Shown here piece by piece: positions 1 through 44,084 of a DNA stretch of 44,084 nucleotides. The position numbers and the translations under genes are program-made. The notes below the pieces were generated by a model. That model saw only the letters and a list, made by a program, of their open reading frames with translations, was not told the DNA's origin and ran no database searches. How positions within the stretch are numbered: the stretch's first letter is position 1; each line of letters starts with the position of its first letter. The DNA is from Vicinamibacterales bacterium (GTDB taxonomy: Bacteria; Acidobacteriota; Vicinamibacteria; Vicinamibacterales; UBA2999), in contig JAUXWO010000065.1 of assembly GCA_030680175.1 (NCBI GenBank), positions 1-44,084 on the forward strand, written 5' to 3'.

Positions 1-389
1 GCCCGCGCCTGGAACTCCACCACGGAGGAGCGGCGCTCAGGCTCAGGTGACGCGGCTGCCGCCGATGCCGCGACTGCGGCCACCGGTGCCGCCGCGGGCG
101 CCGCCGTGGCTGGCTCCGGCGTGGTGGGCTCCGGCTTCGGCGCGGCCGCGCCGGCGGCCTCCTCGACCACGAGGATGGCCTGGCCCGGCTTGACCTTGTC
201 GCCGACCTTGACCTTCAGCTCCTTGACGGTGCCGGCCACGTCGGACGGCACTTCGAGGGTGGCCTTGTCGGTCTCGAGTTCGAGGACGGCCTGATCGACC
301 GTGAGGGTGTCGCCGACCTTCACCAGCACCGCCAGCACATCGCCGGCGGCGACGCCGTCACCAAGATTGGGAAGGATGAACTCTTTCAT
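1..389 (-). CDS. aceF: Dihydrolipoamide acetyltransferase (PDH E2), N-terminal part
   Basis: This is the E2 acyl-transfer subunit of pyruvate dehydrogenase, seen only as its first ~129 codons; the gene runs out of the window at position 1. Residues 1-75 form a lipoyl domain with the typical LETDKA motif, whose lysine carries lipoate. A long Ala/Pro linker rich in [16 protein letters not shown]-type sequence follows and would lead to the E1/E3-binding and catalytic domains outside the window. The ATG at 389 fits the family N-terminus ([13 protein letters not shown]). It lies 112 bp downstream of the E1 stop on the same strand, so it is probably co-transcribed with aceE. Confidence 0.9.
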
Positions 390-421
390 GCGTCTCCGCT
401 ACTCGCTATTCGCCTGCCCCG

Positions 422-447
422 CCGCCGCGCCCGGGGGCGCGCGGCGG
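422..447 (-). terminator. GC hairpin between aceE and aceF
   Basis: A perfect 9-bp GC stem (422-430 with 439-447) and an 8-nt loop lie between the aceE stop and the aceF start. No T-run follows on the minus strand, so it may be an attenuator, a processing site or simply GC-rich sequence rather than a classical terminator. Confidence 0.3.
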
Positions 448-471
448 GTGTGTGTCTTCGGAAGGTGGGTG

Positions 472-492
472 CACCGTCCACCGTTCACCGTC
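472..492. repeat. Short heptamer array (CACCGTY, 3 units)
   Basis: Three consecutive heptamers CACCGTC, CACCGTT and CACCGTC lie just downstream of the aceE stop. Two further 7-nt words (GCTACTC, GCTATTC) occur at 398-411, on the aceF side of the same gap. Taken alone it is weak; it is listed because heptamer arrays recur at other junctions in the window. Confidence 0.45.
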
Positions 493-501
493 CACCCGTC
501 C

Positions 502-3180
<2,679 letters not shown>

Positions 3181-3222
3181 GGCCGGAGCAGACCTTTCTT
3201 CTGTCGTGTTCCCAAACCTGTC

Positions 3223-3229
3223 TATTCTA
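3223..3229. promoter_or_regulatory. Candidate shared divergent -10 (TATTCTA) between aceE and UDG
   Basis: TATTCT on the plus strand (3223-3228) and TAGAAT on the minus strand (3229-3224) overlap with an offset of one base. Transcription would start about 18 bp apart in the two directions: near 3217 for aceE (leader ~37 nt) and near 3235 for the glycosylase (leader ~39 nt). No clear -35 was seen. Confidence 0.4.
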
Positions 3230-3273
3230 GTGGAGGTTGCGCGAAAGGACCACCCCACCTGAGGTGCACAACA

Positions 3274-4290
3274 TTGCCCGGAACCTCCGCCCAGCTCGAC
3301 GGCGTCCGCACCGCGATCACCACCTGTGAACGGTGTCCCCGCCTCCGTGTCTACTGCGCGCGGATCGCACGCGAGAAGCGCGCCGCCTACCGCGGGGACA
3401 CCTATTGGGGCCGCCCGGTCCCGGGATTCGGCGACCCGCAGGCCCGTGTCCTCATCCTGGGGTTGGCCCCGGCCGCGCACGGCGCCAACCGCACCGGGCG
3501 CGTCTTCACGGGCGATGGCGTGGGCGGGTCGGGGGACTTCCTCATGGCGGCCCTCCACCGCGCGGGCCTTGCCAGCATCCCCACCTCGCAGCGGGCCGAC
3601 GATGGGTTGCGGCTGACGGACGTGTACATCGCGGCCGCCGTGCGGTGCGCGCCGCCGGACAACAAGCCGACGCCCGACGAAGTGACGACGTGCCTCGACC
3701 ACCTCGAGGCGGAGCTCGCGGCGCTGCCACGGCTGCAGATGGTCGTGGCCCTCGGCGGGATCGCATGGAATGCCTGGTTCCAGTTGCTGGCGCGGCGCGG
3801 GATCACGCCGCGGCCGAAGCCCGCCTTCGCGCATGGCGCAGAGTGGCGCTGGAATCCCGCGGATGGCCCGGGCACCGTGAGCACCGTGAGCACCGTGGGC
3901 ACCGCGAGCACCGTGGGCACCGTGGGCACCCCGGGCACCGTGGGCACCCTGGGCACCGTGAGCACCGTGAGCACCCCGGGCACCGTGAGCACCGTGGGCA
4001 CCGTGAGCACCCCGGGCACCGTGAGCACCGTGAGCACCGTGGGCACCGTGGGCACCCCGGGCACCCCGGGCACCGTGAGCACCCCGGGCACCCCGGGCAC
4101 CGTGAGCACCCCGGGCACCGCGGGCACCCTGGGCACCGTGAGCACCCCGGGCACCCTGACTCTGCTAGGCTGCTACCACCCCTCCCGCCAGAACACGAGC
4201 ACGGGACGCGTGACGCCGCCGATGTACGACGCGATCTTCGGTGACCTGCTCTCGGCGGCCATCCCGGCCCCCAGGCGCCGAAGGCGATAG
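3274..4290 (+). CDS. Uracil-DNA glycosylase, family 5 (UdgB-like), with internal repeat insert
   Basis: The product excises uracil and related damaged bases from DNA. Family motifs are in order: CERCPRL near the N-terminus (iron-sulfur cysteines), [42 protein letters not shown] (active-site loop), [14 protein letters not shown], and [16 protein letters not shown] near the C-terminus. No ATG is in frame at the right place. TTG at 3274 is chosen because GAGGTG sits 7 nt upstream (3261-3266) and it gives the short N-terminus expected before the first cysteines (338 aa). Between the HGAEW and LLGCYHPS motifs lies a 96-residue insert made of 32 tripeptides ([18 protein letters not shown]), encoded by the minisatellite at 3871-4158. 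Normal family members have only a short linker there. Confidence 0.9.
3871..4158 (+). repeat. In-frame 9-bp minisatellite, 32 units
   Basis: There are exactly 32 consecutive 9-mers of the form RGCACCNNG (mainly GGCACCGTG, AGCACCGTG, GGCACCCCG and AGCACCCCG; rarer CTG and GCG endings). Variation is limited to base 1 and bases 7-8. Every unit is in register with the glycosylase frame, so copy-number change adds or removes tripeptides without a frameshift. The array stays open in other frames and on the other strand. Confidence 0.97.
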
Positions 4291-4325
4291 GGCGCCGGCC
4301 GCGGCGCCGCGCTGACGCGCGTCAG
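4291..4325. terminator. GC palindromes between convergent UDG and GT2 genes
   Basis: The 31-bp gap between the two stop codons holds a GGCGCC-flanked GC hairpin (4291-4308), followed by a perfect 14-bp palindrome CTGACGCGCGTCAG (4312-4325) that overlaps the GT2 stop codon. There is no T-run. It could serve as a bidirectional stop signal. Confidence 0.35.
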
Positions 4326-5140
4326 TCGTACTCGCCGCGCCACTCGCGCCAGCGGATGGCGGCGAGGTCGCCCAGCATCGACGCGCCGTCACGAACGCGG
4401 CGCACGGAGCTGCCCTCGCGGTACTCGCACGTCACCGGCACCTCGACGATGCGGCCGCCCCGGCGGCGGACGAGGCGGAGCACCTCGACGTCGAAGCCGA
4501 AGCGGTCGCTCCGCTGCCGCGGGAAGATGGCCCGCGCGAGATCGCCGCGGAAGGCCTTGAACCCGCACTGGGTGTCGGCCACGCCGGGCAACGCCGCGCG
4601 CTGCACGATCCAGTTGAAGACCCGTCCGAGGCTCATCCGCATCCGCTGCGGCGCCCCGATCACCCGCGACTCCGGATGCGCGCGTGACGCGATGGCGGCG
4701 TCCGCGCCCGCTCGGAGCACCTCGAGGAACCGGTCCGTGTCCTCGATGGGCAGCGACAGGTCGGCATCGGCAAAGAGCACGTACTCGCCGCGCGACGCGC
4801 CCATGCCGCGGCGCACCGAGTAGCCCTTCCCGCGGTTGACGCCGTTGTCGAGGACCCGCACATCGGGCCGCCCCCCCGCGACGGCCTCGACGGCCGCCGC
4901 CGCGCCGGGACGCCCGCCATCGAGCACGAGGATCAGTTCCGACCGGTACGGCCGGCTGTCGAGATGCCGAAGGATGCGGGTTACGCTGGCGCCGAGGCGC
5001 TCGGCCTCGTCGAAGGCGGGCACGATGACGCTCAGCACGGGCGGGGCCGCATCGGCCGGGTGGCCGCCTGTTCCCTGCGGCGGGTCGGATGTGGTGTGCA
5101 CGGCGGGCGGCCCCGCGGCGGACGGCCGCGGAGGCGTCAT
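4322..5140 (-). CDS. GT2 family glycosyltransferase (dolichyl-phosphate glucosyltransferase-like)
   Basis: This 272-residue GT-A fold enzyme probably transfers a sugar from a nucleotide sugar to a lipid carrier or polysaccharide. Visible motifs are VLSVIVPAFDEAERL (start of the nucleotide-binding fold, ~35-50), NRGKGYSVRRGM, LFADADLSLP (DAD metal/nucleotide motif), a DTQCGFKAFR segment, and FGFDVEVLRLVRRRGGRIVEVPV. These are characteristic of the ALG5/DPM1-like GT2 subgroup. The start is uncertain: the ATG at 5140 lies inside a TATAAT sequence, and a GTG at 5101 would still precede the catalytic domain. It is divergent from a multi-spanning membrane protein, a common partnership in surface glycan synthesis. 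Confidence 0.85.
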   Translation of the reverse strand: MTPPRPSAAGPPAVHTTSDPPQGTGGHPADAAPPVLSVIVPAFDEAERLGASVTRILRHLDSRPYRSELILVLDGGRPGAAAAVEAVAGGRPDVRVLDNGVNRGKGYSVRRGMGASRGEYVLFADADLSLPIEDTDRFLEVLRAGADAAIASRAHPESRVIGAPQRMRMSLGRVFNWIVQRAALPGVADTQCGFKAFRGDLARAIFPRQRSDRFGFDVEVLRLVRRRGGRIVEVPVTCEYREGSSVRRVRDGASMLGDLAAIRWREWRGEYD

Positions 5141-5146
5141 TATAAT
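5139..5146. promoter_or_regulatory. Palindromic ATTATAAT, candidate divergent -10
   Basis: The self-complementary ATTATAAT reads TATAAT on both strands (5141-5146 plus; 5144-5139 minus). On the plus strand it is followed by exactly 6 nt and the TTG start at 5153. On the minus strand it overlaps the annotated GT2 ATG, which suggests that GT2 may really start downstream. Confidence 0.45.
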
Positions 5147-5152
5147 GGAGCG

Positions 5153-6550
5153 TTGACGGCCGACTCCCTTCCCGTGCCGGTGCCGGCTCCCCTCGCGTGG
5201 GCGTACCGCCATCGCGCGCCGCTGCTGCTCGCGCTGCTCGGCGCCTACACCCTCACCATCCGCGTGTGGGACATCCACCAGCACTTCTGGATGTACGGCG
5301 ACCAGATGCGCGACTGGCTGATCGCGACCGGACCGATGCGGGAGCTGCCGCTGACCGGCACGCCAAGCACGGCGGGCGGGACGTCGCTCGGCCCCGCCTT
5401 CTACTGGACGCTCTGGATCATCGCCGCGGTGGCCGGCCCGTGGTTCGACTACCTGCCGCACGCGGGCGGTCTCGGGCTGTCGTTCCTGCAGTCGGCGGCC
5501 GACGTCCTGCTCGCGTTTGCGATCTGGCGCCGCACGGGATCGATCGCGATCGCCCTCACGGCCGTCCTGATCGCCGCCAGTTCGCCGCACGATCTCGCGA
5601 TCTCGGCCACCATCTGGAATCCCGTGCTGTCGGTCGCCTTCGCCAAGACCGCCGTGGCGCTGCTGCTCGTCTACGGCCGCGGCCCATCGCCCTGGACGAT
5701 GGCCGTCGTCGCGGCGATGGCGTGGCTGGCGGTGCAGGCGCATTCGGGGGGGCTCTTCGTGGCCCTGGCCTGCTTTCTGTGGTTCGTCGCCCGCGACCTG
5801 GCCGCCCGCCGCTACCGCGACGCGGCGGCAACGGCCTTCGGGCTGCAGATGGTGGTGCTGGTGCTGCAGATCCCCTTCCTGCTCCACCTGCTGGGCGGTT
5901 CGGCCGGCAACGCCGCGCCCACCGCCATCCTCCAGGCCGTGGGCCAGGCCGGCCAGGAGAACGTCGTCAGCCTGTCGCGCAGCGTGCAGGCCGTGGGCGG
6001 CGCGCTTGATGTGCTCGTCAACCAGCCGTGGTCGATCACGTGGTTCCCCACCCTCCTGCTCGGCGCCTCGGCCATCGTCGCCGTGCGCTACCGGCGCGAG
6101 GCGGACATCGTGTTCGCGACGGCGCTGCCGATCGTCCTCGCGATGGCGGCCTTCAGCTCCTGGACGCGGCCGTTCGACAGCTACTGGTTCCTGCCGCTCG
6201 TGCCATCGGCCTCGCTGCTGCTCGTCCTCGCGATCGCGGCGCCCGTCCGGGGGCGCGCGGCGACGGTCGTGCCCGTGTTGTGCCTGACGGCGATCCTCGC
6301 GCTGCAGCCCGCGCGGATTGCGCGCTCGCACGAGTTCCTGCGGCTGCCCGCATACGGGGCGCTCGTGCAGGGCTCGCGTCAGATTGCGAAGTACGGCCAG
6401 CCGATCGCGCGCATCGAGGCGCCGTTCGTCGATCCGGAGATCGATCGCGAAGTGCTGTACCGATTGCTTGGCGGGACGCTGCACCCCGAGTCGGGGCTGA
6501 TCGCCACCATCAACCCGGATGGCAGCGTCGCGTATCGGAAGGAGCGGTGA
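5153..6550 (+). CDS. Multi-spanning membrane protein, GT-C/family 39 glycosyltransferase-like
   Basis: The 465-residue protein has many hydrophobic segments (for example around PLLLALLGAYTLTI, FLQSAADVLLAFAI, IVLAMAAFSSW and SASLLLVLAIAAPV). An early soluble loop with HQHFWMYGDQMRDW precedes GTSLGPAFYWTLW. This resembles the ArnT/PMT-like GT-C fold, which moves sugars from lipid carriers, but no decisive catalytic motif can be named. TTG at 5153 is used (GGAG just upstream, and TATAAT exactly 6 nt before); GTG at 5174 or 5180 are alternatives. It is divergent from the GT2 gene and probably works with it in cell-surface glycan assembly. Confidence 0.7.
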   Translation: MTADSLPVPVPAPLAWAYRHRAPLLLALLGAYTLTIRVWDIHQHFWMYGDQMRDWLIATGPMRELPLTGTPSTAGGTSLGPAFYWTLWIIAAVAGPWFDYLPHAGGLGLSFLQSAADVLLAFAIWRRTGSIAIALTAVLIAASSPHDLAISATIWNPVLSVAFAKTAVALLLVYGRGPSPWTMAVVAAMAWLAVQAHSGGLFVALACFLWFVARDLAARRYRDAAATAFGLQMVVLVLQIPFLLHLLGGSAGNAAPTAILQAVGQAGQENVVSLSRSVQAVGGALDVLVNQPWSITWFPTLLLGASAIVAVRYRREADIVFATALPIVLAMAAFSSWTRPFDSYWFLPLVPSASLLLVLAIAAPVRGRAATVVPVLCLTAILALQPARIARSHEFLRLPAYGALVQGSRQIAKYGQPIARIEAPFVDPEIDREVLYRLLGGTLHPESGLIATINPDGSVAYRKER

Positions 6551-6555
6551 GCGGG

Positions 6556-6588
6556 CCGGCGGATCCGTCGGTGTGACGAATCCGCCGG
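6556..6588. terminator. Bidirectional hairpin between convergent genes
   Basis: The stem CCGGCGGAT/ATCCGCCGG (9 bp) is extended by CGTC/GACG after one mismatch, with a 5-nt loop. It sits between the stop codons of the GT-C-like gene and the cytochrome c'-like gene, the expected place for a shared terminator. No T-run is present. Confidence 0.55.
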
Positions 6589-6598
6589 TGTCGTCGTG

Positions 6599-7048
6599 CT
6601 AGCTTCCCGGCTTGATGCGGTACGAGCCGTCTTCGGCCTTGTCGCGGTAGGCCGTGTGGCAGCTGGCGCAGGAGCCCTGGAGCTGCTTGGCCGATGCCTG
6701 CGCGCCTTCCCAGTTGGCCGCCTTCACATGCCCGTCGATGGCGGCCACCGCGGCGCGGGCCTCGGCGGCCCAGCCGGCGGCGTCTTCCTTGTTGCGGCCC
6801 TTCCAGAACGTCTCCGTCTCGGCGAACGCCTGCGCCAGCACCGCGGTCTGCTGGGCCGCCATCTCAGCCGAACTCGCCTCGAGCGCCTTGCGCAGGCCGC
6901 CGAATGCCGGGCCGGTACGCTTCATCACGGCGTCGAAGTCCGCCTCGCTCATGCCCTGCCGGGCGTGCACCTCGACCGGGGCCATCCCGGCCCCCACCAG
7001 CGCGATTCCAAGGGCCATCGCCCCCAGCACTACTGCAATCCGCCGCAT
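6599..7048 (-). CDS. Cytochrome c'-like protein, exported
   Basis: The 149-residue protein has a signal peptide (MRRIAVVLGAMALGIALVGAG, cleavage probably after VHA near 29). A helical domain follows, and a single haem c motif lies near the C-terminus: C127, C130, H131 (CASCH). One C-terminal CXXCH after a four-helix-like region is the layout of cytochrome c' / c-556 proteins, which bind one haem in the periplasm and act in electron transfer or NO handling. The ATG at 7048 is preceded by a strong ribosome site (AGGAGGAAC). It is a stand-alone gene, divergent from the exported protein at 7235. Confidence 0.85.
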   Translation of the reverse strand: MRRIAVVLGAMALGIALVGAGMAPVEVHARQGMSEADFDAVMKRTGPAFGGLRKALEASSAEMAAQQTAVLAQAFAETETFWKGRNKEDAAGWAAEARAAVAAIDGHVKAANWEGAQASAKQLQGSCASCHTAYRDKAEDGSYRIKPGS

Positions 7049-7198
7049 ATGTTCCTCCTCACCTGAGCCGCCGGAGGCCAGCGCCGGGCGCGATGCGCCG
7101 GCCACGGACCGATCTGCCACTACGCGCCGTATCGTGCCTCAAAGCCCCCCGTGGGTAAAGCGCCAATTCCAGGGGGCGCCAGCCGCCTGTACGGCAGG

Positions 7199-7204
7199 TA
7201 GAAT
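7199..7204 (+). promoter_or_regulatory. Candidate -10 TAGAAT upstream of the exported protein gene
   Basis: TAGAAT lies 30 nt before the ATG at 7235. With a start about 7 nt downstream, it gives a ~24-nt leader that contains the AGGAGA ribosome site. No convincing -35 was seen. Confidence 0.4.
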
Positions 7205-7234
7205 GGGAACGGTTCCCCGACCAGGAGACGATCG

Positions 7235-8209
7235 ATGAAGACGAAGACGATGCTGCGGACTCTGACCGTCGCGGCGATGGCCGTGGCCCTCGTGGCGCCC
7301 CTCGCGGCCGACGTGAAGACGCGCGAGCGGACGCAGGTGAAGTTCGAAGGGTTCATGGGCGGTCTCATGAACCGGATGAGCGGGCAGGGCGCCGACGGCC
7401 TCACCTCGACGGTCGCCGTGCGCGGCAGCCGCAAGTCATCGATGAACGACCGCACGGGCCAGATCATCGACCTCGCCGAAGAGAAGGTCTACGAGATCGA
7501 CGTGCGCCGGAAGGAGTACCGCGTCACCACGTTCGAGGAGATGCGCGAGCGCCTGCGCAAGGCTCAGGAGGATGCGGAGCAGCAGGCGAAGGACATGCCG
7601 GCCGAGGACCGCGAGGACCTCGAGGAGGCCGGCAAGGAGATCGAGATCGACTTCGACGTGAAGGAGACCGGCGCCACCAAGTCCATCGCCGGACACAGCG
7701 CGCGCCAGGTGATCATCACGGTGACGATGCGCGAGAAGGACCGGACGATCGAGGAGAGCGGCGGCATGGTGATGACAACCGACACCTGGCTCGGGCCGGT
7801 CGTCCCCGCCCTCGACGAGATCCGCGCGTTCGACATGAAGTACTTCACGGCGGTGTACGGCGACGTGCTGCCGTCGCTCGCGCAGATGGGCGCGCTGGCC
7901 GCGATGTATCCCGGGCTGCAGCAGCTCATGGCCCGCGCGCAGGACGAGGGCGGCAAGCTCGAGGGCACCCCGCTCGCGTCGACGATGACGATCGAGACGG
8001 TGCGGAGCGCGGAGGCCATGGCGGCACAGCCGGCGCAGGGCGGCGGTGGCGGTCTGAGCGGACGGCTGGCCCGGCGGATCGCCGGCAACCGCGGCGCGGC
8101 CACCCCGCGCTCGACGCTCGTGACGTCCACGCACGAGCTGCTGTCGGTCGACACGAGCGCGGCCGAGGCGGATGTCGCGATTCCGGTGGGGTTCAAGGAG
8201 AGAAAATAA
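7235..8209 (+). CDS. Exported protein of unknown function
   Basis: The 324-residue protein begins with a clear signal peptide (MKTKTMLRTLTVAAMAVALVAPLAA). The mature part has a beta-rich start (KTRERTQVKFEGFMG), a segment about a DLAEEKVYEIDVRRKEY element, then an acidic helical stretch (~110-145) likely to form a coiled coil. An IAGHSARQVIITVTM strand and a Gly/Ala-rich region near 270-295 follow. The pattern 'protein is recorded in a residue-converting assay-like segment' cannot be assigned; it loosely recalls DUF4412-type proteins, but this is a guess. The ribosome site AGGAGA precedes the ATG. The last 17 bp overlap the 3' end of the convergent phosphodiesterase gene. Confidence 0.8.
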   Translation: MKTKTMLRTLTVAAMAVALVAPLAADVKTRERTQVKFEGFMGGLMNRMSGQGADGLTSTVAVRGSRKSSMNDRTGQIIDLAEEKVYEIDVRRKEYRVTTFEEMRERLRKAQEDAEQQAKDMPAEDREDLEEAGKEIEIDFDVKETGATKSIAGHSARQVIITVTMREKDRTIEESGGMVMTTDTWLGPVVPALDEIRAFDMKYFTAVYGDVLPSLAQMGALAAMYPGLQQLMARAQDEGGKLEGTPLASTMTIETVRSAEAMAAQPAQGGGGGLSGRLARRIAGNRGAATPRSTLVTSTHELLSVDTSAAEADVAIPVGFKERK

Positions 8210-9038
8210 GGGCGAACGCGTCCCGCGCGGGCACGATCAGGTCCGGCCGATCCGTGATGAGGCCATCCACGCCCCACCCCAGCAGGCGCGCGGCATCGTC
8301 GGGCCGATCGACGACCCATACCTGCACCACGCATCCCTCGCGGTGCACCTGCCGCACGAATCCGGCCGACACGATGCGCAGGCGCCCCGAGCGTTCCGGC
8401 ACCTGAAACGCCCGGTACGCGGTGGCGGGCGGGGCCGGCCAGCGGGTCCAGGAGCGGTACAGGGTCCACTGCACTTCGCGCGCCGAGGCAGAACTCACGA
8501 TGGCGGGGTCCGCCGCGCGCAGCGCGGCCACCGTCGGGACGTGGAACGACCCGACGCACACGCGGTCCACGGCATCCGCGCGACGGACGACGCGCGCCAC
8601 GGCCTCGGCCAGCGCGGGGCCGCCCAGCTTCATCTCGATGATCACCCGCGCCTCGGGGTGGCTGGTCAGCACCTGCTCGAGTGCCGGCACGCCCACGCCC
8701 CGTCCCCGCCACGGCGCGCCGGCGGCGGCGTCGAAGCGGTATCCGGCGTCGACGCGCGCCAGTTCCGCGGCGGTCCGGCCGGCGACCGGTCCGGTGGCGT
8801 CGGTCGTGCGATCGAGTGTGGGGTCGTGGATGACGACAGGGACGCCGTCGGCCGACAGGTGCACGTCGCACTCGAAGCCGTCGGCGCCGGCCGCGAGGCC
8901 GCGCGCGAATGCAGCGAGGGTATTCTCGGGCGCGAGCCCCGCGCCACCGCGATGGGCGAAGACGAGGGGCCGCGAGGTCCGGAACACCGGCGGCAGGTCC
9001 GGACCGCAACGTGGGCGCACCGCGTCATAATAGGTCAT
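8193..9038 (-). CDS. Glycerophosphodiester phosphodiesterase family protein
   Basis: The enzyme hydrolyses glycerophosphodiesters from phospholipid turnover to glycerol-3-phosphate and an alcohol. The family core is clear: [17 protein letters not shown] (catalytic His-Arg), [26 protein letters not shown] (metal-binding Glu/Asp and second His), IIEMKLGG, and near the end [27 protein letters not shown]. No signal peptide is seen, so it is probably cytoplasmic. The ATG at 9038 interlocks with the ATG of the divergent MoxR gene. A GTG at 9020 lies exactly 6 nt after a TATTAT and may be the true start (275 instead of 281 aa). The 3' end overlaps its convergent neighbour by 17 bp. Confidence 0.92.
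9026..9032. promoter_or_regulatory. Overlapping divergent -10 elements (CATAATA)
   Basis: CATAAT on the plus strand (9026-9031) is followed by 5 nt and the MoxR ATG at 9037. TATTAT on the minus strand (9032-9027) is followed by 6 nt and a GTG at 9020 in the phosphodiesterase frame. Both messages would be leaderless or nearly so, with starts about 17 bp apart. Confidence 0.45.
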
Positions 9039-10569
9039 GACCTCGCACGCGCGTCCCCAGACCCTTGGCGCCCTGAAATCGGCCATCGCCCGCGGCGACT
9101 ACACCCCGCGGCGCGTCAAGGATGAAGTCCGTCACAACCTGATCGCCCGGCTGCGCCAGGGCGCCCCGCTCTTCCCCGGCGTGATCGGCTACGACGACAC
9201 GGTCGTCCCGCAGATCGTCAACGCGATTCTCGCCCGCCAGCACTTCATCCTGCTCGGGCTTCGCGGCCAGGCCAAGACGCGCCTGCTGCGCGCGCTGACC
9301 TCACTCCTCGACGAGGCCCTGCCGGTCATCCCCGGCAGCGAAATCAACGACGACCCGCTGGCGCCGCTCTCGGCCGCGGGGCGGGCGCGGGTGGCGGCGG
9401 AAGGCGACGACCTGCCGATCGCGTGGCTGCCGCGCGAGGCGCGCTACGTCGAGAAGCTCGCCACGCCGGACGTGACGATGGCCGACATGATCGGCGACAT
9501 CGACCCGATCAAGGCCGCCCGCACGGGCCTGGCGCTCGGCAGCGAACTGACGATGCACTTCGGGCTGCTGCCGCGCGCCAACCGCGGCCTGTTCGCGATC
9601 AACGAACTGCCCGACCTCGCCGGCAAGATTCAGGTGGGCCTGTTCAACATCCTCCAGGAGGGGGATGTGCAGATCAAGGGCTACCCGGTGCGGCTGCCGC
9701 TCGACGTCATGATGGTCTTCACCGCCAACCCCGAGGACTACACGGCGCGCGGGAAGATCATCACGCCGCTCAAGGACCGCATCGGCGCCGAGATCCGCAC
9801 GCACTACATGGCGAGCCGGGCCGACGCGATGGCGATCACGGCGCAGGAGGCGTGGCTCGATCGCGGCGTGCCGCTCGAGGTCCCCGCCTTCGTCCGCGAG
9901 ATCGTCGAGGAGGTGGCGTTCCAGGCGCGCGGCGCGCGCGCCGTGGACAAACGGTCCGGCGTGAGCCAGCGCATGCCCATCAGTGTGCTGGAAACCGTCG
10001 CGTCGAACGCGGAGCGCCGGGGCTTTCTCACGGCCGAATCCCCCGCCGTTGCCCGCGTCACCGACGTCTACGCCGCCCTCCCCGCCATCGTCGGCAAGTT
10101 CGAACTGGAGTATGAGGGCGAACTGAAGGGCGCCGACGCGGTGGCGCGCGGGCTGGTGCAGTCGGCCGTGGCCGCCGTCTTCGACGGCCGGCTGCCCGAC
10201 GCGAATGCCGGCCCGACCGTCGCGTGGTTCGACCAGGGCGGGACGCTGAGCCTGGGCGACACGGTGCCGTCGGCCGACCTCGTGCGCGACGCGGGCCGGG
10301 TGCCGGGGCTCCTCGACCTGGCGCTCGGGGCCGGCGTCGCGCCCGACGCCGCGGCGCCGCACATGGCGGCGGCGATCGACTTCGTCCTCGAGGGCCTGTG
10401 CGCGCAGAAGCGCATCAGCCGGAACGACGAGCGCGGGTACCACGGCGCCGAACCGCTGCGCCGCCCGGCCGCTCCCGCCTCGACACGCCTGCCGGTCCTC
10501 ACCGCCGACGACGACGATGACGAGGAAGGCGCCGGCGGACGCCCGCGGAAGAAGAAGTATTACAACTGA
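9037..10569 (+). CDS. MoxR/magnesium chelatase-like AAA+ ATPase
   Basis: This 510-residue AAA+ protein has a modified Walker A, GLRGQAKT at residues 74-81 (Ala where GKT loops usually have Gly), Walker B-like [11 protein letters not shown], and a sensor-like [24 protein letters not shown]. It ends with an acidic run (DDDDDEE) followed by a basic tail (RPRKKKYYN). Such ATPases usually load or unload metal or cofactors on partner proteins together with a VWA-domain protein, and the next gene encodes one. It resembles the mycobacterial Rv0958 group. Start at 9037 follows CATAAT by 5 nt and has no ribosome site, so a leaderless message is likely. Confidence 0.9.
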
Positions 10570-10575
10570 CGCGCC

Positions 10576-11868
10576 ATGCGCTACAAGTACTCGAAGTTCG
10601 TTCCCTCGCTGCTCGATGACCTCGACATGGAGCAACTGGTGTCGCGGCTGTCGGACCTGCTCCTGTCGAGCGGGTTCAGCAACCCGTGGGACCCGTCGGA
10701 CGACAGCGACCAGACGATGCAGGCACTGCACGACGCCATCCTGGAGGCGCTGTTCAGCGGCGGCGTCCTGCCGGAGGACGTGCTCAGCCGCCTGCTCGAA
10801 CAGGTCGCGGCGGGCGAGCCGCAGGCGGCGCGCGATCAGATCGAGCAGCTGATCCAGCAGATCATCGACCGGATGCAGGAGTCCGGCTACATCACGCCGG
10901 CGCCCGACCTCGACGCCGAGCGCCAGCGCCGCGAGGCCGGCGCGGGCGAGGGTGAGGGGGCGCCGCCCGAGGACGTGCGGTTCGAGGTCACCGACAAGGC
11001 GCTCGACTTCCTCGGCTATCAGGCGCTGCGCGAACTGCTTGGCGCGCGCGGCCACGGCAGCGCCGGGCGCCACGATACGCGCGACCTCGCCACGGGCATC
11101 GAAGCCAGCGGCGCGCCGAAGCCGTACGAGTTCGGCGACACGCTCAACCTGGACCCGGCCTCGACGATCCTGAACGCCGTGTCACGCGCGCACGAGGATG
11201 GCCGCCCGCTGGTCTCCGAGGGGGCGGATCCCGTCATCGATGTGCAGGCGGCCGACCTGATGGTCGCGCAGGGCGAGTACCAGACGTCGTGCGCGACGGT
11301 GCTGATGCTCGACTGCAGTCACAGCATGATTCTGTACGGCGAGGACCGCTTCACCCCGGCCAAGCGCGTCGCCATGGCGCTCTCGCACCTCATCCGGACG
11401 CAGTTCCCCGGCGACACGCTCCACGCGGTGCTGTTTCACGACTCCGCGGAGGAGATCCGGATCGCCGAACTCGGCCGGGTCCGGGTGGGTCCGTACTACA
11501 CGAACACGCGGGAGGGCCTGAAGCTGGCGCGGCGCATCCTCGAGCGGCAGCGCAAGGACATGCGGCAGATCGTGATGATCACCGACGGGAAGCCCTCGGC
11601 GATCACCCAGGCCGATGGCCGCATCTACAAGAACCCGTTCGGCCTCGACCCGCTCGTGCTCGGCGAGACGTTCGCCGAGGTGTCGGCGTGCGCGCGGGCG
11701 GGCATCATGATCAACACGTTCATGCTCGCCCGGGACTACGACCTCGTCGCGTTCGTCCGCCGCGTCGCGTCGATGTGCCGGGGCAAGGCCTACTTCACAA
11801 CGCCGTACACCCTCGGCGAGTACGTGCTGCAGGACTACATGGACAAGAAGACCCGGACGATTCACTGA
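10576..11868 (+). CDS. VWA-domain protein, partner of the MoxR ATPase
   Basis: The 430-residue protein starts 6 bp after the ATPase stop. The N-terminal ~200 residues are helical and acidic ([20 protein letters not shown], then a [24 protein letters not shown] segment). The C-terminal half is a von Willebrand A domain with a complete MIDAS start, D246-C-S248-H-S250, and a later MITDGKPSA. MoxR-VWA pairs act together as chaperone-like or metal-insertion machines. The client is unknown here, and no cofactor enzyme lies next to them. The stop overlaps the next start codon. Confidence 0.88.
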
Positions 11869-12515
11869 TGCCCGCCGCCTCGTCGCTCCCGCTGTTTCCG
11901 TTGCCGACGGTCGTGCTGTTCCCGAACGTCTTCCTGCCGCTCCACATCTTCGAGCCGCGCTACCGGCAGATGGTGTCCGATGCGCTGAACGGCGACCGGA
12001 TGATCGGCATCGTGCTGCTCAAGCCGGGCTTCGAAGCGGAGTACGAAGGCCAGCCGGCCGTGTACGACGTGGGCTGCTCGGGCCTCATCACGCATGTGGA
12101 GCGCCTCCCCGAACAGCGCTTCAACATCGTGCTGCGCGGGCTCGAGAAATTCCGGATCGTCGCCGAGGACGACCCGGCCGGGTCGAGCATCACCTACCGG
12201 CGCGGCCTCGTCACGCCGCTCGGCGACCCGCTGCCCGCCGACGCGCGCGATACGCTCACCACCGAGCGCCGCCGCCTCGAGGCGTTGCTGCGTCCCTCCA
12301 TCGACCGCCTCGGCGCCGAGAGCCCGCTCCCCCAGGCCATGCCCGACGATGATCTGGTGAACGCGCTGGCGCAGTACCTGGAGTTCGAGCCGATCGAGAA
12401 GCAGGCGCTGCTCGAGTGCGACGGGCCGCTCGCCCGGTGCCGCGCCATGATCGAGCTGCTCGAGATGAAGGCGCTGCTCGACCAGTTCCAGGGCGGCCCG
12501 AGCGAAATCCACTAG
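11868..12515 (+). CDS. LON substrate-binding domain protein
   Basis: The 215-residue protein is a stand-alone LON N-terminal domain (LPLFPLPTVVLFPNVFLPLHIFEPRYRQM at the start; further family segments IGIVLLKPG and VERLPEQRFNIVLRG) with a helical C-terminus. It has neither the ATPase nor the protease part of Lon. The ATG overlaps the VWA stop (TGATG), so translation is probably coupled. In this operon it may select substrates for the MoxR/VWA pair; this is inference from position only. Confidence 0.9.
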   Translation: MPAASSLPLFPLPTVVLFPNVFLPLHIFEPRYRQMVSDALNGDRMIGIVLLKPGFEAEYEGQPAVYDVGCSGLITHVERLPEQRFNIVLRGLEKFRIVAEDDPAGSSITYRRGLVTPLGDPLPADARDTLTTERRRLEALLRPSIDRLGAESPLPQAMPDDDLVNALAQYLEFEPIEKQALLECDGPLARCRAMIELLEMKALLDQFQGGPSEIH

Positions 12516-12516
12516 C

Positions 12517-12544
12517 GGGGATCAGGGGCCGGGGATCGGGGATC
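12517..12544. repeat. Heptamer array (GGGGATC, 4 units)
   Basis: GGGGATC, AGGGGCC, GGGGATC and GGGGATC are in perfect 7-nt phase and fill most of the 39-bp gap between the convergent LON and YpdA-like genes. Confidence 0.7.
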
Positions 12545-12554
12545 GGGGGCGCCG

Positions 12555-13565
12555 TCAGCCGCCGAAGCGCGCGGCCAGCGTCCTTGCGATCGCCTCGCCG
12601 TGGAACCGGCCGTTCTCGATGAAGATCGAGCCGGTGCGCTTCCCCGCCACCTGGCCGCCGGCGACGAACAGGTTCGGCACGTTGGTCTCGAACGTCTCGG
12701 GGTCGTAGCGCGGCGCCCACGACTCGTCGTCCACCTCCACGCCCGCGCGGCGCAGGAATTCGGGGTCGGCGTGATACCCCGTCAGCAGCAGGACCGCGTC
12801 GGCCGCGATCTCCTCGGTGTGCGACGGCGCGCCTTCACCCGCGGGCGCCACGATCACGCTCGAGGGCCGAATCTCCATGACGCGCGTTTGGAAGCGCGCG
12901 CGGATCGATCCCTCCGCGATCCGGTTCTCGATGTCCGGACGCACCCAGTACTTCACGGAATCGCCGACGGCGCCGTGGCGGTGCACGAGCGTCACGTCCA
13001 CCCCCGCGCGGTAGAGCTCGAGTGCGGCCTCGCACGCGGAGTTCTTGCCCCCGACGACGACCACGCGCTGCCGGTAGTGCGCGTGCGCCTCGCCGTAGAA
13101 GTGCGAGACGTGCGGCAGATCCTCGCCGGGCACGCCGAGCAGGTTGGGGTGCTCGAAGTACCCCATCGCCAGGACCACGGCGCGTGCGTGCCGCGCGCGC
13201 GTGACGCCGCGCGGCGTCCGCGACTCCACCACGAACACCGTGTCGCTGCCGTGCGCCTCCCGCTCGATGCCCGTCACCTCCTCGTGGAGGACGACCTGCA
13301 CCTGGTGCGTGTCGACGACCCTGCGGTAGTAGCGCAGGGCTTCGTCGCGCGTCGGCTTCTCGTAGGGCGACGTCATGGGAAGCCCGCCGATCTCCAGGAG
13401 CTCCGGCGTGGTGAAGAAGACCATCTGCGGGGGGAACCGGTAGATGCCGTCCACGAGCGTCCCACGCTCGAGGACGAGGTGGTCGAGGCCGAGCTGTTTG
13501 GCGGCAATGGCGGTGGCCAGGCCCGAGGGACCCGCGCCCACGATGAGGACATCACGGAGTGACAT
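12555..13565 (-). CDS. YpdA-family FAD-dependent disulfide reductase
   Basis: The 336-residue flavoprotein has an N-terminal FAD-binding motif (DVLIVGAGPSGLATA), a second nucleotide-binding motif (RVVVVGGKNSACEAALELYRAGVDV) with NADPH-type features, and a C-terminal FVAGGQVAGKRTGSIFIENGR segment. Length and motifs match the YpdA group, which in Bacillota reduces bacilliredoxin/bacillithiol disulfide and lacks the CXXC of thioredoxin reductase. No CXXC is seen here either. Start at 13565 lies exactly 6 nt after TATGAT with no ribosome site. Whether this organism makes bacillithiol cannot be judged from the window. Confidence 0.87.
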   Translation of the reverse strand: MSLRDVLIVGAGPSGLATAIAAKQLGLDHLVLERGTLVDGIYRFPPQMVFFTTPELLEIGGLPMTSPYEKPTRDEALRYYRRVVDTHQVQVVLHEEVTGIEREAHGSDTVFVVESRTPRGVTRARHARAVVLAMGYFEHPNLLGVPGEDLPHVSHFYGEAHAHYRQRVVVVGGKNSACEAALELYRAGVDVTLVHRHGAVGDSVKYWVRPDIENRIAEGSIRARFQTRVMEIRPSSVIVAPAGEGAPSHTEEIAADAVLLLTGYHADPEFLRRAGVEVDDESWAPRYDPETFETNVPNLFVAGGQVAGKRTGSIFIENGRFHGEAIARTLAARFGG

Positions 13566-13571
13566 CCGACG

Positions 13572-13577
13572 ATCATA
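13572..13577 (-). promoter_or_regulatory. TATGAT 6 nt before the YpdA-like ATG
   Basis: The minus strand reads TATGAT, six bases (CGTCGG), then ATG. A start at or next to the A of the ATG would give a leaderless message. Confidence 0.5.
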
Positions 13578-13640
13578 CCGGCTCGGGCGCCCGGCCCGCC
13601 GCCCGGCCGGATGGCGCCGGCAGTGGAGCGGGATCTGGCG

Positions 13641-13646
13641 GATAAT
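13641..13646 (+). promoter_or_regulatory. Candidate -10 GATAAT upstream of the VWFA gene
   Basis: GATAAT lies 29 nt before the ATG at 13676; the implied ~23-nt leader contains the ribosome site GGGAGG (13666-13671). Confidence 0.4.
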
Positions 13647-13675
13647 GCCGATCGCGCCACCTTCCGGGAGGTTCG

Positions 13676-16444
13676 ATGCCGCCAGTGCTCGCCGCCCTCG
13701 TCGCGTTGCTGCTGCCGGCCCTCGCGGCCGCGCAGGGGCCGCAGACCCCGGTCTTCCGCACGGGCGTGGAGGTCATCCCGATTGACGTGACGGTGACCGA
13801 CCGCAACGGCCGGCAGGTCACCGACCTGACCGCGGGCGACTTCCAGGTGGAGGTCGACGGCCGGACCAGGCGCGTCATCTCGGCCGAGTACGTCCCGCTC
13901 GTCGACGCCCGCGCCGACGCGGGCGCCCTCGCCGCGCCGGAGCCCGCCGTCTCCTACGCCACCAGCAACGTGACCGCCGGGCAGCACGGCCGCCTGATCA
14001 TGGTGCTTGTCGATCAGGGCAACATCCGGATCGGGGCCGCGCGCTCCGTGATGGCGAGCGCCGTGAAGTTCCTCGACCGGCTCGCGCCCGCGGACCGCGT
14101 GGCGGTGGTCGCCATCCCCGGCCCCGGGGTTCTCGTGGACTTCACGACCGAACACTTCCGCGCGCGCGAGGCGCTGCTCCGCATCGCCGGCTTGTACTCG
14201 CCCTTCAAGAAGCGCTTCAACATCAGCCTGACCGAGGCGTTCGCGGTCACCCAGAACCGCGATGCGCGCATCATCCAGACGCTCATCCTCCGGGAGTGCG
14301 GCGCGTTCCTCGGCACGTCCGAGGCCGAGCGGTGCGAGCGCGAGGTCGAGCAGGAAGCGGCCGAGCTGATGTTCCACCAGCGCGATCAGACGAGCAACTC
14401 GATCCGCGGCATGCGCGAGGTCTTCCGCAGCCTGCGCGCGGTGGACACGCCGAAGTCCGTCATCCTGGTCTCGGAGGGGCTCGTCCTCGATGGCCTGGGC
14501 GGCGAGATCGACGAACTGGCGGCCATGGCGGCCGATGCACGGGCCAGCCTGGACGTGCTGTTGCTGGACGTCCCGCTCTTCGACGCCTCGCAGGCGCAGC
14601 TGCCGCCGACGGCGCGCGAGGACCGCGACCTCCGCGAACTCGGCCTCGAGATGCTGTCGGGCATGGCGCGCGGCGGGCTCTACCGCATCGCCACGACGGC
14701 CGACTACGCGTTCGACCGCATTCAGCACGCCATGGCCGGCTACTACCTGCTCGGGCTCGAGGCGGGTCCGTCCGATCGAGACGGCCGCCGCCACCAGATC
14801 CGCGTGCGCAGCCCGCGCCGGAACCTGACCATCTACTCGCGCCGCGGCTTCCTCGCGCCGAGCGGTCCCGCGGTCACGTCGGCCGACGAGGCCGTGGCGC
14901 GCGCCTTGCGCGCGCCCCTCACGATGACGGACATGCCGCTGCGGCTGTCCACCTGGACCTACAAGGAAGCCGGCACGGCGCGCGTCCGACTCCTGTTTGC
15001 CGTCGAGATCGAGCGGACGACGGATCAGCCGCTCGACTACATGACCGGTCTCGCCGTCATCGACACGACGGACGGGCAGGCCGTGGCCGCGAGCGTCGAG
15101 ACCCGGACGCTCGCCGTCGATCGCGGGGATGCCGGTCTCGCCACCTACGCGGGCGCCCTCACGCTCGATCCAGGGGTCTACCGCGTGCGCTTCGCCGCGG
15201 CGGACCATGAGGGACGCGTCGGCAGCGTGGACCGCGAGGTGCAGGCCTGGCACATGGGCGACGAGGACCTCGCGCTCGGCGACCTGCTGCTCGCGCCGGC
15301 GCCCGACGATGACCGCACGTCGCTGGCGCCGATGGTCGAGCCCCGTGTGCACAATCACCAGCTCGTGGCGCTCACGGAGATCTACGGGACCTCCGAGTCG
15401 CGCCTCGACAGCCTCCAGGCCCGGCTCGACGTCGTGCGTGATGAGACGAGCGCGCCCATCGCCAGCCTCCCCATGCAGCTCGGCCTCGGCGACACCGCCG
15501 AGGTGCGCACGGCGCAGGCGCATCTCGACACGAGCGCCCTGCCGCCGGGCCGCTACCTCGCGCGCGTGACGGTGAGCGAGGGCGGCATGCCCCGCGGAGA
15601 CCTCGTGCGCCCGTTTCGTGTGATGCCGCGCGGCGCCACGGCCCTGCCGGTCGCGGGCCGCGGCGGGGCGCGGGAGGTCCACGCCGCGCTGATCGCCTCG
15701 CTGCCGCCCTTCGAGCGCGACGAGGTGCTCATCCCCGCCGTGCTCGAATCCGTCTGGCAGGCCACCGCGGAGGGGAGATCGCCCGAGGTGCAGGCGGCCG
15801 TCAATGACGCGCGCCAGGGGCGCTACGGGGCCGGCGCCATGGCGGCGTTCGAGGCGGGCGACCAGATGGTGGCGGCGTTCCTCCGTGGCGTCGAGCTCTT
15901 CACCAGCGGCCAGCTGCCGCAGGCGGCCGTCCAGCTGCAGAACGCCATGGGGATGGCGCCGTCATTCGCGCCCGCGCGCCTCTTCCTCGGCGCCAGCCTC
16001 GCCGCCGCCAGCCGCCACCGCGAAGCGGCGGGGCTGTTCACGTCGGTCCCTTCGACGAGCCTCGCGGCGCCCGCCATCGGCCGGCTCGCCGGCGACGCGT
16101 GGCTGCGCGCCGGGGAGGCGCCGCACGCCATCGCCCCGCTGCAGCGCGCGGCCGCGCCCGGTGACGATCTGCGCGCCGTGCGCGCGCTCGGGCTGGCCTA
16201 CATCGTGACGGACGCCTTCGACGACGGCCTTCCCCTGCTCGCCCGCTACCTCGAGGCGCATCCCGACGATGAGTGGGCGCTGCTCGGGGCGCTCTACGGG
16301 GTCTACGCGCGGCACCTCGACTCGGCGGCGCCGCCCTCGGCTGACGACCGCGCACGCGCGGCCCAGTGGGCACGCGCCTACCGGGCGGCCGGCGGCGCGA
16401 TGGCCGGCCTGGTCGACGCGTGGATGGACTACATGGACAGATAG
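13676..16444 (+). CDS. VWFA-related Acidobacterial domain protein with C-terminal TPR
   Basis: The 922-residue secreted protein has a short signal peptide (MPPVLAALVALLLPALAAAQ). The Acidobacterial VWFA-related N-domain (VEVIPIDVTVTDRNGRQVTDLTAGDFQVEVDG, split across ~33-62) comes next, followed by a VWA-like domain (~100-310) with VMVLVDQGNI-type and SVILVSEGL strands. The middle has beta-rich repeats around SYYLLGLEAGP-like and DMPLRLSTWTY segments. The last ~200 residues are TPR-like helical pairs (for example FTSGQLPQAAVQLQNAMGMAPSFAPARLFLG). The usual MIDAS DXSXS is replaced by DQGNI, so metal binding is doubtful. It belongs to the large paralogous family typical of Acidobacteriota, whose function is unknown. 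The stop codon lies inside the following GATC-rich repeat. Confidence 0.88.
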   Translation: MPPVLAALVALLLPALAAAQGPQTPVFRTGVEVIPIDVTVTDRNGRQVTDLTAGDFQVEVDGRTRRVISAEYVPLVDARADAGALAAPEPAVSYATSNVTAGQHGRLIMVLVDQGNIRIGAARSVMASAVKFLDRLAPADRVAVVAIPGPGVLVDFTTEHFRAREALLRIAGLYSPFKKRFNISLTEAFAVTQNRDARIIQTLILRECGAFLGTSEAERCEREVEQEAAELMFHQRDQTSNSIRGMREVFRSLRAVDTPKSVILVSEGLVLDGLGGEIDELAAMAADARASLDVLLLDVPLFDASQAQLPPTAREDRDLRELGLEMLSGMARGGLYRIATTADYAFDRIQHAMAGYYLLGLEAGPSDRDGRRHQIRVRSPRRNLTIYSRRGFLAPSGPAVTSADEAVARALRAPLTMTDMPLRLSTWTYKEAGTARVRLLFAVEIERTTDQPLDYMTGLAVIDTTDGQAVAASVETRTLAVDRGDAGLATYAGALTLDPGVYRVRFAAADHEGRVGSVDREVQAWHMGDEDLALGDLLLAPAPDDDRTSLAPMVEPRVHNHQLVALTEIYGTSESRLDSLQARLDVVRDETSAPIASLPMQLGLGDTAEVRTAQAHLDTSALPPGRYLARVTVSEGGMPRGDLVRPFRVMPRGATALPVAGRGGAREVHAALIASLPPFERDEVLIPAVLESVWQATAEGRSPEVQAAVNDARQGRYGAGAMAAFEAGDQMVAAFLRGVELFTSGQLPQAAVQLQNAMGMAPSFAPARLFLGASLAAASRHREAAGLFTSVPSTSLAAPAIGRLAGDAWLRAGEAPHAIAPLQRAAAPGDDLRAVRALGLAYIVTDAFDDGLPLLARYLEAHPDDEWALLGALYGVYARHLDSAAPPSADDRARAAQWARAYRAAGGAMAGLVDAWMDYMDR

Positions 16445-16611
16445 ATCACGAGATCTGCTGATCTCGTGATCTCGTGATGTGGTGATGGGATGCTCGATGT
16501 CAGGATCTGGTGATCTATCTGGCGATCTGGTGATCTGGTGATCTATCTCGTGATCTGGTGATCTGGTGATCTATCTCGTGATCTGGTGATCTACCTGGTG
16601 ATCTATCTGGC
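16439..16611. repeat. GATC-rich octamer tandem array
   Basis: The whole gap between two convergent genes is made of degenerate ATCTSGTG octamers with occasional 4-nt (ATCT) additions, and holds 15 GATC sites in ~170 bp. The array begins with AGATAGATCAC on the plus strand and ends with the same word read from the minus strand. The TAG stop codons of both flanking genes (16442-16444 plus; 16605-16603 minus) therefore lie in the repeat word. Confidence 0.9.
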
Positions 16612-18225
16612 GTTCTCTCCCGCCATCTGCCGGGCGTGGCGCAGTTCGGGACGATCGCTGGCGCCCTCGCCCACGACCTCGAGCAGCTGCCGATAGAAGC
16701 GTGCCGCGGTGGCCGCATCACCGGCGGCCTCGGCCGCGCGGCCCGCGCCGTAGAGCCCGCGGAAGCGATTCGGCTCCTTCGCCACCGTGGCCTCGAACGC
16801 CGCCAGCGCCTCGCGCGGCTGGCCGGCCTCGAGCAGCATGTAGCCGAGCAGCTCGCGGGCGGGCGCCAGCGGACCCGGGGACACGGCCGCCTTGTCGGTG
16901 CCGTCCTCGGCCTCGGCGGCGGCGCGTAACTGCGCCAGCCCCTCGTCGCGCCGGCCTTCGGCAAAGGCCACCCACGCGAGCGCCACGCGCCGCTGGATGT
17001 CGACCTGCTCGGCCCAGTACGCATCCGGCTGCGCGATCAGCCGGTCGCGCAGTTCGGCGAGACGGGCGATGTCGGCGGCCGCCGCCTTCGGCGCGCCGCT
17101 GCGCGCGGCGCCCAGCGCGCGGGCGAAGTGCGTCATCGCCTCCGTGTACGGCGTGCTCGCGCTCCGCACCGGCAGCGCCGCCGCCTCGGTCCACGCGCCG
17201 CGCTCGAGCGCGTAACGCGCGGGAATCGCGGCCGCCGCGAACGCCCCGGCGCCGGTCGCGCCGATCGCGATCCCCTCGGCGCTGCCCGCAAGCGTCATCG
17301 CCACGTCACGCACGCGGCTGGCCTCGCCGTCCTGCGCGAGCTGCAGGTACGCGTAGGTCTGGTAGTCGAGCGCATGCAGTTCCTCACCCGCACCGCTGCT
17401 CTTCCGCGCGGCCTCGGCCGAGCGGCGATTCGTCTCGATGGACTCGCGCCAGGAGCCGACCCGTGTGAAGGTGTGCGACGGCATGTGGAGCGCGTGCGGG
17501 ACGGCCGGCGCGAGCGAGGCGTAGCGGCGTGCGGCGTCGAGCGCCTTGTCGGCCAGCGGCGGGTGATCGTAGGCGTGGATGATGTAGTGCGCGAGGCCGG
17601 GATGGCTCGGGTGCTCACGGAAGAGCGGCTCGAGGATCTCGGCGGCCTTCAGCTGCTGCGCGTAGGTCTTGTCGCTCGGCACGGCCGTCTGGTTCACGGC
17701 GAGCGCGTAGAAGATCCGCGCCTCCATGTCGTCCGGGAAATCGCGCGTGAGCTGCGCCATCCCCTGCTCGTAGGCCACCGTCCGCGCGCGCTGCGTGCCG
17801 GGCTCGCTGCTCGTGAAGAGCGCGGCGGCCGCGGTGATATAGGCGCGTTCGCGCGGCGTCGGCGAGCCGGTGGCCTGAGCCGCGTCGATCGCGGCGCGGC
17901 CGCCCTGGACCTGCGGCGGCGTCTTCAGGCCGCCGAACGGGTTGCCCCACTGGCTGAGCGCCAGGCCCCAGTGCGCCATGGCACACGCGGGATCCGTCTT
18001 CAGCACCCCCTCGAAGGCCGCCGCGGCCTGCGGGAACCAGAAGGAATGGAGCAACGCGACGCCGCGATTGAACTCGCCGGCCGTCGCGGCCGCGCAGGAG
18101 GTCTCGAATCGCACGTGGGCGCTCCCCACCTCGTCAGGTGACCCGGCGGGATGGTGCTCGTGCTGCGCCGCAGCCGGCACCGCGATCCACACACACGCTA
18201 CAGCCGCGATCAGTGTTCGATGCAT
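16603..18225 (-). CDS. Exported TPR-repeat protein
   Basis: The 540-residue protein has a signal peptide (MHRTLIAAVACVWIAVPAAAQ) followed by a His-rich start (HEHHPAG). TPR-like helices run throughout: FNRGVALLHSFWFPQAAAAFEGVLKTDPACAMAHWGLALS (in parts, ~55-95) and, near the end, EAGQPREALAAFEATVAKEPNRFRGLYGAGRAAEAAGDAATAARFY. It is probably periplasmic or surface-attached and binds partner proteins; no enzymatic motif is visible. The ATG at 18225 is preceded by GAGG. The final codons AGA TAG are the word of the adjoining octamer repeat. Confidence 0.82.
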   Translation of the reverse strand: MHRTLIAAVACVWIAVPAAAQHEHHPAGSPDEVGSAHVRFETSCAAATAGEFNRGVALLHSFWFPQAAAAFEGVLKTDPACAMAHWGLALSQWGNPFGGLKTPPQVQGGRAAIDAAQATGSPTPRERAYITAAAALFTSSEPGTQRARTVAYEQGMAQLTRDFPDDMEARIFYALAVNQTAVPSDKTYAQQLKAAEILEPLFREHPSHPGLAHYIIHAYDHPPLADKALDAARRYASLAPAVPHALHMPSHTFTRVGSWRESIETNRRSAEAARKSSGAGEELHALDYQTYAYLQLAQDGEASRVRDVAMTLAGSAEGIAIGATGAGAFAAAAIPARYALERGAWTEAAALPVRSASTPYTEAMTHFARALGAARSGAPKAAAADIARLAELRDRLIAQPDAYWAEQVDIQRRVALAWVAFAEGRRDEGLAQLRAAAEAEDGTDKAAVSPGPLAPARELLGYMLLEAGQPREALAAFEATVAKEPNRFRGLYGAGRAAEAAGDAATAARFYRQLLEVVGEGASDRPELRHARQMAGENAR

Positions 18226-18235
18226 GGCGTCCTCA

Positions 18236-18277
18236 GTTCATGGTTTACAGTTCACCGTTCAACGTTCCACGTTCACC
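18236..18277. repeat. Heptamer array (GTTCAMC, 6 units)
   Basis: GTTCATG, GTTTACA, GTTCACC, GTTCAAC, GTTCCAC and GTTCACC are in perfect 7-nt phase between the amidohydrolase stop and the TPR protein start. Confidence 0.8.
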
Positions 18278-18292
18278 GGTCCGGCTGGCGCA

Positions 18293-19543
18293 CTACTGCC
18301 GGCCGAAGTTGAGGCGGTCGAGGCCGATGCGGCCGTTGCTGATGACGAGCAGGGGGTCGCGCAGCGTGGACGGCTCCTCGAGCGGATTGCGCTCGACGAC
18401 CAGCAGGTCGGCCTCGAAGCCGCTCTCCACGGCGCCGATCTGGCGCTCGAGGCGCAGCATCTCGGCGGCGGTGGCCGTCGCCGCCTGGAGGGCGGCCAGC
18501 GGCGTCAGGCCCACGTCAATCAGGCGGAGGATCTCGGTGGACACGCGCGCGACGCTGGCCGGGCCGTACCCGGTGTCGGCGCCCGTGACGATCTTCACCC
18601 CGCGCGCCTGCGCACGCAGGATCGTCTCGCGCAGCCGCGGCAGCATGTGCCCGCCGCGCAACTGCAGGTCGCGGTGGTCGTAGTCGCCGCCCACTTCGGC
18701 GAGATCGTGCACGATGTCGATGGTCGGGACGAAGTAGGTGCCCTGACTGGCCATCAGGTCCAGCGCCTCGTCCGGCAGGTACGTACCGTGCTCGATGCTG
18801 CGCACGCCGGCCTTGACGGCCGCGAGCGCCCCCTCGGCGCCGTGGGCATGCGCCATCACCGGCACCTGCTTCGTCGCGGCCTCCGCGACGATCGCGCGGA
18901 TCTCGGCCTCGGTGAAGACCTGCTTGCGGGGGTCCGTGTCAGGCAGCCCGGCGCGCTCGGTGCCCGACGTCTTGATCCAGTCCACGCCATGCGCCAGGTT
19001 GGCGCGCACGACCTGCCGCAACACGTCGACGCTCGGCGGCGCCCCGAAGAGCGCGGCCGGCAGCGACGGGTCCACGAGGAACGCATCCTCGCCGAGCCCG
19101 CCGCGCACGTGATACCCCGTCGCCAGCACATCAGGGCCGATCACCAGCCCCTGCCGCACCATCTCGCGCAGGCCGACGTCCACCCACATCTGCGCGCCCG
19201 CGCTCCGCACCGTCGTCACGCCGCTTTCGAGCGCGGTGCGCAGCGCGCGCGCGTTGGCGACATGCACGTGCGCGTCGATCAGACCGGGGAGCAGGTGGCG
19301 TCCGCGCAGATCGAACACCGTCGCGCCGGCGGCCGCGGGGGCCCCGGCCTCGAGGGCCGCAATGCGGCCCTCCCGCAGGTGCACGGTCATGTTCCGCTGC
19401 AGGCTGCCGTCCCGCACGTTGACGAGGGTCGCGTTCAGGAGGGAGACCGGCGCCTGGGCGGGCGCGCGCTGCGCCCCGAGCGGCAGCGCCGCCACGCCCA
19501 GCGCGCCAAGGACCGACACCCATGCCACGACTCTGCGACCCAC
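18293..19543 (-). CDS. Exported amidohydrolase family protein
   Basis: The 416-residue metal-dependent hydrolase has a signal peptide (GTG start, then GRRVVAWVSVLGALGVAALPLGAQ). The beta-sandwich part gives way to the metal-binding HLLPGLIDAHVHV, followed by VMAHAHGAEGALAAVKAGVRSIEHGTYL (metal His) and KIVTGADTGYGP (catalytic Asp). ADLLVVERNPLEE in the C-terminal beta part completes the family layout. It is close to the imidazolonepropionase/Xaa-Pro dipeptidase-like amidohydrolases often secreted by Acidobacteriota; the substrate is unknown. The GTG at 19543 is chosen because GGAAGGAGG lies 5 nt upstream and no ATG is in frame nearby. Confidence 0.88.
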   Translation of the reverse strand: MGRRVVAWVSVLGALGVAALPLGAQRAPAQAPVSLLNATLVNVRDGSLQRNMTVHLREGRIAALEAGAPAAAGATVFDLRGRHLLPGLIDAHVHVANARALRTALESGVTTVRSAGAQMWVDVGLREMVRQGLVIGPDVLATGYHVRGGLGEDAFLVDPSLPAALFGAPPSVDVLRQVVRANLAHGVDWIKTSGTERAGLPDTDPRKQVFTEAEIRAIVAEAATKQVPVMAHAHGAEGALAAVKAGVRSIEHGTYLPDEALDLMASQGTYFVPTIDIVHDLAEVGGDYDHRDLQLRGGHMLPRLRETILRAQARGVKIVTGADTGYGPASVARVSTEILRLIDVGLTPLAALQAATATAAEMLRLERQIGAVESGFEADLLVVERNPLEEPSTLRDPLLVISNGRIGLDRLNFGRQ

Positions 19544-19828
19544 GCGCCCCTCCTTCCGCCCGCGGTGGCAGGCGTCTCGCGTCCAAGGGTAACCCCAGAC
19601 CGCACGGGACCCCAAGCCCATCCGTGCCGGCGGGTGGGAATGCCGACCGCATCCCCCTGAGATGACCATCCAGGCCCCGCTCCTGCCCATTCGGCGCCAC
19701 CCCGCTCCCGTTCTCCGAAACCCTGCAACCGTACGTGTGCCGGTCCGTAAACTGACGTGAACAGGGTTTCCGCCCCACGGGCCCCCTGTATCGCCCGCCC
19801 GGGCGATGTCGACAAAGGAGTGTCGCTG

Positions 19829-21907
<2,079 letters not shown>

Positions 21908-21908
21908 G

Positions 21909-21992
21909 TTCGCTCTTCGCTCTTCGCGGTTCGCTCTTCGCTCTTCGCGGTTCGCTATTCGCTATTCGCTGTTCGCGGTTCGCTATTCGCTG
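21909..21992. repeat. Heptamer array (TTCGCTN/TTCGCGG, 12 units)
   Basis: Twelve perfectly phased heptamers, all starting TTCGC, begin 2 bp after the radical SAM stop codon. The order is CTC, CTC, CGG repeated twice (last three bases given as T-x pairs: TC, TC, GG, TC, TC, GG), then TA, TA, TG, GG, TA, TG. Confidence 0.95.
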
Positions 21993-22125
21993 TTACGACG
22001 GGGCGGACGTCCACGGGGCGCCGCCCCGTTTGCCCGTCGCGGGAGGCCTTCCCCCGGCGGGCTTTCCCCGGCTGCGGGGTTCGGCTAAGATCGCGGTTCG
22101 TCCCCGGCGTTCCTGCGAGATTCCC

Positions 22126-22515
22126 ATGACCGAGACACGCTACAAGCCCGACGGCTACCGCTCCGTGCAGCCCTACCTGATCGTGACGGGCGCGGCCGAG
22201 CTCATGTCGTTCGCCGTGGCGGCGTTCGACGCCGAGGTCATCGAGCACCACCTCACGCCCACCGGGACCGTGCAGCACGGCGCCCTGCGGATCGGCGACT
22301 CCATCGTCGAGTTCGCCGACGGCAATGCCCAGTGGCCCATGGCCCCCGCGGCCCTGCACCTGTATGTGCCGGACTGCGATGCCGTGTTTGCGCGGGCCGT
22401 CGCGGCGGGCGGCACCGTGGTCTACGAGGTCACGGATCACGAGTACGGCGAGCGCTCGGGCGGCGTGAAGGACCCTTGCGGGAACAGCTGGTTCATCGCG
22501 ACGCTGACATCGTGA
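22126..22515 (+). CDS. VOC/glyoxalase-fold protein (PhnB-like)
   Basis: The 129-residue protein is a single VOC domain of the PhnB/glyoxalase-like type: SVQPYLIVTGAAELMSFAVAAFDAEVIEH near the start, IGDSIVEFADG in the middle, and SGGVKDPCGNSWFIATL at the end. Proteins of this size bind small ligands or metals; the activity is unassigned. Its stop codon overlaps the GTG of the CoA-transferase gene (GTGA), so the two are a translational pair. Confidence 0.87.
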   Translation: MTETRYKPDGYRSVQPYLIVTGAAELMSFAVAAFDAEVIEHHLTPTGTVQHGALRIGDSIVEFADGNAQWPMAPAALHLYVPDCDAVFARAVAAGGTVVYEVTDHEYGERSGGVKDPCGNSWFIATLTS

Positions 22516-23327
22516 CCGGCGCCTCCCGCCCGCTCGCGGGGCTGCGCCTCGTGAGCCTCGCGCTGCACGTCCCCGGCCCCGTCGCCCTGGCGCGCCTGGT
22601 CCAGGAGGGCGCGACCGCGTGCAAGATCGAACCGCCCTCCGGCGATCCGCTCGCCGCGTGGTGCCCGTCGTGGTACGCCGCACTCCATCAGGACGTCCGG
22701 GTGGTCCGCGTCGACCTGAAGACCGTCGACGGCCGCGGGGAACTCGAGGCCCAGCTCGACACCGCGGACGTGCTCGTCACCAGCCAGCGGCCGTCCGCGC
22801 TGGCGCGCCTCAGCCTCTCGCCTGGGGACCTGGCGGCCCGCCACCCCGCCCTCCGCATCGTGAGCATCGTCGGCGACGAAACGGAACCCGAGGTGGCGGG
22901 GCACGACCTCACGTATCAAGCGGCGGCCGGGCTCGTCGATGACCGGCTGCCGCGCACGCTGCTCGCGGATCTGGCGGGTGCGGAACGCGTCTGCACGGCG
23001 GTCCTGCTGGCGCTCCGCCAGCCGCCGGGGTGGGTGCGTACCGTCGGCCTCTACGACAGCCTCGACATGTTCACCGCGCCGCTGCGCCACGGACTGACCA
23101 CCACGGGCGCCGCACTTGGCGGAGGGCTTCCGGCCTACGGGGTGTACGCGACACGCGACGGGCACGTCGCGGTCGCCGCGCTCGAGCCGCACTTCCGCGC
23201 GCGGTTGTACGAGGCGCTCGGCCTGGCCCTCGACGCCCCGATCGCCGACGCCCTGCGCACGCGGCCGGCCCGCGAGTGGGAGGCCTGGGGGCGGGCGCAC
23301 GACGTGCCGATCGTCGAGGTCCGGTGA
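22512..23327 (+). CDS. Short family III CoA-transferase (CaiB/Frc-like)
   Basis: The family moves CoA between carboxylic acids through an aspartyl-CoA intermediate. The N-terminal PLAGLRLVSLALHVPGPVALARLVQEGATACKIEPPSGDP is typical, and the catalytic Asp is visible in GHDLTYQAAAG (D132). At 271 residues it is clearly shorter than the usual ~380-400: the C-terminal region is reduced to GVYATRDGHVAVAALEPHF plus a short tail ending in DVPIVEVR. The frame is intact, so this looks like a naturally short form rather than a broken gene. GTG start overlaps the VOC stop. Its end is 4 bp from the convergent S9 peptidase. Confidence 0.85.
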   Translation: MTGASRPLAGLRLVSLALHVPGPVALARLVQEGATACKIEPPSGDPLAAWCPSWYAALHQDVRVVRVDLKTVDGRGELEAQLDTADVLVTSQRPSALARLSLSPGDLAARHPALRIVSIVGDETEPEVAGHDLTYQAAAGLVDDRLPRTLLADLAGAERVCTAVLLALRQPPGWVRTVGLYDSLDMFTAPLRHGLTTTGAALGGGLPAYGVYATRDGHVAVAALEPHFRARLYEALGLALDAPIADALRTRPAREWEAWGRAHDVPIVEVR

Positions 23328-23331
23328 CGCC

Positions 23332-25488
23332 TCACGGCCCCGGCGCGTCCGTCGCGGCCCGCCCCTGACGCAGGTGCGCCTCGAAGAAGGCCGCGACCCG
23401 CGTCCAGGCATCGCGCAGCACGTGCGCCCGCGTGAAGTAGTGGAACTCACCGGGATACGACATGAAGGTGGTGAGTTCCCCTTTCCCCTGGCGGAGCAAC
23501 TCGTCCACCAGGCGCACGGAGTGCAGATAGGGCACGTTGACGTCGGCCGTCCCGTGCAGCGTCAGCAGGGGGCGTGCCAGCCGCCCCACGTTGGACAGCG
23601 GTGAGGCCCGGCGGTACACCTCGGGGTTCTCCTCCGGCGTGCCGATCCGGCTCCGCGTCCACCCACCGTGATAGGGGTCCTCGTAGTACATCGCGTAGTC
23701 CACGACACCGGCGACGTTGACGCCGGCGCGGAAGAGCGTCGGCTGATCTGTCATGGCGATCAGGGTGAAGAATCCACCATAGGAGAGCCCCCAGACGCCC
23801 ACCCGGTCCATGTCGACGTAGCCGAGGGTGCGCAGGTAGTCCGCCGCCATCCAGGCGTCTCTGGCATCCTGCCCTCCCACGTCCATATAGACGCCCTGAC
23901 GCCAGGCCCTGCCGTACCCGATGCTCCCTCGGTAGTCGGGCGCGAACACGACGTAGCCCCTCTCGAGCAGGTACTGGTGGAAACTGTAGTAGACGGCGTA
24001 GTTGCGCTGAACGTGCCAGCCGTCGTACCCCTGGTTGACGCCATCGCCGTGAATCCAGACAATCGCGGGGTGCGTGCGCGTCCGGTCGAGGCCGGGCGGC
24101 ACGAACAGCCATCCCGGCACGAGCTGGCCGTCAGGGCCGGGATAGCGGACGAACTCGGGTTCGACGTAGCGGCCGTCATCGATGGCCGCGGGTAACGACC
24201 GGGAGAGACGCACCGCGGACGCACCGGCGTCGGCCGGGACGACGAAGAGGTCGGCGGGATGCTGTGGCGTCGTCCCCTGGTAGACGAGACGGGTGCCATC
24301 CGGCGACCACTGCGGCGCCGTATGGGTCCCACGCCCAGATGTGATCATCGGCGCGGCCGCTCCGGCCGGGTCTGCAGAGACCGACACCACTCCAAGATGA
24401 CGGGTCCCCGGCCGGTCCGGTTCGTTCGCGTCGAACGCGATCCGTGTGCTGTCCGGTGACCAGGCGGGACGCCACACTTCGAACGATCCCCGGGTGAGCT
24501 GCGTGGCCTCGCCGCCGTCCACGGGGATGACATACAGATGGTCCCAGCCGTCCCGATCGCTGAGCAGCGCGATCCACCGGCCATCCGGTGACGGCAGTGC
24601 AGCCGGCGCCGCGCCGCCGGGAATGCTCCAGAACTTGTCGTCGGTCTCCTCGTGCACCACGCGGACGCCAGCGCCGCGGCGGTCGAGGATCTGGACGGTG
24701 CGGCTCTTGAAGTCCGGTGACTGACGATCGAGCACGAGCCGCTCGGCATCCACCCACCGGAGCGTGCCACCGCCAGGGCTGCCAATCGGGACCGGGGTGC
24801 CCCCGCCGGCACTCACGACGAAGTGCTGGCCCGGGACGCGCTCGGTCACCGTATAGATGATCTTCGCCCCCGAGTAGGCCGGGGTCTGGTCGTGACGGAT
24901 CGCGCGAGCGCCGGCCGCATAGGCCAGATGCGCGCCATCCGGGGACCAGCTGATCGCACCGATGCTCTCGGCGTCGCGTGCCAGCACGGTCTCGCGGCCG
25001 TCCGCGAGCGAGCGCGTCCGGAGTTCCACGCCACCGCCCGCCGCGGCCGGCCGCACAAAGGCGACGCGCGTCACGTCTCGTGAGGCGACGGTCCCCGTCT
25101 CGGCGTCCGGCGTCGACCACACCGCGTCCGCCGCGCCGCCGGCCGCCGGCACGGTCCAGAGGTCGCCGTCGCGCATGAAGTACACGGACGTCCCGTCGGC
25201 GCTCCAGAACGTGGCCCCGACGCCCCCCTCGGTGTAGTCCGTCAGGGCGCGTGCGCCTGGGTCCGCACCGGCCGCGCCGGCCACGTAGAGGTTCGCCACG
25301 CCGGCGCGATCCACGACGAAGGCGACGCGCGCGCTCTCGGGGGACCAGACGGGTTCGGAGGGGTGGGTGATGTCGATGAGCGCCTCGATCTCCAGGCGTG
25401 GACTCACCGTGGACGCCGGCGGCGCCGGCACCCGCTCCATGCACGCCGACAGGACACTCGCCACGCAGAGCAGGGCCACACGTCTCAT
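23332..25488 (-). CDS. S9 family prolyl oligopeptidase/dipeptidyl peptidase, lipoprotein
   Basis: The 718-residue enzyme has a lipoprotein signal (MRRVALLCVASVLSAC, lipid-modified C16), so it is probably membrane-anchored in the periplasm or on the surface. The first two thirds form a WD-like beta-propeller with TolB-type blades (WSPDGAHLAYAAG, WSPDSTRIAFDANEPD, WSPDGTRLVYQG). The C-terminal alpha/beta hydrolase domain has the catalytic triad S569 (GLSYGG), D649 (HGTADVNVP) and H683 (GEFHYF). This is the dipeptidyl-peptidase IV layout. AAGGAGG precedes the ATG at 25488. Divergent from a TonB-dependent receptor, it may help to use imported peptides. Confidence 0.95.
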   Translation of the reverse strand: MRRVALLCVASVLSACMERVPAPPASTVSPRLEIEALIDITHPSEPVWSPESARVAFVVDRAGVANLYVAGAAGADPGARALTDYTEGGVGATFWSADGTSVYFMRDGDLWTVPAAGGAADAVWSTPDAETGTVASRDVTRVAFVRPAAAGGGVELRTRSLADGRETVLARDAESIGAISWSPDGAHLAYAAGARAIRHDQTPAYSGAKIIYTVTERVPGQHFVVSAGGGTPVPIGSPGGGTLRWVDAERLVLDRQSPDFKSRTVQILDRRGAGVRVVHEETDDKFWSIPGGAAPAALPSPDGRWIALLSDRDGWDHLYVIPVDGGEATQLTRGSFEVWRPAWSPDSTRIAFDANEPDRPGTRHLGVVSVSADPAGAAAPMITSGRGTHTAPQWSPDGTRLVYQGTTPQHPADLFVVPADAGASAVRLSRSLPAAIDDGRYVEPEFVRYPGPDGQLVPGWLFVPPGLDRTRTHPAIVWIHGDGVNQGYDGWHVQRNYAVYYSFHQYLLERGYVVFAPDYRGSIGYGRAWRQGVYMDVGGQDARDAWMAADYLRTLGYVDMDRVGVWGLSYGGFFTLIAMTDQPTLFRAGVNVAGVVDYAMYYEDPYHGGWTRSRIGTPEENPEVYRRASPLSNVGRLARPLLTLHGTADVNVPYLHSVRLVDELLRQGKGELTTFMSYPGEFHYFTRAHVLRDAWTRVAAFFEAHLRQGRAATDAPGP

Positions 25489-25800
25489 CACGGCCTCCTT
25501 GAATCCGCCCCAGTCTACACGCGCCTGACGTGGCGTCCCGTGCGACGACATGAGCGCCGAGGCCGCGTTCCGGGACTGCACGGAACCGCGTGTGACGCAT
25601 CGAAGTCCGTGCAACACCCGCCCGCCACGGCCCCCTGCTTGCAGCGGTGCCGGGCACCTGCATCCAAGTGTTGACTACGGTGCGCTTGCCGTCACTGCTG
25701 TCCCTAGGTGGCAGTTGCCGCACTGTCTCGTAACGACGGAACGCCCCGCGGGTATTCAGTTTCTTGTCCGACGTGAAACGGCTAATTGGAGAACCGACAC
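25489..25800. other. Divergent intergenic region, S9 peptidase / TonB receptor
   Basis: This 312-bp gap carries the ribosome sites of both flanking genes at its edges. A TTGACT (-35-like) occurs at about 25671, but no well-placed -10 follows. No gene, RNA or long repeat was recognised. Confidence 0.5.
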
Positions 25801-28644
25801 ATGACTCGAGTACGCTCCTCGCTTCTCGTGCTCTCGGCGGTGCTGGTGGTCGGGCTCGTCCCCGCCGCCGCCCAGGTGCAAACCGGTTCGATCCTCGTCC
25901 GGGTCACCGACGAACAACAGGCGGCCGCCCCTGGGGTCACCGTCACGCTGGCGAGCCCGGTGCTCGTCGCGGGGACGATGACGGGGGTCACCGACAGCGG
26001 GGGCGTGAATCGCTTTCCCTCGTTGTCACCCGGCATCTACACCGTCACGGTCGAGCTGCAGGGCTTCCGGACGGTGATTCGCGAGAACGTGGTGGTGCAG
26101 ATCGGCCAGACGACGCCCCTCGAGTTCTCGCTGATCGTGGCCACCGTGGCCGAGACGGTCACCGTCACCGGATCGTCACCGGTAATCGACACGACGAGCG
26201 CGAACGTCAGCGTGAATCTGAGCGAGCAACTGCTGCAGTCGACGCCAGGCGGCCGCGACATCTGGTCGCTTGTCGAGTACAAGGTGCCCAGCCTGCTCAT
26301 CACCCGGCCCGACGTCGGCGGCACCTCAGGCGGCCTGCAGGGCGTCTACAACGCCAGGGGGACGACCAGCACCCAGAACTCGCAGTACCTGAACGGCATC
26401 AACGTCGGGGACCCCGCGGCGATTGGCGCCGCCGGCTTCTACTACGACTTCGATGCCTTCGAGGACATCCAGGTCTCGACCGGCGCCCACGACATCACGG
26501 TGCCGACGAGCGGCGTGTTCCTCAACATGCTCACCCGGAGCGGCAGCGACGTGTGGCGCGGGCGCACGACCTTCACCTGGCTGGGTGATGCCACCCAGGG
26601 ACAGAACATCGACGACCACCTGCTGCGTCACGGATTCCGGCCGGAGACCAATGCCGTGGATTTCGTGTCGGACATCAACATCAGCGGCGGCGGCCCGCTC
26701 ATCGCGCGGAAGCTCCGGATGTTCGCCTCGCTGCGCGACTGGCGCGTCCATGTGAACGTGCCCGCGGCGTTCTCGACGCTCGTCCTCGACAAGACCGACA
26801 TCTCCTCGGGGCTCATCAACCTCAACTACCAGCTCACCGACAACAACCGGCTGACGGGCTTCTATTCGCGCCAGTACTACAAGAAGCCCAACCGGTTCCT
26901 CGCCTCCTCGAACCTGCTCGTCAAGGAGTCGACCAGCAACGAAGACGATGTCTTCGACGTCTACCAGCTCCTCTGGAACTCGGTCCTCAGCTCCAACCTG
27001 TTCGTGGACGCCCGCTTCGGGTTGAACAAGATCCTGTTCCCGACCTACCAGAACGGCAACGACCAGACGCTGCTCGACACGGCTACCGGGATCCGCACCC
27101 GCAACTTCACGGCGGATACCGAACGCTTCCGCGACCGCTATCAGGCCAACGCGACGTTCCAGTACTACCTGGACCAGGCGCTCGGGGGCCGTCACGAGTT
27201 CAAGTTCGGCTTCGATCATGCGCACGCCCCCGTCGAGGTGCGCACGCGCCGCTACGATGATCTCGAGCTCACGTACAACAGCGCGACGGGCCTCTCGCAG
27301 AACGTCACGCTCTTCGCCACCCCGTTCTTCACGAAGACCGCGGTGGACATCACGGCCCTGTACCTCCAGGACACGTACTCGGTGGACCGCTTCACCCTGA
27401 CCGGCGGCGTGCGGTGGGAGCGCGTCGAGGGCTATCTCCCTGAGCAGAGCAGCCCCCCGAGCCAGTACTTCCCGACGCTGCCACGTACGTTCGCGGAGCA
27501 GCGCGACATCGTCAAGTGGCACACCCTCGGGCCGCGCCTGAGCGCCGCGTACGACCTGCGCGGCGATGGGCGCACCGCGCTCAAGGCGGGGGTGGGGCGC
27601 TACTACTACGTGATCACCACGGGCGGGGTGCTGGATACGGTCAACCCGAACGCCAACTACTCGCAGCAGTTCCGGTGGAACGACCGCAACGGAGACCTGC
27701 GCTACCAGCCGGGCGAGGAAGAGGGCACGCCGGTCATCTCCCAGGCCAACCTGAGCGTCGTCTCCTTCGATCCCGACTACCGGCGGCCCTATACCGACGA
27801 ATTGACCGCGGGCGTGGATCACGAACTGCTGCCGGCGCTCAAGCTGAGCGTCGTCTACACGTACCGTCGCGAGAAGGACCCCCAGGCCACCTCGAATCCG
27901 GCCAACCCCTTCGAGACGACCCTGACCACGCGCGTGGATGCGGGGCGCGACGGGGTGCTCGGCACAGCGGACGATGGGACGTTCCAGTTCTACAACCGGG
28001 TCTCCACGGCCAACCTGCTCTTCCTGACCAACGACCGGACGAGCCTGCAGACGTACAACGGGATCGAGGTGACCGCGACCAAGCGCATGTCGAACCGCTG
28101 GCAGATGCTGGCGGGCTACACGTTCGCGCGCACGCGCATCAGCGGCGTGAGCGTGAACGTCAATCCCAATGCGCTGCTCAACGCCGAAGGGCCGGTCGCC
28201 GGGCAGCTCGGCGAGCGGCCGCACCAGTTCAAGCTGACGGGCACCTACGTGCTGCCGTTCTACGACATCGGTGTGGCGGCCAACCTCAACGCGCAAAGCG
28301 GCATCGCCGTCACCCGGCAGGTCTCGACCCCCCTGGCGGTCGGGGGCAGCACGACGGTGAACGTGGAGCCGCTCGGCTCGTTCCGGCTCGATCCGCGGGT
28401 CGTGGCGGACCTGCGTGGGTTCAAGACCACGCGCATCGGACGGCGTGAGCTCGAGGTCTCCGTGGACTTCAACAACGTCGCCAACGCCAACACCGTGTGG
28501 GATGTGCGGACGTTGAGCGGCACCATCAACCTTCGCCAGAACGGCGACCCGGCCGGCGCCATCAATACGGTCCCGCAGTTCGGATCACCTGCGCAGGTCT
28601 ACGGCCCGCGCAACATCCGCTTCAACATCGCCTTCCGCTTCTGA
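25801..28644 (+). CDS. TonB-dependent receptor with carboxypeptidase-regulatory-like N-domain
   Basis: The 947-residue outer-membrane protein has a signal peptide (MTRVRSSLLVLSAVLVVGLVPAAAQ) and an N-terminal Ig-like regulatory domain (TGSILVRVTDEQQAAAPGVTVTL to ~110, in part). A plug domain follows (AETVTVTGSSPVIDT, then NGINVGDP ... TGAHDITVPTSG). The long beta-barrel ends in the aromatic C-terminus NIRFNIAFRF expected of outer-membrane proteins. A calcium-loop-like DRNGDLRYQPGE lies at 628-639 in a surface-loop region. Such Oar/SusC-like receptors import oligomers or metal complexes; the substrate is unknown. ATG at 25801 has TTGGAG upstream; a TTG 15 nt earlier is possible but lacks a site. 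Confidence 0.93.
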   Translation: MTRVRSSLLVLSAVLVVGLVPAAAQVQTGSILVRVTDEQQAAAPGVTVTLASPVLVAGTMTGVTDSGGVNRFPSLSPGIYTVTVELQGFRTVIRENVVVQIGQTTPLEFSLIVATVAETVTVTGSSPVIDTTSANVSVNLSEQLLQSTPGGRDIWSLVEYKVPSLLITRPDVGGTSGGLQGVYNARGTTSTQNSQYLNGINVGDPAAIGAAGFYYDFDAFEDIQVSTGAHDITVPTSGVFLNMLTRSGSDVWRGRTTFTWLGDATQGQNIDDHLLRHGFRPETNAVDFVSDINISGGGPLIARKLRMFASLRDWRVHVNVPAAFSTLVLDKTDISSGLINLNYQLTDNNRLTGFYSRQYYKKPNRFLASSNLLVKESTSNEDDVFDVYQLLWNSVLSSNLFVDARFGLNKILFPTYQNGNDQTLLDTATGIRTRNFTADTERFRDRYQANATFQYYLDQALGGRHEFKFGFDHAHAPVEVRTRRYDDLELTYNSATGLSQNVTLFATPFFTKTAVDITALYLQDTYSVDRFTLTGGVRWERVEGYLPEQSSPPSQYFPTLPRTFAEQRDIVKWHTLGPRLSAAYDLRGDGRTALKAGVGRYYYVITTGGVLDTVNPNANYSQQFRWNDRNGDLRYQPGEEEGTPVISQANLSVVSFDPDYRRPYTDELTAGVDHELLPALKLSVVYTYRREKDPQATSNPANPFETTLTTRVDAGRDGVLGTADDGTFQFYNRVSTANLLFLTNDRTSLQTYNGIEVTATKRMSNRWQMLAGYTFARTRISGVSVNVNPNALLNAEGPVAGQLGERPHQFKLTGTYVLPFYDIGVAANLNAQSGIAVTRQVSTPLAVGGSTTVNVEPLGSFRLDPRVVADLRGFKTTRIGRRELEVSVDFNNVANANTVWDVRTLSGTINLRQNGDPAGAINTVPQFGSPAQVYGPRNIRFNIAFRF

Positions 28645-28656
28645 GCCGTACACCAC

Positions 28657-28696
28657 GAAGGGCATCATCAGCCGGGACCGGCCGGTGATGCCCTTC
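28657..28696 (+). terminator. Hairpin downstream of the TonB receptor
   Basis: GAAGGGCATCA (28657-28667) pairs perfectly with TGATGCCCTTC (28686-28696), an 11-bp stem, with a GC-rich loop that can pair further. It lies 12 bp after the receptor stop. There is no T-run, but position and strength suit a terminator. Confidence 0.6.
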
Positions 28697-28731
28697 ACCC
28701 CGGCGTGCAGTGCGGGTATGATGGCGCCGGC

Positions 28732-28857
28732 ATGGCCACGACATCCGTCCTGCACCACACGCCGGTCCGGCCCAGCCGGCCTCCCCATTCCCCGCGGCCC
28801 ACCGTGCGCCCCACGACGCTGGTCCGCCACGCGCCGGCCCACGAGGCGCGCCCATGA
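28732..28857 (+). CDS. Possible small upstream ORF (41 aa), His/Pro/Arg-rich
   Basis: The ATG at 28732 lies 9 nt after TATGAT (28717-28722), and the TGA overlaps the ATG of the DUF4212 gene in the ATGA pattern. The peptide (MATTSVLHHTPVRPSRPP at the start, ending HAPAHEARP) is rich in His, Pro and Arg and resembles no known family. It may be a leader that couples translation to the symporter genes, or a chance frame. Confidence 0.25.
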   Translation: MATTSVLHHTPVRPSRPPHSPRPTVRPTTLVRHAPAHEARP

Positions 28858-29153
28858 GCCCGGAGCCCGCCTTCGATCGCCGCCGGTACTGGCGCCGCAC
28901 CGTGCAGCGGATCCTCGTGCTCGTCGCGATCTGGGCGATCGTCGGACCCGTGATGGGCATCGTCCTGGTCCGGCCGCTCAACCAGTTCAGCCTGGGCGGC
29001 GTCCCCTTCGGTTTCTGGATGGCGCAGCAGGGCGCCATCTACCTGTTCGTCGTCCTCATCTTCGTGAACGCGTGGCTCGCCGACCGGCTGGATCACGAGT
29101 TCAACGTGCACGAGACGGCGGAGACGACGCAGCACGTGCAGACGCCTCACTGA
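28854..29153 (+). CDS. Sodium:solute symporter small subunit (DUF4212)
   Basis: The 99-residue protein has two membrane helices (ILVLVAIWAIVGPVMGIVLV and AIYLFVVLIFVNAWLADRLD), with NQFSLGGVPFGFWMAQQG between them. This segment and the position right before a solute:sodium symporter are characteristic of the DUF4212 small subunit. It ends 6 bp before the transporter. The pair probably forms one carrier for acetate or another small organic acid; the substrate is inferred from the family only. Confidence 0.93.
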   Translation: MSPEPAFDRRRYWRRTVQRILVLVAIWAIVGPVMGIVLVRPLNQFSLGGVPFGFWMAQQGAIYLFVVLIFVNAWLADRLDHEFNVHETAETTQHVQTPH

Positions 29154-29159
29154 TCACGC

Positions 29160-30863
29160 ATGGGTATCCAAGGCTGGACCTTTCTCATCGTCGGCATCAC
29201 GTTCGCGGTGTACATCGGCATCGCAATCCGCAGCCGCGTCAAGGACACCGCCGGCTTCTACGTGGCCGGGCAGGGCATTTCCGCCGTCGGGAACGGCATG
29301 GCCACGGCGGCCGACTGGATGAGCGCGGCCAGCTTCATCTCGATGGCCGGCCTCATCGCGTTCATGGGCTACGACGGGGCCATCTACCTGATGGGATGGA
29401 CCGGCGGGTACGTCCTGCTCGCGCTGCTGCTCGCGCCGTTTCTCCGGAAGTTCGGCAAGTACACGGTGCCGGACTTCGTCGGCGACCGCTACGACTCGAA
29501 CGCGGCGCGCGTCGTGGCGGTGGTGGCGGCCGTCTGGGTGTCGTTCACCTACGTCGCCGGGCAGATGCGCGGCGTCGGGGTCGTGTTCAGCCGGTTCCTC
29601 GAGGTCCCGGTGGAGCTCGGCGTGCTGATCGGCATGGTGATCGTCGCCTTCTACGCGGTGCTCGGCGGGATGAAGGGGGTCACGTACACGCAGATCGCGC
29701 AGTACTGCGTGCTGATTGTGGCCTACCTGGTGCCGGCCATCGCGATTGCGATCCTGCTCACGGGCCATCCCGTGCCGCAGATCGCCATTGCCGAGATCCT
29801 GCCGCGCCTCGACGCCATCTCGGTCGACCTCGGCCTGACCGGCTACTCGTCGCCGTTCACGGACCTCTCCTCGTTGAACGTGCTGCTCATCACGCTCGCG
29901 CTGATGACCGGGACGGCGGGGCTGCCGCACGTCATCGTGCGGTTCTATACGGTGAAGAGCGTCCGCGCGGCGCGGTGGAGCGCCGGCTGGGCGCTGCTGT
30001 TCATCGCGCTCCTCTACACGACGGCGCCCACGGTGGCGATCTTCGCGAAGTACTACATGCTCAGCACGCTGGCGAATCGCCCGATCGACGTCGTGGCCGC
30101 CATCCCGTGGGTGCAGAACTGGATGCAGACCGGGCTCATCACCCTGCGCGACGCCAATGGCGACGGCCTCATGCAGGCCGCCGAGCTTTTCGGCGCCCAC
30201 GGGCTGCCGGCCAGCATCGATCGTGACATCATCGTGCTGGCGCTGCCCGAGATCGCCAACCTGGCGGCCATCATCATCGCGCTCGTCGCCGCCGGCGGCC
30301 TCGCCGCGGCGCTGTCCACGGCCTCGGGCCTGCTCATCGTCATCTCGAGCTCGATCGCGCACGACATCTACGGGCACATCCTGCACCCGGAGGCCTCCGA
30401 CCGCCGCCGGCTGCTGGTCGGCCGGATCGTGATCTTCTTTGCGGTCGTCGTGGCCGGCTACTTCGGGATCCGGCCCCCGGGGTTCGTCGCGGAGGTCGTC
30501 GCGTTCGCCTTCGGCCTCGCGGCCGCCAGCTTCTTCCCGGTGCTGGTCCTCGGGATCTTCTGGAAGCGGGCGAACAAGCAGGGGGCGATCTGCGGCATGC
30601 TGGCGGGGCTCGGGTTCACCGCCTTCGCCATTGCCCTGATCCGGTCGCCGCAGATCTTCGGCACGGCCGAGCCGATCATGCCCGACTTCTTCGGCGTCAA
30701 CGCCCAGGGGGTCGGGACGATCGGCATGCTCATCAACTTCGCCGTCACCCTCATCGTCAGCCTGCTGACGCCGCCGCCGCCGGATCATGTGCAGGAGATG
30801 GTGGAAGGGATCCGCTATCCGCGTGTCCGGCGCGTGAGCGAACGTGTCGACGCCGTCACCTGA
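29160..30863 (+). CDS. Sodium:solute symporter, large subunit (VC_2705-like subfamily)
   Basis: The 567-residue protein has about 12-13 membrane helices of the SSS family, with the marks DTAGFYVAGQGISAVGNGMATAADWMSAASF, FGKYTVPDFVGDRY, VLGGMKGVTYTQIAQYCVL and AALSTASGLLIVISSSIAHDIY. Residues 331-342 (DANGDGLMQAAE, 30150-30185) match a calcium EF-hand loop, placed in the loop before LPEIANLAAIIIALVAAGG. The family imports organic acids with sodium ions. It forms an operon with the DUF4212 subunit; the convergent acyltransferase gene ends 15 bp away. Confidence 0.94.
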   Translation: MGIQGWTFLIVGITFAVYIGIAIRSRVKDTAGFYVAGQGISAVGNGMATAADWMSAASFISMAGLIAFMGYDGAIYLMGWTGGYVLLALLLAPFLRKFGKYTVPDFVGDRYDSNAARVVAVVAAVWVSFTYVAGQMRGVGVVFSRFLEVPVELGVLIGMVIVAFYAVLGGMKGVTYTQIAQYCVLIVAYLVPAIAIAILLTGHPVPQIAIAEILPRLDAISVDLGLTGYSSPFTDLSSLNVLLITLALMTGTAGLPHVIVRFYTVKSVRAARWSAGWALLFIALLYTTAPTVAIFAKYYMLSTLANRPIDVVAAIPWVQNWMQTGLITLRDANGDGLMQAAELFGAHGLPASIDRDIIVLALPEIANLAAIIIALVAAGGLAAALSTASGLLIVISSSIAHDIYGHILHPEASDRRRLLVGRIVIFFAVVVAGYFGIRPPGFVAEVVAFAFGLAAASFFPVLVLGIFWKRANKQGAICGMLAGLGFTAFAIALIRSPQIFGTAEPIMPDFFGVNAQGVGTIGMLINFAVTLIVSLLTPPPPDHVQEMVEGIRYPRVRRVSERVDAVT

Positions 30864-30878
30864 GTCCCGTCACGCGGA

Positions 30879-31625
30879 CTAGCCCACCTCGACGGCGCTC
30901 GGCCCCGGCGCGTCCCGTTCGAGCCGCCGGGCCGGCACGCCGACGTACACCCCGCCGGGCGCGAGCACCGAGTGCTTCGGCACGACGCTGAGCGCGCCGA
31001 TCTGGCAGCCCGCGCCGGCGTCGACGCCGATGCCGACCATGCTGCCGAGCCCCACCGTGACACCGCGCCCCAGCCGCACGCGGCCCGTCTTGACGAACCC
31101 GCCCTCGACGGTATGCCCCGACAGATGGACGTTCTCACCGATGACGACGCCATCGCCGAACTCGAGCATGTTGTGATCGGAGATGGAGAGGCTGTTGATG
31201 TAGACCCCCTTGCCGATGCGCGCGCCGTTCAGCCGGAGGTACCAGGTCCACAGAGGCGAGCTGCGGAAGACGGTGCCGACCAGCACGCGTACCATGTGGG
31301 TGGACATCATGTAGCGCGACCACTTGAGCAGCGGCCATTCGAGGTCGGCCAGACGCCAGGCGGCGGCGTCCGCCGTCCGCCACCCGAGGATCCGGGTGGA
31401 CCAGGCCGACAGGAGGATCAGCGCGACGGCAAACACGAGATACGCCGGCACCAGCGACATCGCGATGATGGCCGGCTCGATCACCGACTCCTGGGACCGC
31501 GTCAGCGGCCAGTGCTGGATGAACGACCAGAACAGGAACGCGGGCAGCACCGCGAAGCCGAAGACCAGGCTCTGAACGATGAAGATGGACAGGATGGTCC
31601 AGACCACGCGCCCGATGCGTGCCAT
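30879..31625 (-). CDS. Membrane-linked hexapeptide-repeat acyltransferase-like protein
   Basis: The 248-residue protein has two N-terminal membrane helices (IFIVQSLVFGFAVLPAFLF and PAIIAMSLVPAYLVFAVALILLSAW). Its C-terminal half is a left-handed beta-helix of hexapeptide repeats (ARIGKGVYINSLSISDHNMLEFGDGVVIGENVHLSGHTVEGG, in parts) ending in GVYVGVPARRLERD. This layout resembles the C-terminal part of large NRPS-terminal membrane proteins and lipid or polysaccharide acetyltransferases. The acceptor is unknown. A GAGGGGAGG ribosome site precedes the ATG. It is divergent from the alpha/beta hydrolase. Confidence 0.8.
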   Translation of the reverse strand: MARIGRVVWTILSIFIVQSLVFGFAVLPAFLFWSFIQHWPLTRSQESVIEPAIIAMSLVPAYLVFAVALILLSAWSTRILGWRTADAAAWRLADLEWPLLKWSRYMMSTHMVRVLVGTVFRSSPLWTWYLRLNGARIGKGVYINSLSISDHNMLEFGDGVVIGENVHLSGHTVEGGFVKTGRVRLGRGVTVGLGSMVGIGVDAGAGCQIGALSVVPKHSVLAPGGVYVGVPARRLERDAPGPSAVEVG

Positions 31626-31709
31626 GCGCCGCCTCCCCTCGATGATGGCGCACCGGCTGGTGCGCGCCCACTCACGCTACTGCATTGCGCCTCCGAACGG
31701 TAGACCGGC

Positions 31710-31715
31710 TACCAT
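31710..31715 (+). promoter_or_regulatory. TACCAT 6 nt before the hydrolase ATG
   Basis: TACCAT, six bases (GAAGGC), then ATG at 31722: the TANNNT-N6-start spacing of leaderless messages. The GAAGG could instead be a weak ribosome site. Confidence 0.4.
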
Positions 31716-31721
31716 GAAGGC

Positions 31722-32498
31722 ATGTCCGCACCGGCGTCCGGGACGGCGCCCTCACTGACCCTCACCGGGGACGGTCCGCCGCTGCTCCTGCTCCCCGGCC
31801 TCGACGGCACGGGCCTCCTGTTCTACCGCCAGGTCCCGCTGCTCGCCGCGCGCTACCGCGTGGGCACCCTGCGCCTGCCCGACCACGCGTCCTCGATGGG
31901 GGCGCTCGTGGCCCTGGTGCGGGAGGCCGTCCGGACGCTCGCGCCCGCCGGCGAGCCCGTCACGCTCGTGGGCGAGTCGTTCGGCGGCGCCCTGGCCCTG
32001 AGTTACGCGGTCGAGCATCCGGGCACGGTGGGGCGCCTCGTCATCCTGAACTCGTTCCCGCACTTCGGCCCCCAGGCACGGCTGTGGCTCGGGTATCACG
32101 TCCTGCGTGCCACGCCGTGGGGCGTGATGCGGATCGTCCGCCAGCTCACGGCATGGCGGATGCACTCGCGCCACACGGGGCGCGACGAGATCCAGCGGTT
32201 CCACGCCCTCATGCGCGCGACGACGCGCGACGGCTATCTCGGACGGCTGGCCCTGCTGCGGACGTACGACGTGCGCGACCGGCTCGGCGCCCTGAACGTG
32301 CCCGTGCTCTTCCTGGCCGCCGACCAGGACCATCTCGTGCCGTCGGTGGCGCAGGCGCGGCTCATGGCGAGCCTCACGCCCGGATCGACCGTCCGTGTGC
32401 TCGCCGGGCACGGGCACATCTGCCTGATCGCACCCGACCTCAACCTGAGCGACGTCATCGACGAGTGGGTCGCCACGTCCCCGCCGCCCTCCTCCTAG
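31722..32498 (+). CDS. Alpha/beta hydrolase
   Basis: The 258-residue serine hydrolase has the oxyanion region LLLLPGLDGTGLLF and the nucleophile elbow GESFGG (S86). An Asp is supplied by FLAADQDHLVP and the His by LAGHGHICLIAP near the C-terminus. No signal peptide is visible. The substrate is unknown; esterases and thioesterases share this pattern. Its TAG stop codon (32496-32498) is part of the CTAG that begins the compound hairpin element. Confidence 0.88.
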   Translation: MSAPASGTAPSLTLTGDGPPLLLLPGLDGTGLLFYRQVPLLAARYRVGTLRLPDHASSMGALVALVREAVRTLAPAGEPVTLVGESFGGALALSYAVEHPGTVGRLVILNSFPHFGPQARLWLGYHVLRATPWGVMRIVRQLTAWRMHSRHTGRDEIQRFHALMRATTRDGYLGRLALLRTYDVRDRLGALNVPVLFLAADQDHLVPSVAQARLMASLTPGSTVRVLAGHGHICLIAPDLNLSDVIDEWVATSPPPSS

Positions 32499-32553
32499 TG
32501 GACTGTATCGACCATGTGTTCCCAGTCCGAACTCCCGATCGGACAGGGATTCC

Positions 32554-32576
32554 GGGCCGTTCCTACGGAACGGCCC
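32554..32576. repeat. Hairpin of element unit A
   Basis: A perfect 10-bp stem GGGCCGTTCC/GGAACGGCCC with loop TAC is followed by CCCTT on the plus strand. It occupies positions 56-78 of the 103-nt unit interior. Confidence 0.9.
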
Positions 32577-32593
32577 CCTTCGATATCGACCAT

Positions 32594-32613
32594 ACACTCC
32601 ACTAGTGGAGTGT
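32594..32613. repeat. Perfect 20-bp palindrome at the unit junction
   Basis: ACACTCCACT followed by its exact complement-reverse AGTGGAGTGT, centred on CTAG (32602-32605). It is formed by the abutting ends of the two units and could also be a dimer-binding operator. Confidence 0.9.
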
Positions 32614-32630
32614 TGTTGACGATTTACTAC

Positions 32631-32653
32631 CGGGCCGCCCGTTGGGCGGCCCG
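32631..32653. repeat. Hairpin of element unit B
   Basis: A perfect 10-bp stem CGGGCCGCCC/GGGCGGCCCG with loop GTT. When unit B is reversed it occupies the same interior positions 56-78 as the hairpin of unit A, but five of its ten pairs differ, all with pairing preserved. Confidence 0.9.
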
Positions 32654-32721
32654 CGGAATCGCGGTTGAGCAGAGGCGCCGGTATTACCACTTCAGTCGAT
32701 ACACTCCACTAGGTCCGTCCC

Positions 32722-34161
32722 ATGCATCATGAGCTCCTGACGCGCGCGCGCGATCTCGCGGTGGCCCATCTGGATCAGGCCCCCGGCCGTCACGTGGGCG
32801 CGCGCGCCACCCGCGCCTCCCTCGCCGAGGCCCTGGGCGGGCCGCTGCCCGAGACGGGCGCCGCGCCGCTCGACGTGCTGACCGCCCTCGCCCGTTCAGC
32901 GGCGCCGGGGCTGGTCGCCACCGTCGGGCCGCGCTACTTCGGGTTCGTCACCGGCGGCGCGCTGCCCGCCACGGTCGCCGCGGACTGGCTCGCCAGCGCC
33001 TGGGACCAGAACGGCGCGCTCTACGTGATGTCACCGGCCGTCGCCGTGCTCGAAGACATCGTGCAGGAGTGGCTGGTGACGCTGCTCGGCCTGCCCGCCT
33101 CCGCGAGCGTCGGCTTCGTGACGGGCTGCCACATGGCCAACTTCACGTGCCTGGCCGCCGCGCGGCACGAGGTCCTCCGCCGCGCCGGCTGGAACGTCGA
33201 GGCCGAGGGCCTGCAGCGCGCGCCCCGCCTCCGCGTGATCGCCGGGGCGCACGCGCACGTCTCGTTGATCGGGGCGCTGCGCCTCCTCGGCATCGGCACC
33301 GCCGAGCTGCGTGTGGTGCCGGTGGACGATCAGGGACGGATGCTCGCGAGCGAGGCGCGCGCGGCGCTCGCCGAGGCAGAGGCCCCGACGATCCTCTGCG
33401 CCCAGGCCGGCAACGTCAGCAGCGGCGCCAGCGACCCGGTCGCCGATCTCGTCGCCGCCGCGCACGACCGCGGCGCCTGGGTCCACGTGGACGGCGCGTT
33501 CGGCCTCTGGGCCGCGGCCGTGCCCGAACTCCGCCAGCAGGTGGCCGGCGTCGAGGAGGCCGACTCCTGGGCCACCGACGCGCACAAGTGGCTCAACGTG
33601 CCCTACGACTCCGGCCTGGCGATCGTCGCCGATCCGGCGCCGCACCGTGCGGCGATGAGCCTGCATGCGTCGTACCTCGTGCGGGGCGACGAGGAGGAGC
33701 GTGTGGGCATGGACTGGGTGCCCGAGTCGTCGCGGCGCGCGCGGGTGCTGCCGATCTACGCGGCGCTCCGCACGCTCGGCCGCGCGGGCGTGGCGGATCT
33801 CGTACGCCGGAACGTCGCCCTGGCGCAGCGCATGGCTGCAGCGCTCGGCGCCGCGGACGGCGTCCGCATCCTGAACGAGGTCGTGCTGAACCAGGTGCTC
33901 GTGCAGTTCATCGGGACCGCGTCGCAGTCCGACGATGCGACGACGCGCGCGGTGATCGCGCGCGTCCAGGAGGAGGGCACGTGCTGGGCGGGCGGCGCCT
34001 CCTGGCACGGCCGCGAGGTGATGCGGATCTCGGTATCGAACTGGTCCACCACGCCCGACGACATCGACGCCTCGGCGGCCGCCATCCTCGCAGCCTATCG
34101 TGACGCCGTCACCGCTACGGACGCTTCGGCGGAGGCGGCCCCGGACGGTACTCGAGCCTGA
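32722..34161 (+). CDS. Pyridoxal-phosphate-dependent decarboxylase family protein
   Basis: The 479-residue protein is a group II amino-acid decarboxylase-type enzyme. Visible features are GPRYFGFVTGGALPATVAADWLASAWDQN, the cofactor-binding GFVTGCHMANFTCLAAAR, the Asp in WVHVDGAFGLWAA, and the Schiff-base lysine K289 in TDAHKWLNVPYD. The family decarboxylates aromatic amino acids, glutamate or related acids. The substrate cannot be read from the sequence, and the usual GGTEAN motif is GCHMAN here. The gene begins directly after the compound hairpin element and its last 47 bp overlap the convergent exported-protein gene. Confidence 0.92.
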   Translation: MHHELLTRARDLAVAHLDQAPGRHVGARATRASLAEALGGPLPETGAAPLDVLTALARSAAPGLVATVGPRYFGFVTGGALPATVAADWLASAWDQNGALYVMSPAVAVLEDIVQEWLVTLLGLPASASVGFVTGCHMANFTCLAAARHEVLRRAGWNVEAEGLQRAPRLRVIAGAHAHVSLIGALRLLGIGTAELRVVPVDDQGRMLASEARAALAEAEAPTILCAQAGNVSSGASDPVADLVAAAHDRGAWVHVDGAFGLWAAAVPELRQQVAGVEEADSWATDAHKWLNVPYDSGLAIVADPAPHRAAMSLHASYLVRGDEEERVGMDWVPESSRRARVLPIYAALRTLGRAGVADLVRRNVALAQRMAAALGAADGVRILNEVVLNQVLVQFIGTASQSDDATTRAVIARVQEEGTCWAGGASWHGREVMRISVSNWSTTPDDIDASAAAILAAYRDAVTATDASAEAAPDGTRA

Positions 34162-34795
34162 CGTTGCTGATCGTGGCGACGGGACGGCCCGGCGAGCTGT
34201 AGAGGTCGGTGCCGTCGGGCCGGATGACGGTGAGCTTCTCGCCGAGGATGCTCACCTCGGTGACGCCGGCCGGCAGGTCCATCGCAATCGACTCGACGCC
34301 GCTCGGCGCCACGGCCTTGACGCCGCCGGGACCCGCGCCCCCGCCAATGCGATCGAACAGGTCCCGCTCGCCGCGGAACTCGCTCTCGATCACCGCGCGC
34401 CGCACCAGCGTGTTGTCCAGCGTCAGCACGCCGATCGACGCGGTGTAGCGGCGGAAGGCCCTCCCTGCACGCGCCAGGTCCTCCGAGTAGGTGTGCCGGT
34501 TGTGGAGGTCGAACATGAGGCGCGCGGTGCCCCGATGCGGCGGCACGGTCACGATGATCCCGTCCTTCGGATCCGCGGCGGTCAGGACATCGCAGAAGAC
34601 GCGCTGGGTCGTTACGCCCGCACCGAGTTCCGAGGGGCACTGCACGGTGGCCGCCACCGTCGTGAGCCCCTGGGGGGCCGGCGCCTTCTTCGTGGGCGCC
34701 GCCTTCTTTGGAGGCGGCCGGCGCGTCTGCGCGTCGAGGGGGAGGCTGGGACCGGCGAGGAGCAGGCCCAGCAGGACCGTCATCAGCACCCGCAT
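34115..34795 (-). CDS. Exported protein of unknown function
   Basis: The 226-residue protein has a signal peptide (MRVLMTVLLGLLLAGPSLPLDAQ) and a basic Pro/Lys linker (RRPPPKKAAPTKKAPAPQ). A beta-rich domain with VQCPSELGAGVTTQRVFCDVL, FDLHNRHTY and a late VATISNVRLEYRPG strand completes it. Two cysteines (CPS and FCDV) may form a disulfide. I do not recognise the family. It ends in PGPPPPKRP, encoded inside the region that overlaps the decarboxylase gene by 47 bp. TGTAAT lies 9 nt before the ATG. It precedes nothing on its strand that it clearly works with. Confidence 0.75.
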   Translation of the reverse strand: MRVLMTVLLGLLLAGPSLPLDAQTRRPPPKKAAPTKKAPAPQGLTTVAATVQCPSELGAGVTTQRVFCDVLTAADPKDGIIVTVPPHRGTARLMFDLHNRHTYSEDLARAGRAFRRYTASIGVLTLDNTLVRRAVIESEFRGERDLFDRIGGGAGPGGVKAVAPSGVESIAMDLPAGVTEVSILGEKLTVIRPDGTDLYSSPGRPVATISNVRLEYRPGPPPPKRP

Positions 34796-34820
34796 GCCCC
34801 TGAGATTACAGGACGGCGGC

Positions 34821-35426
34821 CTATTCGTCGAGGCAGGAGGCGGTGAGCGGCGGCGCCTGCATCGCCAGGTCCACGCCGGGCGCGCGGTGCTTGAGCAGCT
34901 CGAGGAACTCCATGCGCGTGCGGCCCTGGTCGCGGAAGGCCCCCAGCATCGCGGACGTGATGGTGTAGGAATTCTGCTTCTCGACCCCGCGCATGGCCAT
35001 GCAGAGGTGCGTGCCCTCGCAGACCACGGCCACGCCGAGGGGGTTGATCTTCTCGCGGATCGTCTCGGCGATCTGGTTCGTCATGCGCTCCTGGAGCTGG
35101 AGCCGCCGCGCGAAGATATCGACGAGTCTCGGGATCTTGCTGAGGCCGATCACCTTGCCGTTCGGGATGTAGGCGACATGGCACTTGCCGAAGAACGGCA
35201 GCAGGTGGTGCTCGCACATGCTGTAGAAGTCGATGTCGCGGACGATCACCATCTCGCTATAATCGACGCTGAACAGCGCGCCGTTCAGCACATCGTCGAT
35301 GTTCGCCCGGTAGCCGCTGGTGAGGAACGCGAGGGCCTTCTCGACGCGCTGGGGCGTCTTCAGGAGCCCCTCGCGCGACGGATCTTCACCCAGTTCGATC
35401 AGCAGTCGACCAATGAGATCCTGCAT
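34821..35426 (-). CDS. folE: GTP cyclohydrolase I
   Basis: The 201-residue enzyme converts GTP to dihydroneopterin triphosphate, the first step to folate and pterins. The zinc ligands are visible: C71 and H74 ([20 protein letters not shown]) and C142 ([18 protein letters not shown]). Core segments [22 protein letters not shown] and [27 protein letters not shown] fit type I FolE. The ATG at 35426 matches the family N-terminus and lies exactly 6 nt after TACAAT with no ribosome site, so the message is probably leaderless. Its 5' end overlaps the start of the divergent TPR gene by 14 bp if the latter starts at 35413. Confidence 0.97.
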
Positions 35427-36219
35427 CTGCGTATTGTATATCGCGCTTTCCGGCGCGCTTGCGGGCGTGGCCGATGCGAGCATGACTCCTCCAGCGGTGG
35501 CGCCGGCCCTCGTGCGGGTTCCACCGGCTCTCTCCTTGGATGCGCAACCGGCGGCCGAGGATCCCGACGCCCTGTATGCCGACCGCGAAACGCCCGCGAG
35601 CGCGACGCGGGCCGTGGCCTTGTGGGAGGCGCGCGTGGCGGCGGCGCCCGCGGATATCGAGGCGGGCTGGAAGCTGGCGCGCGGACGGTACTGGCTGGGC
35701 ACGAACGGCCCGGGCACGAGCGACGAGAAGAAGCGGATGCTCGAGGCGGGCATGGCCGCCGCGCGGCACGTCATCACCCAGGCGCCGGCGCGGCCTGAAG
35801 GCCACTTCTGGCTGGCCGCGAACATGGGTGCGCTCGCCGAGGCGCACGGCCTGCGCCAGGGCATCCGGTATCGCGGGGGAATCAAGAGCGCGCTCGAGAC
35901 GGTGCTCCGCCTCGATCCCGGCTACCTCGATGGATCCGCGGACCGGGCGCTGGGGCGCTGGTACTTCAAGGTGCCCGGACTCTTCGGTGGCAGCAACCGG
36001 CGCTCGGAGGAGCACCTGCGGAAGGCCCTCGCCTACAACCCGGACAGCGTGATCACGCGCCTGTTCCTGGCAGAGACGCTCGTGGACCTCGATCGGCGCG
36101 ACGAGGCGCGGCGGGAACTGGAGGCGGCGATCGCCGCCCCCCTCGATCCCGACTGGGCTCCGGAAGACCGCGTGTTCAAGGCGCAGGCGGCGGCCCTGCT
36201 CACGCGGCTGTCCCGGTAG
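35413..36219 (+). CDS. TPR-like protein, probably exported
   Basis: The 268-residue protein (from the ATG at 35413) begins with a good signal peptide, [22 protein letters not shown]. It continues with TPR-like helices: [75 protein letters not shown] (in parts). Start choice is uncertain: 35413 overlaps the divergent folE start, while GTG 35467 or ATG 35482 would suit the -10 at 35432 but would lose the signal peptide. The role is unknown. The convergent hydroxyacyl-CoA dehydrogenase gene ends 3 bp beyond its stop. Confidence 0.75.
35432..35438. promoter_or_regulatory. Overlapping divergent -10 elements (TATTGTA) at folE
   Basis: The minus strand reads TACAAT (35438-35433), then six bases, then the folE ATG. 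The plus strand reads TATTGT (35432-35437), which would start near 35444 and serve GTG 35467 or ATG 35482 of the TPR gene. The two starts would be 18 bp apart. Confidence 0.5.
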
Positions 36220-36222
36220 GCC

Positions 36223-37080
36223 CTACTTCTTCGCGTAGTCGTAGAAGCCCTTGCCGGACTTCTTGCCCAGATAGCCCGCCAGCACCATGCGCTTCAGCAG
36301 CGGCGGCGGCGCGAAGCGGGTCTCGCGGAACTCCTCGAACATGATGTTCGCGATGTAGTACGTCGTGTCCAGCCCGACGAAGTCCAGCAGCGTGAACGGC
36401 CCCATCGGGTAGCCGCACCCGAGCTTCATGCCCTGGTCGATGTCCTCGACCGTGCCGAGGCCCTCTTCGAGGCACCGGATCGCGTCGAGCAGGTACGGCA
36501 CGAGCAGCCGGTTGACGATGAAGCCGCCGCGGTCGGGCGCGGCAATCGGCTCCTTGCCGATCGCGCGCGAGAAGGCGAAGAGCGCATCGTACGTCTCCTG
36601 GCTCGTCGGCAGCGCGCGGATCACCTCGACCAGCTTCATCAGCGGCACGGGGTTGAAGAAGTGCAGGCCCGCCACCTTGTCGGGCCGCCCGGTCGCCGCA
36701 GCCAGTTCCGTCACGCACAGCGACGAGGTGTTCGAGGCGATCAGGCAGTGGGCCCCGACCACCGCCTCGACCTGCGCGTAGGCCTTCCGCTTCTCCTCGA
36801 CGTTCTCGATGATGGCTTCGATGACGAGGTCGCACGCCTTCAGGTCCGCGTAGCGGGTCGTCCCGATCAGCTGGCCGAGGATGCGGTCGCGTTCCTCCGC
36901 GGTCATCTTGCCCTTCTCGACGCCGCCGGCGAGGAACTTCTCGATGCGGGCCATCCCCTTCTGCAGGAAGGTCTCGTTGACCTCGAGCACGTAGGTCTTG
37001 AAGCCCGCGGCCGCCGAGATCTGGGCGATGCCCGATCCCATCAGGCCGCACCCCAGCACACCAACCGTCTTGATCGCCAT
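36223..37080 (-). CDS. hbd: 3-hydroxybutyryl-CoA dehydrogenase
   Basis: The 285-residue NAD(P)-dependent enzyme interconverts 3-hydroxyacyl-CoA and 3-oxoacyl-CoA. The Rossmann motif is GVLGCGLMGSGIAQ (residues ~7-20). The catalytic region IASNTSSLCVTELA and GLHFFNPVPLMKLVEVI (catalytic His) follow, with the C-terminal dimer domain DRGGFIVNRLLVPYLLDAIRCLEEG and a final KKSGKGFYDY. The ATG overlaps the thiolase stop (ATGA), so the two form a coupled pair making or using acetoacetyl-CoA/3-hydroxybutyryl-CoA. Confidence 0.96.
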   Translation of the reverse strand: MAIKTVGVLGCGLMGSGIAQISAAAGFKTYVLEVNETFLQKGMARIEKFLAGGVEKGKMTAEERDRILGQLIGTTRYADLKACDLVIEAIIENVEEKRKAYAQVEAVVGAHCLIASNTSSLCVTELAAATGRPDKVAGLHFFNPVPLMKLVEVIRALPTSQETYDALFAFSRAIGKEPIAAPDRGGFIVNRLLVPYLLDAIRCLEEGLGTVEDIDQGMKLGCGYPMGPFTLLDFVGLDTTYYIANIMFEEFRETRFAPPPLLKRMVLAGYLGKKSGKGFYDYAKK

Positions 37081-38261
37081 CAGAGCGCCTCCACAATCAT
37101 CGCGATGCCCTGGCCGCCGCCGATGCAGGCAGAAGCCACTCCGTACTGCTTGCCGCGCCGCCGCAGCTCCATCAGCAGCGTCAGCACGAGGCGCGCGCCG
37201 CTGGCGCCGAGCGGATGCCCGAGCGCGATGGCGCCGCCGTTGACGTTCACCCGGTCGCGGTCGAGCCCGAGTTCCTTCTCGCACGCCAGGTACTGCGCGG
37301 CGAACGCCTCGTTGATCTCGATGAGATCGAGCTGCCCGATCGACATCCCGGCCGTGTCGAGCGCCTTGCGGATGGACGGGACCGGCCCCATGCCCATCAG
37401 CGAGGGTTCGACGCCCACCGTCGCCCACGACACGATCCGGCCCATCGGCGCGAGGTTCCGCGCCTTCACCGACGCCTCGCCCGCCAGCACCAGCGCCGCG
37501 GCACCATCGACGATGCCGCTCGCGTTGCCGGCCGTGACCACGCCGTCCTTCTTGAAGACGGCGGGCAGCTTGGCCAGGATCGCCATCGTCGTGTCGGGCC
37601 GCAGGTGATCGTCGCGGTCCACGACGGTCACGCCCTTGCGCGTCTTGATCTCCACCGGTACCACCTCTTCGGCGAGGCGGCCCGACGTCCACGCCGCATC
37701 GGCGAGCTGCTGGCTCCGGAGCGCGAAGGCGTCCGACTCCTCGCGCGTGATGCCGTACTTCTCGGCGCAGTTCTCGGCGGTGACGGCCATCGAGCACCCC
37801 GAGTACGGGTCGTTGAGGCCTTCCCAGAGCCAGTCCTCGAGCGCGCCCTGCCCGAGCTTGAGCCCCGAGCGGAGGCCGCGGATGATGTGCGGCACCTGGC
37901 TCATGTTCTCCATGCCGCCGGCCAGCACCATGCCGGCCTCGTCGAGCCGGATGTGCTGCGCGCCGCTCAGCACGGCCTGGATGCCCGAGCCGCAGAGCCG
38001 GTTCAGCGTCAGGGCGGGGACCTCGATCGGGAGCCCCGCCTTCAGGCCCACGTGGCGGGCGCCGTAGTGCGCGTCCACGCTGCTCTGCTGCACGTTGCCG
38101 AAGATCACGTGGTCGATCGCGGCCGGGTCCGTCCCGGTACGCGCCAGCGCGCCACGCGAGGCAATGGCCCCCAGTTCGATGGCCGAGAGATCCTTGAGGG
38201 CGCCGACATAGTCGGTCATCGGGGTCCGCGCCCCGCCAATGATGAAGACATCGTTCGGCAT
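37080..38261 (-). CDS. Acetyl-CoA acetyltransferase (thiolase)
   Basis: The 393-residue enzyme has the classic thiolase residues: nucleophile C90 (NRLCGSGIQAV), H349 (GHPLGASGAR) and C379 (CIGGGQG), at nearly the same numbers as biosynthetic thiolases. It condenses two acetyl-CoA or cleaves 3-oxoacyl-CoA. It is upstream of, and coupled to, hbd. The 80-bp gap before it holds two heptamer arrays. Confidence 0.96.
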   Translation of the reverse strand: MPNDVFIIGGARTPMTDYVGALKDLSAIELGAIASRGALARTGTDPAAIDHVIFGNVQQSSVDAHYGARHVGLKAGLPIEVPALTLNRLCGSGIQAVLSGAQHIRLDEAGMVLAGGMENMSQVPHIIRGLRSGLKLGQGALEDWLWEGLNDPYSGCSMAVTAENCAEKYGITREESDAFALRSQQLADAAWTSGRLAEEVVPVEIKTRKGVTVVDRDDHLRPDTTMAILAKLPAVFKKDGVVTAGNASGIVDGAAALVLAGEASVKARNLAPMGRIVSWATVGVEPSLMGMGPVPSIRKALDTAGMSIGQLDLIEINEAFAAQYLACEKELGLDRDRVNVNGGAIALGHPLGASGARLVLTLLMELRRRGKQYGVASACIGGGQGIAMIVEAL

Positions 38262-38270
38262 GTTCAGTCC

Positions 38271-38334
38271 TTCACTGTTCGCTATTCGCTGTTCGCGGTT
38301 CGAGGTCAATCTGCAATCTGCGATCTGCAATTCT
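38271..38334. repeat. Two heptamer arrays with different words (TTCGCTN and CAATCTG)
   Basis: TTCACTG, TTCGCTA, TTCGCTG, TTCGCGG and TTCGAGG (38271-38305) are followed after one base by CAATCTG, CAATCTG, CGATCTG and CAATTCT (38307-38334). Together they fill most of the gap between the isopropylmalate dehydrogenase-like gene and the thiolase. The first word is the same as that after the radical SAM gene 16 kb away. Confidence 0.88.
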
Positions 38335-38341
38335 TTACAGG

Positions 38342-39400
38342 CTATTCCTCTACAGGGCGCCGGATCCGGCGTACGATGGCGTCGCCGACCTCGCGTGTGC
38401 CGAGCGTGCCCCCGATGTCCGTCGTGGTCTCGCCGGCCATCAGCGCCGCCTTGACGGCGTCTTCGATGGCGCGCGCCTCGTCGAGGCGGCCGAGCGTCTC
38501 GAGCATCAGGGCCGACGAGAGAATCGCCCCCATCGGGTTGGCCAGGTTGCGCCCGGCCAGCGGCGGCGCCGACCCGTGCACGGGCTCGAAGAGCGAGGTC
38601 TTGCCGGGATGCAGGTTGCCCGACGCGGCCATTCCGAGGCCGCCCTGCAGGGCGCCGCCGATGTCGGTGACGATGTCCCCGAACAGGTTGTTGGTGACGA
38701 TCACCTCGTACTGCCCCGGATCCTTTACGAGGAACATGGCTAGCGCGTCGATGTACTGGTGGGTGGCGGTGATGCCGGGGTACTCCGCCGCCACCTCCTT
38801 GTACACCCGCTGCCAGAGCGCGTGGCCCTGCTGCATGGCGTTGCTCTTGTCGGCCATGCAGACCTTCGTCAGGCCGTGCGCCTTCGCGTACGCGAACGCG
38901 TGCCGGATGATCCGGTTGACGCCCTTCCAGGTGTTGATCTCCTCCTGGATGGCGACCTCGTCTTCCGTCCCCGCCTTGAAGCGCCCGCCGATGCTGACGT
39001 AGACGCCCTCGGTGTTCTCGCGGAACACGACGAAGTTCACGTCGGCGGTGCCGCGCCCCTTGAGCGGGCAGAGCCGCTCGTCGAGCAGGCGCACGGGGCG
39101 GTAGTTCACGTAGAGGTCGAGTTCGAACCGCGTGCCGAGCAGGATGTCCCGGGCGTGCCGGTTGTCGGGCACCCGCGGATCCCCGAGCGCCCCCACGAAC
39201 ACCGCGTCGTACTGCCGGAGCATGTCGTAGCCGTCGGGCGGCAGCGTGACGCCCGTCTGCAGGTAGTGGTCGGCGCTCCAGGGCAGCGGCTCGAGCTCGA
39301 GCGGCTCCCCGTACACCTCACCCATGGCCGTGAGCACCTTCACGGCCTCGGCCGTGACATCCTGCCCGATGCCGTCGCCGGCAATGACTGCTATGCGCAT
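38342..39400 (-). CDS. Isocitrate/isopropylmalate dehydrogenase family protein (LeuB/TtuC-like)
   Basis: The 352-residue beta-decarboxylating dehydrogenase has IAVIAGDGIGQDV at the N-terminus, the substrate segment NYRPVRLLDERLCPLK, VVFRENTEGVYVSIGGRFKAGTEDEVAIQ, the catalytic Lys/Asp region (CMADKSNAMQQGHALW; VTNNLFGDIVTDIGGALQGGLGMA) and EPVHGSAPPLAG. The RENTEGVY and GGRF segments resemble tartrate dehydrogenase-like (TtuC) members more than classical leucine-pathway LeuB. No leuA, leuC or leuD is nearby, so the substrate is open. The ATG at 39400 follows the heptamer array, which stays open in frame upstream and should not be read as protein. Confidence 0.88.
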   Translation of the reverse strand: MRIAVIAGDGIGQDVTAEAVKVLTAMGEVYGEPLELEPLPWSADHYLQTGVTLPPDGYDMLRQYDAVFVGALGDPRVPDNRHARDILLGTRFELDLYVNYRPVRLLDERLCPLKGRGTADVNFVVFRENTEGVYVSIGGRFKAGTEDEVAIQEEINTWKGVNRIIRHAFAYAKAHGLTKVCMADKSNAMQQGHALWQRVYKEVAAEYPGITATHQYIDALAMFLVKDPGQYEVIVTNNLFGDIVTDIGGALQGGLGMAASGNLHPGKTSLFEPVHGSAPPLAGRNLANPMGAILSSALMLETLGRLDEARAIEDAVKAALMAGETTTDIGGTLGTREVGDAIVRRIRRPVEE

Positions 39401-39406
39401 GGCTGG

Positions 39407-39518
39407 TTCTGCATTCTGAGTCGTGCGTTCTGCGTTCTGCGTTGTGAGTTCTGAGTTCTGAGTCGTGACTTCTGAGTGGTGCGTTCTGAGTGGTGCGTTC
39501 TGAGTCGTGAGTCGTGAC
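39407..39518. repeat. Heptamer array (TTCTGAG-type), 16 units
   Basis: Sixteen perfectly phased heptamers of the form TNNTGNV (TTCTGAG six times, TTCTGCG twice, TCGTGAC twice, TGGTGCG twice, and single variants) fill the gap between two minus-strand genes. The following ~30 bp to the thiolase stop contain the same words in the opposite orientation (for example ACTCACA), so the array flips direction near 39518. Confidence 0.96.
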
Positions 39519-39548
39519 ACTCACAACTCATCACGCAGCACTGATCAC

Positions 39549-40757
39549 TCACACCCCGCCAACCGCCTCGACCGCCAGCGCCATCCCCATGCCGCCGCTG
39601 ATGCAGAGCGTGGCCAGGCCTCGCCGCTTGCCCTGCCGCCGCAGCTCGTGCAGCAGCGTGACGACGATGCGCGCGCCGGTGCAGCCGATGGGGTGCCCGA
39701 GCGCGATGGCGCCGCCGTTGACGTTGAGGCGGGCGCGATCGATCGGCAGGTCGCGCAGCACGGCGAGCACCTGCGCCGCGAACGCCTCGTTGATCTCCAC
39801 CAGGTCGAAGTCCTCGACGCGCAGGCCCGTGCGGGCCTCGAGCCGCTTCACGGCCGGGACCGGGCCGATGCCCATCACCCGCGGATCCACGCCGGCGCTG
39901 GCCCACCCGGAGATGCGCGCGAGCGGCGTCAGGCCGCGGGCCGCGGCCCACGAGGCCGAGGCCAGGACGAGCGCCGCGGCGCCGTCCGTGATCCCCGACG
40001 ACGAGCCGGCCGTGATGATGCCCTCGTGTCCCTCGACCTTCGGGAAGACCAGCGGCAGCTTGCGCAACGACTCGATCGTCGAGCCCGCGCGCGGGTGCTC
40101 GTCGGCCTCCACCACGACGGGCGTCCTGCCCTCGACGGTGACCGGCGCCAGTTCGGCCGCGAAGTGGCCGGCGGCCTGCGCGGCCTCGGTGCGCCGCTGG
40201 CTCTCGAGCGCGTACTGGTCCGACTCGTCCCGCGTGATCCCGTACTGCCGCGCGAGGATCTCGGCCGTCTCCCCCATGATGAGGTTCGAGAGCGGGCACT
40301 GGAATCCGTCGCGGTACATCGCGTCGACGAGCGGGAAGTGGCCCATCTTGTGGCCCCACCGCGCATCGATGCTGTCGATGAGATAGGGCATGCGGCTCAT
40401 CGACTCGATGCCGCCAGCCACCACGACATCGTACTCGCCGAGCAGGATGCTCTGTGCCCCGGTGACGATCGCCTGCAGCCCTGACGCGCACGCCTTGTTG
40501 ATCGTCTGGGCCGGCGCCTCGTGGGGAATGCCGGCGCGCTGCCCGACCTGCCGCGCGGGGTTGGGCCCCGAGCCCGCCTGGCGGCCGTGGCCCATCAGCA
40601 CTTCCTGCACGTCGGTCGCCTGCACCCCAGAGCGCTCGAGCGCGGCGCCGACCGCCACCGCGCCCAGCACGGCCGGATGCACGTCCTTGAACGAGCCACC
40701 GTAGCGCCCGATGGGCGTGCGCGCGGCACCAAGAATGACGACGTCTGGTGTGGGCAT
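39549..40757 (-). CDS. Acetyl-CoA acetyltransferase (second thiolase)
   Basis: The 402-residue thiolase has C90 (NKACASGLQAI), H355 (GHPIGCTGAR) and C385 (CISGGMG). It differs clearly from the thiolase at 37080 (GCTG instead of GASG, and different substrate-loop sequence), so the two probably prefer different chain lengths or directions. It is the first gene of the minus-strand acyl-CoA cluster. TATCAT lies 9 nt before the ATG, giving a leader of a few nt at most, and an imperfect palindrome typical of TetR-type operators lies just upstream. Confidence 0.95.
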   Translation of the reverse strand: MPTPDVVILGAARTPIGRYGGSFKDVHPAVLGAVAVGAALERSGVQATDVQEVLMGHGRQAGSGPNPARQVGQRAGIPHEAPAQTINKACASGLQAIVTGAQSILLGEYDVVVAGGIESMSRMPYLIDSIDARWGHKMGHFPLVDAMYRDGFQCPLSNLIMGETAEILARQYGITRDESDQYALESQRRTEAAQAAGHFAAELAPVTVEGRTPVVVEADEHPRAGSTIESLRKLPLVFPKVEGHEGIITAGSSSGITDGAAALVLASASWAAARGLTPLARISGWASAGVDPRVMGIGPVPAVKRLEARTGLRVEDFDLVEINEAFAAQVLAVLRDLPIDRARLNVNGGAIALGHPIGCTGARIVVTLLHELRRQGKRRGLATLCISGGMGMALAVEAVGGV

Positions 40758-40766
40758 CAGGACGCC

Positions 40767-40772
40767 ATGATA
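40767..40772 (-). promoter_or_regulatory. Candidate -10 TATCAT of the acyl-CoA cluster
   Basis: TATCAT is followed by 9 nt and the thiolase ATG at 40757. It abuts the operator-like sequence at 40773-40789, so a bound repressor would cover the promoter. Confidence 0.4.
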
Positions 40773-40789
40773 TCAAACGGTTGTTCAAA
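40773..40789. promoter_or_regulatory. Possible TetR-type operator
   Basis: TCAAACGGTTGTTCAAA is an imperfect palindrome (arms TCAAAC/GTTCAAA-like around AACGGTTGTT). TetR regulators of fatty-acid breakdown bind similar sites before thiolase genes. No TetR gene is in the window. Confidence 0.35.
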
Positions 40790-40847
40790 TCACGGCCCCT
40801 TTGGCGTGGGATGGTGTGAGTCCGGGCCGCCCGTCGCTAATCCACGT

Positions 40848-40867
40848 TTATCCATCTGAATGGATAA
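40848..40867. promoter_or_regulatory. Operator-like inverted repeat in an AT-rich patch
   Basis: TTATCCAT and ATGGATAA form a perfect 8-bp inverted repeat with a 4-nt spacer, inside the only clearly AT-rich stretch of the window (~40840-40885), 166 bp before the TonB receptor start. This suits an operator or upstream promoter element for the receptor or the divergent thiolase cluster. Confidence 0.4.
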
Positions 40868-41032
40868 TTAAATCCATGAATTTGTTCGCTGATCACCTGG
40901 CTACCGCGCTTCATCCCTGAATGACGAGCTTGAAGGGACTCCAGGACGCAGAAGAGCTGGGCACGGTTCTTTCATAACGGTCACTCGGTTTTAGTGTCTT
41001 GTAAGGTTCTTGCGCAGTCCAAGGAGAGTGCT

Positions 41033-44000
41033 ATGAAGCAGTGTTTCGGACTATTCGTCCTCGTGACGGGAGTCCTGTTTGGTCTGGCCAGCCCGGTATC
41101 GGCCCAGGTGTCGAGCACCGGCTCAATCGAGGTGATCGTTGAGGATGCGGATGGGGGACGCCTTCCCGGCGTCGTGGTCACGGCGGAAGCCGTTGACGCC
41201 ATCACGCGCCGCACTGGGGTGACCGACGGCCAGGGGGTGGCGGTTCTCGACGCTCTGGCCCCCTCGGCCCAGTACGTCGTGAAGGTCGAGCTGCCCGGCT
41301 TCCAGGAGCAGACGCTCGGGCAGGTGCTGGTCCGCACGGGCCAGACCGCGAGACTTCGGTTCAGCCTGTCCCTGGCGGGCGTCGCCGAGGCCGTGACGGT
41401 CACCGCCTCGGCGCCGATCGTGGACGTCCGGACGGCGACCACCGGCCAGGACATCACACTGCAGCTCACCGAGTCGCTGCCGACCGGCCGCAGCTACCAG
41501 AGCTACCTGCAGCTGGTGCCGGGCGTCATGCCCGACGATCCGACGACCAGCGGCAACCCCGCGGCCCGCGGCGGGATCAACTACAGCGACATCGCCGGCA
41601 ACCTCGGCGTCTCGAGTGACAATGCCTACTACTTCGACGGCATCAACGTCACCGACCCGGTGACCGGCACCTTCGGCGCCAACCTGAATACCGAGATCAT
41701 CCAGGAGCAGAAGGTGATCACGGGCGCCATCCCGGCCGAGTACATCGGCACGCCCGGGCTCATCTCGAACGTCGTCACGAAGTCCGGCTCGAACATGTTC
41801 ACCGGATCGGTGAACTACTTCTTCCAGAACTCGAACCTCATGTCCGAGAACAAGAACGGCCCTGACGACGAGTTCTCGACCAAGGACAACGGCTACACGA
41901 TCGGCGGGCCGCTCATGCGCAACAAGGCCTGGTTCTTCGGGAGCTACCGCTACACGAACCGGGAAGACGACGTCTCGACGCTCGATACGCGGCAGTTTCT
42001 CCGGACGGTCGGCAATACGCAGCACCAGGGCTTCGCGAAGGCATCCTGGGCGCCGACCACGGCCGATCTGTTGAGCTTCACGTATCTGAGCGATCCGACC
42101 GAGATCACGGGCCGGCGCGAGCGCGACATCACCAACGCGCGCGACCGCGGCGTCGACCAGGGCGGGCATCGCTTCGGCGGCCTCTTCACACGGGTGTGGG
42201 GCAGCACGCTGCTCGAGGTCGGGGCCAACAAGCACAACGGAGAACTGTCGCAGAAGGCCGCCATCCGTGAGCCCTTCAACGACATCGTCTTCCAGCGGAC
42301 CGACGCACGGACGCTGGCCGACGAGCAGCTCGGCGGCTTCGGCCAGGATCTGATCAACGAGCGCGATACCCAGGGGATCCGTGCGTCGTTGTCGCAGACG
42401 GTGGGCCGGCACACGCTCAAGGCCGGCGTGGACTGGTCCAAGAACACGAACTTCCGCGACACCCTGTACGTGGGCGACGCGCTCTACCGGTCGCTCGCGG
42501 CGAAGTATGCCGGCGCCGGGGTCACGGCCGCCGGGGTGGTGGACGGCAGCTGGACGCTGCTGCGCTTCGATCACTCGAACCCGAGCGACTACGGCGGGTT
42601 CCTCCGCTCGATTGACGCCCGGGCGGACCGCGCGCGGTTCTACGCCCTGTACGACCTGAACGGGGACGGCACGATCTCGCAGGCGGAACTCGGCCAGTCG
42701 CTCGTGTTCGCCAGCACCGCCGGCAACCCGAACGGCGCCGTCAACTACGACCGCACGCTGCAGTCGGCGACGGGCCCCCAGGAGACCTACTCGAAGGGGC
42801 TCAGCTTCTTCGCGCAGGACATCATCACGCTGAACCGCCTGACGCTCAACGTGGGTGTCCGGGCCGAACGCTGGGAGCACTTCGCGACCACGGGCGAGAA
42901 CATCTACACGTTCCCGTGGGCGTTCGCGCCGCGCCTGAGCGCCATCTACGATGTGCGTGGCGACGGGCGCCACAAGGCCTCGGCGTACTGGGGCCGCTAC
43001 TACGACCCGATCCGCAACAACATGACCAACTTCGCGGGCACGCTCACGGGCTCCGTGCTCGAGGAGCAGGTGTACGCGGGCGGGGAGTGGATCACGTACC
43101 GCACGCGCGGCGGGGCGACGCAGCAGGATGCGTTCTTCGCCCCGACCACGAAGACCCCCTACACGGACGACCTCACGATCGGCTACGCCGTGGACCTCGG
43201 CCGCAACACCAGCTTCGAGGCGTCGTACATCAACCGCCGGACGCGGGACATCCTGGAGGACTACGACCTCGAGCTGTACGCCACGGCGCAGGACGGCCAG
43301 ATCCACTACCCGGGCCCGATCGATCACCCGGACTCGCTGTTCCTCGGCCTCGGGTACTTCGGCTACTCCCAGAACCCCGGGTCCAACTTCGTGATTGCCA
43401 CCCTCGCCGGCGGCAAGCGTGACTACCAGGGCGTGGAGCTCGTCTTCCGGAAGCGCTTCTCGGACCGGTGGCAGATGCTCACCTCCTACAACTGGAGCGA
43501 TCAGGAGGGGAACACCAACTCCGATTCGAACGCCGACTTCCAGGGCGACGTGGACTTCCTCGACCCGCGGGCGCCGAACCAGTTCGGGCGCCAGCCCGGC
43601 AACGTCGTCCATCTGTTGAAGGGCGGCGGCTCCTACACCTTCGACTTCGGTCTGCAGGTGGGCGGCACGTTCAACTGGAACTCGGGCACGGTGGCCAGCC
43701 GGACGTTCCGGGCCTCGGGCCGCAATCTCCCGATCCGGGTGCTGCCGGGGGAGGCGTTCGAGTTCGCGGGCTACACCACGCGCTGGCTCGCACCCGACTC
43801 AGTCGGATCGCTCACCAACCCGTCGTGGGGCACGGTGGACGTGCGCGTGCAGTACAACCGTACGCTCGCCGGCCGCACCTCGGCCGAGGTGTTCGTCGAC
43901 GTGTTCAACGTCGCGAACAACCAGAACGCGATGCGGAACCAGGACCTCGTCGCGGGTCTCGGCACCACCGCGTTCGGCGACCCGATCCAGTGGATCACCG

Positions 44001-44038
44001 CGCGTCGTGCCTTCCTGGGCGCGCGCCTCAGGTTCTAA
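41033..44038 (+). CDS. TonB-dependent receptor with carboxypeptidase-regulatory-like N-domain
   Basis: The 1001-residue outer-membrane receptor has a signal peptide (MKQCFGLFVLVTGVLFGLASPVSAQ), a regulatory-like N-domain (TGSIEVIVEDADGGRLPGVVVTAEAV), and a plug region (AEAVTVTASAPIVDVRT, then FDGINVTDPVTGTFG ... IPAEYIGTPG). The large barrel ends in RAFLGARLRF. Residues 541-552 (DLNGDGTISQAE, 42653-42688) form a textbook calcium EF-hand loop. AAGGAG lies 6 nt before the ATG. It is a paralogue of the receptor at 25801, but the barrels differ. The substrate is unknown; it is divergent from the acyl-CoA cluster. Confidence 0.94.
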   Translation: MKQCFGLFVLVTGVLFGLASPVSAQVSSTGSIEVIVEDADGGRLPGVVVTAEAVDAITRRTGVTDGQGVAVLDALAPSAQYVVKVELPGFQEQTLGQVLVRTGQTARLRFSLSLAGVAEAVTVTASAPIVDVRTATTGQDITLQLTESLPTGRSYQSYLQLVPGVMPDDPTTSGNPAARGGINYSDIAGNLGVSSDNAYYFDGINVTDPVTGTFGANLNTEIIQEQKVITGAIPAEYIGTPGLISNVVTKSGSNMFTGSVNYFFQNSNLMSENKNGPDDEFSTKDNGYTIGGPLMRNKAWFFGSYRYTNREDDVSTLDTRQFLRTVGNTQHQGFAKASWAPTTADLLSFTYLSDPTEITGRRERDITNARDRGVDQGGHRFGGLFTRVWGSTLLEVGANKHNGELSQKAAIREPFNDIVFQRTDARTLADEQLGGFGQDLINERDTQGIRASLSQTVGRHTLKAGVDWSKNTNFRDTLYVGDALYRSLAAKYAGAGVTAAGVVDGSWTLLRFDHSNPSDYGGFLRSIDARADRARFYALYDLNGDGTISQAELGQSLVFASTAGNPNGAVNYDRTLQSATGPQETYSKGLSFFAQDIITLNRLTLNVGVRAERWEHFATTGENIYTFPWAFAPRLSAIYDVRGDGRHKASAYWGRYYDPIRNNMTNFAGTLTGSVLEEQVYAGGEWITYRTRGGATQQDAFFAPTTKTPYTDDLTIGYAVDLGRNTSFEASYINRRTRDILEDYDLELYATAQDGQIHYPGPIDHPDSLFLGLGYFGYSQNPGSNFVIATLAGGKRDYQGVELVFRKRFSDRWQMLTSYNWSDQEGNTNSDSNADFQGDVDFLDPRAPNQFGRQPGNVVHLLKGGGSYTFDFGLQVGGTFNWNSGTVASRTFRASGRNLPIRVLPGEAFEFAGYTTRWLAPDSVGSLTNPSWGTVDVRVQYNRTLAGRTSAEVFVDVFNVANNQNAMRNQDLVAGLGTTAFGDPIQWITARRAFLGARLRF

Positions 44039-44059
44039 GCGCTCATCACATCGCGCGGC

Positions 44060-44084
44060 GGGGACTGGCTCAGCGCCAGTCCCC
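44060..44084 (+). terminator. Strong hairpin after the second TonB receptor
   Basis: A perfect 10-bp stem GGGGACTGGC/GCCAGTCCCC with loop TCAGC lies 21 bp after the receptor stop and ends exactly at the window edge. Whether a T-run follows cannot be seen. Confidence 0.7.

Follow-up and report, generated by a model that had tools for sequence, protein, structure and literature searches.

An in-frame tandem array in a bacterial uracil-DNA glycosylase gene as a probable member of a dispersed, genome-specific 9-bp repeat family

The gene for an UdgB-like family-5 uracil-DNA glycosylase (UDG) of a Vicinamibacterales bacterium carries 32 in-frame copies of a 9-bp unit, which very probably belong to a dispersed minisatellite family specific to this genome, the array itself being near-neutral for the enzyme and not a regulatory device. 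Arrays of this unit, RGCACCNNG, are found at dozens of loci of the same genome, on both strands and mostly in intergenic regions, and four of them interrupt genes in frame. The window, by which we mean the whole stretch of DNA analysed (44,084 nucleotides), is contig C38 of a 4.98-Mb draft assembly in 143 contigs (genome G000).

Results

The array occupies positions 3871..4158 of the forward strand. TRF reported a repeat of period 9 at 3870-4155 (31.8 copies, score 334) and a unit scan delimited exactly 32 units at 3871-4158, which, together with a reading frame that stays open throughout, agrees with the original observation of a 32-copy in-frame array. Lag-9 identity is 0.82 in the array, whereas 288-bp stretches taken from the window have a median of 0.33. 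Six unit types, GGCACCGTG (11 units), AGCACCGTG (7), AGCACCCCG (5), GGCACCCCG (4), GGCACCCTG (3) and GGCACCGCG (2), follow one another in irregular order and encode a 96-residue insert of tripeptides, each consisting of Gly or Ser, then Thr, then Val, Pro, Leu or Ala. Matches of this segment to the Collagen (PF01391) and thiocillin-RiPP profiles were rejected as low-complexity matches to the tripeptides. The array length is divisible by three and all 32 units are 9 bp long, so that changes in unit number would not switch the reading frame as in phase variation. No inverted repeat of the kind that forms the palindromic ends of RPE or MITE elements was found around the array in 3700-4300.

The interrupted gene (3274..4290, forward strand) comprises 338 codons plus stop, with an inferred TTG start and GAGGTG about eight bases upstream. 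The part of the Pfam UDG domain that precedes the array (3421..3825; profile positions 1-119 of 141) matches PF03167 with 87.8 bits at a cut-off of 24.3. The closest solved protein is 2d3y of Thermus thermophilus (E 5.1e-55, 190 bits; the next scores 36), which we take to be a family-5 UDG and which also aligns, weakly, with the segment after the array; family-4 models stay far under their cut-offs (50.6 of 250 and 50.1 of 125.3). Judged by sequence, the protein is therefore nearer to family 5 than to family 4, as had been proposed. The array lies between HGA (3832..3840, residues 187-189), the end of the conserved part before a turn, and a conserved segment with the motif HPSRQN (4177..4194, residues 302-307), so that both the predicted location and the preservation of the segment downstream are borne out. 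The GLAPAAHG-N and HPSRQN segments are unchanged in the window protein and invariant in 44 relatives, H187 included, as well as in a 23-row alignment. The same genome contains a second UDG-superfamily gene (G000:C11:82178-82618) with a stronger Pfam score (144.5 bits).

To compare the gene with its relatives, we looked for UDG proteins at 55 relative loci (two sets, of 29 and 26). Two loci (L107, L114) yielded none and two (L127, L128) a partial protein, and the remaining 51 include seven identical pairs, leaving 44 distinct relatives; 18 of the 26 relatives at named loci come from acidobacterial metagenome assemblies, one of them labelled Vicinamibacterales. Relatives without the insert, combined with inactivating changes in the window copy, had been put forward as grounds for abandoning the idea of a functional insert. 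The first half of this holds, as the 9-bp array is absent from all 44 distinct relatives, but the second does not, the window protein showing zero deviations at columns conserved in at least 90% of them.

The AlphaFold2 model, built from 23 sequences (mean pLDDT 70.3, pTM 0.71), is mostly folded except for residues 209-288, whose pLDDT is below 50, and again points to 2d3y as the closest structure (rank 1, E 8.2e-18, TM 0.86 by target length). Strands 189-193 and 295-300 flank the insert, which is placed in a hairpin turn between two strands, a turn whose length varies among the relatives. The insert of about 96 residues is accordingly predicted to be a disordered loop, in line with the flexible loop suggested before. 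A pLDDT below 50 is also seen within the conserved part, at residues 72-76 and 78-83, and the short right flank of the array has a coding score of −0.06, the case for coding there resting on the conserved motif. For these two reasons we regard UDG activity as likely only; the enzyme probably still folds and works with the array in place.

Within the UDG array, the units differ at positions 1, 7 and 8 only, and third codon positions are invariant. The other 51 arrays (954 units) have the same main variable positions, and position 6 varies in 7% of their units. This agreement and the lack of variation at third codon positions argue that the UDG array evolves as DNA; purifying selection on a protein would be expected to leave the opposite pattern. 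The suggestion that the array tunes repair finds no support in these data, since all of its variation is nonsynonymous and is confined to positions at which the other arrays vary as well. The array has a variant mix of its own, 18 of its 32 units having GT at positions 7-8 compared with 62 of 954 elsewhere, which indicates that local expansion acts too.

To trace the family, we searched with a three-unit pattern, GCACCSYGRGCACCSYGRGCACC, using the reversed pattern as control. The pattern has 281 matches in G000 (138 forward, 143 reverse) and the control has none; since units such as CACCTTG are missed, 281 is a lower bound. Among 162 genomes of the order searched, six have a match, namely G000 and five others with 11, 3, 1, 1 and 1. 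The window and 37 stretches around match sites, which hold 246 of the 281 matches, were scanned for arrays of at least six good units, revealing 55 arrays of up to 34 units in 46 clusters. They lie on both strands and are mostly intergenic, only four of the 46 clusters having coding support on both sides. What had been noticed as a feature of one gene is therefore a family that is dispersed in the genome and recurs, in other frames, in three unrelated genes. Canonical G-quadruplex motifs occur in 49 of the 55 arrays; the G-quadruplex was weighed as a cause and set aside, as runs of three G are missing from the 7-bp families of this genome and its relatives (GTTNAGA, AAGGCAN, TTCGCTR).

Several arrays form inverted pairs or adjoin arrays of 7-bp units. 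Close pairs of opposite orientation, which could form long DNA or RNA hairpins, are present at L076, L081, L084, L092, L093, L094 and L095. The arrays at L070:2311-2607 and L099:2205-2420, two different loci, have 99 identical bases in common (70-79 in other pairs), which may reflect copying or else assembly, since L099 ends at a contig end. The window itself contains three further repeats: a 7-bp TTCGCTR array (21907-21994) belonging to a second dispersed family, which matches 142 times in G000 and not at all in 10 other genomes, a 7-bp GTTCTGA-like array (39406-39512) with higher-order periods of 14, 21 and 42 bp, and GATCTGGT-like units (16504-16604) with periods of 8, 20 and 28, similar units being found near arrays elsewhere in the genome.

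Besides the UDG gene, in-frame arrays interrupt a PD40-propeller/amidohydrolase gene (L078:2320-2463), a carbamoyltransferase gene between its N and C domains (L086:7035-7322) and an FtsX/MacB permease gene (L091:11809-11988). All four arrays consist of whole numbers of 9-bp units, and coding scores are positive on both flanks of the latter three. A cluster at L084:3842-3976, which the gene caller placed inside a gene, was not counted because its left flank is non-coding (−0.51). The encoded peptides differ from gene to gene (GT[VP]/ST[VP] in UDG, GTP/GTL in the propeller protein, VPG/VHG in the carbamoyltransferase and GAQ in the permease). A single DNA unit thus yields unrelated tripeptides, depending on the strand and frame in which it is read, which argues that the peptide is not what is kept. 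Orthologues were searched in 59 genomes, and among the rows aligned, namely 27 of FtsX, 29 of the carbamoyltransferase and 18 of the propeller protein (two of these 18 empty, one incomplete), none has an array of comparable length; some of the loops contain other short repeats.

Outside genes, the arrays tend to lie at stop codons. Based on gene calls that are codon-score segments made in this analysis, 22 of 31 stop-facing array ends in G000 are at most 13 bp from a stop codon or overlap it, the placement also reported for dispersed short tandem repeats. At the 26 stop-facing ends within 35 bp, GGTGCCC is on the sense strand in 19 cases and reversed in seven, and the stop codons are TAG (15), TGA (7) and TAA (4). 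Seven of the 26 read TAGGTGC, in which the stop codon and the first unit have one base in common. Arrays starting at the stop codon can be seen at L069, L070, L074, L076, L088, L100, L102 and other loci of G000. In related genomes, 17 of 23 ends in G024, 14 of 27 in G030 and 8 of 11 in G162 lie within 13 bp of a stop (20, 20 and 14 stretches, respectively), and several of the near-array stops in G024 fall inside the array. In G000, 16 of 19 tandem pairs are nearer to the stop side, and 22 of 31 stop ends compared with 4 of 39 start ends lie within 13 bp, a comparison that is biased because start-facing distances were measured from the onset of the coding score and not from start codons. Promoter avoidance could add to this difference, and our argument rests on the stop distances alone. 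As closeness to stop codons is already described, in the text cited, for the heptamers of Xanthomonas and Nostoc (PMC4692102), the arrays belong to a known kind in this respect.

The turn that holds the array in the window is also filled in some relatives. Eight of the 53 UDG turns scanned, a count that includes the window and duplicates, reach a TRF score of at least 30. Three of the seven outside the window are clear arrays, while the other four (one a duplicate) have only 1.9 to 2.7 copies. The clear ones are an 8-bp GCACSCAG array in G024, an 8-bp array with the consensus AGCACCCA at L103 (genome G162) and a 7-bp GTTNAGA array in G033. GCACSCAG has 63 matches in G024, none in eight other genomes of its genus and two in G000; an 8-bp GCACCC pattern has 37 in G162, 128 in G030, four in G025 and none in seven others; and GTTNAGA has 172 in G033, 72 in G117 (= G162; five for the reversed control there) and none in seven others. 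With G000, this makes four of four genomes with a clear array in which the unit of the turn is dispersed in the genome's own DNA. Filling of the loop is not automatic, as the UDG turn of G030 is free of an array even though a family is dispersed in that genome. In accord with the UDG turns, the carbamoyltransferase linkers of G024 and G033 consist of AAGGCAN repeats (in G033 by eye, with no TRF report), a unit with 156 matches in G024, 262 in G033, 148 in G117, 13 in G030, nine in G025, two in G000 and none in four others.

GCACC is on the sense strand of the UDG array alike in G000, G024 and L103. In the UDG tree, the fork that contains the window, together with rows of g2, g10 and others, is unresolved, and the two rows with 8-bp arrays group with a row without one. 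From the sequences, the arrays in the turn could be independent gains or one old array with later turnover of units, both being possible; either would need exchange between loci of one genome. Across the 20 G024 stretches, the array sites common to G000 and G024 are the UDG locus and L098/L146 (68.7% over 345 aa, with arrays upstream of the gene in both), which is suggestive only. Repeats are also present in loops of G001, G030 (FtsX), L171 and L039, the last being the UDG turn of G012, in which a 21-bp repeat of the CGTAGGGCGGGT type is present twice. By codon score alone, candidate in-gene arrays of relatives are L152 in G024, L250, L252 and L261 in G030, and L270, L273, L275, L279 and L281 in G162.

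Discussion

We infer that the arrays spread between loci by copying, through ectopic gene conversion or array transposition, perhaps beginning at a short GCACC/GGTGC seed, and that their length would then change by slippage. The copy in the UDG turn may have survived because the turn tolerates changes in length, the 9-bp unit keeps the frame and, in the frame used here, a stop codon can arise only from a rare unit with NN=TA. Near-neutral arrays would be tolerated in permissive protein loops in this way. A broader reading, which we regard as possible and put forward tentatively, is an active, unit-homogenising process that copies 7-9-bp arrays between loci of these acidobacterial genomes, with unit families of its own in each lineage; its copies would land at stop codons, often as TAG followed immediately by GTGC, and in permissive loops, and the same loop of a repair enzyme would be refilled repeatedly with the family current in the genome.

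Other origins of the insert have to be weighed against a dispersed family. The array might be a contingency locus, its copy number being selected and tuning UDG activity or the mutation rate: tandem arrays easily change length, and this one keeps the frame of a repair gene. We consider this highly improbable given that 9-bp units cannot switch the frame, that the same family recurs in three other unrelated genes and occupies dozens of loci in all, that the variation is DNA-like and that the 44 distinct relatives lack the array. Nor is it at all likely, if by a shade less improbable, that slippage at native codons of the second hairpin strand (GGC ACC CTG in relatives) generated the array on the spot, other loci playing no part. 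The corresponding sequence in G024 and L103 is GCACCCTGGT, and the array of the window has GGCACCCTG at its end, so that a seed was available; yet slippage in place leaves unexplained why one unit recurs at dozens of G000 loci and why each of the turn units in G024, G162 and G033 matches a family that is dispersed in the genome concerned, the one of G033 being dispersed in its own genome and unlike the local sequence.

The gene could also be a decaying pseudogene whose insert marks loss of function, a reading in keeping with the second UDG-superfamily gene at C11:82178-82618 and with the poor modelling of the conserved stretches 72-76 and 78-83. An open frame and the complete agreement with the columns conserved in at least 90% of the 44 relatives make this unlikely. 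Least credible is that the array or its length results from a short-read misjoin at a dispersed repeat. Arrays do break this 143-contig draft, as at 11 other loci one lies within 100 bp of a contig end; however, both halves of the UDG gene flank the array in order and in frame, its six unit types alternate irregularly, and arrays are also seen in this turn in relatives known from other assemblies. The exact length of the UDG array may still be wrong, its copy number resting on this draft.

Understood as a member of a dispersed family, the apparent oddity of one repair gene becomes an example of tandem arrays spreading throughout a genome. If active copying takes place, it would amount to a form of tandem-array transposition, with disordered protein inserts as its product. 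Loops filled by a species' own array offer a natural assay for the process of spread, and they illustrate a route by which non-coding DNA can give rise to disordered protein segments of low complexity. One short unit at dozens of bacterial loci that differs between sister species is a pattern for which the parts of the related literature drawn on here give no explanation. Our literature search found no paper on acidobacterial arrays of such kind.

Short tandem arrays dispersed in bacterial genomes are familiar from the heptamer arrays (STRR) of cyanobacteria, one of which also lies inside a functional gene. The solved family-5 UDG of T. thermophilus (2d3y), closest to the window protein in sequence and fold, has a short hairpin turn without a long insert. 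Dispersed heptamer repeats are described for Xanthomonas (GGGNATC) and Nostoc (GGGGA(C/T)T) (Rehm et al, 2015; PMC4692102) and, in the text cited, resemble the present arrays in being short, genome-wide, mostly intergenic, near or overlapping stop codons and in part arranged as inverted pairs. Compared with that description, the unit here is not a heptamer but has a GCACC core and a length of 9 bp, or 8 bp in relatives, arrays reach up to 34 units and lie in frame in at least four genes, and other families of the same genomes (GTTNAGA, AAGGCAN, TTCGCTR) are free of GGG runs. The TAACTGA direct repeats of Beggiatoaceae likewise form many sets genome-wide, possibly at gene borders, but are of an unrelated unit and, as far as the cited account goes, mostly sit just upstream of start codons, whereas most stop-facing ends here are at the stop codon (PMC4679880). 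Rickettsia palindromic elements (RPE) are also dispersed and inserted in frame in unrelated genes; as characterised in the cited source (PMC10969869), they are about 150 bp long and encode a conserved peptide, in contrast to a direct array with no inverted repeat around it and a different peptide in each gene. Going by these accounts, heptamer arrays that are dispersed (PMC4692102, PMC4679880) are a known kind, as are dispersed repeats inserted in frame (PMC10969869). The 8-9-bp families with a GCACC core look new, and so do the in-frame arrays that a single family has in four genes and a loop that is filled, from genome to genome, with units specific to each.
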